A stretch of 55,513 bases of DNA from a virus, in the IMG/VR virus record IMGVR_UViG_3300030090_003604, positions 1 through 55,513 of that record. One strand, 5' to 3'. Position numbers and translations under genes: made by a program. Positions 1 to 55,513 of this stretch are shown in pieces. How positions within the stretch are numbered: the first letter of the stretch is position 1; each line of letters begins with the position of its first letter. The notes below the pieces were generated by a model. The model did not search any database, was not told where the DNA came from, and worked only from the letters and a program-made list of their open reading frames with translations.

Positions 1-133
1 GTCGGAAATTATCCCTGCCAAAAAAAACAAAAAGAACCTAATTTGTCTTATATGTGTCTAATTTAAGACTCAATAAAAAATTATTATTGATAGTCAACAT
101 CTGGTGCTTATTGAGAATAAAAATTTAGAGTTT

Positions 134-142
134 CTGGAGAAA
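134..142 (-). promoter_or_regulatory. CTGGAGAAA spacer motif, copy 1
   Basis: CTGGAGAAA (TTTCTCCAG on the minus strand) lies in the AT-rich spacer left of the first gene. Four further copies are in other spacers of the first 3 kb. Its placement upstream of leftward transcription units suggests a promoter or operator element; the role is inferred. Confidence 0.35.
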
Positions 143-162
143 ATTAGTTGATTTTATGCAAT

Positions 163-186
163 AAAAAAGGGACGTTTAAACGTCCC
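163..186 (-). terminator. Intrinsic terminator after the GP88-like gene
   Basis: A perfect 18-bp palindrome GGGACGTTTAAACGTCCC (169-186) is followed on the minus strand by a run of six T. It lies 23 bases past the stop of the minus-strand gene at 209-1054, the usual layout of a Rho-independent terminator. Confidence 0.85.
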
Positions 187-208
187 ACAAAATAGATATA
201 AAATTAAT

Positions 209-1054
209 TTATGCTATACAAAATCTATTAATATCTTTTTTGCTGTATCTCACGTTATAAGGTTTTTTAAATCTAAGCAATATTAAATGATTTAAAGGGT
301 CGTTGAATCTCATATCATCGTGATCTCCATCGAAGCACTTAAAAGTTTTATTAAATACATTACTTTTAAATTCATTCGGTATATATTCAGATTTTTTTAA
401 ATTTATAACACTTGCAATATTAACAAAATTTTCGATTGCATCATATGATAATTCAATATTTTTTTTATTTGATGCCCCATCAAAACTAAAAGTTATATGA
501 TAATTATTATATTTTCTTATTAAATTATAATCTCTTTTCATTTTGGTATAGTCGTAAAATCTAACATAACTTTCATTTTTAAATACTTCAAAAATATTTT
601 CATAATATCCCGAATTAATAGAAAATTTAAATTTTTCATATATAAAATTACTTAATGATGCATCGATATAAAAAGGGATATTCTCCCATAATATGTCACT
701 TGTACCATTTAACCTAATAGCAATATCTTTATATTTTCTTAGATTTCTAATGATATTTAAAATTAATAGATTTATAAAATCATTCGGACTTTCACTATAT
801 GCGTATGTCTTATTAATTCTAGATTTAATTTTACTAGAATAATATAAAGGATTCCCCGAATGATGTAGGCATAACTTTGCACAATTTAAAGCATTCGGAC
901 ATACGTTAATAATACCGCTCTGATTTGATGGACTTAAGTGTAATAAAAAAGTCTTAATTGAACTTTTTTTTGTTTTTGGATTCTCAGATAATAGAGAATT
1001 ATAATCAAGATTAAAAGTATCTTGATACTGTTTGATAGTTTTTGGAAGTCTCAT
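209..1054 (-). CDS. GP88-like phage protein
   Basis: A 281-residue protein resembling the phage Gene product 88 (GP88) family, whose biochemical role is unknown to me. Visible hallmarks are a cysteine cluster CPNALNCAKLC (about residues 52-62), RLNGTSDILWE (about 114-124) where family members have a short conserved Asp/Trp segment, and FYDYTKM (about 165-171) matching the family's F-Y-x-Y-T-K motif. The protein is basic and rich in Asn, Ile and Lys, following the AT-rich DNA. The ATG at 1054 has no Shine-Dalgarno sequence; the leader reads TTACTTAATTATG. It ends just before a strong terminator. The family call is moderately sure, the function unknown. Confidence 0.6.
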   Translation of the reverse strand: MRLPKTIKQYQDTFNLDYNSLLSENPKTKKSSIKTFLLHLSPSNQSGIINVCPNALNCAKLCLHHSGNPLYYSSKIKSRINKTYAYSESPNDFINLLILNIIRNLRKYKDIAIRLNGTSDILWENIPFYIDASLSNFIYEKFKFSINSGYYENIFEVFKNESYVRFYDYTKMKRDYNLIRKYNNYHITFSFDGASNKKNIELSYDAIENFVNIASVINLKKSEYIPNEFKSNVFNKTFKCFDGDHDDMRFNDPLNHLILLRFKKPYNVRYSKKDINRFCIA

Positions 1055-1093
1055 AATTAAGTAATAGATAGGATTTTTAAATTTTTTTTCCCT

Positions 1094-1102
1094 CTGGAGA
1101 AA
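1094..1102 (-). promoter_or_regulatory. CTGGAGAAA spacer motif, copy 2
   Basis: Copy of the CTGGAGAAA motif 40 bases upstream of the GP88-like gene start, which is promoter distance for that minus-strand gene. No other promoter element stands out here. Confidence 0.35.
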
Positions 1103-1120
1103 AAAGTCTGGTTTATATGT

Positions 1121-1444
1121 TTAAGGTTTATAAACCTTATAGGGACTAGAAATGTTGTTAATGAATTCACTAACAGTTATTACATTTAAATGTGTATGCA
1201 TTTCAAACAATGCTAAACAACTAATATTTTCCCCATAAATAGAAAAATAATATTGTTTATGTGACTTTTTACAATCATTAAAATGTATTCTTACTTTGAA
1301 CCAATAACCCTTATTGGTTATTAATTCAAAAGTGTGAAATTCATTTTTAAATTCATTTTCTTTTTTGTATAAATGCCCGAAATGATTATATAAAAAATCG
1401 AGGGATGTATAACAATATCCAAAATGATTAAGTGATTTTTTCAT
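1121..1444 (-). CDS. Hypothetical protein, 107 aa
   Basis: Unrecognised 107-residue protein with many aromatic residues (Phe, Tyr, His) and alternating polar/hydrophobic stretches that suggest a small beta-rich fold. It has no membrane segment and no clear motif. The leader TTATTAATTATG has no Shine-Dalgarno sequence, as for its neighbours. The last codons overlap an 18-bp palindrome (1122-1139). Confidence 0.55.
   Translation of the reverse strand: MKKSLNHFGYCYTSLDFLYNHFGHLYKKENEFKNEFHTFELITNKGYWFKVRIHFNDCKKSHKQYYFSIYGENISCLALFEMHTHLNVITVSEFINNISSPYKVYKP
1122..1139. repeat. 18-bp perfect palindrome
   Basis: TAAGGTTTATAAACCTTA is a perfect palindrome covering the last codons and stop of the 107-aa gene. 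On the minus strand the nearest T-run is about 20 bases downstream, so it is a weak terminator candidate; it may instead protect the mRNA end or bind a dimeric protein. Confidence 0.5.
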
Positions 1445-1453
1445 AATTAATAA

Positions 1454-1678
1454 TTAAGATTGTTTTTGTAATTTTGAGAAAAATAAATATTTAAGATTAT
1501 TTTTCATTAATAATGCAAGAATATATTTTCTTACTATTTTTCTTATTAGTTCAATATCTGAATAAGTTAATTTATCAGAATCAAAAATATAAGAAATTTT
1601 ACTAAGATCATGTATAAATTCAGAAAATAAAATTTCATTAGAATTGTTGCAATTTTCGATAAGTTCAGAAGTGATCAT
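1454..1678 (-). CDS. Hypothetical protein, 74 aa
   Basis: Unrecognised 74-residue protein, predicted mostly helical with an acidic N-terminal half and a basic, Leu/Phe-rich C-terminus (KNNLKYLFFSKLQKQ). It lies 9 bases upstream of the 107-aa gene on the same strand, so the two are probably co-transcribed. No Shine-Dalgarno site is visible before the ATG at 1678. Confidence 0.5.
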   Translation of the reverse strand: MITSELIENCNNSNEILFSEFIHDLSKISYIFDSDKLTYSDIELIRKIVRKYILALLMKNNLKYLFFSKLQKQS

Positions 1679-1699
1679 TTTAATAATTAGAAATTGAGA

Positions 1700-1730
1700 A
1701 AAAAAAAATGATGCTATTAAATAGCATCAT
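1700..1730 (-). terminator. Intrinsic terminator, minus strand
   Basis: ATGATGCTAT-TAA-ATAGCATCAT is a perfect 10-bp stem with a 3-base loop (708-730 within the 1.7-kb region), followed on the minus strand by eight or nine T. It overlaps the stop of the 55-aa gene at 1717-1884. It separates that gene from the 74-aa gene downstream, which must therefore have its own promoter or rely on readthrough. Confidence 0.85.
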
Positions 1731-1884
1731 CTACAAAATAATTAGTGTTTTTTATACTGTTTAAATATCTTACTTTTAAAGTTGCATATTTAAAAGTATA
1801 TAGATTATCATCTATTGGTAAAAATCCGAGAGAGTTTAGATTTTCTTTTATTTGATAATCTTTTTTGTTTCTTAGAAAAAACAT
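1717..1884 (-). CDS. Hypothetical small protein, 55 aa
   Basis: A 55-residue reading frame beginning MFFLRNKKDYQI and ending YFVDDAI, with alternating Tyr/Phe/Leu and charged residues. No family is recognised. Support comes from position: it fills the space directly before a strong terminator that overlaps its stop codon, and it has the same AT-rich, Shine-Dalgarno-less leader (AATTATTATTATG) as the neighbouring genes. Confidence 0.5.
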   Translation of the reverse strand: MFFLRNKKDYQIKENLNSLGFLPIDDNLYTFKYATLKVRYLNSIKNTNYFVDDAI

Positions 1885-1892
1885 AATAATAA

Positions 1893-2027
1893 TTAGTTAT
1901 TAATAAGAACATGAGAATATTTAAAAGGATTTGAATCTGTATTAGGAACTATTATTCTAGGTAATAAACCCATAAAGAAAATAATGCCTAATGCATAAGC
2001 AGAAAAAAGTTTGAAAAATAAGTTCAT
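1893..2027 (-). CDS. Small single-pass membrane peptide, 44 aa
   Basis: A 44-residue peptide with one hydrophobic helix (LFSAYALGIIFFMGLLP, about residues 7-23) after a short MNLFFK start, then a polar tail, so probably an inner-membrane peptide. It starts 8 bases upstream of the 55-aa gene. A TATAAT on the minus strand (2075-2080) and a CAGAGG/CCTCTG hairpin (2037-2066) precede it. Possible roles include holin-like or exclusion peptide, but nothing in the sequence decides this. Confidence 0.4.
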   Translation of the reverse strand: MNLFFKLFSAYALGIIFFMGLLPRIIVPNTDSNPFKYSHVLINN

Positions 2028-2074
2028 AACTAATAACAGAGGACGAAAAAAAAAAATTAACCTCTGTAACCTTA

Positions 2075-2080
2075 ATTATA
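2075..2080 (-). promoter_or_regulatory. Possible -10 box for the 44/55-aa genes
   Basis: TATAAT on the minus strand, about 48 bases upstream of the 44-aa gene. No good -35 hexamer stands at the usual distance, so the call is weak. Confidence 0.3.
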
Positions 2081-2170
2081 ATCGAAAAACTAGGAAAAAG
2101 CTAGGCATTTAGGGTTAATTTTGAAATTGGTTGTAAATACTGACTTTTTTAATAAAAATCTTGTTTCTAC

Positions 2171-2179
2171 CTGGAGAAA
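2171..2179 (-). promoter_or_regulatory. CTGGAGAAA spacer motif, copy 3
   Basis: Third copy, in the spacer about 140 bases upstream of the 44-aa membrane peptide gene. Confidence 0.35.
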
Positions 2180-2446
2180 TAAGACACGCTGAGATTCCAA
2201 AAAACCTAGTCATAGCCTGGGTTTACAAGGAATTTTATAATATATGAGAATAGATGAGAATCCTATATTTTTAATACTATTAACGACTACTACATCAAGA
2301 TAGCTAGTAAAAAACTAGGATTCTTATAAGACACTTTTAAGACTAGAGCTGGACTTGATACACTTAAAAATTTTAAATTATTAGATAAGGATTTCAAACC
2401 ATTTAAAAAATTGACTTAATAAGCTTATCTAAGAAAAAAAATAAAT

Positions 2447-2477
2447 AAAAAAAATCTTGATAGAAAATATCAAGATT
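2447..2477 (-). terminator. Intrinsic terminator after the 71-aa gene
   Basis: AATCTTGATA (2453-2462) pairs perfectly with TATCAAGATT (2468-2477) around a 5-base loop. A-runs on both sides make a U-run on either transcript, so it may act in both directions. It lies 29 bases past the stop of the minus-strand gene at 2506-2721. Confidence 0.8.
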
Positions 2478-2505
2478 AAAAAAAATAATTTTTTTTTATA
2501 TTAGA

Positions 2506-2721
2506 TTAAAATTTTAATTTTTCTTTTAAAATTTTATTTTCATTTTTCAAAATTTTATTTTCATTTTGAATAATTCTAATATAAGAAATTAAATCTTGAT
2601 AATATTTTTTAAAATCATCAAGTTTAATATTATTAGCATCTTTAATTAAATTTGCTAATTTTTGAGAAAAAATAAAAATTGACATTTTAGCAATTTTTAG
2701 TTCTGGTTTTTGGTTTTTCAT
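2506..2721 (-). CDS. Small coiled-coil protein, 71 aa
   Basis: A 71-residue protein whose C-terminal third is a regular heptad pattern (IIQNENKILKNENKILKEK, about 51-69), a short leucine-zipper-like coiled coil that should dimerise. The N-terminal part is basic and helical. No DNA-binding motif is recognised, though bZIP-like small phage regulators have similar shape. It stands alone, flanked by a terminator and by the 2.7-3.3 kb candidate origin, so it could act there; this is inference. No Shine-Dalgarno site is visible. Confidence 0.55.
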   Translation of the reverse strand: MKNQKPELKIAKMSIFIFSQKLANLIKDANNIKLDDFKKYYQDLISYIRIIQNENKILKNENKILKEKLKF

Positions 2722-2818
2722 TTTTGGTTAAAATGTTTTATGTTTACTCTTTAATTATAAATTTTTAAAAATCATAATTTTATTTTTACATGCGAAAAAC
2801 CAAAAAAAAAATTTTTCT

Positions 2819-2827
2819 CTGGAGAAA
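2819..2827 (-). promoter_or_regulatory. CTGGAGAAA spacer motif, copy 4
   Basis: Fourth copy, about 100 bases upstream of the coiled-coil gene at 2506-2721. Confidence 0.35.
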
Positions 2828-2874
2828 AAAAATTGATTTCTTTATACTTTATAAAAAAAATTACAAAAAATAAA

Positions 2875-2980
2875 ATATAAACAATTAAAAAAAATTACAC
2901 TTATTAAGTATAAACAAATAGTGAAAAATAAAATATTTAATTATATTTAAGCTTGAAATATTTTTTTAAAGTATAAACAA
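2875..2980. repeat. Three TATAAACAA repeats
   Basis: ATATAAACAA (2875-2884) and GTATAAACAA (2908-2917 and 2971-2980) stand in almost pure A/T DNA. The third directly abuts the CTGGAGAAA copy at 2982. Such repeats next to iterons resemble the AT-rich unwinding part of an origin. Confidence 0.5.
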
Positions 2981-2981
2981 T

Positions 2982-2990
2982 CTGGAGAAA
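2982..2990 (-). promoter_or_regulatory. CTGGAGAAA spacer motif, copy 5
   Basis: Fifth copy, immediately after the third TATAAACAA repeat inside the candidate origin. Confidence 0.35.
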
Positions 2991-3058
2991 TTAGAGTAAA
3001 TAAAATATAATTAAATAATCGCTGAAAACGTAGTCATACCAATGGATTTGCCCCATTT

Positions 3059-3090
3059 CTACCTCAGGTAGTACGCTTGTACTATTTTTT
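3059..3090 (+). terminator. Tandem hairpins followed by a T-run
   Basis: CTACC-TCA-GGTAG (3059-3071) overlaps TAGTAC-GCTT-GTACTA (3069-3084), followed by six T on the plus strand. The second hairpin with its T-run resembles a weak intrinsic terminator for rightward transcription entering the candidate origin; it could also be part of origin structure. Confidence 0.4.
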
Positions 3091-3146
3091 CCAGGATTTT
3101 TTTAAATTTTTTGAAAAATTTTGAGATTTTTTGAGAAAAAAAGCTT

Positions 3147-3260
3147 GCGAGTCCCTCTGTGAAAAAGTCAGCGAGTCCCTGAGAAAAAAAGCTTGCGAGT
3201 CTCTCAGAAAAAATGTTTGCGAGTCCCTTGGCAAAAAAAAAAGAACCCTAGCGAGTCCCT
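3147..3260 (+). repeat. Iteron array, five GCGAGTCYCT copies
   Basis: Copies start at 3147, 3171, 3195, 3219 and 3251, so the first four are exactly 24 bp apart and the last 32 bp on. The core GCGAGTCYCT is identical except for one C/T in the third copy. The sequence between copies is A-rich and only loosely conserved. Regular spacing of a conserved core in non-coding DNA points to cooperative binding of a replication initiator or partition protein. Confidence 0.75.
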
Positions 3261-3288
3261 TTTTAAAAAATTTTATGAAACCAGATTA

Positions 3289-3546
3289 TTAAGTTTCAAG
3301 GCAAACCTCAGTTGTTGGATCATTTTCAAACCATACTGTTCGCTCTTCTTTATTTACAAATTTATTGCCATGATAACTTTCAACTAAATCATGCACCCAC
3401 TTAGGATAATATTCTTTCCCATCTGAACTATCTAAATCATAATATGATGCATCAGAACTTAATGCATAAATACTAGATCTTAAATCTTCTAAATCTTCTA
3501 AATCGATTTCAAAAGAAATATCTACTTTAATTTTTTTATTTGTCAT
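3289..3546 (-). CDS. Acidic small protein, 85 aa
   Basis: Unrecognised 85-residue acidic protein with a DLEDLEDL stretch near residue 16-23 and many Asp/Ser/Tyr. The start overlaps the end of the upstream gene by 11 bases, and a GGAGG lies inside the upstream coding end (TGGGAGGATTTAGAAAATG), giving translational coupling. It is the last gene of a three-gene leftward unit starting at 4088. Small acidic phage proteins of this kind are often early host-takeover or anti-defence proteins; this is inference. Confidence 0.65.
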   Translation of the reverse strand: MTNKKIKVDISFEIDLEDLEDLRSSIYALSSDASYYDLDSSDGKEYYPKWVHDLVESYHGNKFVNKEERTVWFENDPTTEVCLET

Positions 3547-3727
3547 TTTCTAAATCCTCCCATGTTTGTAAATCAACAGTAATTTTCCATGACATACTGC
3601 AATATTTTTCAGAATCCCACATAGATGTAGGAATTAAATGATCTGCAATAATGCGATTTATTTCTTCCATAGTTTGTTTGGAAAAATTTTTTTCAAAGTT
3701 TCTGATTTGTTTTTTTAGTTGTTTCAT
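3536..3727 (-). CDS. Hypothetical protein, 63 aa
   Basis: A 63-residue protein starting MKQLKKQIRNFEKNF, with a basic amphipathic helix at the N-terminus and an acidic C-terminus ending WEDLENDK. The ATG at 3727 is chosen because a good GGAGG stands 7-8 bases before it; a longer upstream frame would overlap the preceding gene and lacks such a site. No family recognised. Middle gene of the leftward 4088-3289 unit. Confidence 0.65.
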   Translation of the reverse strand: MKQLKKQIRNFEKNFSKQTMEEINRIIADHLIPTSMWDSEKYCSMSWKITVDLQTWEDLENDK

Positions 3728-3740
3728 TTTTAATACCTCC

Positions 3741-4088
3741 TTAATCCATAGAATCATAATATTTTGCAGTTCCATCCCAAGGCTCAACTATGCCCCAATA
3801 TTTGATGTAAGCAAATTCTTGGTCTTTGCCACCACCATATTTTAAATTTTTCCAATTTTTAACACGCTTATTAAAAACAGCACCTCTTGGAACATCAACA
3901 GGAATTTTACGACCCCTTTGACCATAGCCATCATGTTCAATTAATTGGTCAGCGATCTCTTGTAACCAAACAGTTTTGTCTGTTCTTCTTACAACTTTAT
4001 AAAAAGTTGGAAGTTGCATGGTGCAACCGCCATTACAAAAAGCAATTTGTCCAACTTCAAAAGTTTTGGTTTGTTCAATAGTTTTCAT
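3741..4088 (-). CDS. Hypothetical protein, 115 aa
   Basis: A 115-residue protein with CNGGCTM near residue 18-24, an aromatic, beta-rich middle (FYKVVRRTDKTVWLQEI) and KKVKNW/KYGGGKDQ-like basic segments. The arrangement resembles small OB- or SH3-like barrels, but no family is recognised. First gene of the leftward unit; its promoter is the minus-strand arm of the divergent promoter at 4118-4178. Leader is about 30 bases and AT-rich. Confidence 0.65.
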   Translation of the reverse strand: MKTIEQTKTFEVGQIAFCNGGCTMQLPTFYKVVRRTDKTVWLQEIADQLIEHDGYGQRGRKIPVDVPRGAVFNKRVKNWKNLKYGGGKDQEFAYIKYWGIVEPWDGTAKYYDSMD

Positions 4089-4117
4089 AATTTTAAAAAA
4101 ATAAAAATTGTCCTGGT

Positions 4118-4132
4118 CTCCCTTATTATAGC
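4118..4132 (-). promoter_or_regulatory. Leftward promoter of the 4.1-kb divergon
   Basis: Minus strand reads GCTATAATAAGGGAG: a TATAAT -10 (4125-4130) followed by AGGGAG. It is the mirror arm (14 of 15 bases) of the rightward promoter at 4164-4178. It would drive the three genes 4088-3289. Confidence 0.65.
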
Positions 4133-4146
4133 AATAAAACCTACTA

Positions 4147-4178
4147 ATTTGCTAGAAATTAGGCTATAATTAGGGAGT
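4147..4178 (+). promoter_or_regulatory. Rightward promoter of the 4.1-kb divergon
   Basis: AATTTGCTAG, 8 bases, CTATAAT, one base, AGGGAG. The same composite element, with identical spacing, stands upstream of the leftward operon at 8118. There is no good -35 hexamer at 17 bp, so the conserved GCTAG box may replace it or bind a regulator. The first gene starts 17 bases beyond. Confidence 0.7.
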
Positions 4179-4194
4179 AGTTACACATTTAATT

Positions 4195-4683
4195 ATGACA
4201 ACAACAAAAACAAAAAGTGGTCATCCCATGAGGAAAACCAAATTTGCGATAGGCGAATGTAAAACCTTTGAAGGTTATTCGGGAGATACATATTGGAATG
4301 GATGGGACGAACCATGCTTCGATGAAAAAACTGCACAAGAGGTTATGGATTATTTTTTAAATCAAGAATGCAAAGAATCCGCAGATGGATGGAAAGAATC
4401 TTTTGAAGAAGTTCTTGATTCTGAAAACAAACTTATCTTTTCTAAATTAAGTCCAATTCATCTTGAAAATGGCGAAACTGTATACGACTTCGGTGGTGGA
4501 TACTGTTGGTCAGAAGTAGAAGACAACGAAAAAGAAGTTGTTTTGTCTTTAACAAAAAAAGCTTCTTATTCTTTGTATCAAGCACTAGATGTTTTTGTTA
4601 TGAAAAATCTAGATAATGCATGGTCAAATGATGAAAAAGATCTTTATGAAATTTTTAATACATTAAAAGAGGAGGTTAAGTAA
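4195..4683 (+). CDS. Acidic hypothetical protein, 162 aa
   Basis: A 162-residue acidic protein opening the rightward early operon (4195-6408). It contains a Gly/Trp-rich segment (FEGYSGDTYWNGWDEPCFDE, about 23-42), Cys residues spaced through the chain and a C-terminal helical part. It is not recognised. The ATG at 4195 follows the promoter AGGGAG box by 17 bases without a close Shine-Dalgarno site. Its last codons carry the AGGAGG of the next gene. Likely early-expressed. Confidence 0.7.
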   Translation: MTTTKTKSGHPMRKTKFAIGECKTFEGYSGDTYWNGWDEPCFDEKTAQEVMDYFLNQECKESADGWKESFEEVLDSENKLIFSKLSPIHLENGETVYDFGGGYCWSEVEDNEKEVVLSLTKKASYSLYQALDVFVMKNLDNAWSNDEKDLYEIFNTLKEEVK

Positions 4684-5226
4684 ATGTCAAAATACGTTTC
4701 TTACGAATCTTGGGAAAAGTGTGTTTTTAAAATTCCTAATATTTCTCAACTAGAAGAAATTATGGATAAACATTGTATCTGTGATGTTCACGAAGATACA
4801 GCGAGTCTCTTAATCTTTGAAGAAGGTGGTTACATCGAACAATTTAAAGATGGCACTTATCATGTCACTTTAGATAGATCTGATATTTACGACAAAGATT
4901 TAAATGTTGTAAAACGTGCCTTATATGATTGGTGCGATGGCGAATTATTTAATTTACACAATGGATTTAAATTTGGCGAATATAAAAGTCAAAATGGATG
5001 CATTTGGGATCTCAAAGAATTTGCAATTTTATCAGATGCATGGTGTTCTTGGTTAGACAAAGAAGGTCTTCCACAATATTCCATAGAAGATTTACTTGGT
5101 ACATTCGATTGGTCAGTTGGTTATGAATTAACTGATAGTCAAAGAGAAACTGCAAGATCATTTGAAAAAATGTGGAATCTTGTAGACGATGCTTTTAATA
5201 AAAAGGAGGACTCCCCGAATGCATAA
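4684..5226 (+). CDS. Acidic hypothetical protein with LYDWCxGExFN motif
   Basis: A 180-residue, strongly acidic protein starting 1 base after the previous stop with AGGAGG 8 bases upstream. Around residues 79-90 it carries LYDWCDGELFN, a motif repeated nearly exactly (LYDWCNGEYFN) in the 124-aa protein at 5852-6226, with similar preceding Val-Val-Asp/Lys residues. This marks the two as paralogues or sharers of one domain. Function unknown; DNA-mimic or other protein-binding roles fit the charge but are not shown. Confidence 0.7.
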   Translation: MSKYVSYESWEKCVFKIPNISQLEEIMDKHCICDVHEDTASLLIFEEGGYIEQFKDGTYHVTLDRSDIYDKDLNVVKRALYDWCDGELFNLHNGFKFGEYKSQNGCIWDLKEFAILSDAWCSWLDKEGLPQYSIEDLLGTFDWSVGYELTDSQRETARSFEKMWNLVDDAFNKKEDSPNA

Positions 5227-5401
5227 CATCAAAGTTACTACAGAAGAATTGTTTGAACTAGTAGAAATGCTAGAAGACAAACTTCAATACAATCAAGATT
5301 TAATTCCTTTATATAAGAAATTAGCATCTATAGAAATTCCAAAACCTATAGAAAATTTTGATTATGAAATTCCCGAATACAAACCAAGGAGGAAAAATTA
5401 A
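5219..5401 (+). CDS. Hypothetical small protein, 60 aa
   Basis: A 60-residue protein (MHNIKVTTEELFELVEMLEDKL...) with an acidic amphipathic N-terminal helix and a basic end PRRKN. The ATG at 5219 is chosen because AAGGAGG lies 8 bases before it; it overlaps the preceding gene by 8 bases. Unrecognised. Part of the rightward early operon. Confidence 0.65.
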   Translation: MHNIKVTTEELFELVEMLEDKLQYNQDLIPLYKKLASIEIPKPIENFDYEIPEYKPRRKN

Positions 5402-5598
5402 TGCCTAAAGATAAAAATGATCTAGCAATTGAATATATAAATCAAATGCTAAGTGATCAATATAGTCTTATCGAGGACAGAAAACTTGATAAAGATTATG
5501 AATCAGATGAAGAGTTAAAAGAAAGTACTGAATCTGAATTATCAGAAATCATAAATGCTCAAAGATACATGGATTTACAGACAGAGGTAAGACCATGA
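5401..5598 (+). CDS. Very acidic small protein, 65 aa
   Basis: A 65-residue protein with about 18 Asp/Glu against 8 Lys/Arg, and an acidic middle DYESDEELKESTESELSE. It starts on a TAATG overlap with the previous gene, with AAGGAGG upstream. Predicted helical. Such extreme acidity is seen in DNA-mimic anti-restriction proteins and some anti-CRISPR proteins; the similarity is only in charge and size. Confidence 0.65.
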   Translation: MPKDKNDLAIEYINQMLSDQYSLIEDRKLDKDYESDEELKESTESELSEIINAQRYMDLQTEVRP

Positions 5599-5849
5599 CA
5601 AAAAAAGTTTATGATGGCTTCACACTAAAAGAATTAGATAGTGCTTTTGATCTAATTAAATTTCCTAGTGGAGATTGGAGAGATCCTATTCAAGCAAGGG
5701 TTTTAAAAAAAGATTTAAAAGTTCTTGAAGCTTCAATTATTTATTACTGCGGTTGCGGTTTTAGTTCAGTAAAAAAAGATAACCAAGATGCTTGGGATGA
5801 ATATTACTACATCAAAGCAGATGGTTATTACTTATCTATGGTGCATTAA
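5595..5849 (+). CDS. Hypothetical protein, 84 aa
   Basis: An 84-residue protein starting on an ATGA overlap with the previous gene, GAGG upstream. The middle has YYCGCGFSSVKKDNQDAW with two nearby Cys; one pair is not enough for a zinc site by itself. The C-terminus is aromatic (YYYIKADGYYLSMVH). Unrecognised. Confidence 0.6.
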   Translation: MTKKVYDGFTLKELDSAFDLIKFPSGDWRDPIQARVLKKDLKVLEASIIYYCGCGFSSVKKDNQDAWDEYYYIKADGYYLSMVH

Positions 5850-5851
5850 AA

Positions 5852-6226
5852 ATGACAAAAATCACATTTGAAGAATGGAGAAAAAATTACAAAGACATTC
5901 CATTCTTAGAAGAAAATTTTACAGAATTAAAAGATTCTGGAGTAGACGTTGGATTTATGAAGGAAAGAATGGAATATGTCATTTATCCAAAAATAAAATA
6001 TGTGCGAGTCTTTTTATATGGTGGATATTATGAAATTGATGAAGAAGGTATGTATGATTTAATTTTAGAAAATCATTGTTGGAGCGAAAAAACTACAGAT
6101 GTTGTTGATAAAGAATTATATGATTGGTGCAATGGAGAATACTTTAATACAGAAAATGATCCATTTGGATTAGAATCTGTTACCGATAATGACTATGACG
6201 AAAACGGAAATTGGAGGCACGAATAA
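5852..6226 (+). CDS. Acidic protein sharing LYDWCxGExFN motif, 124 aa
   Basis: A 124-residue acidic protein containing LYDWCNGEYFN (about 91-101), matched by the 180-aa protein at 4684-5226. Both proteins have this motif after a Val-Val-Asp/Lys lead and before a Gly-Phe/Gly-Leu-Glu turn. The start follows the previous stop by 2 bases and lacks a clear Shine-Dalgarno site, so reinitiation is likely. Unrecognised beyond the shared motif. Confidence 0.65.
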   Translation: MTKITFEEWRKNYKDIPFLEENFTELKDSGVDVGFMKERMEYVIYPKIKYVRVFLYGGYYEIDEEGMYDLILENHCWSEKTTDVVDKELYDWCNGEYFNTENDPFGLESVTDNDYDENGNWRHE

Positions 6227-6408
6227 TGCTTATCAAATCAACAGACAAAGAAGGCACATTTACTTGTGATGAAGAAGGAAGAAAATTAATTGATTTAATT
6301 GATTCCTTATGGTGGGGACGAGATCGGTGGGATAGTTCCACAGAAAAAGTTATGAATGAAATTGCAGATTTATTAGGTATGGGAGAAGAAGAAGAAGAAG
6401 AAGAATAA
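6226..6408 (+). CDS. Acidic small protein with poly-Glu tail, 60 aa
   Basis: A 60-residue protein ending in seven consecutive Glu. The ATG at 6226 overlaps the previous stop (TAATG) and has GGAGG 9 bases upstream, which decides the start over an upstream in-frame ATG. Last gene of the rightward operon; an intrinsic terminator follows at 6430. Confidence 0.65.
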   Translation: MLIKSTDKEGTFTCDEEGRKLIDLIDSLWWGRDRWDSSTEKVMNEIADLLGMGEEEEEEE

Positions 6409-6427
6409 AATTTTTATAGACAAAAAA

Positions 6428-6646
6428 TTAGGACTCTTGCGAGTCCTTTTTTGTAAGTTTGGCAACTGCTTCCTCTAATAGTAAGGTTGCGAGTCCTGTA
6501 GGTTTCATATCCTTAAATTTAGAGAACTCGATATTTGTTTCACTTCCACAAGTGGGACAAATATTAGTTGATGATTTTTTTGTTAATGTTTCCAGCTGCT
6601 CATAACACTCGTCAGAAATACGAATGTTAAACTGTCTTTTTTGCAT
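6428..6646 (-). CDS. Ribbon-helix-helix-like protein with CxxC insertion
   Basis: A 72-residue protein. RQFNIRISDECYEQLETLTKK (about 3-23) looks like the strand and first helix of a ribbon-helix-helix DNA-binding fold, and MKPTGLATLLLEEAVAKL (about 48-65) like the second helix. Between them is an insert of about 20 residues with CPTCG. Such proteins normally dimerise and repress promoters. GGAGG stands 10 bases before the ATG. Last gene of the leftward 8118-6428 operon. Role as a regulator is inferred. Confidence 0.65.
   Translation of the reverse strand: MQKRQFNIRISDECYEQLETLTKKSSTNICPTCGSETNIEFSKFKDMKPTGLATLLLEEAVAKLTKKDSQES
6430..6452 (+). terminator. Intrinsic terminator of the rightward early operon
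   Basis: AGGACTC-TTGC-GAGTCCT is a perfect 7-bp stem followed by six T, 22 bases after the stop of the last plus-strand gene. The right arm contains a copy of GCGAGTC. It lies inside the 3' end of the convergent minus-strand gene at 6428. Confidence 0.8.
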
Positions 6647-6667
6647 TACTGCGAGTCCTCCGAGTCT

Positions 6668-6913
6668 TTAATAAGGGTTGTTGTTGTTGAAGAAAAAATC
6701 GTCAGATTTTGCTCCTTCCTGGTACGCTAAAATTTTTAATTTTTTAACGATTCCATTGATAGTACTCAGATTAAGAAATCTGAGTTTATCTTCTGGTCTT
6801 GCTTCTCTTTCAATGTGTAAAACATGACGTAGCAAGTCCTCCAGCTGATCATGTTCCAATTTGGATAAACCAAGTTGGAAAATTTCTTGTGTTTGCGAGT
6901 CTTTTAAGTTCAC
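6668..6913 (-). CDS. Hypothetical protein, 81 aa, GTG start
   Basis: An 81-residue, mostly helical protein (MNLKDSQTQEIFQLGLSKLEHDQLEDLL...) ending in NNNNPY. It begins with GTG in a GTGA overlap with the 58-aa gene upstream, so translation is coupled. No family recognised. A GCGAGTC copy lies in its first codons. Confidence 0.6.
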   Translation of the reverse strand: MNLKDSQTQEIFQLGLSKLEHDQLEDLLRHVLHIEREARPEDKLRFLNLSTINGIVKKLKILAYQEGAKSDDFFFNNNNPY

Positions 6914-7086
6914 TCCTCATCCTCCTCATAATCGTAAGTTGGTTCTGGTTCTTCTGTTAATTCAACATCAGCCCATGTATATTGTTTAATGCACTCGACA
7001 AAATCTACGAGTGCATCATTGCTTTTTTCATCAAAATCATTAGATGTATTAGTGATACATTGATCTACAAATTCATAAAGTTTCAT
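6910..7086 (-). CDS. Extremely acidic small protein, 58 aa
   Basis: A 58-residue protein with about 19 Asp/Glu and 3 Lys, ending DYEEDEE. It starts on an ATGA overlap with the upstream gene, preceded by AAAGGAGGTAACTAA, and its stop overlaps the GTG of the next gene, so it sits perfectly in the operon even though it is short. The charge profile suits a DNA mimic or a protein that titrates a basic partner; this is inference. Confidence 0.65.
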   Translation of the reverse strand: MKLYEFVDQCITNTSNDFDEKSNDALVDFVECIKQYTWADVELTEEPEPTYDYEEDEE

Positions 7087-7334
7087 TTAGTTACCTCCTT
7101 TGAAAAATAATCATGCAACTCATTAATGTGAGTTTGTAAGTCTAAAAGACAATCGCCTATCGAAATGCTTGAACCTTCCCAATCTTTTGGAATATCCATT
7201 AATGTTTTCGGTTCTTCTTCAAATTGACTTTCATCATATTCTTCTATGATGTCATCATTGATTGAATGACCTTTTATTGTTTCAACAACATCATTAATGT
7301 TGAATAACATATTTGCCATGTAATCTCTGTTCAT
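7083..7334 (-). CDS. Acidic hypothetical protein, 83 aa
   Basis: An 83-residue acidic protein (MNRDYMANMLFNINDVVETI...). It starts on an ATGA overlap with the 126-aa gene. Its last codons encode EVTK-stop from the same DNA that supplies the AGGAGGTAACTAA ribosome-binding site for the next gene; the upstream gene ends in the identical way, so this junction sequence is duplicated. Confidence 0.65.
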   Translation of the reverse strand: MNRDYMANMLFNINDVVETIKGHSINDDIIEEYDESQFEEEPKTLMDIPKDWEGSSISIGDCLLDLQTHINELHDYFSKEVTK

Positions 7335-7711
7335 TTAGTTACCTCCTTAAATGGGTTTGTTTGTCTGTAGCTGAAATAATTAGATTCATTATCTTGTGGC
7401 AAAATAATTCCAAGGCAAGGATCTTCTTGCCTTAGATATAAATGTACAGGTACTTTATTTGACTCTAAATAAATTCCCAAATGTTTATAAATATCTTCGG
7501 GAAAATCATCAGCAGAATCATAATCATAAAATCCACTTTTGTTGTAGATATAAACTGATCTTGTTCCACAAGAATCTACATTCGTAAGAACACCTAAAGA
7601 AAATTTTGCCATATAAGTATTATTGAAATTATCAATAAAATCTTCATGTGGACGATTATCATCTTTATCGGTAGATCCGATAATTAATGTAATTGGTCTA
7701 GGTTTTGTCAT
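7331..7711 (-). CDS. Hypothetical protein, 126 aa
   Basis: A 126-residue protein (MTKPRPITLIIGSTDKDDN...) with a beta-rich pattern and mixed charges. It starts on a 1-base overlap with the 135-aa gene (CATTATG region) with GAGGAGG upstream. No family recognised. Ends with EVTK-stop overlapping the next gene's signal, as its neighbour does. Confidence 0.65.
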   Translation of the reverse strand: MTKPRPITLIIGSTDKDDNRPHEDFIDNFNNTYMAKFSLGVLTNVDSCGTRSVYIYNKSGFYDYDSADDFPEDIYKHLGIYLESNKVPVHLYLRQEDPCLGIILPQDNESNYFSYRQTNPFKEVTK

Positions 7712-8118
7712 TATGCAACCTCCTCTTTAATATCATTTGTTGCATAACCTTCGATTCTTTTTGCAAGTGGTTCTATTAATGGATCATAATGTCCATCCTC
7801 ATCTTCTTTTTTCTCCCAATTACTAATATAATCATGTACAAACTTATATCCCTTTTCTCTTTTTTGATCCCAATTAAGATCATCCCAACCTTCTGTTTTT
7901 TCTAACTCTTTGTTTTTCTCCATCTGCTCTTTTTCTTTTGCAGTATATTCATCGGTATGAACTCTTTCTACACAGATCTGGTCATCTGAAAACAAGTAGT
8001 CCAGACCTCTTCCATAACATAAGTAATTCATGTCAGATAAACGTCTGTTATCTGCTTTAGCAATTCTGGAAAGCAGATCATAGTCTCTATCAGAAACTAA
8101 GATTTCAATTTTTTTCAT
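7711..8118 (-). CDS. Probable ribbon-helix-helix regulator, 135 aa
   Basis: A 135-residue protein. MKKIEILVSDRDYDLLSRIAKADNR (1-25) resembles the strand-helix start of ribbon-helix-helix proteins, followed by a charged helical region and an acidic C-terminus. The ATG at 8118 is chosen over an upstream frame because the promoter element at 8131-8167 would otherwise lie inside the gene. First gene of the leftward early operon; it may autoregulate, an inference from position. Confidence 0.6.
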   Translation of the reverse strand: MKKIEILVSDRDYDLLSRIAKADNRRLSDMNYLCYGRGLDYLFSDDQICVERVHTDEYTAKEKEQMEKNKELEKTEGWDDLNWDQKREKGYKFVHDYISNWEKKEDEDGHYDPLIEPLAKRIEGYATNDIKEEVA

Positions 8119-8135
8119 AATAATAAATGAATGTA

Positions 8136-8167
8136 CCCCCTTATTATAGTTCATTTCCTAGCAAATT
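8136..8167 (-). promoter_or_regulatory. Leftward early promoter, second copy of the element
   Basis: On the minus strand: AATTTGCTAG, 8 bases, CTATAAT, one base, AGGGGG, identical in spacing to the rightward promoter at 4147-4178. The -10 is at 8143-8148. It would drive the operon 8118-6428. The ligase gene stops at 8176, just upstream. Confidence 0.7.
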
Positions 8168-8175
8168 ACTATCTT

Positions 8176-8952
8176 TTATTCTGGATTTTTCCATTCCTTA
8201 ACAGCAATCGCCCAATCGGGTGCAATACTATCCGAACCTAATTCTGCTTGTAATTTATGGCTATTAACTTTAACTACCAATCCATCTGTTGGATATCTTG
8301 AAAAAATTAAACTATCTAACCAATCATTATGTAAAATTTTTACTTTCTTTAAAACATAAGTTGCTATGCGTACATGACCACAAACATGAAATCCTAAACA
8401 TAATAATTCTTGTAAGGTATCAACTTCATATCCACTATCTCTACCGATAACTTCAAAAGCACAGAATGCGAGTCCTTCTCCTGTAGGACATTTCCTCCTC
8501 ATGTGTCCCGCTGCAAGTCTTTGACTTTTACTATGTCCAGTTAATCCATAAACTTCTCCTCTTATTTCTATAGAATCTAAATAATTTATTTGCTGTGGAA
8601 CATTACTAACTTTTCTCATTGCATAAGTAATATCTTTTCCTTTTCTATTCCAAGCCTTAACAAGTCTTCCATATTTATATCTAAGAGCTACAGCACAACC
8701 ATCTATCTTTGGTTCGACTATCACTTCTGTATTATGTGGCAAGTCTTTATACCAATTTTCAAAAGGTTGATTACCTAAAGAAAGAAGATGTGTACCTCCT
8801 CCAGGAGAAAGTAATATTGGATGATCAGGTGCTATATCTACTAATTCTGCTCTTAATTTATCAAACTCTAAATCAGACACTAAAGGATTACCAGCTCTAT
8901 ATGCTTCATCTAATAATTGTATTTTGTTTGCTAATTCTTCTACGTTAGTCAA
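8176..8952 (-). CDS. NAD-dependent DNA ligase, adenylation domain only
   Basis: A 258-residue homologue of the LigA adenylation domain. Visible motifs are EPKIDGCAVALRY (80-92, with Lys82 the expected AMP-linked lysine), EIRGEVY (about 128-134), a Phe-Cys-Ala-Phe-Glu segment, and PTDGLVVKVN (about 222-231). The N-terminal part has the YRAGNPLVSDLEFDKL helix pair that binds NAD. The OB-fold, zinc finger, HhH and BRCT domains of cellular LigA are absent, as in other short phage ligases. It likely seals nicks in phage DNA. The start is TTG; no ATG lies near the N-terminus. Confidence 0.85.
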   Translation of the reverse strand: MTNVEELANKIQLLDEAYRAGNPLVSDLEFDKLRAELVDIAPDHPILLSPGGGTHLLSLGNQPFENWYKDLPHNTEVIVEPKIDGCAVALRYKYGRLVKAWNRKGKDITYAMRKVSNVPQQINYLDSIEIRGEVYGLTGHSKSQRLAAGHMRRKCPTGEGLAFCAFEVIGRDSGYEVDTLQELLCLGFHVCGHVRIATYVLKKVKILHNDWLDSLIFSRYPTDGLVVKVNSHKLQAELGSDSIAPDWAIAVKEWKNPE

Positions 8953-8988
8953 AAGAATAAATACTTGCTACTAATATCCTAGCATTAT

Positions 8989-9783
8989 CTAATAAGGTTT
9001 GCCCGCTTTATTTACATTTTTCCTTAAAAATCTAGGTAACTCTCTTTTTGCTATTGCTGAAATCTGCACTCCAAAAGATTGTTTTGGTTTTATTTTTGGA
9101 GTTTTTACAAATGCAAATAATGGTCTAACAAATTCTTTGTTTTTATCTAACACCATTCTATATATACCCGCTTCGAGTCTTTTATTTTTACTTTCCCCTT
9201 TATAACGAACTGCAAATGTTCTTCCTTGATGTATCAACTCTCCTTTTCCTTTTCTTTTCTTACCTTTAAATTTACCTTTTCTAGTATTAGACAAACCCCA
9301 AATTGTATTTCTATAAATTGTAGGTTTAACATTACCAAAAGCATTTAATTGTATATCAGTTGTATTTCTCAAGTTAGCTACAGGATATTCATCTTTACTC
9401 ATGTAATTTTTATTTCTAAGATATTGAACAAATCTGGTTGGATATGGTTCAGTAGAACCACCACCAATTACTGGGTATAAATATTTTGAGGGAGCATTAC
9501 TTTTTTTTTCTTTATTGTATAAATAAAAATCAACTTCATTTTTTCTAGGTTTATATAAGACACTATCTTTTGTTAAGTCTACAGGTTGTCTAAATTTATT
9601 TTTTCCTTTTTGAAAATTATAAGGCAAACCTTTTTTTGAAGGATCATTTGTAGAACCACCACGAGCAATAAAATAACCTAATTCTTCTGCTGTTAAATAA
9701 ACTGCATTTCTTAACGATTTAGGATTATATTTATCAAAATTCTTTATAAACTTCTTCGCATTAAATGTTACTTTAGTTGCCAT
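8989..9783 (-). CDS. Hypothetical basic protein, possibly gpZ-like tail protein
   Basis: A 264-residue, very basic protein. The start MATKVTFNAKKFIKNF at ATG 9783 is preferred to a TTG four codons earlier. It has an N-terminal helix followed by LRNAVYLTAEELGYFIARGG, a Lys/Arg-rich centre, and a C-terminus KRELPRFLRKNVNKAG. This order (N-terminal helix, basic middle, late ...RELP...) loosely recalls lambda minor tail protein Z, and the tail operon here lacks a Z gene between the FII-like and U-like genes. The similarity is weak; a DNA-binding role is the alternative given its replication-gene neighbours. Confidence 0.5.
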   Translation of the reverse strand: MATKVTFNAKKFIKNFDKYNPKSLRNAVYLTAEELGYFIARGGSTNDPSKKGLPYNFQKGKNKFRQPVDLTKDSVLYKPRKNEVDFYLYNKEKKSNAPSKYLYPVIGGGSTEPYPTRFVQYLRNKNYMSKDEYPVANLRNTTDIQLNAFGNVKPTIYRNTIWGLSNTRKGKFKGKKRKGKGELIHQGRTFAVRYKGESKNKRLEAGIYRMVLDKNKEFVRPLFAFVKTPKIKPKQSFGVQISAIAKRELPRFLRKNVNKAGKPY

Positions 9784-9841
9784 AATTTTTATCAATTAAA
9801 GTAATTAAATACAGTATAGCAAGTCTTCATTTTTTGAGACT

Positions 9842-10042
9842 GTGTCCAACCTTGAGCTGGTGTCCAAGCATTTTCTTATATATATTGTTTTTTATTAGGT
9901 GTTAATAAGATATCCCCTTTTTAGCCCTATCTTGTAGGTTATTGTATAAAAAAAGTACTTTATAGGTTTTAGGTTGGACGTTAGACACAATCAGTTGTGG
10001 ACAGGGTGTCCAACCTGTGTCCAACCTCCAGGTGTCCAACCT
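9842..10042. repeat. GTGTCCAACCT repeat array beside the primase-helicase
   Basis: Exact copies at 9842-9852, 10006-10016, 10017-10027 (directly abutting) and 10032-10042; a near copy GTGTCCAAGCA at 9860-9870; an inverted copy AGGTTGGACG at 9971-9980. A partial copy, GTGTCC, lies at 10065 in the 3' end of the primase-helicase gene. The 268-base spacer holds no credible gene. Repeats next to a primase-helicase recall the iterons bound by phage P4 alpha protein; initiator binding is inferred. Confidence 0.65.
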
Positions 10043-10051
10043 CTTAATAAT

Positions 10052-12193
10052 TTATATAGAAATGGTGTCCGAGTCTCGAATGTAGACCCATTTGCGACTA
10101 CCTCTCCCTCCTCTGCGTTTTTTAACGAGTCCCAAGTCTCTTAAAATTGATGCAATTTGCATTTGATCTCCTCTGGTTTGTCGTTCAATTGGTTTTTCAA
10201 TTGCTTCTGTAAGTACGACCTCTGTTGTTAACTCACGACCCCTATTTTTTGGTTCATTTATATAACTTTCTATGACAGATTTCCAAGGACTATCTATTAA
10301 ATATTGAATGTTTTCGTTATTAATTATTGATTCAGATTCGCTATCTAAAACCCAAGGCTCATGATTATGATAAGCAGAAACAACAGAACTCCAAAGCGAG
10401 TCTCTTTCATCAACTAAACCTTTAATATCAATTTGATCATTAATATTTTTAGTAGTTGGAATAATCCAAAACCTTCTTGATCCAGTATCATCTATTAACA
10501 ATCCATCTGTCTTATTACTAGTCCCTACTATTATTCCTCTTCTTTTAAATACTTCTGTTGATTTTCCATATGGCACTCTAAAAATATCTGTGGCTTGTGA
10601 TAAAAATGCTTTTACTTCTCCAGCCTGTTTTCTTGTGGTCAAGTAATCCATTTCGGAGAATTCCATAATCCAACTGCGGTGTAGTACCATCAACGAGTCT
10701 TTGTTTGATATATCTTTTAAAGCATCAGAAAAAAAAGCACCTCCAAGCTTCTCCCAAAAAGTACTTTTTCTAGCTCCTTGTTTTCCAACAATAATGCAAC
10801 AGTTATCAAACTTACAGCCAGGTTCAAAAACACGAGCTACTGCTGCGATTAAGGTGCATTTCAACATTTTATCGTAAATTGTAGGAGCAATATCTTTATC
10901 TTCGGGTCTTAAATATGTTGTTGCCAGCTCATCTATATAAGTATGTTCAACAGTAGCAGAAACGTGTTTTAAATATTCTTTAACAGGATCATATTCATTT
11001 TCTCTTGCTGCTTGCACAACACAATCAAAAGCTAAATCTTTTGATACTTTTATTCCTTTATCTGCAAGTTTTAAATAATATCTTTCTAACGAGTTTTCTC
11101 CTTCACAAACTTCTTTTCCTTCTTCTATCTGTTGAGTAAAAATATTATATCTGAATGGATTATCTCCTTTATTTTTTTTCCTTAGTTGCTCCATTAATTG
11201 ATTTGCTTCCATTTTTTGTAATGGTTGTTTTTCCATTACAGTAATCTGATCAGGATTTTCTATACTTTTTATCTCTACAAGTTTTGGTGGATTATATCCA
11301 GATTCTCGTGCGAGATACCAAAAAGTCCCTGCCTCAATTTGAGAACCTCCAGATTTTGCAATCTGTTCAATACCACCCCATTGAGGAGAATGTTGTTGCA
11401 TTAAAGATATTGCATCGCTTGAAGATCTATTTGCATCATTGCAAGCTTTTATAAGTCCCCATAATAAATTCCGATAATAATCGTAAGTACCAGTTCCAGG
11501 TACACGAGGAGGAATGCAGTTTAGTGCTTCTTTTATATCCTCAAAAGTGCCTTTTCTATATTCTTTAAATTGTTTACTTTTTTTTATTTTTTCTGTTTGT
11601 ACTTTATCGGGCAAACAATCTTCTATATCTTTAACAGTATATTTTTGATCACATGAGTTAATGATTTTAGTCATCTCTCTTTTTGTGCCATCATCTCCCA
11701 TATGAAAAGTTCCTGGAAGACGCATAACTCGTGATGGATTTTTTAAAGCCCTGTCAGCATCTGCATAATCTAGTAATCTTTCTTGAATAGGTCGCCAAGT
11801 CTTCGGATCTATTGTCTTTTTTAAAACCCAATAATTATGAATAGATTTACCTCCTGTATCTATCTGAAGAGTTGGTTCTTTAAGACCTAAAGTTCTCCAC
11901 AAATCGACCTGTTCGGATTTTGGCCTATCGTCCCATTCAACAAACAGCGCTCGGCAACCTGTTATTTCACTATCTGTATCACCACCATCATTCACTACAA
12001 CATAAACACCTCTACCTTCTATCTGACATTGTGTAATCCAATCAATATCTGCATTCGATTTTTTACCACGATCAGTATTTTTAAGAGGATGTCCTTTAGG
12101 ATAAAAAGAACGTAATCTTACTGTATTTTTATCTTTGCCAAGAATTTTGAGGAAAGTCCTCCATTGCAACTTATCAAGTTTTAAGTCAGACAT
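10052..12193 (-). CDS. Primase-helicase with VapE-type ATPase domain
   Basis: A 713-residue fusion. The N-terminal part has FVEWDDR (about 88-94), SIHNYWVLKK and a SRVMRLPGTFHMGDDG segment typical of archaeo-eukaryotic-type (RepB/PriCT-like) primases. The C-terminal half is a virulence-associated-E (VapE, superfamily III-like) ATPase: GKQGARKSTFWEKLGG is the Walker A region, WIMEFSEMD the Walker B region, followed by GTSNKTDGLLIDDTGSRRFW with the arginine-finger segment. It should prime and unwind at the phage origin. The array of GTGTCCAACCT repeats begins right after its stop. It lies next to VRR-NUC, methyltransferase and SF2 helicase genes. Confidence 0.88.
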   Translation of the reverse strand: MSDLKLDKLQWRTFLKILGKDKNTVRLRSFYPKGHPLKNTDRGKKSNADIDWITQCQIEGRGVYVVVNDGGDTDSEITGCRALFVEWDDRPKSEQVDLWRTLGLKEPTLQIDTGGKSIHNYWVLKKTIDPKTWRPIQERLLDYADADRALKNPSRVMRLPGTFHMGDDGTKREMTKIINSCDQKYTVKDIEDCLPDKVQTEKIKKSKQFKEYRKGTFEDIKEALNCIPPRVPGTGTYDYYRNLLWGLIKACNDANRSSSDAISLMQQHSPQWGGIEQIAKSGGSQIEAGTFWYLARESGYNPPKLVEIKSIENPDQITVMEKQPLQKMEANQLMEQLRKKNKGDNPFRYNIFTQQIEEGKEVCEGENSLERYYLKLADKGIKVSKDLAFDCVVQAARENEYDPVKEYLKHVSATVEHTYIDELATTYLRPEDKDIAPTIYDKMLKCTLIAAVARVFEPGCKFDNCCIIVGKQGARKSTFWEKLGGAFFSDALKDISNKDSLMVLHRSWIMEFSEMDYLTTRKQAGEVKAFLSQATDIFRVPYGKSTEVFKRRGIIVGTSNKTDGLLIDDTGSRRFWIIPTTKNINDQIDIKGLVDERDSLWSSVVSAYHNHEPWVLDSESESIINNENIQYLIDSPWKSVIESYINEPKNRGRELTTEVVLTEAIEKPIERQTRGDQMQIASILRDLGLVKKRRGGRGSRKWVYIRDSDTISI

Positions 12194-12209
12194 TAATTTT
12201 GTGGTGGTA

Positions 12210-12566
12210 TTAACTTAGGGACAAAATATTGAAAACATCTTTAATGCTTCTGGCTACTCCTGTAATGCCCCCAGATTTATTGATGAAGTTAAGCCAATTG
12301 TTTTGTTGAGGTGTAAGTTTGCCTTTTTCTGTTTTTATTTCTATTGAGACAAACTGTGCGATTTCTTGTCCAATCATGTCTTCGGTAATTTTTATTTTCT
12401 TAAAACCGATAAGATCAGAAGAACCTTTAGCTAACCCGAACTGAACGTATCTTCCTGTTCTTGGGTCGGGAAGTTGCCCCACTTGATTACGAAAAAGGCG
12501 AAGAGTTGGTATCTTGCCGATTGCAAGTCGGATTTCCTGTTGAAGCTTAGTTTCATTGTTGCTCAC
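12210..12566 (-). CDS. VRR-NUC domain nuclease
   Basis: A 118-residue protein matching the VRR-NUC (PD-(D/E)XK) family: early helix with ETKLQQEIRLAI, GLAKGSSDLIGFKK with the catalytic Asp (about 47-60), FVSIEIKTEKGKLTPQQ with the E-x-K pair (about 72-88), and a late GGITGVARS. Stand-alone VRR-NUC proteins cut branched or nicked DNA and often sit next to phage helicases. Its start overlaps the end of the methyltransferase gene by 14 bases. Confidence 0.88.
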   Translation of the reverse strand: MSNNETKLQQEIRLAIGKIPTLRLFRNQVGQLPDPRTGRYVQFGLAKGSSDLIGFKKIKITEDMIGQEIAQFVSIEIKTEKGKLTPQQNNWLNFINKSGGITGVARSIKDVFNILSLS

Positions 12567-13557
12567 GCTCCAATTGTATAACCCTTTGCAAGGGTATAGC
12601 TGCGACAGCTGGCACTATCGTGTTTCCGAGTTGCTTGAGTCTCTGAATTCGTTGACTTGCGTCCAATTTATTGGATAACCCATCATCTCCTCTACGAATC
12701 GTGGGTTGAGATATGTATTGTCTCCAGTTTGGGTTAAGACGTCTGATATTCTGCGTTTTCCATGTCGGTCTATAAATCCTTGACCCGACCTTCCCTTGTA
12801 ATCCGTTGCTGTCGGGGTTGGAAGAATTGATACTGCATCTCTCAGTTTTACTCCCCATCTGACTCCCTCTTTGTTTTCCCTGTAAAAAGTTTCGTTCTTG
12901 TATTGAACATCCTTCACCACTCCCCCCTCCACATCCGATGCTCTCGGTGTTGGAAGCATTGGATATTTTTTCGTTGGAATTCCTATTTGTTTGCATATCC
13001 CCTCCTTTAGATTGTCTCCATAACCTAGATTCGTCCTTCCAGGTTCGCTTGCTCTCGGAGTTGGAAGAAAATCCAAGCAACCACCAGCGATCCCTTTGAT
13101 GGCAAGCTCCAACAAAGCTGCTTGGTATACAACACCATTCTGCATCGTACCCTGCCTCGAAAATGTCTCGGAGAACGATGTCCATTCCGTTAGTAAGGAT
13201 CGCTGATACGTTTTCCAAGATGAAGTATTTTGGTCGTACCATGCGTATGGTTCTGATGAGTTGAAACCAGAGACCAGATTTTGAAGTCTCCGTGATGCCT
13301 TCCCTATGTCCTGCCTGTGAGATTGATTGACATGGAAATCCCCCAGTGATAACGTCTGCTGAATATGGTTTGGCTCTGTAGGTTGTGATGTCATCGTGAA
13401 TAGGAATGTTTGGAAAATTTTTGTTTAGTACTTGTTGACAGTATGGATCAATTTCTATGAACTGTACTGTTTCAAATCCACCTACAAGGTTTTCTGCAGC
13501 GTAACTAAAACCGCCAATCCCTGCAAATGTATCTAGAAGTCTTAATTTTTTTGTCAT
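12553..13557 (-). CDS. DNA (cytosine-5) methyltransferase
   Basis: A 334-residue enzyme with the ordered m5C motifs: DTFAGIGG (9-16) for S-adenosylmethionine, GGFPCQS (72-78) with catalytic Cys76, ENV (115-117), QRDRWW (154-159), a variable target-recognition stretch (about 164-290), and RIQRLKQLGNTIVPAVA near the end. It probably modifies phage DNA against host restriction. The recognition stretch is unusually rich in Ser, Asn and Gly because the same DNA also holds another long reading frame (12615-13394). The region looks less AT-rich than its neighbours, consistent with acquisition. It overlaps both flanking genes by a few bases. Confidence 0.92.
   Translation of the reverse strand: MTKKLRLLDTFAGIGGFSYAAENLVGGFETVQFIEIDPYCQQVLNKNFPNIPIHDDITTYRAKPYSADVITGGFPCQSISQAGHREGITETSKSGLWFQLIRTIRMVRPKYFILENVSAILTNGMDIVLRDIFEAGYDAEWCCIPSSFVGACHQRDRWWLLGFSSNSESKRTWKDESRLWRQSKGGDMQTNRNSNEKISNASNTESIGCGGGSGEGCSIQERNFLQGKQRGSQMGSKTERCSINSSNPDSNGLQGKVGSRIYRPTWKTQNIRRLNPNWRQYISQPTIRRGDDGLSNKLDASQRIQRLKQLGNTIVPAVAAIPLQRVIQLEREQQ
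12615..13394 (-). CDS. Nested overlapping frame with LPTPxAxD repeats, 259 aa
   Basis: A 259-codon open frame wholly inside the methyltransferase gene, +1 relative to it. It encodes three LPTP motifs (LPTPRASE, LPTPRASD, LPTPTATD) and ends with NPRFVEEMMGYPINWT. I associate LPTPxAxD plus N-P-x-[FW]-V-E-x-x-M-G-[YF]-P-x-x-W-T with phage proteins annotated as methyltransferase-related; that is from memory. The three DNA copies of the motif vary at the third base of the Thr codon (ACT/ACA/ACC), silent here but Ser/Thr/Pro in the methyltransferase frame, which argues that this frame is selected. Its start, expression and role are unknown. Confidence 0.6.
   Translation of the reverse strand: MTSQPTEPNHIQQTLSLGDFHVNQSHRQDIGKASRRLQNLVSGFNSSEPYAWYDQNTSSWKTYQRSLLTEWTSFSETFSRQGTMQNGVVYQAALLELAIKGIAGGCLDFLPTPRASEPGRTNLGYGDNLKEGICKQIGIPTKKYPMLPTPRASDVEGGVVKDVQYKNETFYRENKEGVRWGVKLRDAVSILPTPTATDYKGRSGQGFIDRHGKRRISDVLTQTGDNTYLNPRFVEEMMGYPINWTQVNEFRDSSNSETR
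12802..13067 (-). repeat. Three 23-bp near-identical motifs in the overlapping genes
   Basis: Near-identical copies at 13045-13067, 12934-12956 and 12802-12824, each beginning CTTCCAAC on the minus strand. They encode S-N-x-[ED]-S in the methyltransferase frame and LPTPxA in the nested frame. Confidence 0.75.
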
Positions 13558-15284
13558 GTTATAAAACCTGTGGGATCTTCATTTTTAGGCCATTTTTTCT
13601 GATTACAAGCCATCACAAAATTATTTATAAAATCAATATCCCATTCATAACGTACCATTTCTTCAAATAAACTTTTATTTAAATCTTTTTTTTCTTTCTC
13701 GCATTTAATAAATTTCCAAATGTCATTGACTTTTGTTTGCTGTAAATCCTCCCAAATAAAAGCAAAAGAATTTTGTTTTTTATCTGAATAATGTTCTTTA
13801 AATTTTTGATAAGCTAAAAAATTATTAACAAACAATTTTGCAACTCTTTCTTTTTGTACCATAGGTAAATTAGCTTTTTTAGGATTTATAATTTTATTTT
13901 TATGAAATATAGGTTTATGTTTTCTTGATTGATGTACTTTATAAGCCCAACCCTTTTTGTAGCCAAGAATTTGTGCTACTTGTTCTAATTCTTCTAAAGT
14001 TCTTGCACTTCTAATTAATTGTTCTTTCTGTTTATGTTCTGTTTCTTTTCTTTTAAGTTCTTCTAGTTCTCCCTCTTCTTGTTTTATAAATCTTTCTCTG
14101 TTTTGTGCTTCATAACCACAAACTGGACATACAGGTGTTGGTTTATATGTAGCGAAACATTTTTTGCAAGTCTCTACATGAGGAACAACAACACCTTTTT
14201 TCTTTTTTTTCTTTTTTGAATGTAATGACCAATCTTTTTTATCGTCAACAAAACCATGAGTTCTTGTGCTGTTTACATGATCTAAAATTATTGCGGTCTT
14301 ACCAGGTTTTGGTCTTAAAACTCTTCCTACTTGTTGTAAATATAACCCTTCAGATTTTGTTGGTCGAAGGAGAATCGCTGCTGATACATCTGGAACATCT
14401 GTGCCTTCTGAGATAACATCAACTGATGTAAGAATTTGTATTTTTCCGTTTCCAAGTCCTTTAATTGCTTCATCACGATCTCCTACTTTCATCTCACCAT
14501 GAACTATAGCAGCTTTATAACCAGCATCTTTAAATTTATTACAAACATCGGTTGCGTGTTTTATTGAAATACAGAATGCGATAGCGGGTAAACCATCTGC
14601 GTGTTTTTTATATTGTTGTACAGCATCTCCAATAATATCAACACTATCTATTTGTTTTTCTAAATCTTTTTTCTGATAATCTCCACCTAAAGTTTTGACC
14701 CGATCAAGATCTAATTTTAATGGAGGAGCAAATACTTTATATGGTGCTAGATACTTATCTTCTATAAGTTGTGCTACTCCAGGGCCTAAAACTAAATCAT
14801 CAAAAAAATCAGCTAAACCTTTGCCATCAAGTCTTATTGGTGTTGCAGTACATCCAATTTTGAATGCTTGACAAGTATTATCGTAATAATCAAGAATTTT
14901 CTGCCAACTACCAGCTGCTGCGTGATGTGCTTCATCAATAATTATATAGTCGGGAAAAAAATCAATATGAACAAGTCTTCTTACTAAAGTTTGTACTGAT
15001 GCTATTTGTATATTATTTTTCTTAGGTTTATATTTTGCAGCAATAATTCCATGTTTTACACCTATAGTTTTTAATTTTTTTGATGCTTGATCAATAAGCT
15101 CTCTTCTATGAACAAGAATTAAAACATTTTTTTTATTATCTGATATAGATTTTGATATAGAAGCAAAGACAACAGTTTTACCAGCTCCAGTTGGCATTAC
15201 TAAAAGTGGAGCTTTTTTCTTATGTATATGAATAGAATCTCTTAAGTTTGAAATTGCTTTGGTTTGATAACTTCTTAACTGCAT
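13554..15284 (-). CDS. SF2 DEAH-box helicase with zinc ribbon
   Basis: A 576-residue superfamily II helicase. Motif I is MPTGAGKTVVFA (30-41), motif II IIDEAH (115-120), motif III-like CTATPIR (about 145-151), and motif VI QQVGRVLRP in the second RecA-like domain. A zinc ribbon follows (CKKCFATY...CPVCGYE, about 372-392), then a lysine-rich C-terminal region of about 180 residues. It resembles the ResIII/RadD-type helicases common in phages, which act in replication or recombination. Its end overlaps the methyltransferase start by 4 bases. It is divergent from the 15350 gene, so its promoter lies in 15285-15349. Confidence 0.9.
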   Translation of the reverse strand: MQLRSYQTKAISNLRDSIHIHKKKAPLLVMPTGAGKTVVFASISKSISDNKKNVLILVHRRELIDQASKKLKTIGVKHGIIAAKYKPKKNNIQIASVQTLVRRLVHIDFFPDYIIIDEAHHAAAGSWQKILDYYDNTCQAFKIGCTATPIRLDGKGLADFFDDLVLGPGVAQLIEDKYLAPYKVFAPPLKLDLDRVKTLGGDYQKKDLEKQIDSVDIIGDAVQQYKKHADGLPAIAFCISIKHATDVCNKFKDAGYKAAIVHGEMKVGDRDEAIKGLGNGKIQILTSVDVISEGTDVPDVSAAILLRPTKSEGLYLQQVGRVLRPKPGKTAIILDHVNSTRTHGFVDDKKDWSLHSKKKKKKKGVVVPHVETCKKCFATYKPTPVCPVCGYEAQNRERFIKQEEGELEELKRKETEHKQKEQLIRSARTLEELEQVAQILGYKKGWAYKVHQSRKHKPIFHKNKIINPKKANLPMVQKERVAKLFVNNFLAYQKFKEHYSDKKQNSFAFIWEDLQQTKVNDIWKFIKCEKEKKDLNKSLFEEMVRYEWDIDFINNFVMACNQKKWPKNEDPTGFIT

Positions 15285-15349
15285 AGGGTTGCACGAGATG
15301 TTTCTAGGGTATATGATACGACTATAAACGACAAGCCCTTTATTAATAA
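15285..15349. promoter_or_regulatory. Divergent promoter region, helicase / recombination genes
   Basis: This 65-base gap separates the leftward helicase-to-ligase block from the rightward recombination block, so both promoters must be here or within the genes. On the plus strand CTATAAA at 15321-15327 could be a -10 element. No strong -35 is visible, and the conserved GCTAG element of the early operons is absent (CTAGGG is present). Confidence 0.4.
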
Positions 15350-15619
15350 ATGGACAAAAAAGATCAAAGAATTAACGTTACTTTATTTTCAACACTTGAA
15401 TATGAAATGGTTAAAGCATTAGCTACATTGCATGGGACTTCATTATCTATGGTTGTTGCTAAAGGTTTTAGTGAATGGCTAAAAAAAAATTTTATTATTG
15501 AGTTGGAATCATATCGTGATGCAGAAATATATTTAAAAAAAATGAATAGAACTGCTCCTATAGATAATTTATTCTACAAAGATAAAAATGGTTTTTATCA
15601 ACCTTGGAGAAGTGAATAA
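15350..15619 (+). CDS. Ribbon-helix-helix-like DNA-binding protein, 89 aa
   Basis: An 89-residue protein: RINVTLFSTLEYEMVKALATLHGTSLSMVVAKGFSEWLKK (about 7-46) fits a ribbon-helix-helix fold with a short N-terminal strand. The C-terminal part (DNLFYKDKNGFYQPW) is polar and aromatic. It is the first gene of the rightward recombination operon and overlaps the next start by one base (TAATG). Possibly an operon regulator, inferred from position and fold. Confidence 0.65.
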   Translation: MDKKDQRINVTLFSTLEYEMVKALATLHGTSLSMVVAKGFSEWLKKNFIIELESYRDAEIYLKKMNRTAPIDNLFYKDKNGFYQPWRSE

Positions 15620-16446
15620 TGTATAAACCCTTGGTAATGAGCAATGCAGAATATCATTCAAAGAAAGACTATGAGTCTTCCAGTAGTATTCGTGATGCAT
15701 TATTAAATCCTAAAAAATATATTTTTAGAAAAACACATGAAACTGTTCCAACAAAATCAATGGAAGAAGGAACTGCTGTTCATTCATATTTTTTAGAAAA
15801 CGATAAATTTAAAAAAAATTATGTATTTAAACCGAAAGCATTTAATGGAAGAACAAAAGAAGGCAAAGAATGGATGCAAGAACATGGTCATCTAAATATA
15901 TTAGGTGCTGAATGGGAAGAAAATCTTATTCAGATGAATCATAATTTTTTAAATAGCCCTGCAAAATTTATCTACGATAACGAAGGATTAGCGGAATTAA
16001 GCTTTTTTTGGGATGATATATACAAAATTAAGGGTAAATGTAGACCAGATTGGCTTTCCGTTAATGGAAATACAGTAGTTGATTTAAAAACAACAAAAGA
16101 CGCAAGTCCTAAAAGTTTCCAAAGATCTATAAGTGAATTTGGATATCATATACAAGCAGCATGGTATCTAAGAGGTTTAAGAAAACTAGATATACCAGCA
16201 AAAGAATTTATTTTTATTGCAATAGAAAAAACAGCACCATATTGTATTGGAGTTTATAGAGCAGATGAAGAGATGATAGTTGCTGGTATGAGTGAGGTTG
16301 ATAAATCATTAGAAGTATTAAAGATGTGTCAAGAAACAAAACTCTATCCAGACTACACACCGACCATACAAGATATTAGTCTTCCTCCTTGGATGACTAA
16401 TAAAAAGGTCACACCACAAAACTACCAGGAGATTCAACTTTACTAA
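15619..16446 (+). CDS. RecE-like exonuclease (PD-(D/E)XK)
   Basis: A 275-residue PD-(D/E)XK nuclease of the exodeoxyribonuclease VIII C-terminal type. Hallmarks: MEEGTAVHSYFLE (about 49-61), GKCRPDWL with catalytic Asp (about 139-146), VVDLKTTKDA with D-x-K (about 153-162), and YHIQAAWYLRGL (about 176-187). It should resect double-stranded ends to give 3' single strands for the RecT-like protein encoded three genes on. Both are in one operon, with overlapping start and stop codons throughout. Confidence 0.88.
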   Translation: MYKPLVMSNAEYHSKKDYESSSSIRDALLNPKKYIFRKTHETVPTKSMEEGTAVHSYFLENDKFKKNYVFKPKAFNGRTKEGKEWMQEHGHLNILGAEWEENLIQMNHNFLNSPAKFIYDNEGLAELSFFWDDIYKIKGKCRPDWLSVNGNTVVDLKTTKDASPKSFQRSISEFGYHIQAAWYLRGLRKLDIPAKEFIFIAIEKTAPYCIGVYRADEEMIVAGMSEVDKSLEVLKMCQETKLYPDYTPTIQDISLPPWMTNKKVTPQNYQEIQLY

Positions 16447-16586
16447 TGAAAATCGAATTTGATTACAAACAAGGAGAGTGGATACAACTTAAGTCGTATC
16501 TATTTCCATACCTTAATAAATCAGAACTTGTACAAGATTTTGTAAAAAAGGTAAATACAAAAACAAGGTTGAGGTCAGTTAAATGA
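16446..16586 (+). CDS. Hypothetical small protein, 46 aa
   Basis: A 46-residue frame (MKIEFDYKQGEWIQLKSYLFPYLNKSE...) with TAATG overlap to the nuclease gene upstream and ATGA overlap to the next gene. The double overlap in a tight operon and the otherwise empty 137-base gap make it a likely gene. Basic C-terminus; no family recognised. It may be an accessory to the nuclease/annealing pair. Confidence 0.65.
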   Translation: MKIEFDYKQGEWIQLKSYLFPYLNKSELVQDFVKKVNTKTRLRSVK

Positions 16587-16795
16587 ATATAGAAGAACGT
16601 CTTAATAATCTTGAAAAAGGTTATAAACAACTTTGTCAATCACATGACAGAAACAAACACGCACATTTATTAACAGCAAATTCCATGCATCATGTTAATA
16701 AAAACTTTAAAGAAATTAGAGATTTAATTGAAGCACAACAAAAAATTAATTTAGGAATTTTAAGTAAATTACAAGATTTAGAGGATAAAAAATGA
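16583..16795 (+). CDS. Coiled-coil protein, 70 aa
   Basis: A 70-residue, largely helical protein with heptad pattern at both ends (IEERLNNLEKGYKQL; LIEAQQKINLGILSKLQDLEDKK). It overlaps both neighbours by 4 bases (ATGA). No family recognised. Between RecE-like and RecT-like genes, so possibly a recombination accessory. Confidence 0.65.
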   Translation: MNIEERLNNLEKGYKQLCQSHDRNKHAHLLTANSMHHVNKNFKEIRDLIEAQQKINLGILSKLQDLEDKK

Positions 16796-17427
16796 CATCT
16801 GAAATTACAACAACATCTATAGAAAATGAGTCTTCTATATATCACAATGCTGATAGCTTCGAGTTTGCACAAAAACAAGCAAAAAGTTTAGCAGATTCAC
16901 AACTTGTACCAAAACAATATCAAGGCCAACAAGGTTTATCTAATTGTTTGGTAGCACTTGAGATGAGTAAAAGAATGAACCTTAGTCCACTAACTGTTAT
17001 GCAAAATTTAAATGTTATACACGGCAAGCCATATTGGTCAGCACAATTCATTGCATCCACCATAATGTCGTGCGGTAGATTTTCTAACTTTGACTATTTA
17101 GTAAAAGGTCAAGGAGATACATTAGAAGTACAATGTGTTGCCACCAGGCTTGAAGATAAAAAGCAAGTTAAAGGCACAGCAGTTTCTATGGCTATGGCTA
17201 GACAAGAAGGATGGGCTGCAAGAAACTCAAAATATTCTTCGATGCCAGAAGTCATGTTGAGGAGTCGAGCAGCTACATTTTTTGGTAGGCAATATATTCC
17301 TGACTTGTTATTAGGTGTGCAAACTAGTGAGGAAGTGGTAGATATAGAGTCAGAACCTATAAACGTATCCGAGTCCTCGGTACGAATCGAACCACAACAG
17401 GAGGATGAAAATGACATTGGATTCTAA
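16792..17427 (+). CDS. RecT-like single-strand annealing protein
   Basis: A 211-residue protein resembling the RecT family: QGLSNCLVALEMSKRMNLSPLTVMQNLNVIHGKPYWSAQFIASTI (about 43-87) is the typical core, followed by GTAVSMAMARQEGWAARNSKYSSMPEVMLRSRAATFFGR (about 123-161). It anneals single strands made by the RecE-like nuclease. The chain ends in an acidic tail DENDIGF, closely matching the tail DDEIGF of the SSB-like protein two genes on; both resemble the bacterial SSB C-terminal tip. AGGAGG for the next gene lies in its last codons. Confidence 0.85.
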   Translation: MTSEITTTSIENESSIYHNADSFEFAQKQAKSLADSQLVPKQYQGQQGLSNCLVALEMSKRMNLSPLTVMQNLNVIHGKPYWSAQFIASTIMSCGRFSNFDYLVKGQGDTLEVQCVATRLEDKKQVKGTAVSMAMARQEGWAARNSKYSSMPEVMLRSRAATFFGRQYIPDLLLGVQTSEEVVDIESEPINVSESSVRIEPQQEDENDIGF

Positions 17428-17614
17428 AGATGAATTTATTACAAGCATGGAACTTGCTGAACGATGGCGAGTCCATGCAGATACTGTTGAACGATGGAGA
17501 AGGCAGGGCAAACCTCCTTCTTTCTATTCCATCAATGGAAAGATCCTCTATAAGGTGGCTGAGATAGAGGAGCTAGAACTAGCCAAACGTCAAAATTCAC
17601 AATTAACACAATGA
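17411..17614 (+). CDS. Helix-turn-helix DNA-binding protein, 67 aa
   Basis: A 67-residue protein with an excisionase/MerR-like winged helix-turn-helix: ITSMELAERWRVHADTVERWRRQGKPPSF, then wing residues ILYKVAEIEELE. The ATG at 17411 is chosen because AGGAGG ends 6 bases before it; an ATG at 17405 is too close. It overlaps the annealing protein gene by 17 bases. It could regulate this operon. With no integrase in view, an excisionase role is unlikely. Confidence 0.8.
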   Translation: MTLDSKDEFITSMELAERWRVHADTVERWRRQGKPPSFYSINGKILYKVAEIEELELAKRQNSQLTQ

Positions 17615-17985
17615 CACTTGAATTACAACTTGCAGTATTTCCTCAGACAGATGAGGATAATAAAAAACTTTTTAAAGAAAAGTACGATGCTAACAAAAAG
17701 TATCCATCACATTCTGGAACAATTAAAGTACCAGTATCCCAGCTACCAGAGTTAGTTAGTTATTTACAAAATGCAAAACCTGACAACGATGGTTACATTG
17801 GAGATTTTGTACCACTTAGAGCTACAGGTTATGTCAATACTCCTAAAAATAATCCAAATGGTAAAAAGTATCTTGCAATGAAGATTACTTCGGACTATAA
17901 CAAACAAAAGGAAATTTACGAAGGAGGAACAACATCTGAAGGTATTGCAGACAAACCAATAGGAGATGACGAAATAGGTTTCTAA
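17611..17985 (+). CDS. SSB-like protein with acidic C-terminal tip, 124 aa
   Basis: A 124-residue protein, predicted beta-rich (TIKVPVSQLPELVSYLQ; VPLRATGYVNTPKNNPNGKKYLAMKITSDY) with a Gly/Pro linker ending in GDDEIGF. The tail resembles the DDDIPF tip of bacterial SSB, and the preceding fold and operon place (after RecT-like and HTH genes) suit a phage single-strand-binding protein. The OB fold itself is not certain from sequence alone. ATGA overlap with the HTH gene. Confidence 0.6.
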   Translation: MTLELQLAVFPQTDEDNKKLFKEKYDANKKYPSHSGTIKVPVSQLPELVSYLQNAKPDNDGYIGDFVPLRATGYVNTPKNNPNGKKYLAMKITSDYNKQKEIYEGGTTSEGIADKPIGDDEIGF

Positions 17986-18212
17986 ACTATTGGGGCATGA
18001 TCGCTAGTTTAGGGTAATGGGCTAGTTAACTTGCTGCTCCTTTGTAATCTTATGGCTAATGACTCTGTATGGCCTTTTACAGTAATTTTACAAAGATGAT
18101 ATGAGTTCCCATCGAGGATATTTGAGAGAGTCAAAAGCAGTTTCTGAAAGGTTTTCTGCTTCATATGCTCATTTATAAGCAACCGCATCTGTTAGTCCCC
18201 AACTTTTTTATT
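17986..18212 (+). ncRNA. Candidate structured RNA or leader region
   Basis: A 227-base gap without a credible gene between tightly packed rightward genes, visibly richer in G and C than its surroundings. Possible helices: GGGGCA (17993-17998) with TGCTCC (18035-18040), CTAG boxes in between, CTTTGTAA (18040-18047) with TTACAAAG (18088-18095), and AAGCAG with CTGCTT near 18135-18165. No tRNA signature (no GGTTCGA arm) is seen. It could be a small RNA, a leader, or a protein-binding site. Confidence 0.4.
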
Positions 18213-18488
18213 ATGGCAGATTCAACTAAATCAGTTTTAAGATTAAAAAAGCTAAGACAAAATCGATTAGCTTTTCTTAAAAAAAAATTAGATAAAGACA
18301 TACAAAGTTATGATCATATTGTCGAATATCGAGATGATCATACTGTATTACTCAAATCAGATTGGGTTGATGAAAATATAAAAATTATCATCATTAAATA
18401 CAACTACGAGGTCAACAGAACAAAAGCTATGAAAATTAAAGAATTTTATAAATGGGAAAGAAAGGAGGTCAATAATGAAATCCAATAA
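18213..18488 (+). CDS. Hypothetical basic protein, 91 aa
   Basis: A 91-residue basic protein. The start MADSTKSVLRLKKLRQNRLAFLKKKLDKD at 18213 is preferred to an upstream in-frame ATG at 18165 because the N-terminus then looks like a normal amphipathic helix. A strand-rich middle (HTVLLKSDWVDENIKIIIIKYNYEV) follows. Unrecognised; it overlaps the next gene by 14 bases, with GGAGG inside its end. Confidence 0.6.
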   Translation: MADSTKSVLRLKKLRQNRLAFLKKKLDKDIQSYDHIVEYRDDHTVLLKSDWVDENIKIIIIKYNYEVNRTKAMKIKEFYKWERKEVNNEIQ

Positions 18489-18699
18489 TTTTCCTGATAA
18501 AGAATTACTTGATATGACACCCGATATGGAAGGTGTTACAAGACCAAAAAAAGACAGCAAAACTAAGAAATTTACATTTGTTATAAATGGCCCTGGTAAT
18601 GCACCTATGAAATTAACAACATACGCAGAAACAGAAGCTAAAGCTATTAAATATATAAAAGCTAGATGGGGCGATTGTAATTATGAGGTAGTGAAATGA
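18475..18699 (+). CDS. Hypothetical protein, 74 aa
   Basis: A 74-residue protein with a charged N-terminus and KKFTFVINGPGNAPMKLTTYAETEAKAIKYIKARWG, a small alpha/beta pattern resembling short phage proteins that handle a repeated strand-helix unit. Family not recognised. AAGGAGG upstream; ATGA overlap with the next gene. Confidence 0.6.
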   Translation: MKSNNFPDKELLDMTPDMEGVTRPKKDSKTKKFTFVINGPGNAPMKLTTYAETEAKAIKYIKARWGDCNYEVVK

Positions 18700-18974
18700 A
18701 TTTAGAAGATTTTCCAAAAAATCCATATCCAGGGCAAGTCTTTTGGGATATGAAAAGCAAAATTGTATTTGAATATTGGACACCCGATGAGTTTTGTGAA
18801 AGTGCTGGTTTAAAACCTAAATGGATTACAAAAAGTTTTGAAGCAGAATGTATTGCGATGTTATTTTCAAAAAGAGGAAAAGAAAAATATTTCGCATATA
18901 ACAAATTAATTGATATTTATAAATATACAGATCAGCAGATTAAACTTTTAATGAAAGAAATGAGGATGGAATAA
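18696..18974 (+). CDS. Hypothetical protein, 92 aa
   Basis: A 92-residue protein (MNLEDFPKNPYPGQVFWDMKSKIVFEYWTPDEF...). The NPYPGQVFWD segment followed by a hydrophobic strand is seen in small phage virion or accessory proteins that I cannot name. It overlaps the oxygenase gene by one base. Confidence 0.6.
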   Translation: MNLEDFPKNPYPGQVFWDMKSKIVFEYWTPDEFCESAGLKPKWITKSFEAECIAMLFSKRGKEKYFAYNKLIDIYKYTDQQIKLLMKEMRME

Positions 18975-19624
18975 TGAAAAACATAGGATTAGTAGTACCA
19001 CCAAATTTAGGGTGGTTACAAATTGAATTAGATGAGAAAGAAATAAATTATCTTTGGGAATTAGTTAAAAACAAAAAAGATAATACAAAATATAACCTTG
19101 CAGGTCATATAGATTCGAGTTACACAATTGTTGATAAAGGTAATTGGTTTTTTAATAATGTAATTAAATATTGTATTCAAACGTATTCAAAGCATTTTGA
19201 AGATTTGGGAAAAACAGTTCCTATATCAGGAATACATACTTATTATTTGGATCGTCTTTGGGTAAATTTTCAAAAACAAAATGAATTTAATCCTTTACAT
19301 GATCATACTGGTGTTTATAGTTTTGTAATTTGGCTTAAGATTCCAACTTATCACGAAGAGCAAAATAAAAATCCAATTGCGGCTAATGCAAATTCAAAAA
19401 AAATATCACAATTTAATTTTGTTTATACAGATATTTTAGGAAAAATAAATTCTCATGAATACAAAATGAATCCTGATATTGAAGGTACAATGTTATTTTT
19501 TCCGTCAGAATTATTACATGAAGTTTATCCGTTTTACAATTGTTCAGATGACAGGGTATCTATATCTGGAAATGTTTTACTGAAACCAGATTTCATACAA
19601 AATCAATATATAGCAAAACAATGA
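18974..19624 (+). CDS. 2-oxoglutarate/Fe(II) oxygenase, 216 aa
   Basis: A 216-residue protein like the phage 2OG-Fe(II) oxygenases common in cyanophages. LWVNFQKQNEFNPLHDHTGVYSFVIWLKIP (about 95-124) contains the HDH iron-binding pair, and LFFPSELLHEVYPF (about 175-188) the distal His, followed by DDRVSISGNV with the Arg that holds 2-oxoglutarate. It would hydroxylate an unknown protein or nucleotide using O2 and 2-oxoglutarate. A second, distinct member lies at 21817-22386. Confidence 0.82.
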   Translation: MKNIGLVVPPNLGWLQIELDEKEINYLWELVKNKKDNTKYNLAGHIDSSYTIVDKGNWFFNNVIKYCIQTYSKHFEDLGKTVPISGIHTYYLDRLWVNFQKQNEFNPLHDHTGVYSFVIWLKIPTYHEEQNKNPIAANANSKKISQFNFVYTDILGKINSHEYKMNPDIEGTMLFFPSELLHEVYPFYNCSDDRVSISGNVLLKPDFIQNQYIAKQ

Positions 19625-20115
19625 ATGTAGAAAAACTACAAAAACTTTGGAACTTAGCAACTCGTAATCCAAACGAAAACGAGGCATTAGTTGCTGCTAG
19701 AAAGTTTGTAAGAGCTATAAATAGAGAACAAGTTAGTGTGCATTTATATAAAGGTGCAGCCCCTGCATCGCAAGAACAAATTCAAAGAGCTATAGATAAT
19801 GCATATCAAAAAGGTATTAACGATTTAAAAGCAGATTATCAAAGACAATTAGATAGACATTTGAATGCAAAATATAACGAAGGTTACTTAGATGGACAGC
19901 GAAATGGATATACAGAAGAAGACATGAGAAGACAATATGAAAAAGGTTATTATGCTGGAGAAAAATCTAAGGCTATACAGAAATCAGAACCATCAGATAT
20001 TGTTCAAGATACACAAAGAACACAAACTTTAAGAGCTAATACTTCTACTACAGCAGCACATATACATATAAATAATGGAACAGGTTCAATAAGTTTCAGA
20101 ATAAGTAATTTATAA
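19621..20115 (+). CDS. Helical protein with Tyr-Gly repeats, 164 aa
   Basis: A 164-residue, charged helical protein. The centre carries repeated GY/YxxG units (AYQKGINDLKADY; KYNEGYLDGQRNGY; QYEKGYYAGEKSK, about 60-120), and the C-terminus is Thr/Ser-rich. No family is recognised. Such repeats occur in proteins lining membranes or in phage scaffold-like helices; no specific claim. ATGA overlap with the oxygenase gene. Confidence 0.6.
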   Translation: MNVEKLQKLWNLATRNPNENEALVAARKFVRAINREQVSVHLYKGAAPASQEQIQRAIDNAYQKGINDLKADYQRQLDRHLNAKYNEGYLDGQRNGYTEEDMRRQYEKGYYAGEKSKAIQKSEPSDIVQDTQRTQTLRANTSTTAAHIHINNGTGSISFRISNL

Positions 20116-20120
20116 AAATC

Positions 20121-20318
20121 TTGTATATCACACATTTAGTCTGCAAAGGACAAATCGGAGTCAACCCGATATATTATGGACTAACAGCAAAATTTAGACC
20201 TTGGTATTTCGATGGAAAAAAAGTTTATGCGGGTAGATTATATGAGACAAAATCAGAAGCAGAAAAAGCAGCAACAAGACTTAGGGCAGATTGTATGTTG
20301 CGGAGTTCATGTCTTTAG
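20121..20318 (+). CDS. Hypothetical protein, 65 aa, TTG start
   Basis: A 65-residue frame from a TTG at 20121, 5 bases after the preceding stop: strand-rich (KFRPWYFDGKKVYAGRLYE) then a helix with Ala repeats (KSEAEKAATRLRAD). The pattern looks like a real small fold. A second frame (20242-20391) overlaps its 3' half; which parts are used is not clear. Confidence 0.45.
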   Translation: MYITHLVCKGQIGVNPIYYGLTAKFRPWYFDGKKVYAGRLYETKSEAEKAATRLRADCMLRSSCL

Positions 20319-20391
20319 AGTTATAAATGGTACAAGATATTGGATTAGCACCCCACCTAATGGCTACGAAGATAAAATTTGGAGTAGGTAA
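20242..20391 (+). CDS. Possible small protein, 49 aa, overlapping frame
   Basis: An ATG-started 49-codon frame that overlaps the 65-aa frame by 77 bases and ends in TAATG with the next gene. The part beyond the overlap (VFRVINGTRYWISTPPNGYEDKIWSR) looks protein-like, and the coupled junction supports it. The Gln/Lys-rich start may be read-through of the other frame's helix, so the true start may be later or the two may be joined by frameshift. Confidence 0.4.
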   Translation: MRQNQKQKKQQQDLGQIVCCGVHVFRVINGTRYWISTPPNGYEDKIWSR

Positions 20392-20705
20392 TGGCATCTC
20401 TTAGGTATCATGCTGGACGCATGGTGCTTTATGAGAAAACACCACAAGAATGGCGAGTAAAAATAAAATCAAAGACAGGCAAAGTTGATTTAGCACTAAG
20501 TGCTAAAGAACTTGAACCAGCTATTATAGAAGCTGAATATTTGTATGCAGATATAAGAGCTATAAATAGAGGTTTACCTAAATGTATTGATTGCATTCAT
20601 CATCTAGTAATAAAAGCAGAATGCGGATTAAGTTTACCAGAAGGAAAAGCTAGTGGAGGGGTTTGGGCGAAAGATTGTCCTTATTTTTGGGAGAGGAAGA
20701 TTTAG
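20391..20705 (+). CDS. Hypothetical protein with Cys cluster, 104 aa
   Basis: A 104-residue protein with CIDCIHH (about 66-72), C (about 78) and C (about 97) that could form a zinc site: C-x2-C-x2-H-H-x(n)-C-x(n)-C. The N-terminal half is strand-rich and basic. The TAATG junction upstream implies coupling. Its 3' end overlaps the convergent minus-strand gene at 20650. Function unknown. Confidence 0.6.
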   Translation: MASLRYHAGRMVLYEKTPQEWRVKIKSKTGKVDLALSAKELEPAIIEAEYLYADIRAINRGLPKCIDCIHHLVIKAECGLSLPEGKASGGVWAKDCPYFWERKI

Positions 20706-20952
20706 AATTTATTTTGTCAATATGATCTCCAGCTTGATTTATTATTTTTGTTAATCTAAAATTTTCCATTGCAAAAGCACTTATGAGGTCAGGTATATCA
20801 TCAGGATCTATATAATTAAAAACTTCTCTTAAAATTAATTCTACTTGAAACTCTTCTTCCATAGTTACACTTGCAAAAACCCAAGGTTCAATTTTTCGCC
20901 TTTTTTTTGCTTGTTTATTAAACCAACCAGACCAAGGCATTTCGAGTTTCAT
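20650..20952 (-). CDS. Hypothetical protein, 100 aa
   Basis: A 100-residue protein (MKLEMPWSGWFNKQAKKRRKIEPW...) with an acidic helical middle (MEEEFQVELILREVFNYIDPDDIPDLISAF). ATG 20952 is preferred to an upstream GTG because GGAGG stands 8 bases before it. Its 3' end overlaps the plus-strand gene ending at 20705 by 56 bases. Unrecognised. Confidence 0.55.
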   Translation of the reverse strand: MKLEMPWSGWFNKQAKKRRKIEPWVFASVTMEEEFQVELILREVFNYIDPDDIPDLISAFAMENFRLTKIINQAGDHIDKINSKSSSPKNKDNLSPKPLH

Positions 20953-20996
20953 TAAAGTGTCCTCCACCCTAACAATAACCTTTTATTCATAAAAGT

Positions 20997-21194
20997 CTAG
21001 TTATTCCTTATATACTGTGCTTTTTTATCTTCTATTGTTTGTTCTGGATATTGAATTGTATGCCAAACGTGTTCACATTTAAAACACAATCTTCTTCTAA
21101 TAATTATATGTTGCGAGTTTCTATCAGATTGAATTACTTTTTGTCTTGAAAGAGTATTGCAATTTGGACAGGTTACAAAATTTAATCTGTGCAT
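20997..21194 (-). CDS. Zinc-ribbon protein, 65 aa
   Basis: A 65-residue protein with two CxxC knuckles: CPNCNTLSRQKVIQSDRNSQHIIIRRRLCFKCEHVWHT. Spacing and the strand-rich middle match zinc ribbons of the NrdR/TFIIS type. ATG 21194 is preferred to an upstream start that would run under the plus-strand Lys-rich peptide gene. It may bind nucleic acid; partner unknown. Confidence 0.7.
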   Translation of the reverse strand: MHRLNFVTCPNCNTLSRQKVIQSDRNSQHIIIRRRLCFKCEHVWHTIQYPEQTIEDKKAQYIRNN

Positions 21195-21248
21195 CTGTAG
21201 ATTTGTATGGTTTTTTATTTTAATATATAAATAGCTACAAAAAAAGTT

Positions 21249-21311
21249 ATGCCTGGACACTATGGAACAGGAATGAAAAAGAAAAAGAAAAAGAAAGGCG
21301 GTAAAAAATAA
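21249..21311 (+). CDS. Tiny lysine-rich peptide, 20 aa
   Basis: A 20-codon frame beginning MPGHYGTGM and continuing as a run of lysines with two glycines, stop at 21311. I recall similar short Lys-rich peptides in marine phage genomes, but cannot cite a record. No recognisable Shine-Dalgarno site precedes it. It overlaps nothing on the plus strand and abuts the minus-strand gene ending at 21312. Possibly a nucleic-acid-binding peptide. Confidence 0.4.
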   Translation: MPGHYGTGMKKKKKKKGGKK

Positions 21312-21473
21312 TTACCTACCTGGAAACAAAGCTTTTTCTAACATATCGCACAATTGATCATCTATTGTGTTGTCAGTTTTTTTAACCATAGCTCGTACTA
21401 TATCTAGTGCGAGTTTTTTTAATGCTTTTCCTCTTAAAAAGGTAAACAGAATTGGCTCAATAATTTTTAGCAT
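21312..21473 (-). CDS. Hypothetical small protein, 53 aa
   Basis: A 53-residue, helical basic protein (MLKIIEPILFTFLRGKALKKLALDIVRAMVKKTDNTIDDQL...). The N-terminal amphipathic helix followed by a T-D-N-T-x-D-D segment is a pattern I have seen in unannotated cyanophage proteins. It may associate with the membrane. The hairpin at 21526-21560 lies upstream. Confidence 0.5.
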   Translation of the reverse strand: MLKIIEPILFTFLRGKALKKLALDIVRAMVKKTDNTIDDQLCDMLEKALFPGR

Positions 21474-21525
21474 TGTTTGTAGTAAATTGCTAACTTAATA
21501 GTAGCTCATTCCCTACATCTGAGCT

Positions 21526-21567
21526 AAACCTCTCTTATTGGTGGTCTGTGAGAGAGGTTTATCTTTT
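21526..21567 (+). terminator. Hairpin with short T-run near 21.5 kb
   Basis: AAACCTCTC (21526-21534) pairs with GAGAGGTTT (21552-21560), 17-base loop, then ATCTTTTT on the plus strand. It covers the stop of the minus-strand gene at 21559. It could end rightward transcripts or act as a two-way barrier between units. Confidence 0.5.
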
Positions 21568-21789
21568 TGGTCTAATTTCTGCAACGGCAATATCTAACGA
21601 ATTAAGCCTTCCATAAATATCTCTCATATCAGAGTGCATATCATCCATTTTTTCAGAAATTAATTCTACTTTAGTGAGAAGGCTAACTACATCTTCTCTA
21701 TTTTTTTTACCTCTATAGCTAAGTGAACCAGCAGATACAAAAATTGCTGTAAGAACTGCACCTCCTGTTGCTGCTAGTAATTCAACCAC
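21559..21789 (-). CDS. Single-pass membrane protein with coiled coil, 76 aa
   Basis: From a GTG at 21789: hydrophobic helix VELLAATGGAVLTAIFVSAG (about 2-21), then basic SYRGKKNRE and a heptad-like helix (VVSLLTKVELISEKMDDMHSDMRDIYGRLNSL). An upstream in-frame start would overlap the divergent oxygenase gene. The shape, one N-terminal membrane anchor plus coiled coil, is seen in spanin- or holin-like phage proteins; this is only a resemblance. Confidence 0.55.
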   Translation of the reverse strand: MVELLAATGGAVLTAIFVSAGSLSYRGKKNREDVVSLLTKVELISEKMDDMHSDMRDIYGRLNSLDIAVAEIRPKR

Positions 21790-21816
21790 TTTACTTAATC
21801 TGTTTTTATGTATATT

Positions 21817-22386
21817 ATGACAGAAATAATAAACCTTGTGTACCAACTATTTGCAACACCTTTTTTTGCTTGTGAAAATTGCAATTTAGATATAAAAAAA
21901 CTGGAGAAAGAATGTTTAGATTTTATGAGCAAAACTCCCTCGGCTGACTTTTCAAATGTTGGTGGATATCAAGGGCAAGATTTTGAAAATGATGATTTAT
22001 TTGAATTTATTAAAAATAATTTACCAGCAGATGAAAATAAACCTATAAAACAATTTAGAATAGCAAGCTGGGTAAATGTAAACAAACAAGATAATTACAA
22101 TAGTAGACACCATCACGATCCTCATGCTGGTACTTTTTTAAGTGGTGTTTTTTATGTAAAATGTCCTCCTGATTGTGGAGCAATAAGATTTTACGATCCT
22201 AGACCACATATAGATACAGCACCTGATATGCAGTATTTTTATGACTCAAAAACCCACTTCAAAATATTCCCACAAGAAAATATGTTGCTAATGTTTCCAA
22301 GTTGGTTAGAACATGACGTAGAACCTAATAAATCAAAAGAAGAAAGAATTGCAATATCATTTAATATTCTTGATATAGAATATTAA
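21817..22386 (+). CDS. 2-oxoglutarate/Fe(II) oxygenase, TIGR02466-like
   Basis: A 189-residue protein of the putative 2OG-Fe(II) oxygenase family often seen in cyanophages (TIGR02466 type). NSRHHHDPHAGTFLSGVFYVKCP (about 91-113) has the H-x-D pair, FPSWLEHDVEPN (about 162-173) the distal His, and ERIAISFNI the Arg for 2-oxoglutarate. ATG 21817 is chosen because it matches the family N-terminus (LVYQLFATPFF); an in-frame ATG at 21808 is possible. Substrate unknown. Confidence 0.85.
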   Translation: MTEIINLVYQLFATPFFACENCNLDIKKLEKECLDFMSKTPSADFSNVGGYQGQDFENDDLFEFIKNNLPADENKPIKQFRIASWVNVNKQDNYNSRHHHDPHAGTFLSGVFYVKCPPDCGAIRFYDPRPHIDTAPDMQYFYDSKTHFKIFPQENMLLMFPSWLEHDVEPNKSKEERIAISFNILDIEY

Positions 22387-22413
22387 TAGATATAACTATA
22401 AAAAAAAATTATT

Positions 22414-22773
22414 ATGACTACTGAAAAGCCAAAGAATGTCATACAAAAGCTTAAAGAAGGCTTAGATGATAAAGAAGAGCAATTAGCTATTATTAGTCTT
22501 TTTGTTCGTTTGGGGGTTGTTGTTTGGAGTGGTTTTATAGTGACTCTAAACTACATAACAATACCTGGCTATAGCTCAGAGCCAAAAGATATCACGTTCC
22601 CAGCCTCGCTTCTAACTGGCGCACTTGCAACATTCGGTTTGGAGGGATCGAAAAAAGGTAGTAAAAAAGACGGCAAACTTGCCGAGAGCGAAGGTATGGT
22701 GCAAACTATAAGGGTAATAACACCTATAAAAATTGAAGGTGCTGAAGTAATTGACCCCAAACCAAAAGCATGA
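22414..22773 (+). CDS. Membrane protein, possible holin, 119 aa
   Basis: A 119-residue protein with one strong hydrophobic segment (IISLFVRLGVVVWSGFIVTLNYITI, about 26-50) and a weaker one (FPASLLTGALATFGL, about 62-76), flanked by charged ends and a basic KKGSKKDGK stretch. Two membrane segments with a basic tail suit a holin, but no endolysin is seen nearby. It overlaps the next gene by 4 bases (ATGA). Confidence 0.55.
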   Translation: MTTEKPKNVIQKLKEGLDDKEEQLAIISLFVRLGVVVWSGFIVTLNYITIPGYSSEPKDITFPASLLTGALATFGLEGSKKGSKKDGKLAESEGMVQTIRVITPIKIEGAEVIDPKPKA

Positions 22774-23249
22774 AAAGACTACTACCGTTTTTATTTTTAA
22801 TGTCAGCCCCCTCATATGCTGACATCACTTCGCAAATATCTTCAAGTATCAAGTTGGAGGTAGCTGCTCCAGGTACTACAGCGGATCGGATTGGAAATTC
22901 TTACTCTGTTTCTGGAACAGGAGTTACTACAACAGATGGGACAACTGCTGGAAGTCTTGGAGGATTAGGTGCAGCAACTAATGGGGTCAATGCTTATACA
23001 CCAATTACAGCATCTCAGCTTACAGATGGCGAGAGCTTCACATACACAGTTTCACACACTACTGGAGATACAATTGCAACATCTCTAACAGTTGGCGAAG
23101 TTAGTCCTTTTGGAGATTTGACCAGTACTTCGGGAGGTACAGCAACAAACCTAGCTGGTACTGTGGATAATCATGTTATTTCGGTAACAGCAGGGTCGGC
23201 TGGTACTACGGCAACAGCCTCTTATGTTACTTCTGTAACCGTGGATTAA
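22770..23249 (+). CDS. Exported protein with signal peptide, 159 aa
   Basis: The N-terminus MKRLLPFLFLMSAPSYA|D is a textbook Sec signal peptide with an A-x-A-like cleavage site. The mature part is Thr/Ser/Gly-rich and predicted beta, with similar patterns to the next gene (SYSVSGTGVTTTDG versus EYTVTGTGISADG), suggesting paralogy. A phage-coded exported protein could change the host surface (for example superinfection exclusion); that is inference. Confidence 0.7.
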   Translation: MKRLLPFLFLMSAPSYADITSQISSSIKLEVAAPGTTADRIGNSYSVSGTGVTTTDGTTAGSLGGLGAATNGVNAYTPITASQLTDGESFTYTVSHTTGDTIATSLTVGEVSPFGDLTSTSGGTATNLAGTVDNHVISVTAGSAGTTATASYVTSVTVD

Positions 23250-23259
23250 GATATGAGCT

Positions 23260-23682
23260 ATGCGGAAGCTTTTATTACTGTTTTTTATATATGCTTTACC
23301 AGCTAACGCAAACATTGTTCCTAATTTTACAACTGGGACTATGTCCAGCACGACTAATACACAAACTACAATTACAGAATCGATTACAAGTAAGGATTAT
23401 AAAACTGGATATGAATATACAGTTACAGGTACAGGAATTAGTGCAGATGGCGATATTTCCCCAGACGCAGTTAATGTTACAGGAACGGTAGGAGGACAGA
23501 GTTATACATGGAAAGGGGCAGATTTAACAACAAAACCAAATTGGACGTTGACAAATCCTACATCAGGAGATGCCTTTCAATTTACAGAAACATATTCAGC
23601 GCCAGGTCTTCAGAACGTCACAACCATAAATCGCACCATAGAAACGGAATCGGTCGTAACTTCTACATCTGTCTTTCAATAG
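23260..23682 (+). CDS. Exported protein with signal peptide, 140 aa
   Basis: Starts MRKLLLLFFIYALPANA|N, a clear signal peptide. The mature part is Thr-rich and beta-like, with EYTVTGTGISADGDI resembling the preceding gene. A longer frame at 23508-24320 overlaps its 3' half. Its TAG stop lies at the point where the signal-like segment of that next protein begins. Confidence 0.65.
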   Translation: MRKLLLLFFIYALPANANIVPNFTTGTMSSTTNTQTTITESITSKDYKTGYEYTVTGTGISADGDISPDAVNVTGTVGGQSYTWKGADLTTKPNWTLTNPTSGDAFQFTETYSAPGLQNVTTINRTIETESVVTSTSVFQ

Positions 23683-24320
23683 CCCTGTTACCAACAGGAG
23701 TTTTAGCTAATTCTGTTAGTCAATCAAATTCTGGAAGTGTAACTAATCAAAACTGGAATGTTAATAATTCTGGATTCCATACCAACCAGTATGGAGGCGG
23801 TGTTGTTTGCCAAGGAGCAATGATGACTATTACTCCTTTTACTACATTCAATACAAATTACAGAAAACCATATCGAGATTACTATTACACACCTGTTTAT
23901 GACGAAACTGATATTGAGGGTGACTTTGATGAAGATGGTAACCCTATAGGAGATGGTACACCTGATCGACCAGGGCAAATTTTGTATTACGCTCAAAACT
24001 ATAGCGGTACGAACAAGGATAGTTTTGCACTTGGAACAGGAATTACGTTAAATTTCAGTATTCCATTAGACAGACAATATACAAAAAGATGCAAAGAGGC
24101 TGCTCAAGTACAAAATGATATAAACAAACAAAAGCTTAAGAATTTAGAACTTGACTGGCACATGGCAAGATTACGTCATTGTGGTGAGAAAAAAATTGCT
24201 GGTATAGAATTCACAGAAGATAGTCCTTACTACGATTTATGCAGCGATATTCGAATTAGACCTATTAAGAATCAAGTCTTGCCCCATAATCATAAAATTA
24301 ACTTAAAAACACAAAACTAG
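23508..24320 (+). CDS. Exported protein, start uncertain, up to 270 aa
   Basis: The convincing part begins with a signal-like segment (RNFYICLSIALLPTGVLA|NS, about residues 50-69 of the long frame), then a mature region NQYGGGVVCQGAMMTITPF, a Tyr-rich centre with DETDIEGDFDEDGNPIGDG, and a basic helical end with several Cys. The only upstream ATG in frame (23508) lies deep inside the previous gene. No ATG, GTG or TTG lies just before the signal segment; an ATA overlaps the previous stop (ATAG at 23679-23682). So start, frameshift or sequence error must be settled. Its stop shares CTAG with the convergent gene. Confidence 0.55.
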   Translation: MERGRFNNKTKLDVDKSYIRRCLSIYRNIFSARSSERHNHKSHHRNGIGRNFYICLSIALLPTGVLANSVSQSNSGSVTNQNWNVNNSGFHTNQYGGGVVCQGAMMTITPFTTFNTNYRKPYRDYYYTPVYDETDIEGDFDEDGNPIGDGTPDRPGQILYYAQNYSGTNKDSFALGTGITLNFSIPLDRQYTKRCKEAAQVQNDINKQKLKNLELDWHMARLRHCGEKKIAGIEFTEDSPYYDLCSDIRIRPIKNQVLPHNHKINLKTQN

Positions 24321-24946
24321 TTCTTTTTTTTCTTCGATAATTTAGAAACGGCTTGCTTAACAATAGGTTTTACCAATTGCAAAACTAAAGGTGCTGATGC
24401 CCCAACGAGTGCTAACGAAAATACTCCAACAAACTGTGGTGCAGATGGAATATATCTATCACGGAATGGTACAGATGCATATTCTGTTATGCATTCTGTT
24501 CCATCTAAACGATGCGAGACAACTATCTCTAATTTTTTAGAATTTCTATAATCACCTACGCGCTGATCTTTTGAGCCAGGGCATTCTGGAATTACTATTT
24601 TTTTCTTTTCTTTTGGTATGTTGGGAGTAGTTGTTGGAGCTTCTAAAGTCTCATTTGTTTCTACTCTTTTTTCTTGTTCTTTAGACTCTACAATTTCAAT
24701 TCTTCTTCTGTCATATAACATTGGTTGGAATGATGGCATTGACCCATACGGACACAAAATAGTAGTGCCTCGTGGGTCATCATCATATAATGCTGTGTTT
24801 TTTGGCGAAGCATCTCGATGATATCTAACACAACCAGGTAATTTAATAGAAGGTGGTGGTACATTTAAAACTTGAAATGGAATATGAGTTGGTATATCTA
24901 TTTTTGGTATTTGTATATTAGGAATTGATATATCAGGTATCTCCAT
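24317..24946 (-). CDS. Pro/Ile-rich protein with C-terminal hydrophobic segment
   Basis: A 209-residue protein. The start has I-P repeats (MEIPDISIPNIQIPKIDIPTH), the middle Cys residues (LPGCVRYH; TILCPYG; IPECPG; TECITEY) and a coiled acidic/basic linker, and the end a hydrophobic segment FVGVFSLALVGASAPLVLQLVKPI before a lysine tail. It likely sits in or at the membrane. ATG 24946 overlaps the stop of the zinc-ribbon gene by one base. I recall similar proteins among cyanophage hypotheticals. Role unknown. Confidence 0.6.
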   Translation of the reverse strand: MEIPDISIPNIQIPKIDIPTHIPFQVLNVPPPSIKLPGCVRYHRDASPKNTALYDDDPRGTTILCPYGSMPSFQPMLYDRRRIEIVESKEQEKRVETNETLEAPTTTPNIPKEKKKIVIPECPGSKDQRVGDYRNSKKLEIVVSHRLDGTECITEYASVPFRDRYIPSAPQFVGVFSLALVGASAPLVLQLVKPIVKQAVSKLSKKKKN

Positions 24947-25107
24947 CAATCAAAAGCATCTCTTTTTTTTAAAACTTCTACTTCTGCAAAACATCTAGGA
25001 CAATTTAATTGTGTTCTTACTGAAAACTCTGGATATAAAGGCATTGATTCATCAATATCTATATCTCCTCCTATTATTAACTCTGTATCACACCAATAAC
25101 AATTCAT
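24946..25107 (-). CDS. Small zinc-ribbon protein, 53-54 aa
   Basis: A short protein starting MNCYWCDTELIIGGD with a second knuckle CPRCF, giving two CxxC pairs 35 residues apart. It overlaps the upstream gene by ATGA and its stop shares a base with the next gene's ATG, so it fits exactly in the operon. Zinc binding is likely; role unknown. Confidence 0.75.
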   Translation of the reverse strand: MNCYWCDTELIIGGDIDIDESMPLYPEFSVRTQLNCPRCFAEVEVLKKRDAFD

Positions 25108-25325
25108 TTTTTAAATGGTATAGGTATTGATTGACCAGTTGTATTTGGTAATGCATTGTCAAGAACTTTTGGCATAAGTCCTTGTACATTTTCAAGCACT
25201 TGATTCATCATCTTGGCCTTAAATTGTTCGCTAGTGACGTACTTAAATGTGAAGAATCCACCCCCTAAAATTCCTATCATAAGAATCCCAGTTACGATGG
25301 TAATAATGTCTAAAATCTTTCTCAT
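25104..25325 (-). CDS. Single-pass membrane protein, 73 aa
   Basis: MRKILDIITIVTGILMIGILGGGFFTFKYV gives one membrane helix with a basic start (or an uncleaved signal), then a helical tail ending PIPFKK. Its ATG (25325) overlaps by two bases the ATG of a plus-strand peptide gene at 25324 (CATG). First gene of the leftward unit 25325-24317. Holin-like size, but no proof. Confidence 0.6.
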   Translation of the reverse strand: MRKILDIITIVTGILMIGILGGGFFTFKYVTSEQFKAKMMNQVLENVQGLMPKVLDNALPNTTGQSIPIPFKK

Positions 25326-25452
25326 GATAAAAGATGCGTTTTTAAAGGCTTTAGTACCTGTTACTATTATAACCTTTACAGGAATTATGGCTTTAGCTCC
25401 TTTATATGTAACTTTAGGAGTTATGACAAAACAAATAAATAAAACACAATGA
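25324..25452 (+). CDS. Possible membrane peptide, 42 aa
   Basis: MIKDAFLKALVPVTIITFTGIMALAPLYVTLGV is one hydrophobic helix after a short charged start, then a polar tail. It fills the gap between divergent and convergent genes. It is predicted only from its composition and neat placement; the longer upstream frame from 25213 is a shadow of the minus-strand gene. Confidence 0.4.
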   Translation: MIKDAFLKALVPVTIITFTGIMALAPLYVTLGVMTKQINKTQ

Positions 25453-25460
25453 AAAAATTA

Positions 25461-25982
25461 TTACAGTTTTACTAACATATTAATCATATAACCTCCAGCT
25501 ATAAGTCTTGTTCTGGTATTAGTACCACCACCATTACTTCTGTATTCTATTCGTACTTCTACAGTATCATTAGCACTTAAACCTGTTAAGTAACTATTGT
25601 TAAAAGTAACTTTGAAAGGGTCAGACTCATTTCTGTTACTTACACCTGATTCAAATCGGCTTATCCAAAAATAATGTTCTGAGCCGTTTTTCATAACTCT
25701 ACCTTGATAATTTGTATGAGTTTGGTTACTTGTTCTTTGAAATGTATAATTAAAACTATGTACTAAAATATAATCTCCAGCCTCTGGAACAGTAAAAGTT
25801 GTAGTTTGACCAGTTGGTATCGTATACCCTGTACTGGGGCTTGTTAATTGAGAGGCGTTTCTAACCCATTTTAATCCTTTAAGATTACCACCTCCAGGTA
25901 ATCCTGTAAGGGATGAACCATCAATAGCTGGTAAGCTTGCAAAAGTTGTGATGGAAGAACCATCTCCAAAATGTAAAGTCAT
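25461..25982 (-). CDS. Fibre/appendage protein, 173 aa
   Basis: A 173-residue protein. The start (MTLHFGDGSSITTFASLPAIDGSSLTGLPGGG) is a phage fibre-type repeat ending in a Gly linker. The rest is a beta-rich globular domain (TFTVPEAGDYILVHSFNYTF...; NDTVEVRIEYRS...) like C1q/TNF-type jelly-roll heads of fibres. It overlaps the gene upstream by one base (CATTATT) and probably binds host surface. Receptor-binding is inferred. Confidence 0.65.
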   Translation of the reverse strand: MTLHFGDGSSITTFASLPAIDGSSLTGLPGGGNLKGLKWVRNASQLTSPSTGYTIPTGQTTTFTVPEAGDYILVHSFNYTFQRTSNQTHTNYQGRVMKNGSEHYFWISRFESGVSNRNESDPFKVTFNNSYLTGLSANDTVEVRIEYRSNGGGTNTRTRLIAGGYMINMLVKL

Positions 25983-26413
25983 TATTCTGAAGGAGTAGGG
26001 GTTTCAGTAGGCTGTGCCGAGTAAGATGTATCAGCAGCAGCAATATCAAAATTTTCAACATCCCCTTGATATCCACCGAGGGAGTTTTGCTCATATTCTA
26101 TGACTTTTTCGTTATGACTATCAATAGCATTTTGTACAAGTTTTTCAATTATTGCTACTTTATAATCCGTAAATATAGTTTTCATCCAACCTACAACAAT
26201 AGCTTCACCATCTTCTTTTTTTAAATCATCTATTGATTTAAAATCTGATCCAACCGAAGCTTTATTACCTGGTAAAAAAAGACAAGATATTGATACTGCT
26301 TTTGTTACTGAGCCTTCAGTACCAAAAACTTTTGCTGTTGCTTCCGTTATATAGTTGTCATCATTAGGATCTGTCTTTAATGAATCAACTTTCCAAGTAA
26401 ATGTAGTTGCCAT
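25982..26413 (-). CDS. Fibre-region protein, tandem copy B, 143 aa
   Basis: The first 39 residues are identical to copy A (MATTFTWKVDSLKTDPNDDN...). Differences follow: an insertion YEQNSLGGYQGDVENFDI and the same C-terminus AADTSYSAQPTETPTPSE. The genes overlap by one base. Cyanophage genomes often have such short beta proteins beside fibres; this resemblance is from memory. Likely a virion or fibre accessory. Confidence 0.7.
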   Translation of the reverse strand: MATTFTWKVDSLKTDPNDDNYITEATAKVFGTEGSVTKAVSISCLFLPGNKASVGSDFKSIDDLKKEDGEAIVVGWMKTIFTDYKVAIIEKLVQNAIDSHNEKVIEYEQNSLGGYQGDVENFDIAAADTSYSAQPTETPTPSE

Positions 26414-26796
26414 TATTCTGAAGGAGTAGGTGTTTCAGTAGGTTGTGCCGAATAAGAAGTATCAGCAGCTTTAACAGTAGTTTCTATAACTTTTGAATTA
26501 TGTATATCAATAGCGTTTTGTATAGTTTTTTCAATCTTTGCTACTTTATAATCCATAATTCCAACTTTTATCCAACCTATAATAATACTTTCGCCATCTT
26601 CTTTCTTTAAATCTTCTAATGATTTAAAATCAGATCCAACAGAAGCTTTATTGCCAGGAAAAATACAAGATACTGTAGCTGCTTTTGTAACTGATCCTTC
26701 CGTACCGAAAACTTTTGCTGTAGCCTCAGTAATGTAATTGTCGTCATTTGGATCAGTTTTTAAAGAGTCAACTTTCCAAGTAAAAGTAGTAGCCAT
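26413..26796 (-). CDS. Fibre-region protein, tandem copy A, 127 aa
   Basis: Tandem duplicate partner of 25982-26413. Many codons for the identical N-terminal 39 residues differ silently between copies, so the duplication is old and that segment is under strong constraint. Predicted beta strands with K-E-D-G-rich turns. Role unknown; location just after the long fibre gene suggests a fibre-associated structural protein. Confidence 0.7.
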   Translation of the reverse strand: MATTFTWKVDSLKTDPNDDNYITEATAKVFGTEGSVTKAATVSCIFPGNKASVGSDFKSLEDLKKEDGESIIIGWIKVGIMDYKVAKIEKTIQNAIDIHNSKVIETTVKAADTSYSAQPTETPTPSE

Positions 26797-26820
26797 TGTT
26801 AGTTTTTCTTTTATTATATC

Positions 26821-29800
26821 TTAAACAGGAATCATAGCTATCTTAAATTTTTTGCCAGTTCTGTTATTAATCATAAATATATCTTCTTCCCCTTCTTGTA
26901 ATGTCCAATCACCCCAAGAACCATCAACATCATTTGTTTTACCTTCGTTAGAAAAGTGCATATCGTTTACATATAAGTTTGCAACTCTTAGTGAAGTGCT
27001 ACCTATGTTATAGGTATTATTAGAAGCTGGAACATAATGACCACTTCCATCTATTTTCCACCTATCAGTTGCATTTTCTCTAAAAACAATTCCGTCTGAA
27101 AGACCAGCAATATAAAGCTTATCACCATGTGCTTGAATTTTTCCACCTGTAGTATTCCCCGCCCAGTTTCCGTTAACAAATCTCATATCACTATTGCCTC
27201 CAATAGTTACTGCACCGCCACCGCCAGAAAATGTTAAAGGTTGTGTAGCTGAATCACTTGCATCTGATCTTAAGAAACTGCTCCCATGTATACCATCAAC
27301 TGTGTCGCTATCTAGCCCAGAGCCAGAACCGTCATTATTTTGATGCCAAACCCTATATTTTGCAGCACCCATAGACCAACCACCAACTGCAATGTCGTTG
27401 ATGTCAGCGTCTAGTCCAAAGTAACAAGCATAATCTTGACCAGCGTGAAATGCCATGAACGCATCATTTCCAGCACCAGTATTAAAAACTTCAATAGAGC
27501 CTTGACTTCCAGAGGCCGTTGCTATTGTGTCGTAATTATAAGTTTCATTAGCTCTGAACTCTATTCTTTGTGTTACTTGAAAATCATTAACGTCTGATCT
27601 TATAAAACTGCTTGCTTGTATTCCATCAACTGTATCTGCATCTAGCCCTGACCCAGAGCCGTCATTACCTTCTCTCCAATACTTATCACTTGTTCCACTC
27701 GTATTATGGTATAACTCTCCAGACTCAATTCTTGTGTTCCCATCTCCTTTATTAACTGAAAATATAATACTACCTAAATCTTCATTATTATAAAATCTTA
27801 TTCCGCCATAACTTGGTTGCGCTCCCATTCTTATACCTGTATGCCAACGCAAATCTAATTTGCTATAGTTCCCCCCAAAATTCTCCATATTTGTTCCAAT
27901 ATGGTAGTTATCTGGGTCATTTCCACCTCCAAACAATAAACGAGTGCTTGATACTGAGTTGTAAGCATTATTGCTATAAGTACCACCAATTAACAATTTT
28001 CCTGTAGTGTTGTCATCAGCATCAGACCTTAAGAAACTAGACGCTTGAATACCATCAACGGTGTCAGCATCTAGCCCACTTCCAGAGCCATCATTTCCCT
28101 GTCTCCAATACTTATCGCCAGTACCACTATTACCATGATAAATTTGTCCATCATTTGCAATCCAAGTTTTATCAGTACCGTCTTGTCTAAATTGAACAAT
28201 TCTATCTGAATTACTATTGGAAACAATATACCAACGGTTTGAATGCGCTTGTATTTTTAAAGTTGAAGCACCAGGATTACCTGTCCAATCTGAAGAACCA
28301 TTTGATCTAATGTCTGAACTGGTAATCACTACAGCATTAGCACCACCTGTAAATGTATATTCTCCAGCTAAAACATCATTTTGATCAGACCTTACGAGAT
28401 TAGAAACTTGAACACCATCAACAGTATCCGCATCTAATCCACTACCCGAACCATCATTACGATCTGACCATTGTTTCGCCCAAGTAGTAAAAGTACCATC
28501 ATTATTTCCGCTACCATTCTTATATGTCCTTGAATATAAATGTTCGTTATAGTAACTCATGGATAACTGGAATCCATGATCGTTAGCAGTATTACTATGC
28601 CTTACATTCAACATATTATGCCAACTTGTTCCAGGCATATTTGATGCAGTACTTGATTGATAAAAACCAGATGGTACTGAATTATTAAAATTACTTAATG
28701 TGGAAATTCTGTTAGTACTTTCTAAACCTGTTGAGCCTTTATTCCAATAATAAGACCCTTGCTGTCCATCTAAAGTGTCAGCATCAAGTCCACTACCCGA
28801 TCCGTCATTTCCAGCGTGAAACACCTCATTTGTACCAACATAAAATCCACTATTACCAGCAGTTTGGTCAATAATTACAGCAGTTGAACTTTCAGTTGAA
28901 TCAAAGTGAAAACTATTTCCAGCACTATTTGAGTTTGCATCAGAGTGTTCATATTGAAGGTATCCTCTTTGATTTTGATTACTTTGATCTGAAAATTCAA
29001 TAGTTGCTGAACTTGCATTTGTAGTGTTATGAATTTTTAAGTTTATACCATTTGAACTACCTCTGCTTAATGTTAATACACCACTAGATGTGTCATTTGC
29101 ATCTGATCTTAAGAAACTTCCACTATTAATAGAATCTAAAGTTGTAGCGTTTACGTTGGTTAGTGACGCACCATTACCATTAAAAGCAGTAGCTACGAGT
29201 GTTCCTGTTGATGGATTATAGGACATTCCATCAGCACTATCTGATTGTAATTGAGATGTACCAGTAGCAGCCGACAAGAAAGGAACACGATAAGCAGTAT
29301 TTGTGGTGTTATTGGCAACAGCAGTTACATTAGTCGCTTCCGTTGCTGTAGCTGCGTTTCCTGTTGTGTTTTGGTTAAGTGTAGGAACTCTAGCTGCTGG
29401 TATTGTTCCAGCGTTTAAATTAGATGCGTTTCTGTAGTAAGAACCATGCTGACCATCTAATAAATCACTATCTAAACCACTTCCAGAGCCGTCATTATTA
29501 GAGTGCCAAATTGTGGCGTTTCTCCATAAAATTGTATTGCTCCCACCTGTTATTCGTAAAGTATCAAAAGAACTACCATTCCAAGCTCTTATATCAGTTG
29601 CAACAGCACTACTTCCAGCATTGTTACTTGGATCTTGTGGATAAAAATGTATATAATTTCGAGCAGCTGAATGATAACCTTGATAATAATGACCAGATAA
29701 CTGTAAGTGGGAGTTGGTAAATGTTATTGCTCCAGTAGCTGTATCAGTTGCATCTGACCTTAAGAAACTCGCTTGACTTACACCATCTAACGTGTCAGCA

Positions 29801-32451
29801 TCAAGTCCACTTCCAGAGCCATCATTACCAGAGTGCCAAATTGTATAAAAACTAGAGTTATCAGGTGAGAAAACAAAATTATCTTTTATATGAAGCGTTG
29901 CTGCATCTTCTTGGTTTTGTAACCTTAAGTACCCATCAGGATGCCATTGAATAAATGCTTTATCTGTTGTACCTTCTCTAAATCTTATGTAAGGACTACT
30001 TGAACCTTGTAGTACAATTTTTCCGTTATCCGATCCATCAATAGTTACTGGATATTGATTAGAGCCAATTATTTCTAATGTTTGTTCTTTTGTAATGCGT
30101 AAAACGTCATTAAGAGAATTATTAAATGCTGTTTGGAAAGTTATTTCACCATAACCTCCAGTACCATCACTAAAACCTTTTATTCTTGCTACATCTCTAG
30201 CTTGACCATTTGCATCTACATTTTTAAAATTAATTAAACCACCAGCACTACCAGAAGCAGTACCAGACCTAATAGTTAAATTAGTATCTGTTCCATCAAC
30301 CTGTATACCAGTTGAGGTTGTTTCAAATCTTGCAGTACCCGAATGATGTAATATTACTGCTCCGTCAGCTATACATCTAACACTATTTTGATCAGTTTTT
30401 GCTTGAATAAAAATATTTCCATTAGTGTCTCTAATATATAAATCACCTGTTGTATTAATTAAATATCCAGATGATAGAGATGTGTTCCCAAGTGTTAAAC
30501 TTGTCGTTCCTGTAATAGCTCCAGTTACGTCAAGTCCTTCTAAAGCATTAAGGTTTCTATCTACATTGACTACATTTCCTGACGTTGGAGAAAGAGTTAT
30601 GTTTGTTTTAGCATATATGTGTCCACTATGAACAAACCTTATGTCATAGTCATCTGATGCTGGACTTTTTAAATCAATAAAAGCACCTGTAGAGCCACCT
30701 ATTTCTAAAGTTGCGTAATCATCTGTTGATGTAACTGAAAGACTAGAAGTACCTGACGATCTTTGTATTAGTAAGTTTCCAGTTAACGTACCACCAGCAA
30801 GAGGAAGCTTGGTTGCTATTGAGTTGGTGACAGTAGTTGAGAAATTTGCATCCGCACCCAAAGCATCACTAAGTTCTTTTAATGTATCTAAAGTGCTTGG
30901 TGCTGAATTGACTAGATTTGATACTGCTGTCCTTACATAAGCAGTCGTACTAACTTTAGTTGAGTTATCAGACTGAGCTTGGGTCGTTGCTGTAACTCCG
31001 TTGGTCAATACACCAGAGCTAGAGGTCAAGCCACCAAATAATGTATTTCTAGCTGCAATATCAACTCCATCTACTGTTCCTGTAACTGTGATGTTTCCTG
31101 TTACATCAAGACCAGCACTAACATCTAAATTTCCTATTACATCTACATGATCGCTAACTCTAAATCTTTCAGTACCACCAGCCTGTATTGCAACTGCATC
31201 GGGGTCAGGAAATCTTATTTGTGTATTTGAGTCACCAGTATGTCTTATTATATCTGGAACAATTAAATCACCACCAAAAGTTGTATTACCACCTAACTGT
31301 GTATTACCATCAGAGCCAAACTGGAAACCATATCGGTCAGAGTTATCAATATCTACTATTCTAAAGTTTCCATTATTATTTTCAACAGCAAAATCACTTT
31401 CATTGTTTGTATCATTAAATGTTATTCGTGGGTTAGTGCCACTAATAGTTGCAAGACCTGTGTTAAGAAATCCTGTTGTAGTTATATTCTGAGATCCAAA
31501 ATCAGGAGAAATCTTTGTTCCAGCTATCGCTGCACTTCCATTTATTTCAGTATTAGTAATAGTCGCATCAATTATATGAGAATTTCCTACAGAATTATTA
31601 GCTAACTCATTAGCTGTTATAGAGTCATTTGCAATATGAGTAGAACCTAGTGGACTCCCTGCTATAAGTGATTTAATTTCAGTTACGGTCTGATCTGCGG
31701 TAGCTCCAGATTCTATACCATCAAGTTTTGATCCGTCAGAGGCAACATTTCTTCCATCTACTGTTCCTCCAAGCGTTATATTGCGTTCAACAGCTAAATC
31801 ACCAGTTCCAGAGAGGGTAAGTCTTGTATATGTAGTACCACTTTGGGTAATACTTATGCCAAATATAGTTCCACCATCTAGTCTACCAGAATCACCTAAA
31901 ACAAGATGTTGATTTAGATTTCCCTGTAAATTTTCTATAACGGAAGCGTTATTATAATTTGTTGTAAAACCTCTGATAGCTGTTCCTGACGATACGTTTT
32001 CTTGTGAAATTTGAACATAATTATCATTCGTAATATCTCCTACTTGTAGAGATTTACTCAAATTATCAATTTTTATATCGCCAGTTGTTTCTATATTTTG
32101 CGATCCAAAGTCAGGACTGATCTTAGTTCCAGCTATCGCTGCGTTTGTAGCTACTTTTGCATTAGTTAATATCAGATCGCCTAAATCTTCTGTGTCTATA
32201 GTTCCATCTGCAATCTTGGCAGACGTTACAACCCCATTATCAATAGTAAAAGTATCGCCACTATTGCTGACAGTTATATCTCCTTTGTCTCCATCACTAA
32301 TACCAGAGCCACCTATCTCGGCTACGTTACCATTGTCTTTCTTTGTAAATAATTTACCAGAATCAGTTCTTAGAGCTACTTCTCCTACTACTAAATCACT
32401 AGCACTTGGATCACTCCCAGAACCTCTTTTTAACTTAATGATGTTTGACAT
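26821..32451 (-). CDS. Long tail fibre protein, 1876 aa
   Basis: A 1876-residue fibre. The N-terminus MSNIIKLKRGSGSDPSASDLVVGE resembles that of the 348-aa fibre protein at 32483. The shaft is built from strand repeats with GSKLDGIESGATADQTVTEI and SITANELANNSVG elements. Seven copies of NDGSGSGLD[AS]D follow, each after W/H residues and before [LV]DG..., e.g. the segment ending in QASFLRSD. The C-terminus (YVNDMHFSNEG...DVDGSWGDWTLQEGEEDIFMINNRTGKK) is shared with the 524-aa protein at 34405. Probably an adhesive trimeric fibre. There is no recognisable intramolecular chaperone. Confidence 0.85.
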   Translation of the reverse strand: MSNIIKLKRGSGSDPSASDLVVGEVALRTDSGKLFTKKDNGNVAEIGGSGISDGDKGDITVSNSGDTFTIDNGVVTSAKIADGTIDTEDLGDLILTNAKVATNAAIAGTKISPDFGSQNIETTGDIKIDNLSKSLQVGDITNDNYVQISQENVSSGTAIRGFTTNYNNASVIENLQGNLNQHLVLGDSGRLDGGTIFGISITQSGTTYTRLTLSGTGDLAVERNITLGGTVDGRNVASDGSKLDGIESGATADQTVTEIKSLIAGSPLGSTHIANDSITANELANNSVGNSHIIDATITNTEINGSAAIAGTKISPDFGSQNITTTGFLNTGLATISGTNPRITFNDTNNESDFAVENNNGNFRIVDIDNSDRYGFQFGSDGNTQLGGNTTFGGDLIVPDIIRHTGDSNTQIRFPDPDAVAIQAGGTERFRVSDHVDVIGNLDVSAGLDVTGNITVTGTVDGVDIAARNTLFGGLTSSSGVLTNGVTATTQAQSDNSTKVSTTAYVRTAVSNLVNSAPSTLDTLKELSDALGADANFSTTVTNSIATKLPLAGGTLTGNLLIQRSSGTSSLSVTSTDDYATLEIGGSTGAFIDLKSPASDDYDIRFVHSGHIYAKTNITLSPTSGNVVNVDRNLNALEGLDVTGAITGTTSLTLGNTSLSSGYLINTTGDLYIRDTNGNIFIQAKTDQNSVRCIADGAVILHHSGTARFETTSTGIQVDGTDTNLTIRSGTASGSAGGLINFKNVDANGQARDVARIKGFSDGTGGYGEITFQTAFNNSLNDVLRITKEQTLEIIGSNQYPVTIDGSDNGKIVLQGSSSPYIRFREGTTDKAFIQWHPDGYLRLQNQEDAATLHIKDNFVFSPDNSSFYTIWHSGNDGSGSGLDADTLDGVSQASFLRSDATDTATGAITFTNSHLQLSGHYYQGYHSAARNYIHFYPQDPSNNAGSSAVATDIRAWNGSSFDTLRITGGSNTILWRNATIWHSNNDGSGSGLDSDLLDGQHGSYYRNASNLNAGTIPAARVPTLNQNTTGNAATATEATNVTAVANNTTNTAYRVPFLSAATGTSQLQSDSADGMSYNPSTGTLVATAFNGNGASLTNVNATTLDSINSGSFLRSDANDTSSGVLTLSRGSSNGINLKIHNTTNASSATIEFSDQSNQNQRGYLQYEHSDANSNSAGNSFHFDSTESSTAVIIDQTAGNSGFYVGTNEVFHAGNDGSGSGLDADTLDGQQGSYYWNKGSTGLESTNRISTLSNFNNSVPSGFYQSSTASNMPGTSWHNMLNVRHSNTANDHGFQLSMSYYNEHLYSRTYKNGSGNNDGTFTTWAKQWSDRNDGSGSGLDADTVDGVQVSNLVRSDQNDVLAGEYTFTGGANAVVITSSDIRSNGSSDWTGNPGASTLKIQAHSNRWYIVSNSNSDRIVQFRQDGTDKTWIANDGQIYHGNSGTGDKYWRQGNDGSGSGLDADTVDGIQASSFLRSDADDNTTGKLLIGGTYSNNAYNSVSSTRLLFGGGNDPDNYHIGTNMENFGGNYSKLDLRWHTGIRMGAQPSYGGIRFYNNEDLGSIIFSVNKGDGNTRIESGELYHNTSGTSDKYWREGNDGSGSGLDADTVDGIQASSFIRSDVNDFQVTQRIEFRANETYNYDTIATASGSQGSIEVFNTGAGNDAFMAFHAGQDYACYFGLDADINDIAVGGWSMGAAKYRVWHQNNDGSGSGLDSDTVDGIHGSSFLRSDASDSATQPLTFSGGGGAVTIGGNSDMRFVNGNWAGNTTGGKIQAHGDKLYIAGLSDGIVFRENATDRWKIDGSGHYVPASNNTYNIGSTSLRVANLYVNDMHFSNEGKTNDVDGSWGDWTLQEGEEDIFMINNRTGKKFKIAMIPV
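27270..29830 (-). repeat. Repeated fibre units, seven NDGSGSGLD copies
   Basis: Near-identical DNA units, in plus-strand reading a C-C-A-T-C-A-A-C start then AG[CT]CCACT/AGCCCAGAGCC variants and CCATCATT, recur about every 0.3-0.5 kb between roughly 27.3 and 29.8 kb. They encode NDGSGSGLDADTVDG-type turns. Repeats of this kind can recombine and shorten or shuffle the fibre. Confidence 0.7.
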
Positions 32452-32482
32452 GATAAAACCTCCTTATAAAAATAGTCAGCTA

Positions 32483-33529
32483 TCAATATGTGCCACCGTC
32501 TATATCAAAACCACTAACAGATCCGTTTTCTAAAAATGTTACTAAATCAGAAAATGCAACTTGAACCATAGTTCCATTATCATTAACAACCATGCGATCA
32601 GCCAAAGCTAAAGTTGTTGCTGTAGCAGATGTTCCACCATCTAAAATATTTATTTCAGAAGTCGTAACTGTCGCACCATCGAGTTTATTCAGTTCAGCAG
32701 TTGTTGTGGTCAAACCATCTAAGATTTGTACTTCTGTTGAAGTTAAGTCAGCCAAACTATTAGCTGTTGTTTGTGCCATTGTCGAAAGCTCTGTGAGCTT
32801 ATCGGTGTGAGGCTCTACGTCTGTGCCAATTACTAGACCGAGGTTTGACCTTGCACCTGATGCTGTGGAACTTCCTGTACCACCGTGGGCTACAGCTATA
32901 TCAGTAGCAGACCAAACACCAGAAGTTAGTGTTCCAACAGATGTCAAACTTGATGCAACAACAGTTGAGCCAAGACCTGTCTTACTAACAACAGATACAC
33001 CATCAATTCTAAAAACCTTACCTGTCGCAAGCTCTAAATTTTCGGATGATGTCCAACTGTCAGTTGAGTCAATCCAATTAAATGTTTTATCAGTAGAACC
33101 TTTTAGAGTAATACCACCTCCAGATGCGCCAGAATCACTTGGAGAGGACGTAGCACCAAGCTCAAGGTTTTTGTCATCCACACTCATGGTGGTACTGTTT
33201 ACAGTTGTAGTTGTACCATTAACTGTTAAATTACCTGTTATAACTAAATTTTGAGTAACAGTAAAACCAGAAACAGAAGCACTACTAATATCAAAACTAC
33301 CTGTAAAAGTTTTATCTCCAGATATTGTTTGTGTTCCTGTTTTATTAACAAAAGCTCCATCACCAGCAATTGCTAAAATTGACGATGCCGAACCTCCCGA
33401 ACCCCCTGTACCCTCTCCGTAGTACAGCGTATTATCAACTTCATTAAAAGCTAATTCTGCATTTTCTAAAGAACTAGGCGCTCCAGCACTACCGCTAGTT
33501 CTTCTTTTTATTCTTACTATGTTGGACAT
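32483..33529 (-). CDS. Tail fibre protein, 348 aa
   Basis: A 348-residue fibre-like protein. The N-terminus MSNIVRIKRRTSGSAGAPSSLENAELAFNEVDNTLYYGEG matches the pattern of the 1876-aa fibre start. A shaft follows (GDKTFTGSFDI; VTQNLVITGNLTVNGTTTTVNSTTMSV; VQILDGLTTTTAELNKLDG) that is typical of phage fibres, ending in LENGSVSGFDIDGGTY. It probably forms the connector or short part of the fibre. Confidence 0.8.
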   Translation of the reverse strand: MSNIVRIKRRTSGSAGAPSSLENAELAFNEVDNTLYYGEGTGGSGGSASSILAIAGDGAFVNKTGTQTISGDKTFTGSFDISSASVSGFTVTQNLVITGNLTVNGTTTTVNSTTMSVDDKNLELGATSSPSDSGASGGGITLKGSTDKTFNWIDSTDSWTSSENLELATGKVFRIDGVSVVSKTGLGSTVVASSLTSVGTLTSGVWSATDIAVAHGGTGSSTASGARSNLGLVIGTDVEPHTDKLTELSTMAQTTANSLADLTSTEVQILDGLTTTTAELNKLDGATVTTSEINILDGGTSATATTLALADRMVVNDNGTMVQVAFSDLVTFLENGSVSGFDIDGGTY

Positions 33530-33568
33530 GACTTTAAATTAGGTAAAGGCTAGTAGTAGCAATGGATT

Positions 33569-33796
33569 TTAAAAATTTCCTCCATCGGTCAATGCCAATG
33601 GAGTAACGGTTGAATCAGCAATGTATTTTCCAGCAGAACTACTGAAACGTACAATGCTTCCATCAACACGATTACTTTCATCTAATTCTAACCCTTTAGC
33701 CCCTTGAGGCCCTGGAGTTATGACAGAAACTACCTTAGTTTCTCCATTAACTTCAATTTTATTTTTTATTGTTGTAACAGAAATCTTAGTACTCAT
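33569..33796 (-). CDS. Small collagen-motif protein, 75 aa
   Basis: A 75-residue protein with beta start (ISVTTIKNKIEVNGETKVVSVI), a short collagen-like PGPQGAKG (about 28-35), and a fibre-like end (SIVRFSSSAGKYIADSTVTPLALTDGG). ATGA overlap with the 116-aa gene. Short collagen stretches favour trimers; a fibre adaptor is likely. Confidence 0.65.
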   Translation of the reverse strand: MSTKISVTTIKNKIEVNGETKVVSVITPGPQGAKGLELDESNRVDGSIVRFSSSAGKYIADSTVTPLALTDGGNF

Positions 33797-34143
33797 CTCG
33801 TATATCCTTGACTTACAGTTATTTTACCTTCAATATAATATTCTTTCAAACCGCTTGAGTTTGTTAACAAAACATCATAATAAAGTTCATCAGGGAAATC
33901 TACAGTTTGATCATCTGTTAGAACTAAAGAAAATTTTCCATTGGGTTTATCGTCATAAACAACTCCAAAATCAGCATATTTTACATCTCTTTCTTCATCC
34001 CAAGCTTGAGCAAGAACTGATGAACCTGATAAGTCCATAGGAACTTCAGATCCATCAGTTTGAGTTGACTTAAAAGTATATTGCTCTTTCCAATCCGAGC
34101 CTCTTTGTAATATGAAATTTCGTAAGGCTGGATTGATTGCCAT
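33793..34143 (-). CDS. Fibre-region beta protein, 116 aa
   Basis: A 116-residue beta-rich protein (LQRGSDWKEQYTFKSTQTDGSEVPMDLSGSSVLAQAW...; GKFSLVLTDDQTVDFPDELYYDVLLTNSSG). The pattern resembles the N-terminal domain of baseplate upper proteins that add an Ig-like domain to fibres. Starts 2 bases after the upstream stop. Structural adaptor is inferred from place and pattern. Confidence 0.6.
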   Translation of the reverse strand: MAINPALRNFILQRGSDWKEQYTFKSTQTDGSEVPMDLSGSSVLAQAWDEERDVKYADFGVVYDDKPNGKFSLVLTDDQTVDFPDELYYDVLLTNSSGLKEYYIEGKITVSQGYTR

Positions 34144-34145
34144 AA

Positions 34146-34364
34146 CTATTCTTCTGATGGGGGTGCTTCGTTTGGAGCGTCTTCTACAGAAGGCTCAATT
34201 TTATTATAAGCCAAGATCTCGCCATTGATAGCATCAACTTGTTTTTCTATTTGTTTTTTTTCAATTTGGATTTGTCTTTCAGCATTTTCAAGCTCTTGAA
34301 ATCTTTTAACAAGTTCTTGGCCTTTAGCTTGTGCCTCTGCTCTTAGATCAGAAATTTGTGACAT
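34146..34364 (-). CDS. Coiled-coil protein, 72 aa
   Basis: A 72-residue protein, almost entirely one coiled coil (LRAEAQAKGQELVKRFQELENAERQIQIEKKQIEKQVDAIN...) with a Glu/Pro tail. It likely dimerises or trimerises and may be a fibre assembly or linker protein. Lies between the fibre genes; start and stop nearly touch neighbours. Confidence 0.65.
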   Translation of the reverse strand: MSQISDLRAEAQAKGQELVKRFQELENAERQIQIEKKQIEKQVDAINGEILAYNKIEPSVEDAPNEAPPSEE

Positions 34365-34404
34365 AAATAAATTTGTGTATGTTTTTTATTATATCAAAAT
34401 CCTA

Positions 34405-35979
34405 CTAATTAGCTACTTCTGTCCAATTAATTTTATAAACCTTACCATTTCGTTCATTTTTTATAAACAAATCATTTTCTCCCTCTTGAATTGTGTAGTC
34501 TCCCCAGGTTCCGTCAACGTCATTAGCTCCACCTTTATTAGATAGTTTAAGGTCATTAACATATAAGTTTTGCCATCTAGCACTTGTTGATCCTAAATCT
34601 CTATTACCAGATGGGATTACATTTAAGTTAAAACTGAAAGTAGATCCATCACAATCTATTCTTCCAGCATGATCTGCTGTTGAATTATCAGCAGTATGAA
34701 AATCTATATAACGACCAGCTTCTAATACTCCAGAAGCATCTACAAAAGGAACAACACCCCATCTATTTCCAGAAGAAGATGCTGCAAGTCCATTCAATTG
34801 CGTGGAATTAGTTGCAGTTGCAGCATTACCTGATGTGTCTTGGTTACCCGCAATATTAACCCCTGGTAGATTTATAGCTGATGAGCCGTTAAAACTTACT
34901 CCTCCAATATTTCTAGCTGTAGCAAGAGTTGTGGCAGTTCCAGCGTTTCCTGTAATACTTCCTGTAATTGTTCCAGTTACCTCTAAAGCACCATTAACTT
35001 TTGCTGCTGTTTTTATATCAAATAAAGAACTACTTGATATAAGGTAAGTTGATGATCCAGCCCTGTTTCTTAAATTATGTACATCTGCATCTATAAATGA
35101 ATCATTAGCATCTGTACCAAAACGTGCGTAGCCGTCATTATTTTCTACTCTTATAAAAACACCACCATTTATTGCTTGTTTAATATGTAATCTGTCATCA
35201 GGAGTTATAAATGTACCAATAACAACGTCACCGTCATCATGGATAACCATTCTAACATTATCACTTGTAATAAATTTCATATCTGCTGCTTCATTAGCCT
35301 CAATTATGAAATTTCCAGTTCCTCTATGAATTAATGATGTACTTGAATTAGCACCAGTATTACCTCTAATAATCCTAAAACCGTAATCTGTATAAGTGCC
35401 GTCACCAACTAAATCAATATAAGCATTTCTGTTGCCTGACCCGCCTCTTCCAATCTCTACAATACTATCATTTGTACCATTTTGTATTCTTAAATCTCCA
35501 TAAATGTCAAGTGTGTAGGCAGGGTCAACTGTGCCAATACCAACCTGACCGTTGCTTTCTATTGTTAATCTATCAGTACTATTTGTTGTAAATCTAATCT
35601 CATTAGCTGCTGGTAAATATACTCCATTAGCTGGTGCTGTTGATCCTGTAACATTTAATCTTGAACCTTGAATTTGACCTGTAGCAGATAAGTTTCCAGT
35701 TATTGATGCTCCACCTGTGGCAGTTAAAGCTCCTGTTTCTATATTGACAAACTTGTGAGTTCCGCTTGCACCTTCTAATCTTTCAAAAGCATTATTAGCT
35801 GCGTTACGTCTTTCAAAATAACCATTAGATGCGTTCCATCTAACTGCCCTTACTGGATAAGTACCTGTAAATGTTGACCCACTAGAAAATAAAGACGATA
35901 TATCATCATCTCTACCTTTTAATTCGGTAATAAAATTTGTATATGTGCTTGTTAAAGCTGGTTTTGTAAAGTCGGCCAT
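34405..35979 (-). CDS. Tail fibre protein, 524 aa
   Basis: A 524-residue fibre: charged N-terminus (MADFTKPALTSTYTNFITELKGRDDDISSLF), shaft repeats (VNIETGALTATGGASITGNLSATGQIQ; VDPAYTLDIYGDLRIQNG; GTITGSITGNAGTATTLATARNIGGVSFNGSSAINLPG) and a C-terminus (LYVNDLKLSNKGGANDVDGTWGDYTIQEGENDLFIKN) shared with the 1876-aa fibre. It follows the tip protein directly, one base after its stop. Probably the fibre attached to the tip. Confidence 0.8.
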   Translation of the reverse strand: MADFTKPALTSTYTNFITELKGRDDDISSLFSSGSTFTGTYPVRAVRWNASNGYFERRNAANNAFERLEGASGTHKFVNIETGALTATGGASITGNLSATGQIQGSRLNVTGSTAPANGVYLPAANEIRFTTNSTDRLTIESNGQVGIGTVDPAYTLDIYGDLRIQNGTNDSIVEIGRGGSGNRNAYIDLVGDGTYTDYGFRIIRGNTGANSSTSLIHRGTGNFIIEANEAADMKFITSDNVRMVIHDDGDVVIGTFITPDDRLHIKQAINGGVFIRVENNDGYARFGTDANDSFIDADVHNLRNRAGSSTYLISSSSLFDIKTAAKVNGALEVTGTITGSITGNAGTATTLATARNIGGVSFNGSSAINLPGVNIAGNQDTSGNAATATNSTQLNGLAASSSGNRWGVVPFVDASGVLEAGRYIDFHTADNSTADHAGRIDCDGSTFSFNLNVIPSGNRDLGSTSARWQNLYVNDLKLSNKGGANDVDGTWGDYTIQEGENDLFIKNERNGKVYKINWTEVAN

Positions 35980-38900
35980 TTAAACTCCTCTTACAGTAAA
36001 GTCTACAGTTCCAGCAACACCGTTGCCACTATCGTCAAACAAAAATACTTTAAAACCGTTTTGTGGATTTGCAGTATCTAGAAAATCATAAATAGCATAC
36101 TTAGCATTAGTGTTTGATGGAGTTCCTTGTATTGTTAATTGTATTGAATCAACATCAAGAAAAGTCTCTGCAAATGTAACTTGTTTACCAGAACCTTGAG
36201 ATTCTGATGCAGTTACATCTACTCTACCTTGATCTGTTTTACGTTTTAAAAATGTTTTAACACGAATACTATTAACTTTAATTAAATCATCATTATTAGC
36301 ACCAGCGAATGAATATTGAATTTTTATATATCTAAAATTTTGACCTATTACATTAGCATTACCAGACCCTTTAGAAGTGTAAGTAACATTATCAGGTGAT
36401 GTAAATATATGAGGAGTAATAGTTAGCCCTGATCCAATTGTTTCAGAAGCTACTAATCCAATACTGGATTCAATTCTTGTTGAAAGTATTGTAGCTCCTG
36501 TGTCTATGATCTCTTCGTAACTACCTGAGTTCTCACTAGGTAAAGCATAAGTAGTGGTGCTACCATAAACACCAAAAGTCCTAGACGTATCATTGTTATT
36601 TGGGTCAAAATGTTGCCTCCAAGTTCTTGATGTATTTATACAAAAGAATAACCCGCCATCATCAACAAATCCATTTACTATTGTGCCATTAAATGTACTT
36701 GCAAAATCTTGTGTTAACACAAAATCAGGAGGTTGATTAACTTCTGCTACAACAGAATTTTGCGTTCCTTCATTTCCAGCAGTATTAACTGGTTTTAAAA
36801 TATATTCAAATTGACCACCTACTTGTTCAAAAACTGTTGTAAAAGTTCCTAATTTTTGTCCAACTAAAGTACTTAAATTATTTCTATATACGTTGTAATG
36901 TTTTATTGGTAATTGGTTTACACCGACAGCACTTTCTGTCCATCTTAATAACACGTTGTTATCAATAACTTCATCACTTAAGTTTGTTACAGCAGACGGT
37001 ACAGCAACAGTAAAATCTACGTCTTGTAAATTACCATCATTTCCATTCACATCAACTGCTCTTACAAAATATCTTTGTGTTGCATTTGTCCATGTAACTT
37101 CTTCAGTAACAGATGTACCATTTTGTTGAAAATCAGCAGTACCCACAGATGTAGCACCCGCATTTTCTCTGTAAATTTTATAAAAAGCTATTGGCAATCC
37201 ATTTACCTTACCGCTAACAGTTGGCAAAGAAACCTCATCCCAACTTACAAAAGCACTTGCCCCCTTAATAACAGCAGTTAAATTATTAGGTGCTGGGGAT
37301 GGGCTTACTGATACGTCAGGATAATTAGAAATTCCAGTACGACCAATATTTCCAATAGTACCGTTTGCATCCCTAGCTGCTACAAAAAAACGTCTTGATG
37401 TAGTTGTATTAAGAACACTATGATCAACGTCTAGCAAATAACTTTCAGAATTTATAACATCTACGTCAACAGCAACTCCAAAATCAGTATTGTTTGTAGG
37501 ACTTGCTTTAATAATATAATCCTTAATTTTTGTAGCACCCTCTGTAGGTTTCGCCCAAGTAAGTCTTATTTTTGATCCCTCGTAAACGTATGTAATATTT
37601 GGTGCTGCTGCTTTAGCAAATACTGCGGTAAGAGTTGTATCACTACTTTCTTTACCAGTTATATCTCTAGCTTTTACTTTAAATATTTGATCTGTTGACC
37701 ATGTAACAGGCAAAGTAAAAGTTAATGAATTTGTTGTAGCTATTACTGTTGTTCCTTGCTTTATTTCATATTCAGCTATAGCAAATCTGTTGCCGTTAAT
37801 AACAGAAGCATTCCAATTTAAAATATAATTATCGTCTTGATAAGATCCAGTTAAAGACGTAGGAGCGTTTGGATTATCAAAAGTAATAGCTGTTGTTCTT
37901 GCAAGTTCACTTTCATTACCATCATCATCAACAGCTTTTATTGAATATGTTTGGCTTGCATTACCGCTAGACGGCAATGTTGGTACAACAACAGAGGTTG
38001 CTTTATATTCTCCTAAAAGATTACCACTTCCATAAGTTCCCTCATATATGATGTAACCTCTTATATCTAAATCAGCAAAGTTAGGATGCTGTGGAGCTAT
38101 AGCTGTCCATGACAAAACTACTCCTAAATTTGGATCTAATGAAGCTGCAAAATCAGAATTAACTTGTGATGGTTTTGCGTTTTTACCTACTACTTCAAAA
38201 GCGGTTTTAGTTAAAGGTGAACTAGATTTTTTACCTGATGCACTAATGCTTCTAACTTCAAAATCAAAAAATGATTTACCACTCGAACTACTTACAGCAA
38301 TATCATCAATAGTAAAACTTGGATTTTGTACTTGTACAGTTTGAAAACCACTTGAATCTTTTTGATACCTAAGTTCATATCTATTAACTCCACTAACAGG
38401 TTTCCATGCTAATAAAACCCTTACCTTGACTTGAGTTCTGTATTTATATAACTGTTCAATTGGATATGTAAAACCACCTGTAACTGGACTAACTGTGCCA
38501 TCAGATAATATCTCAGTATCTGAAGCCCAATCACTAGGACTAGCTGGTATTAAATCAAGATTAGTAACATCTCTATGCTTTATGGTTTCTAACGCTTCTA
38601 CTGCTGCATATTTAGATTCGTTATGCAAAACAGCAGTTACACCATATGTAAAATCATCACTCTCTTCTACAGATATAACTTTATATAGCTGTGATTGTAT
38701 TGCTGCACTTGTACCAGTTGTTTCTATTATCCAAAATGATCCCACATTTGGGTCTGTATTTTGAAATGTATCAGTATAAACAGGATTTGGTTGTCTTGTA
38801 TTATCTAAAAAAGGTTTATTACCACTACTATCGTTTACTTTTTTTTCAAATCTATTAACTACAGTAATTTTTTTATTGGTAGTATCAATTGTTGTTATTG

Positions 38901-40905
38901 TTTTTTTACTTATTTGTCCATCAGGTAAAATTACTGATAACATACCTCCCAACCCACCAGTTAAAACTGGAAGATCAACTATATTATCTATTCCAATAAC
39001 ACTATTACCATTAATTGTTTCAATCGATGTAATCTGACCGCCTCTTCTAACTCCAGATTTTACAGGATCTTGAATTTCAATAATTTGACCAGGTGTTATT
39101 AAAGATCCAGCTTGTATAGTTGTCGTGAACGAAACTATATCTGTTTCTGTTGCAAGAGTAGTTAAAAACCATTTTGCAAGTCTTCTAGCTTGATGCCTTG
39201 AAGTAACTCCAAAACTATCAATTGTTTTAGTAACTGCACCGTACTTAAGAACAGCATCATTATCAATTACTTGCTCATATGCTGAATCTCTTAATTCAAT
39301 ATCGAAATATTTAACAACTATAACTGTTGCTCTTGTCTTTGATCCACTACCAGAATAAGAAAATCCATCTTCAGTAACATTAGCTTTAGTGAATAAAAAC
39401 GATGGATCTATTCCAGCTTTATCTTGTATTAGGCTTATACTACCTGACACATATAAAGGCATAGCTCTAAAAACTGAACATAAACTATTTACAACTTTAA
39501 AAACATCTTGTCTGGTCTGTATATTTACATTTAAACTAAATCTTGGTTCTGTAATTGTAGTAACTACTCCACTACCTAACCTATCTTTAAAAGTTACAAG
39601 TTCTGAAGAATATACAGATGCTGCATAAAAACTATAAACATCTAACTGACTAGCACTTATAAAATCTCCACAGCCATATCGCTGACTTGTTAAAAGATCA
39701 AATAAACACCAAGCTGGGTCTGTTGTCCATTGTGCTGCTCCAAGTGTTCCGTTAAAGACATAGTTTGATGGATATATTATTCTGCCGTTGTCTGGATCAA
39801 CTGTCACACCATTTGGAATTTTTACTTTTATTCCTTTTATTAGATAAGACCTTTTAGGAACTGAATTAAATTGTTCCGCATCTATTCTTAACCCAAGAAC
39901 AGCAGAGTTAGGATAGTTAAATCTTTGACCAAAAGTAACAGTTCCAGTTACGTTTGCATCTTCTGTATGTTCAGCTTTGATTACAGTAGGTGAGACAACT
40001 GTATTAACAACCATGCTGATATTAGTACTATTATTAAATTCACAACCGATACTGTCTCCTACTTCTAATAAATGATCTGTTGATGAAGTGATAGTTACTA
40101 TTTTCCCTGCTGCACTACTGCCATTGTTATGTGTATATGTACCAGACAAATCAGATGCTTGATGTTTAATTAACGTATGAGAGGTAACATAAAATTTACT
40201 GACATGACTAATAAATCCATCATTGTCATTCATAAAAGTTGTATCTGAAGCTGAAGTTCTTATAACTTTAAATCTTACTGGAAAAGTATCTGTACTTATA
40301 TCAAAAACATATTGCTTTTGATAAAGATCAGCAGTTCTACCTTTAATTGTTTGATCTACTGTTCCATTAATAGAAAAATCTTGAAAAGCACCATTACCTG
40401 TTGATTTTTGAAATTTAAATTTAAATTCTGTTCCTTCTGTATCTCCATTATTTTTGATTTTTTGTAATTGAGGAACACTAAACAAAAATAAAACTTGATC
40501 TGTACTAGCATCAGTAATATTAAATTGTTGACCTGTTGCATCAATTTCTACTCCTGATTGAGTGTTATTAATAATATTAGATGCTTTTTCAAAGCCTGGT
40601 AAAACTGGTTGATTAGCTGTTCCATGCTCAACTCGTACAATAACATCATCAAAATTAACAGTACCATCTGCATTCTTTAGTGGAGTATTGTCTAAAAATA
40701 TTGAGCGCATAAAAGAGTCTGTTGCCCCTGAGATTGGATTAACAAATCCATCATCAACTAAACCAGCTATTTCTCCTTCGCTTATAAGATCTACAATATG
40801 TCCAAAGGATCTACTATTTAAAGAATCTGGATCAGTAGAAGGAGTTCGTGAACCACCTCCACCGCCTTTACCGCCACCACCAGAACCAGCAATAAATTTA
40901 TCCAT
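35980..40905 (-). CDS. Tail tip / host-specificity protein (gpJ-like)
   Basis: A 1641-residue gpJ-like central tip protein. The start has a Gly-rich GGGGKGGGGG tract then SLNSRSFGHIVDLISEGEIAGLVDD (about 30-54), typical of J. The middle carries the hub with YGCGDFISASQLDVYSFYAASVYSSE and the TLATETDIVSFTTTI segment, and the later part fibronectin-III-like domains (for example PASPSDWASDTE..., NAPTSLTGSYQDDN, NLTAVIKGASAFVSW). It contacts the host receptor at the tail end. It overlaps the gpI-like gene by one base. Longer than lambda J (1132 aa). Confidence 0.9.
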   Translation of the reverse strand: MDKFIAGSGGGGKGGGGGSRTPSTDPDSLNSRSFGHIVDLISEGEIAGLVDDGFVNPISGATDSFMRSIFLDNTPLKNADGTVNFDDVIVRVEHGTANQPVLPGFEKASNIINNTQSGVEIDATGQQFNITDASTDQVLFLFSVPQLQKIKNNGDTEGTEFKFKFQKSTGNGAFQDFSINGTVDQTIKGRTADLYQKQYVFDISTDTFPVRFKVIRTSASDTTFMNDNDGFISHVSKFYVTSHTLIKHQASDLSGTYTHNNGSSAAGKIVTITSSTDHLLEVGDSIGCEFNNSTNISMVVNTVVSPTVIKAEHTEDANVTGTVTFGQRFNYPNSAVLGLRIDAEQFNSVPKRSYLIKGIKVKIPNGVTVDPDNGRIIYPSNYVFNGTLGAAQWTTDPAWCLFDLLTSQRYGCGDFISASQLDVYSFYAASVYSSELVTFKDRLGSGVVTTITEPRFSLNVNIQTRQDVFKVVNSLCSVFRAMPLYVSGSISLIQDKAGIDPSFLFTKANVTEDGFSYSGSGSKTRATVIVVKYFDIELRDSAYEQVIDNDAVLKYGAVTKTIDSFGVTSRHQARRLAKWFLTTLATETDIVSFTTTIQAGSLITPGQIIEIQDPVKSGVRRGGQITSIETINGNSVIGIDNIVDLPVLTGGLGGMLSVILPDGQISKKTITTIDTTNKKITVVNRFEKKVNDSSGNKPFLDNTRQPNPVYTDTFQNTDPNVGSFWIIETTGTSAAIQSQLYKVISVEESDDFTYGVTAVLHNESKYAAVEALETIKHRDVTNLDLIPASPSDWASDTEILSDGTVSPVTGGFTYPIEQLYKYRTQVKVRVLLAWKPVSGVNRYELRYQKDSSGFQTVQVQNPSFTIDDIAVSSSSGKSFFDFEVRSISASGKKSSSPLTKTAFEVVGKNAKPSQVNSDFAASLDPNLGVVLSWTAIAPQHPNFADLDIRGYIIYEGTYGSGNLLGEYKATSVVVPTLPSSGNASQTYSIKAVDDDGNESELARTTAITFDNPNAPTSLTGSYQDDNYILNWNASVINGNRFAIAEYEIKQGTTVIATTNSLTFTLPVTWSTDQIFKVKARDITGKESSDTTLTAVFAKAAAPNITYVYEGSKIRLTWAKPTEGATKIKDYIIKASPTNNTDFGVAVDVDVINSESYLLDVDHSVLNTTTSRRFFVAARDANGTIGNIGRTGISNYPDVSVSPSPAPNNLTAVIKGASAFVSWDEVSLPTVSGKVNGLPIAFYKIYRENAGATSVGTADFQQNGTSVTEEVTWTNATQRYFVRAVDVNGNDGNLQDVDFTVAVPSAVTNLSDEVIDNNVLLRWTESAVGVNQLPIKHYNVYRNNLSTLVGQKLGTFTTVFEQVGGQFEYILKPVNTAGNEGTQNSVVAEVNQPPDFVLTQDFASTFNGTIVNGFVDDGGLFFCINTSRTWRQHFDPNNNDTSRTFGVYGSTTTYALPSENSGSYEEIIDTGATILSTRIESSIGLVASETIGSGLTITPHIFTSPDNVTYTSKGSGNANVIGQNFRYIKIQYSFAGANNDDLIKVNSIRVKTFLKRKTDQGRVDVTASESQGSGKQVTFAETFLDVDSIQLTIQGTPSNTNAKYAIYDFLDTANPQNGFKVFLFDDSGNGVAGTVDFTVRGV

Positions 40906-41510
40906 TATGCCTCTATATCATTAGTTTCGATTTTTGTTGAAATTGGAATTGAACCAACCAAAGTTTTTCCATATACCACAGGAATTGCAGTTCCAGCCCT
41001 GGTAGTCTGTTGCACCCCACTAAATGAAAAAGACTTTACAGGATCTGTTTCATCATCAGGCAATTCTGGTGTAGGAGTCAACAGCCCTGCAACACCACTT
41101 AAAACTAATAACATACCAATCTTGCCAGACAAAGCAAACCATGATATGCCTGATTTTGTTAATACAGGTGCTTTTAAAAACTCTCCAAAAGTTAAACCTC
41201 CAGAAAACAAAAATCCTAGACCTATTAAAGCAACTCCAGCTATTATTTTACCTACGTTACCAGCACCAATAACAACTGGTATTATTTTTATATCTAAACC
41301 ACCACTAGGAAAATTAAGTAAATCCTCATCAATATTATGTTCCCCTACATAAACTTTATAAAACTGACTAGACATATGTTGTTCTAATCCAGCAAAATTT
41401 GCTTTTAAAAAACGTACTGCATCTATTGGTTGATTAATAACTGCCTCAAATTGATTTTGACCACCACAAAAATCTGCAAGTCCTCCATACACTTTTACTT
41501 TACTTAACAT
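40905..41510 (-). CDS. Tail assembly protein (gpI-like)
   Basis: A 201-residue homologue of lambda tail assembly protein I: an N-terminal ubiquitin-like fold (MLSKVKVYGGLADFCGG... FKVYVGEHNIDED) and a hydrophobic Gly-rich middle (VGKIIAGVALIGLGFLFSGG) before TRAGTAIPVVYGKTLVGSIPIS. It acts with K and J in tip assembly. Overlaps neighbours by 11 bases (K) and one base (J). Confidence 0.88.
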   Translation of the reverse strand: MLSKVKVYGGLADFCGGQNQFEAVINQPIDAVRFLKANFAGLEQHMSSQFYKVYVGEHNIDEDLLNFPSGGLDIKIIPVVIGAGNVGKIIAGVALIGLGFLFSGGLTFGEFLKAPVLTKSGISWFALSGKIGMLLVLSGVAGLLTPTPELPDDETDPVKSFSFSGVQQTTRAGTAIPVVYGKTLVGSIPISTKIETNDIEA

Positions 41511-42207
41511 ACCGCAACCTCTTTCCAGTACATTTTACAAGCCATTCCCCATAAAAATCTTTTGAACTTAGTCTACCTTCTATATGATGCAATACCATCT
41601 GTTGTGGCAATAAAAATATACCAACATGATTTAAACCTTGACTATTAATAGAAAACAATAAACTATCACCATTTTCTAATTCCTCGTTGGGTTCTAACTC
41701 TCTAAAACCTGTATCTTTAAAACATTTATCAAAATATGGATTTATACGAAAACTTTCTGGGTCAGTAGGTCTTTCCCAATCTCTTAATATTATTCCAACA
41801 GATTCATAATAATCTTTTACTAAAGTCCAACAATCATGTACTCCAAAAGCATAATGCCTACCAATTAAAGGTGCTTTATAACCTGTTGGCTCAAACTCGT
41901 GCCATTGACCTAATGCAACAGCATATATATACCAAACTTTTTTTGAATTTTCGCAAGCAGTTAAATCAGCAGAACTAGGAAATGGAGTTTGATATGGATG
42001 TGAATGAAAAATTCCAACAATAGTTCCAGAATCTTCTGCTTCTGCATAATCTATAGGATCGATAATAAAATGATCATATGTATTAATTGCTATATTTTTG
42101 CATCTCTTATATCTTTTACGACCTTTAACAACAACCACTAAACCACAAACTTCAGATGGAAACATATCCTCTGCGTGTTTTTGTGCTTCAATTCTCCAAT
42201 TACTCAT
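41500..42207 (-). CDS. Tail tip protein (gpK-like), JAMM plus NlpC/P60
   Basis: A 235-residue protein with two hydrolase domains, as in lambda K. The N-terminal MPN/JAMM metalloprotease motif is E19, H68-S-H70-P, S78, D81. The C-terminal NlpC/P60-like domain has Cys126 (HDCW), His194 (LNHVGIF) and a later His (about 209). It may cut peptidoglycan or proteins at the tip. The start MSNWRIEAQ is chosen because it overlaps the L gene by 8 bases; a longer frame would run far into L. Confidence 0.9.
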   Translation of the reverse strand: MSNWRIEAQKHAEDMFPSEVCGLVVVVKGRKRYKRCKNIAINTYDHFIIDPIDYAEAEDSGTIVGIFHSHPYQTPFPSSADLTACENSKKVWYIYAVALGQWHEFEPTGYKAPLIGRHYAFGVHDCWTLVKDYYESVGIILRDWERPTDPESFRINPYFDKCFKDTGFRELEPNEELENGDSLLFSINSQGLNHVGIFLLPQQMVLHHIEGRLSSKDFYGEWLVKCTGKRLRYVK

Positions 42208-42778
42208 GGAATGATCCAACACCAGGAAACTGTCTAGGTAAAACTTGTCTTGCAGGGATTTTAAAATTAGGTAAATCCCATATCGCACTTAATTCAAACT
42301 CAACAACTTCTCTATTTTCAACAGATTTACGATCAACAATAAAAACTTGAGTTCTACTTGTAGCAGCCGTATTTGCAGTAGACTCACCGTCAAGAAACAT
42401 CGCTAATGTTTCTATTCTTGTTAGTTTTGCATTTAACAAATCATTACCAGGTGTAATCTTATTTACCTCTATAAGTATTGTTGATACTGTAGATAACAAA
42501 TTGCTTACTCTTAAAACTGGTCTAGCTATTGCATCATTTTGTCCACTTTTTTGATCAAATCCTTCTGCCTCAATAGGCATTGGAGTATAAGTTTTGCTGT
42601 TAAAAACAATAGATCCAGCACCAGCAGCGGTCATTCCAGAATGCCAACAATATGTAGTAGTAACACTATCTGGATTACCTGTGGCATAATGTATTCCCTC
42701 AACAAGTTCAAGTTCATATAGTTGAATTATTGCACTTGGGTCAGGTTTTTGTAATTCACTAATATATGAATCCGTCAT
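42200..42778 (-). CDS. Minor tail protein L-like, 192 aa
   Basis: A 192-residue homologue of lambda gpL: IIQLYELELVEG (start), GMTAAGAGSIVFNSKTYTPMPIEAEGF, VSNLL and FIVDRKSVENREVVEFELSAIWDLPNFKIPARQVLPRQF near the end. In lambda L the chain continues into a Cys-rich [4Fe-4S] domain; here it stops soon after the IPARQV motif, with no Cys cluster. So the tip is probably built without that cluster. Confidence 0.85.
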   Translation of the reverse strand: MTDSYISELQKPDPSAIIQLYELELVEGIHYATGNPDSVTTTYCWHSGMTAAGAGSIVFNSKTYTPMPIEAEGFDQKSGQNDAIARPVLRVSNLLSTVSTILIEVNKITPGNDLLNAKLTRIETLAMFLDGESTANTAATSRTQVFIVDRKSVENREVVEFELSAIWDLPNFKIPARQVLPRQFPGVGSFHE

Positions 42779-43143
42779 GGCTCAAATACTTCTCTAAATA
42801 CCAACTCAATATCATTTAAATCATGTGAAACCATAGTAACTGATGGATTCTGACAAACCCATTTCCCAGCCGATCCGAAAGGAGGATTCCAATCAAATGC
42901 TTTTGCACCATTATTACCCTTTGTTGGATCAGCTAAAAAATTTAATATGTTGGTAGTTACTGTGTCTGATCTATTTAAAAAAGATAAAGAAAATGTTCTT
43001 CTACTTGCATTTATTCCATTCTGTAAACGCTGCTCATATCCATCGCCCATAGCAACAGTAATAATATTATTTTCAACTGTTAATTTTGGAGAATAACTTG
43101 GCGATACATCAGAGCCAACACCAGAAGAATCAAAAGTTGCCAT
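42775..43143 (-). CDS. Minor tail protein M-like
   Basis: A 122-residue homologue of lambda gpM: SPKLTVENNIITVAMGDGYEQRLQNGINASRRTFSLSFLNRSD, AFDWNPPFGSAGKWVCQNPSVTMVSHDLNDIELVFREVFEP. The GDGYEQR and WVC... pattern is diagnostic. It joins the tip to the tube. ATGA overlap with the L gene; one-base overlap with the tape measure. Confidence 0.9.
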   Translation of the reverse strand: MATFDSSGVGSDVSPSYSPKLTVENNIITVAMGDGYEQRLQNGINASRRTFSLSFLNRSDTVTTNILNFLADPTKGNNGAKAFDWNPPFGSAGKWVCQNPSVTMVSHDLNDIELVFREVFEP

Positions 43144-45488
43144 TACGAATAAAGAATGCCACCTGGCCGTTTTTGCTTGATTAATTCTGCTTCTACAGCA
43201 GTACCTATCATCTTACCAAGTTGATTTGCTTTCATTGTATTACCTTGAGCAGAAGTTCCACCAGCATTTACAGAAACATTAACAACAGTACCTCCTCCTC
43301 CAGAAGATTCAACTCCAAGTTTTCCACCTTTACCACGTTTAAGTGGCATAATCGCTTCTGGCGAACCAGCTTCAGCCATCAAACCAACACCTCCCCGCGC
43401 CAAGGGAAATACGGATGGACGTTTAACAACGCCCCCATAGCTGAAAGGAACAACTTTATTTTTGGCAAAAACATTTCCTTTAGCACTCTTTGTTACTTCA
43501 CCACCCTCAACAACACCACCATCTCCTAAACCGAGTGCTTTTTTAAATGGATCGAATATAAGTTGGAATAATAATGCTTTTAGTATCATTCTTTGTAAGT
43601 CTTGTAAAATTGATCGTGCTAAATCTCCAAACGAAGCTTTTCCTGTAACCATTAAATCAACAAAAGAATCTGCTAAACGATCAACAGCACCAATTGCATA
43701 TTGCCCTATGTTTGTTCCTAAATCAGTAACTGAATCATAAAGTTCTTTAAATGATTCTTTAAAATTAAATGTTTCATTTTTTGCATTTTTTAAAGCTTCT
43801 TTAACATAATCAATATTAATTCCTAATTGTTCTGATATTCTTAAAGCCTCTTGATCTAATTTTATTTGATCAAATTTTTCTTGTGTAATCTGACCTGATA
43901 ATAATTGAAAATCTAGAAATGCATTATATTGTTCATTTTCTGCTTTTTCTTCTTCATCTCTTAATTTTTGAGTGAAATCTAATCTTTTTTGTAAATTTTT
44001 TATATATTTATCATCATCTCCAGTAGGACTCATAAAATTAGTTAAATCATTTGCAGTAACAGGTGCTTTCATTATTCCTTCTTCAAACGCATAACCTTTT
44101 AAATTATCTCTAAACATTTCACTAACTAATTTTCTGTATAAATCCATATCTATTGGTTTCTGCTTTCCAATACTTAGTGAGTGTACATTTCCTTGTTTAT
44201 AATCTTCCTCAGTAAATACTCCAGCTCTTAATTGTGCAATTTTAAAAGCTTGTTTTTCAGCATCTCGTAAAGCTTTATTAGCTACTGATCCAGCAACATT
44301 TTTACCTTCTTCTAATTGGATCATTTTTAAAATATTTCTAGTTTCTAATGCTGCGTTCAGCATATTTACCATACCAGTAATAATATCTTGGAAACCAGCT
44401 CCAATTGGTTGAAAGAACTCTCCAAAACTTAGTTTTAATTTATCTAGTGCTACTTGCATTCTTTGACCAGCGTCAGCAGTAGAATTTGCCATTTCTCTAG
44501 CAGCACTAGCATGATCGGTACTCAACTTAACAACAAATTTCATAACATCATTTAATCCAACAGTTCCATCTCGTAAGTCTTTCTGTAACTGAGGTAATGT
44601 TCTACCTGTTGCTTGTGCAAATTTAACCACGGCGCCTGGTAAGCGTTCACCGAGCTGGCCTTGTAATTCTTCTGCCGACACCTTACCTTTACCAAAAATC
44701 TGCGACATCGCTCGAATAGCAGATTTAACATCTTCTGCATCTCCACCTGTAGCTTTAATAGCCTCAGATACACCTCTAAATACTAATTCTGCATCACTAA
44801 CACTTCCTCCAGCACCAATAACAGATGCAGATAAAGTTGTAAATTGCTTAGTTGCATTTGCGATAGGAACATTCAAACCGTCAGATACAGAAGCAATAAC
44901 TCTTTGTGCTTTTGCAAATTCTTCTTGAGTTTTAGTGACACCTTTTAATGCAACTTCTAGCCTTTTTATATTTCCAGCAAATACAGCAGCACTTTGAGCA
45001 GCACCACTAAAATCCATCCCTGCACCTAAAACAGCACCTATTGCTGCTCCTTTTGCACCACCAAATTGTAAACCAGATAAAGCTAATTGAGATGTTCTAC
45101 CTGGTAAAACTTGAGATGCAATAAGACTTCCAAACCCACTACCAATCTTTCCTCCAATCCCACCACTTTTTTTACTTGTTAAATTAAATTTATTTATTTG
45201 TTCTCTTGTTCTATTTATTTCATTACCTAAACTCCTAAAACTTCTAGAATTTACATTAGTGATATTTCTAATTGCTGTTAAAGCTCGTTCTTTTTGTCTT
45301 AAAGATGCAATTGTTTGCGTAGATGATTTTTTAACAAATTGAATACTCCGACCTAAAGCTTGTACTTGTCTAGTTGTTTTAGGTGCAACTGATTTTTCAA
45401 AGTTTTTTAAAGTTCGTTCTAAACCAGTAAGATCTTTTAAACCTTCAACATCAAGTTTTATCGTAAATTTTTCAACTTGTTTAGCCAC
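43143..45488 (-). CDS. Tape measure protein (gpH-like)
   Basis: A 781-residue tape measure protein: long helical N-terminus, tape-measure domain (SDAELVFRGVSEAIKATGGDAEDVKSAIRAMSQIFGKGKVSAEELQGQLGERLPGAVVKFAQATG, about 229-291), a Gly-rich hydrophobic stretch (GAAIGAVLGAGMDFSGAAQSAAV), and a C-terminal segment GGVVKRPSVFPLARGGVGLMAEAGSPEAIMPLKRG. It sets the tail length; at about 0.15 nm per residue this predicts a tail of roughly 115 nm. Overlaps the GT stop region by one base. Confidence 0.92.
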   Translation of the reverse strand: MAKQVEKFTIKLDVEGLKDLTGLERTLKNFEKSVAPKTTRQVQALGRSIQFVKKSSTQTIASLRQKERALTAIRNITNVNSRSFRSLGNEINRTREQINKFNLTSKKSGGIGGKIGSGFGSLIASQVLPGRTSQLALSGLQFGGAKGAAIGAVLGAGMDFSGAAQSAAVFAGNIKRLEVALKGVTKTQEEFAKAQRVIASVSDGLNVPIANATKQFTTLSASVIGAGGSVSDAELVFRGVSEAIKATGGDAEDVKSAIRAMSQIFGKGKVSAEELQGQLGERLPGAVVKFAQATGRTLPQLQKDLRDGTVGLNDVMKFVVKLSTDHASAAREMANSTADAGQRMQVALDKLKLSFGEFFQPIGAGFQDIITGMVNMLNAALETRNILKMIQLEEGKNVAGSVANKALRDAEKQAFKIAQLRAGVFTEEDYKQGNVHSLSIGKQKPIDMDLYRKLVSEMFRDNLKGYAFEEGIMKAPVTANDLTNFMSPTGDDDKYIKNLQKRLDFTQKLRDEEEKAENEQYNAFLDFQLLSGQITQEKFDQIKLDQEALRISEQLGINIDYVKEALKNAKNETFNFKESFKELYDSVTDLGTNIGQYAIGAVDRLADSFVDLMVTGKASFGDLARSILQDLQRMILKALLFQLIFDPFKKALGLGDGGVVEGGEVTKSAKGNVFAKNKVVPFSYGGVVKRPSVFPLARGGVGLMAEAGSPEAIMPLKRGKGGKLGVESSGGGGTVVNVSVNAGGTSAQGNTMKANQLGKMIGTAVEAELIKQKRPGGILYS

Positions 45489-46158
45489 TATTTTTTCTCC
45501 TTATTCATTTCGGCTAAAGCAGTTGCTTCCATTAGTTGTAGACCTTCAAACATTTCTTGTCGGTTATCTATATTGTATACGTCAAATAGTCCTCCGTTAA
45601 GTAGGAGAACTTCATATTTTAATCCTACCGCACCTCCAAAGGACATATTCCATTGTGTTTGTATTCTTAAAAACATCATAACAATTTCCCAATTATCTTC
45701 AAACACTTCAAAATCTTTCTTGACATCTGGCTGCTTCTTTAATTTAATACCAAATGCTTTTGCATCATCCTCGGTATTATCAATTAATTCTGTGCTACCC
45801 GAAGCCCAGTATTTGGCAGCATCGACTAGTTTCCCGCTTGAGAATTTCCATAAAATCCTCTAAAAGCATCTAAAACACCTTTAACGAAATCTACATCCTC
45901 ACTAAATTCTTTTAAAACTGTCTTACTAAAATTAATAGGAGTACCATCTTCTTCATTAATATCCTCCCAACCAACTAAAATTTTTTGCAATGCAGAAAAT
46001 TCATCTTCATTATCAAAATTATCTAATTCAGATCTTTTTAATCTTTTAAATTTGCCAATAAATTTGTCAACATCAAATTCTCCAGGTGTATCTAATGAAG
46101 GACGTTTAACCTCTACAGGCCAGGGATAAATATTTCCCTTCTTTCTGACAAATGCCAT
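45488..46158 (-). CDS. Tail assembly chaperone gpGT (frameshift product)
   Basis: The 110-aa G frame can slip -1 on GGGAAAC just before its stop and continue as LVDAAKYWASGSTELIDNTEDD... through the T frame to 45488, giving about 223 residues. The T part is open right from the slip site. In lambda a small fraction of G makes gpGT, and T is the part that binds the tape measure. The ratio here is unknown. Confidence 0.85.
45826..46158 (-). CDS. Tail assembly chaperone gpG-like
   Basis: A 110-residue protein located between the tail tube and tape measure genes, the lambda place for gpG. It has an N-terminal MAFVRKKGNIYPWPVEVKRPS segment, an acidic helical middle and ends FYGNSQAGN. It would coat the tape measure while the tail is built, with the frameshifted gpGT. 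The slippery site lies in its last three codons. Confidence 0.85.
   Translation of the reverse strand: MAFVRKKGNIYPWPVEVKRPSLDTPGEFDVDKFIGKFKRLKRSELDNFDNEDEFSALQKILVGWEDINEEDGTPINFSKTVLKEFSEDVDFVKGVLDAFRGFYGNSQAGN
45829..45835 (-). promoter_or_regulatory. -1 ribosomal slippery site GGGAAAC
   Basis: On the minus strand gcG GGA AAC tag: the X XXY YYZ heptamer GGGAAAC in the right phase, directly followed by the TAG stop of gpG. Lambda uses GGGAAAG at the same place. Confidence 0.9.
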
Positions 46159-46208
46159 AAACAGTAAATAATATATATACTTCTATACTTTAGCTAGGAA
46201 GTCAATGT

Positions 46209-47159
46209 TTATGTATAAATTAAGCTAAATTCATCTCCTTCTGCTGCTGTTGATGATGCACTTGGTACGAGTGTAAAAGGTATATCTAGCATGACAACAC
46301 CTTGCATATCACTATAAGCAACATCGCCTATATCAACTCTAGAAGAAGTAAATTGAACTTTATTACCAGCAGTTGTTCCATGTAAAAATTGTAAATTTCC
46401 TAAAGAACCTTCTGCAAGTGCAGCAGCAAAATAATCCTTAGTGCCTAAAGCAACAGCTTCTATTGAAACAGAACCGCTTGCAGCCCTATCAGTTATAAGT
46501 ACTTCTTTAGCGGAAGAAGCTCCAACAAGTTCTCTATACTCAACAGTATTTCCTAAATCCATTGTTACAGATTGTAATAACCCTGCATAACTTAGTAGTT
46601 GAAAACCTGTTGTATTTCCGTTTTTAAATATTAATGGTGACGCTTGATCGCCATATGTGATTGTTGGAAGTGCAGAATCTGTTGGGGCTACATACTCTCC
46701 AGTAAACGTAAAATCAATCCGTGGGATTGCTCCTACCTCGGCTGCAATTGAAAATGTACCTCGGCAATTAATTGCCTTATGAAGGACACCATCTACGTTG
46801 TAATGGATAGTAACTGTCTCAATACCTGTAGACATTGGCTTGTAAGTAACAGAAGTTCCAGAAGCAATTGTTTCCTTCATGCCACAGGCTTCTAAGGCTT
46901 TTGAATATCGAGGGGCAGTTCCAGCTGTGCCTGATCCAGCAAGTTCCACAGAAAATGTACATTCAACCTTTGTGTTTGCTAATAACTGCTCACTAGCACC
47001 AAAATAAGGTCTAACAACATCTCTATTTACTACATCACTTGATTGTGGTGTGATACTCAAATCAATAACTTGTACTGCGTCAGTAGCTCCAACAGTTGCT
47101 TCTGAAGTACCAGATTCAGTTTCGATAAGAATAACTCTTTTTCTTTGCAATAATGCCAT
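46209..47159 (-). CDS. Major tail tube protein (gpV-like)
   Basis: A 316-residue protein with the tube fold pattern: repeated strands (VQVIDLSITPQSSDVVNRDVVRPYFGASEQLLANTKVECTFSVELAG...) and a late region (YSDMQGVVMLDIPFTLVP). Its place after the U-like gene and before G matches lambda V. It polymerises into the tail tube. 'MALLQRKRVILIETESGT' is the typical phage tail-tube start. A 50-base gap with weak promoter-like sequence follows. Confidence 0.9.
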   Translation of the reverse strand: MALLQRKRVILIETESGTSEATVGATDAVQVIDLSITPQSSDVVNRDVVRPYFGASEQLLANTKVECTFSVELAGSGTAGTAPRYSKALEACGMKETIASGTSVTYKPMSTGIETVTIHYNVDGVLHKAINCRGTFSIAAEVGAIPRIDFTFTGEYVAPTDSALPTITYGDQASPLIFKNGNTTGFQLLSYAGLLQSVTMDLGNTVEYRELVGASSAKEVLITDRAASGSVSIEAVALGTKDYFAAALAEGSLGNLQFLHGTTAGNKVQFTSSRVDIGDVAYSDMQGVVMLDIPFTLVPSASSTAAEGDEFSLIYT

Positions 47160-47206
47160 TGGAGTTTTATCTAGCGTTCATTTAATATATTAGTCCAACA
47201 AGGTTG

Positions 47207-47635
47207 TTAGGTTGAAAGATTGTCATAAGAACTTCTATAATCTATTTCAAATTCTACAGATACAATCCCTGCGGGTTCATCTGCTTCTAATATTTCAAAG
47301 TTAGTTACTGAAGGTCTTATATCAATTGCCAAACCTCCAATAGTAGGATCAGTTAATAATTTTGTATACAAACTATTCACAGTAGGATCTGCAACTTTAT
47401 CTGGTATTTTTCCTCTTACAATTACAGATACTCTTACCCTAAATTCCCATGTAATCTTACTGAAAATAGTATCTGTTTCCCTGGGATTATCACTAACAGG
47501 TTCTAGTATGATTGCTGGAGTAGCTGCTTTGGTTAATGCTTCGGGGCGACTTCTATATATTCTTGTTGATACTCCTGTAGTACCTGTAAGCTTTGTTTTT
47601 AACGCAGCTAATATCTGTTCTCTTTTTGTTGCCAT
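47207..47635 (-). CDS. Tail terminator protein (gpU-like)
   Basis: A 142-residue protein (MATKREQILAALKTKLTG..., IYRSRPEALTKAATPAIILEPVSDNPRE..., FEILEADEPAGIVSVEFEIDY) with the alpha/beta pattern of the gpU/tail-terminator family. It caps the tail at the head end. Lies between FII-like and V-like genes as in lambda, but no Z gene separates it from FII. Confidence 0.85.
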   Translation of the reverse strand: MATKREQILAALKTKLTGTTGVSTRIYRSRPEALTKAATPAIILEPVSDNPRETDTIFSKITWEFRVRVSVIVRGKIPDKVADPTVNSLYTKLLTDPTIGGLAIDIRPSVTNFEILEADEPAGIVSVEFEIDYRSSYDNLST

Positions 47636-47636
47636 A

Positions 47637-47921
47637 TCAAGTGCTTTCTTTACTTAATGACACTATACACATACTACCGTCATCAATCTTTCTAACACTT
47701 CTTACCGTATAATCTTCATCGTTAACAACTATTTTATCTTCATATTCAACTAACCCAAAATCACTTGTTTTTCCTGTTAATTCATAATCAGTTGATACCA
47801 CAACTCCATCAGCTATCATTTCATCAGGCTGATCCAAAAAAGCTATATACTCTGCATTATCGTAGATAACAGAGTCTCTAAAATCTATGAAAAATGTATC
47901 TAAATCTTCTGTAAAAGGCAT
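47637..47921 (-). CDS. Head-tail joining protein (gpFII-like)
   Basis: A 94-residue protein: MPFTEDLDTFFIDF..., VVVSTDYELTGKTSDFGLVEYEDKIVVNDEDYTVRSVRKIDDGSMCIVSLSKEST. The beta-barrel pattern and place match lambda FII. Its ATG lies only a few bases past a strong terminator (47923-47945) with no visible Shine-Dalgarno site, so its level may depend on readthrough. Confidence 0.8.
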   Translation of the reverse strand: MPFTEDLDTFFIDFRDSVIYDNAEYIAFLDQPDEMIADGVVVSTDYELTGKTSDFGLVEYEDKIVVNDEDYTVRSVRKIDDGSMCIVSLSKEST

Positions 47922-47922
47922 G

Positions 47923-47945
47923 AAAAAAAGCCCCAGTTAAGGGGC
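47923..47945 (-). terminator. Intrinsic terminator after the capsid/decoration genes
   Basis: GCCCC-AGTTAA-GGGGC (47930-47945) is a 5-bp GC stem with a run of seven T on the minus strand. It lies between the decoration-like gene and the FII-like gene, where the major head genes end. Partial termination would make more head than tail protein, like T7 T-phi after its capsid gene. Confidence 0.8.
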
Positions 47946-47952
47946 AATAAAT

Positions 47953-48333
47953 TTAACCGTACTTCTTAAGACCTAATCCTGTTACAGATAGATCAAATGT
48001 AGGAGAAGATCCACCAATAGTGAACTTAACTCTTACATATCTTTTGCATTCATCAGAACTAATAGATAGTTTTTGTGATGATGCACTTCCAGTTACTTGA
48101 GTAAACGCTGCTCCAGACAATGCAGCAAAAGTTGAATTGTCAGCAGAATCTTCAATAGTTACATCTAGTGTTGGAGATGATCCACCACCAGCAGCAGAAT
48201 CAAGAATAAAAAGGATATCTCCTTCGTAATCTTTTAAATCGATACCAGTACCTTGACCAGTAGCAGTTTTAGTAGAAGTACCAAGACCTGTTAATAGATC
48301 TAGTCTTTCTAAGTTAACTCGGTTGTAGCCCAT
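47953..48333 (-). CDS. Putative capsid decoration protein, 126 aa
   Basis: A 126-residue protein, start MGYNRVNLERLDLLTGLGTSTKTATGQGTG at ATG 48333, a beta-rich Gly/Ser pattern (SPTLDVTIEDSADNSTFAALSGAAFTQVTG; RYVRVKFTIGGSSPTFDLSVTGLGLKKYG) like jelly-roll decoration or head-fibre proteins. It is the second gene after the capsid, the lambda place for decoration or FI genes. Function is inferred. Confidence 0.65.
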   Translation of the reverse strand: MGYNRVNLERLDLLTGLGTSTKTATGQGTGIDLKDYEGDILFILDSAAGGGSSPTLDVTIEDSADNSTFAALSGAAFTQVTGSASSQKLSISSDECKRYVRVKFTIGGSSPTFDLSVTGLGLKKYG

Positions 48334-48334
48334 G

Positions 48335-48523
48335 TTAATCGTCCTTAACAACAGTTTTAGGTTTAGGTTTAGGCTTTGCTTTTGTTGTTGCCTTAACAAC
48401 AGGGATTACAGCCTTACCGCTGCCTATAAGCGATCTAGCTAAATCTTGATCTACATCAATGGTTGTGCCAGAGTCCTTATGGACTCCAGCTATCAACACA
48501 CCTCTTATAAGTTCTACTTTCAT
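48335..48523 (-). CDS. Small post-capsid protein, 62 aa
   Basis: A 62-residue protein beginning MKVELIRGVLIAGVHKDSGTTIDVDQDLARSLIGSGKAV at ATG 48523, one base after the capsid stop, then a Lys/Pro tail. The pattern V-x-G-x(4)-G-x(7)-A-x-x-L-I-x-x-G-K-A is familiar from small proteins after phage capsid genes. A longer upstream frame would overlap the capsid gene. It could be an FI-like packaging helper. Confidence 0.65.
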   Translation of the reverse strand: MKVELIRGVLIAGVHKDSGTTIDVDQDLARSLIGSGKAVIPVVKATTKAKPKPKPKTVVKDD

Positions 48524-48524
48524 A

Positions 48525-51011
48525 TTAAGTAGCGAAACAGAAAGCTCCAGCTTGACGGATAGCGTAATCGATATCTTGTAAAGCAATGATTCTAACTGTT
48601 CCAGCAGTTGCACCAGCATATGGGTCAACTGTTAGATCTAAACCAGACCACATACCAACGATAAACTGACTAAAGTCTCCGAAGATTGCGTCATTGTTAG
48701 CTAATTGGTTAGAAACAATAGCGTCATAACCATTAATTTGGTTATTGTCGAATACAAACATACCTGTGTTTGAAGCTTTTTCTGTTGACTTCAAAGCACC
48801 TCTTGCAGAAGCATTAATGAGATACTTCATAGAACCGCCTTCAGCATTAGCAACAGCTACATCTGTTTCCATTCCGATGTACTCAGCAAAAGTACCGAAT
48901 GATGTTAGAGATTGAGAACCAATACCACTTGTATCTTTAAGACCTAATGGTTGGTTAGAAGAACCTGTTCCATAGATGGCTGTACGATCTAACTCAAGAG
49001 CAATCTTCTTAGCAATGTCATCTCTTACAAATGCTTCAATATCAATTGAAGATTGTAGAAGAGTTCTTCTAGTAAAGTCAGTAAATGCACCTATCGTTTT
49101 TGGTGTCATTGAAATTTGCGTAAAGCTTTGCTGACCCTCAGTTGGAGCGCCACCTTCACCTACCCAATAGGCACTGGTTGTACCGTCTTGCTTCGGAATT
49201 GAAATATTTCCTTCTAGACCAGTAAGCATAGTTACACCAGCTTCCATTATAGCCATCTTATTTCTTAAGATTTCTATAAATGAACCGCTTAGAAGCTCTG
49301 TACTAACTAGGTTTCCACCGTCAGCAGCAGTACCAACATTTAAGTCTCTTTTTAAAACTTCGTTAGGAACAATGATTCCTTTTGCTGGTCTACCATAACG
49401 CTTTGCAGCTTCATCAGAAACTTCTCTTTCAAATGTTGCAGCTTCTTGTGCTTGCTTATCTCCAGGAGAAGCTAATGCATTAATAGCTCTTAAGAAAGAG
49501 AATTGCTTAACTTCTTTCTTATCAAGAAATTCTTTGGATTGTTTTGGCTCAATCATGTCAGTAGAACGAATTGGAGTATTATTTACCTCTGCCTTGTTTT
49601 TGACAAGATCGAGGATTGCTGCTTTTGCTTCATTAGCGGATTTATTTCCTCTAATTAATGCATCTGCAATATCTTCTGCTCCATACTGTTTGTACTCACG
49701 ACATAAAGTTGTGATCTCAGCAGTACGAGCATTATTTTCGTCAATAGCACGTTTTACTTCGGCATTGACATCGATTTCAACGGCTGGAGCCGTATCCACC
49801 GCAGTTTCTTTAGTAGATTCTTCCATAGTGCGAACCGTGGGTGATGCGGGTTCAACCGCAGAATTTATCTCCTCGATAGGAGACTTATCTTCCATACTAA
49901 TACTATTACCTTGTGAGGGTTCTATCAAACTTCTTCCAAAACCCACAGAATTGTCCGCTGGAATCGTTGCCAGGCTAACTTCGTGCGGAATCCATGATAC
50001 TGCTCGTAGACCATCATCCATTTCCTCAAATTTTTCGATTGAATAACCAAACGAAATTCCACGATAAATACCGTCTTTAACGTCATCTAAGACTTCAGAA
50101 GCGAATTTAGAGCGAGAGAAGCGAATTTTAGCGTATCCACGCTTATCAGAAGAATCTATATATGCAGATTCCACTACTCCTAAAACACGATTAGGATCAT
50201 GGTTGTAGAGAAACGGAGCGCCATCATTTAGTCGTGCTAAATCTGCACTTCCATCTTCGTGGCTTAACACTTCGTTACCAAATACCCTCTTTACTGGGGC
50301 TTCTGATGAGAAAGGAAACTCAAATGTTCTTGATTTCACATTTTTGAAATCAGTAACTTCTTTTCTTTCAAACTTATCGGTTGCATCAATCATTCTGATT
50401 GGAGCAATTTTTGTAAGTGTTGAAAACTTGTGTCCTACTTTTCTGTCAGTAGCCTCACCATTTCTATATAAAGTAATTAGTGCCGCTGGATCATCAGCTG
50501 TACCTGTAATCGTAAATGACGAATCTGGTACGTCAATTGATCCATCTCTTACGATCCTAGTGATTTTACCTCTTGCAGTACCACCACTAGAATTCCAAGA
50601 AACAAAGTCACCAGTTTTTAAGGCATCTGGTGCTGCTCTTTCTTCTGTCTGTTCAGACATAGTGCGCTCCCTTGCTTTTTTGATTGCATTAGATTTTGAC
50701 CTAGCCCAAGTCTGACCAGAATCTGACCCCCAAGCTGACCAGGCCACCCTGCCTTTTGAAGGGTAGCCCTCCTCGCCTGAGTTAAATCCTTTGCCTTGTT
50801 TGTCAACTTCATGTCGAGCAAACCATGCATTCATTGTAATAACTGTATCAGGGGATAGCTCATTTCCACTTAATATTTGTGTAGCTCTTCTTGCAGCATC
50901 ATCAGTTCCCCCTGCTCTACCTTCTTTTTTCCATTTTCTATATTGCTTGGCAGCACTTCTCATTGCCTCTGTAGGCATAAGATTAATTTCTGTTCCGTTT
51001 ACATTTGCCAT
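48525..51011 (-). CDS. Fused prohead protease and major capsid protein, with Tudor-like domain
   Basis: An 828-residue polyprotein. Residues 1-115 are a helical start (LSGNELSPDTVITMNAWFARHEVDKQG) unknown to me; about 130-203 (ALKTGDFVSWNSSGGTARGKITRIVRDG) resembles the hypervirulence-associated Tudor-like domain (PF11160). About 215-361 is the HK97-type U35 protease with H271 (YNHDP) and S320 (GISFGYSI). About 540-828 is the HK97-type capsid (KRDLNVGTAADGGNLVSTELL... AIRQAGAFCFAT), after a charged helical delta-like region. The protease would free itself and the capsid during maturation. A separate capsid start was not seen. Confidence 0.92.
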   Translation of the reverse strand: MANVNGTEINLMPTEAMRSAAKQYRKWKKEGRAGGTDDAARRATQILSGNELSPDTVITMNAWFARHEVDKQGKGFNSGEEGYPSKGRVAWSAWGSDSGQTWARSKSNAIKKARERTMSEQTEERAAPDALKTGDFVSWNSSGGTARGKITRIVRDGSIDVPDSSFTITGTADDPAALITLYRNGEATDRKVGHKFSTLTKIAPIRMIDATDKFERKEVTDFKNVKSRTFEFPFSSEAPVKRVFGNEVLSHEDGSADLARLNDGAPFLYNHDPNRVLGVVESAYIDSSDKRGYAKIRFSRSKFASEVLDDVKDGIYRGISFGYSIEKFEEMDDGLRAVSWIPHEVSLATIPADNSVGFGRSLIEPSQGNSISMEDKSPIEEINSAVEPASPTVRTMEESTKETAVDTAPAVEIDVNAEVKRAIDENNARTAEITTLCREYKQYGAEDIADALIRGNKSANEAKAAILDLVKNKAEVNNTPIRSTDMIEPKQSKEFLDKKEVKQFSFLRAINALASPGDKQAQEAATFEREVSDEAAKRYGRPAKGIIVPNEVLKRDLNVGTAADGGNLVSTELLSGSFIEILRNKMAIMEAGVTMLTGLEGNISIPKQDGTTSAYWVGEGGAPTEGQQSFTQISMTPKTIGAFTDFTRRTLLQSSIDIEAFVRDDIAKKIALELDRTAIYGTGSSNQPLGLKDTSGIGSQSLTSFGTFAEYIGMETDVAVANAEGGSMKYLINASARGALKSTEKASNTGMFVFDNNQINGYDAIVSNQLANNDAIFGDFSQFIVGMWSGLDLTVDPYAGATAGTVRIIALQDIDYAIRQAGAFCFAT

Positions 51012-52553
51012 TTACTTTTTACTCCTTTTACTAGTTTTTGATCTTTCTGGTTGAGGTGGAGTGTTAGGAGATAAATCAAGTTCCATTTGACCCATTTCTA
51101 CCTCTAAATCTAAATCCTTATCTAATGTAACTCCTAACCCTTTAGCGACTTCTTGTTCTCTTGCTATTTCTGCAACAATATCGTCATAATCTCCACCACC
51201 GTTCATTGATATAACTTGTGACTTAGTCATATATCCAGCCTGTTCAGCCTCTCTATATGCTTTTATTTCTTTTAAAGGATCAACATAATGTTGTGTAGGA
51301 GGAGTCCATCTTGGTTTGCAATATCTATCAGAATTAGTTGCATAATCTGGTAAATCTAAATCTCCTACTAACACAGACAAACCTAACCATTCTTTAAATA
51401 CTCGATAATGAAAGTTTTCAATAATATATTGCTGACAGAATTTCCAATGTTCTCTGTCTTCTAACAAGCTGAGTCTTGAACTAGAATAGTTTGTTTCGCT
51501 GAAATCTTTACTAATAGTTTCATAGCTACACCCAATTCCAGACGCAAAACGTCTAATTTTGTTTTTTACAAACATCTCATATTGTTGAGATGGATAATCA
51601 ACATCAGGAACAGTAACGCTTTCATTCGGTGCTAGATATCTAAAACTTCCAGGTTGAAAATCTTGTACTCTTTCATTTGCAACAACATCATCTCCAATAA
51701 GTTCTCCACCATTATTTGTAATAAAACCTTGAATACTTGCTCCAGCTCGCGCTCGAATTACCGCTGCTTCTTCGTAGCCTTGCAATTGGTGCATATCTTC
51801 CATTACAGGATGAAACCAAGGCACACCTCTGTTTTGACCTGGTCTTTCTGGTAAAAATAAATGGATAATATCTTCTGCGGGTAAAATTAAATTTTTCTTT
51901 TGCTTTCCTTGGTTAGTTAGATAATATGCATCTCCAGGATGTCGTGACATTATTGAATACCTAACAGGACGACCCCATTGATCAACTTCCACTCCATTTC
52001 TCCACTCATTAGCTTTTGCTAATGTATCGCCACTATATTCTTCATCCAATAAATCACTTTCAATTATTTGTAATGCAATTGGTACTCTTGAATCTCCAAA
52101 CGGTTTTCTGACAATCCTAAATAATGCTTCTCCACTTTCTGGTAATGCTCCAGCTAATAACCACTCAAATTGATGAAAGCTATGACGACCAGCACAATCG
52201 CAGTTATATGCTTTAGTCCATTTTGCCCATTTTTCTTCTATTTCTTTGTTTTTTCTTTCATCTCTTTTACCTCCTCGTTGTTGTGTAACTAAAGATTGAA
52301 ACTTCATACCAGTCCCAACAATATTTAACTGTGTTGTTCTTTTTACCTGTTTTGCATATGGATTATTTCTAATTAATTCTCTTGATCTATCTCTTAATTT
52401 TCTAAGACTATTTCTAACTTCTGCATCTGCACTTAGTTGACTACTAAGCCAATCAGAATTAAGTCTGGTTACTACCGCACCTTGATAACCTCTTCTCATC
52501 TTTCCAAAAGATCTTGGAAATAATACAGCTAATGTTCTTTGAAATATATTCAT
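51012..52553 (-). CDS. Portal protein (lambda gpB-like)
   Basis: A 513-residue portal of the lambda B family (PF05136): RTLAVLFPRSFGKMRRGYQGA start, RSRELIRNNPYAKQVKRTTQLNIVGTGMKFQSLV, EWLLAGALPESGEALFRIVRKP, and IGCSYETISKDFSETNYSSSRLSLLEDREHWKF as the family's Y-S-S-x-R region. It forms the dodecameric ring for DNA entry and ends one base before the capsid gene. Confidence 0.92.
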   Translation of the reverse strand: MNIFQRTLAVLFPRSFGKMRRGYQGAVVTRLNSDWLSSQLSADAEVRNSLRKLRDRSRELIRNNPYAKQVKRTTQLNIVGTGMKFQSLVTQQRGGKRDERKNKEIEEKWAKWTKAYNCDCAGRHSFHQFEWLLAGALPESGEALFRIVRKPFGDSRVPIALQIIESDLLDEEYSGDTLAKANEWRNGVEVDQWGRPVRYSIMSRHPGDAYYLTNQGKQKKNLILPAEDIIHLFLPERPGQNRGVPWFHPVMEDMHQLQGYEEAAVIRARAGASIQGFITNNGGELIGDDVVANERVQDFQPGSFRYLAPNESVTVPDVDYPSQQYEMFVKNKIRRFASGIGCSYETISKDFSETNYSSSRLSLLEDREHWKFCQQYIIENFHYRVFKEWLGLSVLVGDLDLPDYATNSDRYCKPRWTPPTQHYVDPLKEIKAYREAEQAGYMTKSQVISMNGGGDYDDIVAEIAREQEVAKGLGVTLDKDLDLEVEMGQMELDLSPNTPPQPERSKTSKRSKK

Positions 52554-53134
52554 TATTTAAACCTCACATATAAAGCTCGTGGATTACCAAGACCATTCGC
52601 CATAGTTTCTGCTTGTTTTTCTCGTGCCACAATAGCAGCATATTCTCCTTTTAAAACCATTAACTCAGCTAAATCATACTTTTTAGCTGATCTTGTTCCT
52701 ATTTTATAATCTTGTATAGCACCACCTTTAATAATATTATCAATTGCTGTTTTTATAAGGTCTAATGTTTTTTCTGCTTCACTACGACCATCAAATGGTT
52801 TAGGGTTAGATCCTGTAAAAGCAAGACTAGGTAAAACTTCAAATGTTCCTGTACCTATCGTTTTAGATATAGCAGTACCTGTTTTACTAGCAACTGCTTG
52901 AAAAAACCAATTACCATCAACAAAATCTGCTGTAGTTGCTGCTGGAATACTAAACTGAAATCCATCACCATATGCTGAACTGGATATACTTGCACCAAAC
53001 TTACTTTTATTTGTTCGCAAATAATAAATAACTGTCCAGTTTGGACTATTGATTGGATCTCCAAATACATCAGTAGTAGCTGGATCTCGCCATTCAATTA
53101 AATCGCCAGAACGTATTTTAGAAGGAAATACCAC
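52553..53134 (-). CDS. Head-tail joining protein with gpW-like C-terminus, 193 aa
   Basis: A 193-residue protein. The N-terminal 105 residues are a beta-rich domain (IRSGDLIEWRDPATTDVFGDP; NWTVIYYLRTNKS; DGFQFSIPAATTADFVDGNWFFQAVASKTGT). The last 75 (EAEKTLDLIKTAIDNIIKGG... RSAKKYDLAELMVLKGEYAAIVAREKQ... GNPRALYVRF) match lambda W. So W is fused to an extra N-terminal domain. It lies between terminase and portal, the lambda W place. Confidence 0.82.
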   Translation of the reverse strand: MVFPSKIRSGDLIEWRDPATTDVFGDPINSPNWTVIYYLRTNKSKFGASISSSAYGDGFQFSIPAATTADFVDGNWFFQAVASKTGTAISKTIGTGTFEVLPSLAFTGSNPKPFDGRSEAEKTLDLIKTAIDNIIKGGAIQDYKIGTRSAKKYDLAELMVLKGEYAAIVAREKQAETMANGLGNPRALYVRFK

Positions 53135-53140
53135 GTTTTT

Positions 53141-55009
53141 TTACCATTTAGACACGAAATTAGTCCTTTTAAGACTATTTTTACTCCTTGAGTCTAACTT
53201 AGCACCCTTTTTAGGTTCATCAGGATTTAATCTTTTTTCAAATTGATCAAATATCGTTCTTCTGTCATATTTTTGTAACAATCTTTGCCAAGCAGCATAT
53301 GCGTATACCATTTCATCAAGGGCTTCATTTCTAGCATCACTTTTTTTAACCCACACTCTTTCTTGATAACCATGCTTATACCTAAGAACTTGTCGCTCTG
53401 CGGTTAATTCTTCAAAATAATCATGTGTGATCGTTGGATAAAAATGTATATATCCTTCCCCTGGTTCTGCATCTTTTAGTCGGTTATGTAATGTTGATTT
53501 AATTACATCTACACCAACAGGAAATAATTGAACTCCTCTTTTAAGTGCTTTACCAGAAAAATTAATATCAACTTTACTTGGTTTACCTAAAGGTGGTTTT
53601 CCTTTTTGTCCCATACCTTTTATTCCTATTAATCCTAAATGAGTTCTTTCTCTTACATATTGATAAACTTCTTGGGTAAAATGACCACCAGTATCAATCG
53701 CAGCACTATCAATCTTTAACTGCTTTCCTTCTTCATTTGTATACTTACCCAACAAAACTTCATCCATCTGTTTCCATAAATCTGCTCTAGCTGGAGAACC
53801 ATATATAACTTTTCTATCTATTAAATACATTTCCTCATTACGTCCTATACCCCAAACACTCATAGAAAGTCTGTCATCTTGTACGTCACATCCGAGACAC
53901 AAAGTAAGAACTTCTTTTGGTGGTATGTTTTGTTCGTATTGTTCATCTGCTGCTCTCTTCATTAATCCATCTGCACCAACCTTGCTGGCATACATATCTT
54001 CCCAACAATCTCCACAAATGGTGTTAATCCACGTTTTTAACTGTTCTGGATCATTTTTACTTTGCAAAAATTCTTCGACAAGATTAGACCAACTCGCATT
54101 TGGAGAATATGAATATGCAGCCCATATATGAAAACCAACGTGTTTAGGATTACCTGGAGCAGTAGCTCTCCATTCTCCTCTTTCTATCATCCATCTTTTT
54201 TTACTATGTGGTATTAAACAACCACAACTTTCACATCCATACGCAACTGTATCTGGATCATTATCTCGCCATTTCATATTTGACCATTTCAGATATTGCA
54301 TATGACCACATTCGGGACACGGAATGAAGTAGCGCATTTGGTTCGTCTGATTAAATAATCTTTCGATACGACTAAAGTCTTTAATTGTTGGTGTTGAGCC
54401 AGCTACTATCTTTCTATTCCAATAATATTCTGTTCTTCTGATACCAAGTTTTATTTGATCACCCTCAGTTCCTGCCGAGGCAGGGTAGCCATCTACCTCA
54501 TCGAACAGGACAATACGTCTGGATACCCTACGAAAACCTCTAGCACTATTTGCACCAACTAAAGATAATGTCCCCCCTGGAAAGTTTTTTTGCAATAAAG
54601 TATTACTTCCATCTTTTGCTTTAGGATCACTTACTAATCCATGCAAACATTTTGTATCGCGCAACATGGGGCTGACTTCTTCTTTAGAATACCCAGTAGC
54701 ATCGTCTATAGTTGGCTGAACAACCATGATAGGACAGGGATCTTGGTGGATATGATATCCAATAATATGATTTAAAATTTTAGAATATCCAACCCTCGCT
54801 GACTTCATAACTGTCACTTGCTCTACTTTCGGATCAGTTATGGCATCCATTATTCCTTTTTGATATGGAAGTGTTCTCCAACGACCACCTTCTGCTGAAC
54901 TTTCTGCGGAAAGATAGGCAAAATTATCCGCCCATTGGCTCAAACTAAGCTTTTTAGGCGGTTTAAAGGCTAAATAAGCTCTTTTTTCTAGTTTTAAGAG
55001 GTTATTCAT
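53141..55009 (-). CDS. Terminase large subunit (GpA type)
   Basis: A 622-residue GpA-family terminase (PF05876). Walker A region MKSARVGYSKI (68-78), Walker B IVLFDEVDGYP (166-176), a zinc-knuckle pair C231/C234 and C259/C262 and a C-terminal nuclease domain with LGCDVQDDRLSMSVWGIG and IDTGGHFTQEV. It cuts concatemers and drives packaging. ATGA overlap with the small subunit gene. GpA relatives usually make cohesive (cos) ends. Confidence 0.93.
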   Translation of the reverse strand: MNNLLKLEKRAYLAFKPPKKLSLSQWADNFAYLSAESSAEGGRWRTLPYQKGIMDAITDPKVEQVTVMKSARVGYSKILNHIIGYHIHQDPCPIMVVQPTIDDATGYSKEEVSPMLRDTKCLHGLVSDPKAKDGSNTLLQKNFPGGTLSLVGANSARGFRRVSRRIVLFDEVDGYPASAGTEGDQIKLGIRRTEYYWNRKIVAGSTPTIKDFSRIERLFNQTNQMRYFIPCPECGHMQYLKWSNMKWRDNDPDTVAYGCESCGCLIPHSKKRWMIERGEWRATAPGNPKHVGFHIWAAYSYSPNASWSNLVEEFLQSKNDPEQLKTWINTICGDCWEDMYASKVGADGLMKRAADEQYEQNIPPKEVLTLCLGCDVQDDRLSMSVWGIGRNEEMYLIDRKVIYGSPARADLWKQMDEVLLGKYTNEEGKQLKIDSAAIDTGGHFTQEVYQYVRERTHLGLIGIKGMGQKGKPPLGKPSKVDINFSGKALKRGVQLFPVGVDVIKSTLHNRLKDAEPGEGYIHFYPTITHDYFEELTAERQVLRYKHGYQERVWVKKSDARNEALDEMVYAYAAWQRLLQKYDRRTIFDQFEKRLNPDEPKKGAKLDSRSKNSLKRTNFVSKW

Positions 55010-55512
55010 GCTGCTGATAACTCTTCTAACGCTTCACGGACAATATCATCTAAACAAGACACCGCATTTGCATCTAAATCTGGTATTCTTTGTTTTGCTT
55101 TAGCTGGAAGACCTAATAATTTGGTTCTTGCATTAGTAATGATGTCGCACCATTTATTTTCTACTTCATCCATAGGAACTAATTCTTTTTCTTTCATTTT
55201 GCGTTCAAGTTCTAATAATTCTGCTTTTAAATGTTCTGTTCTTGCTTTACTTTCTTCATATTGTGGTATTGACTCATCTGTTTTACTAAGTCGGGATCTA
55301 TGGACGACTACATTATTGTCCTTAGATGTGGTTCTTACTCTTTTAAATGCAGATTTGCTATACCATTCGTCTTCTAATGTATCGCTGTTAATTACAATTT
55401 TCCCTTTGTCATCTGTCATCGCTGTAAGACGACCTTCTTTGATTGCACCGTAAACAGCTTGAATTGTTACTCCCATTTTCTCTGCTGCTTGCTTTCTGGT
55501 AATAAGAGCCAT
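55006..55512 (-). CDS. Terminase small subunit (Nu1-like)
   Basis: A 168-residue protein. MALITRKQAAEKMGVTIQAVYGAIKEGRLTAM (1-32) is a Nu1-type winged helix-turn-helix, followed by a helical acidic/basic dimer region and a C-terminal part (PDLDANAVSCLDDIVREALEEL) that should bind the large subunit. It would recognise the packaging start (cos). The start lies one base from the window end, so an upstream extension or promoter cannot be seen. Confidence 0.85.
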   Translation of the reverse strand: MALITRKQAAEKMGVTIQAVYGAIKEGRLTAMTDDKGKIVINSDTLEDEWYSKSAFKRVRTTSKDNNVVVHRSRLSKTDESIPQYEESKARTEHLKAELLELERKMKEKELVPMDEVENKWCDIITNARTKLLGLPAKAKQRIPDLDANAVSCLDDIVREALEELSAA

Positions 55513-55513
55513 A

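Follow-up and report, generated by a model that had tools for sequence, protein, structure and literature searches.

A nested reading frame as the likely specificity subunit of a split phage cytosine-5 methyltransferase

Introduction

Canonical cytosine-5 methyltransferases carry their recognition region between motifs VIII and IX, and this region makes up the small domain together with motif IX (PMC3404938). Motif IX of M.HhaI reads LHPRECARVMGYPDSY. M.EcoHK31I is divided between two chains: a large subunit with motifs I-VIII and X, and a small polypeptide that contains motif IX (PMC3404938). The small polypeptide is encoded within the gene of the large subunit, in a different frame. Multispecific methyltransferases of Bacillus phages (SPR and relatives) have tandem recognition domains that give several targets (PMC8936443), and the ShiLan domain is a hidden HNH open reading frame (ORF) located out of frame inside an actinophage methylase gene (PMC11855218).

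Here, we describe a viral locus in which one cytosine-5 methyltransferase is probably encoded as two polypeptides in overlapping frames, named alpha and beta, with beta as the specificity subunit. The expression, assembly, activity and target of this enzyme are inferred.

Organization of the locus

The window, by which we mean the whole 55,513-nucleotide stretch analyzed, is a viral contig encoding a gpA-type terminase and a VapE-like protein. The methyltransferase gene lies on the minus strand; a DEAD-type helicase is encoded upstream of it and a VRR-NUC protein downstream. Its features are as follows.

12553-13557, minus strand: alpha, a 334-residue cytosine-5 methyltransferase ORF with motifs I, IV, VI, VIII and X and without motif IX
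12615-13394, minus strand: beta, a nested ORF of 259 residues from its ATG, +1 relative to alpha; proposed specificity subunit
13392-13394, minus strand: proposed beta start codon, ATG
13087-13290, minus strand: stretch likely constrained in both frames (limits approximate), where alpha wobble change is reduced relative to control
12957-13067, minus strand: beta LPTP module 1 (LPTPRASEPG...)
12825-12956, minus strand: beta LPTP module 2 (LPTPRASDVEGG...), shared more widely than modules 1 and 3
12711-12824, minus strand: beta LPTP module 3 (LPTPTATDYKG...)
12660-12710, minus strand: beta motif-IX-like segment LNPRFVEEMMGYPINWT, placed by conservation, in-cis relatives and hhalign register
12748-13068, minus strand: alpha pass-through from motif VIII to the motif X region (residues 164-270, limits approximate)
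12622-12630, minus strand: alpha motif X core (LGN of QLGNTIVPAVA)

Alpha matches PF00145 (3.8e-42) and phrog_363 (7.6e-67). Motifs I, IV (PCQ), VI (ENV), VIII and X follow one another in order, as their positions and invariant columns show; neither a recognition region nor motif IX was found in alpha between VIII and X, and both are in beta. The intervening pass-through is weakly constrained and poor in hydrophobic residues (0.19 versus 0.46 in the core). No obvious candidate for a cognate restriction enzyme was seen among the scanned neighbors of the methyltransferase, from which we infer that self-protection of phage DNA is the likeliest role. Elsewhere in the window, two more ORFs that share a strand (23260-23682 and 23508-24320, plus strand) overlap by ~175 bases.

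Coding and constraint in the nested frame

The initial annotation had proposed that a 259-codon frame lies +1 inside the methyltransferase gene at 12615-13394, and this held exactly, on the minus strand. It had further noted three LPTP copies encoded by near-identical DNA whose differences are silent only in the nested frame. This also held when read from the sequence: the copies are CTT CCA ACT/ACA/ACC CCG, all encoding LPTP in beta, and the overlapping alpha codons TCC, ACC and CCC encode Ser, Thr and Pro.

The beta frame is coding and conserved, and the nested ORF is a real gene; this is shown by computation, in the absence of expression data. When alpha codons were redrawn synonymously, the nested span acquired a mean of 8.9 stops and remained open in 1 of 20,000 trials; permuting the alpha codons left it open in none of 20,000. 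The +2 frame has 14 stops over the same span. A pooled count of zero stops in +1 was excluded from the evidence because the open frame itself had defined the span.

Substitution patterns reveal which frame is constrained. With beta nested in +1, the third base of an alpha codon is the second base of a beta codon, and the first base of an alpha codon falls at the beta wobble position. In the alpha-only flanks, alpha position 3 accounts for approximately 62% of differences; in the overlap downstream of motif VIII its share is 25%, and that of alpha position 1 is 53%. Over 16 disjoint pairs, differences at alpha positions 1/2/3 number 331/130/128 in the module overlap, compared with 132/83/338 in the 5' flank and 52/24/117 in the 3' flank (overlap versus flanks, pooled counts, Fisher p ~1e-46). 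Position 1 exceeds position 3 in 15 of these pairs within the module overlap, and the normal pattern is retained by all 16 in the flanks. The recognition region of canonical controls shows no such inversion (558/334/971 at positions 1/2/3; 29 of 30 pairs normal).

We also classified changes by their effect, expressing rates relative to changes silent in both frames; these values are estimates, since the pairs are non-independent. After motif VIII, the rate is ~0.25 for beta-only and ~0.64 for alpha-only changes, so that, per opportunity, the latter are ~2.5 times as frequent. Before motif VIII the relation is reversed (0.63 for beta-only, 0.24 for alpha-only). Constraint is thus handed from the alpha to the beta frame just past motif VIII. 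These position-specific substitutions bear out the proposal that constraint at the LPTP copies acts on the nested frame, with one correction: alpha is not free everywhere and is under the stronger constraint of the two over motifs VI-VIII. Two outcomes had been named as grounds for refutation, namely a lack of homologues with the nested frame intact and synonymous-site conservation fully explained by the alpha frame. Neither applies: phrog_1008 and phage homologues were found, and the alpha frame does not account for the conservation.

The stretch at 13087-13290 comprises alpha motifs VI-VIII and the N-terminal part of beta (SSWKT...FSETFSRQGTMQNG). Here, alpha wobble changes are reduced (0.145 versus 0.221, p = 2e-6), with little reduction over VI-VIII in canonical controls (0.375 versus 0.405). 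About 65 codons are therefore likely to be constrained in both frames, as inferred from sequence alone, and the reduced wobble change suggests that beta begins upstream of motif VI. The locus is an unusually clear case of a long overprinted gene, with a measurable hand-over of constraint between frames, and the arrangement occurs in phages that are convenient for laboratory work.

Initiation of beta

Beta likely starts independently inside the alpha gene, although this is inferred and not shown. In the window, the beta frame upstream of alpha motif VI contains a single ATG, GTG or TTG, namely the ATG at 13394. Across relatives, a beta-frame ATG lies 12-13 codons past the alpha PCQ in 99 instances, and the codon that forms it prefers GAT over GAC (91:34 versus 223:183, p = 4e-4). 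Beta starts show no Shine-Dalgarno enrichment, and pairing is weaker than in synonymous shuffles. Constraint on the beta frame already upstream of any plausible shift point near motif VIII makes independent initiation the favored reading, ahead of frameshifting.

Distribution of the alpha/beta pair

The beta of the window matches phrog_1008 (9.9e-27), as do all 46 aligned relatives, and has a homologue in Synechococcus phage S-H1 (2e-46). Nothing credible emerged from Pfam, NCBIfam or the PDB, and a phmmer search of the PDB with the short motif IX returned no match. Relatives of beta were seen in 16 phage records (E <= 1e-5) and 48 viral contigs. Betas of the YX3973 and SG4 types have matches in 219 and 45 phage records, respectively, with nesting checked in only a few. 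Searching bacterial and archaeal genomes with a nine-residue motif-IX pattern gave 332 confirmed places. Of these, 80 were fetched, with record titles spanning Bacteroidota, Proteobacteria, Planctomycetota, Bacillota, candidate phyla and further groups. Sampled bacterial species show low prevalence: at 1e-10, there were 2 positive genomes of 296 and 6 of 289, and both counts contain the genome that served as center.

All 57 distinct loci that have both parts place beta in the +1 frame of alpha. Nearly all of the 80 loci from genomes, which were fetched by beta, do so too, and most exceptions are frame rearrangements. Because these sets had come mainly via beta, 80 viral loci were fetched by alpha alone, and a +1 beta match is present in all 79 with an assessable alpha core; in a few, it stops short of motif IX. 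The alpha query alignment was built from nested-type alphas, so this result holds for the subfamily and not for all phage methyltransferases. As a control, we took a canonical enzyme, that of Streptococcus phage Javan246, and fetched 80 of its relatives, 69 of which have canonical motif IX in frame. The module-IX part of beta is absent from the +1 frame in 69 of 69; only the first third of the beta profile is matched there, amid many +1 stops. Similarity in that third is consequently in part a by-product of alpha conservation and was not counted, and homologue counts based on it were discarded. Within the loci sampled, the two-in-one arrangement recurs in many phages and prophages.

Recognition modules and motif IX in beta

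The initial annotation had remarked on an N-P-x-F-V-E-x-x-M-G-Y-P-x-x-W-T ending, which is confirmed as the most conserved part of the family, and had left open whether the product was a modulator, a recognition domain or an alternate domain. The evidence now favors a recognition domain plus motif IX in a separate subunit. The C-terminal LNPRFVEEMMGYPINWT of beta is a motif-IX-like segment, which we align with motif IX. In an hhalign comparison of the beta profile alone with canonical motif IX, the register is right and the match weak (P = 0.057). AlphaFold2 models of beta-family proteins had low confidence (mean pLDDT 55 and 58, with 42 and 47 rows), and a fold search was therefore not used.

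Rearranged relatives show the same parts in other combinations. First, a single chain holds I-VIII, LPTP, IX and X in gp54 of Mycobacterium phage Babsiella and in Rothia phage Spartoi, the modules occupying the position of the recognition region. Second, in L006, L007, L033, L076, L097, L110 and L338, alpha stops before X, and the modules, IX and X all lie in +1. Third, the actinophage-type loci L334-L337, L339-L343, L005 and L008 have IX and X in the alpha frame, with the modules still in +1. Two products that form one enzyme would be expected to allow the IX-X segment in either of them, and these natural rearrangements support the reading of beta. When aligned by hhalign with canonical enzymes, the IX-X segments of rearranged loci match motif for motif, IX with IX and X with X (P = 3e-4). 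L115 and L348 were left out, as they have extra frame breaks that possibly reflect sequence error or decay; in L348:855-1770 (Mycobacterium phage Ochi17), a frame break joins the beta to the alpha frame, and the methyltransferase is annotated in two genes.

Each beta has 0-6 LPTP-type modules, mostly 1-4, of median length 40 residues. Module 1 of the window shares 97% identity with L018's fourth module, and module 2 recurs at ~65-76% identity in betas that are otherwise ~32-37% identical; whole-module differences separate close relatives. This pattern probably reflects the exchange of recognition cassettes, with recognition by individual modules inferred. A free-standing 77-codon ORF at L040:2798-3028 has one LPTP-type module and motif IX and overlaps alpha by 14 nt; conceivably, it is a spare cassette for exchange. 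It sits directly 3' of the nested alpha/beta gene, and a similar ORF occurs in L038, L041 and L042.

A separate observation concerns Bacteroides-type loci, in which TGA codons interrupt the alpha frame (L094:2347 and 2845, with L095 the same; L141:549 and 993; L112:2143; L010:2845). Several stand where relatives have Trp, with no interruption of the beta frame. They may reflect readthrough, an altered genetic code or a decaying alpha.

Model of the split enzyme and alternative explanations

In the proposed model, alpha would supply the AdoMet-binding and catalytic core (I-VIII), followed by a probably unstructured pass-through and motif X. Beta, from its own start in the +1 frame, would supply target recognition through tandem LPTP modules, along with motif IX. 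The two are predicted to assemble for site-specific methylation, probably to guard phage DNA against host restriction; we infer the assembly, the sequence recognition and this protective role. Against this reading stand the lack of expression, activity or structural data, the absence of a Pfam or PDB match for beta, the weakness of the hhalign match to motif IX and the missing Shine-Dalgarno enrichment at beta starts. In addition, the recognition domain of M.EcoHK31I is reported in its large subunit, so the precedent fits only in part (PMC3404938).

Three alternatives were considered. The first is programmed frameshifting, in which a +1 shift near motif VIII, and perhaps a shift back for X, would yield a single full-length enzyme. 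The DNA order of I-VIII, modules, IX and X is that of a single-chain enzyme, and in-cis versions exist. We consider it very unlikely, as the beta frame is already constrained over VI-VIII, where a shifted product would not read it; about half of the loci favor an ATG at a set position in the beta frame; and the nested form would require two opposite shifts. The second, also very unlikely, makes beta an independent protein with a regulatory or anti-restriction function, whose overlap with the methyltransferase is incidental. In its favor, phrog_1008 has no tested function, and the structure of beta is unknown. However, motif IX, missing from alpha, is in beta; IX-X moves between frames; single-chain versions exist; and beta accompanies every alpha-fetched locus of the subfamily. 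The third, a nested frame without a product that is a by-product of alpha conservation or composition, draws support from the match of the N-terminal third of the beta profile to the +1 frame of canonical enzymes, yet is all but excluded by the substitution pattern after motif VIII, the absence of the module-IX part from controls and the free-standing module-IX ORF of L040.

A bolder version of the split-enzyme model, toward which the evidence leans only slightly, sees the beta frame as an array of swappable specificity cassettes, with ~40-residue modules exchanged, added and lost as alpha reads through. If true, specificity evolves in the beta frame and catalysis in alpha, IX-X can switch frames, and the locus exemplifies a general, largely unannotated two-frame design of phage methyltransferases.

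Consequences for annotation

Only alpha is annotated as a coding sequence in S-H1, ABMM1, SG4, Spikelee, YX3973, Haboob and RcDora. Only beta is annotated in Escherichia phages NTEC3 (L344:961-1623) and Dru_SM5 (L345:961-1755), leaving unannotated an alpha frame with PCQ and motif X; parts of both frames are annotated in Samy and Camperdownii. Annotations often retain one of two long overlapping frames, and many such enzymes are recorded as a single 'methyltransferase'. Expressed alone, the annotated gene could yield an inactive enzyme or the wrong specificity.

Comparison with known systems

No description of this nested subunit in phages was found in the literature searched. By analogy, the genetic layout has precedent in M.EcoHK31I. 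What is probably new is its breadth, the exchangeable modules in an overprinted frame and the movement of IX-X between frames, although earlier notice, for example in REBASE, is not excluded.

M.EcoHK31I (YGGCCR) resembles the locus in the window by its layout: both have I-VIII and X in the large product and IX in the small one. They differ in that the recognition domain of M.EcoHK31I is predicted in its large subunit (PMC3404938), whereas the modules of the window appear in the nested subunit, as judged by position and constraint. M.AquI (CYCGRG) consists of two polypeptides split inside the recognition region, and L110, L006 and L033 are likewise arranged, with modules, IX and X in the second product. 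In contrast to M.AquI, the locus in the window keeps motif X in alpha, so IX and X are not together in the second product, and its second gene lies entirely within the first. The tandem modules of beta are similar in plan to those of SPR-type enzymes, which are single-chain; multispecificity of beta is not shown. The ShiLan domain is a homing endonuclease in an insertion, unlike beta, which is part of the usual plan of its subfamily, and no HNH domain match was found in beta or its relatives. Finally, phrog_1008 is labeled a DNA methyltransferase in PHROGs, and the family has no catalytic motifs; though the label suggests an enzyme, phrog_1008 is, on the sequence evidence, likely best read as a recognition subunit.
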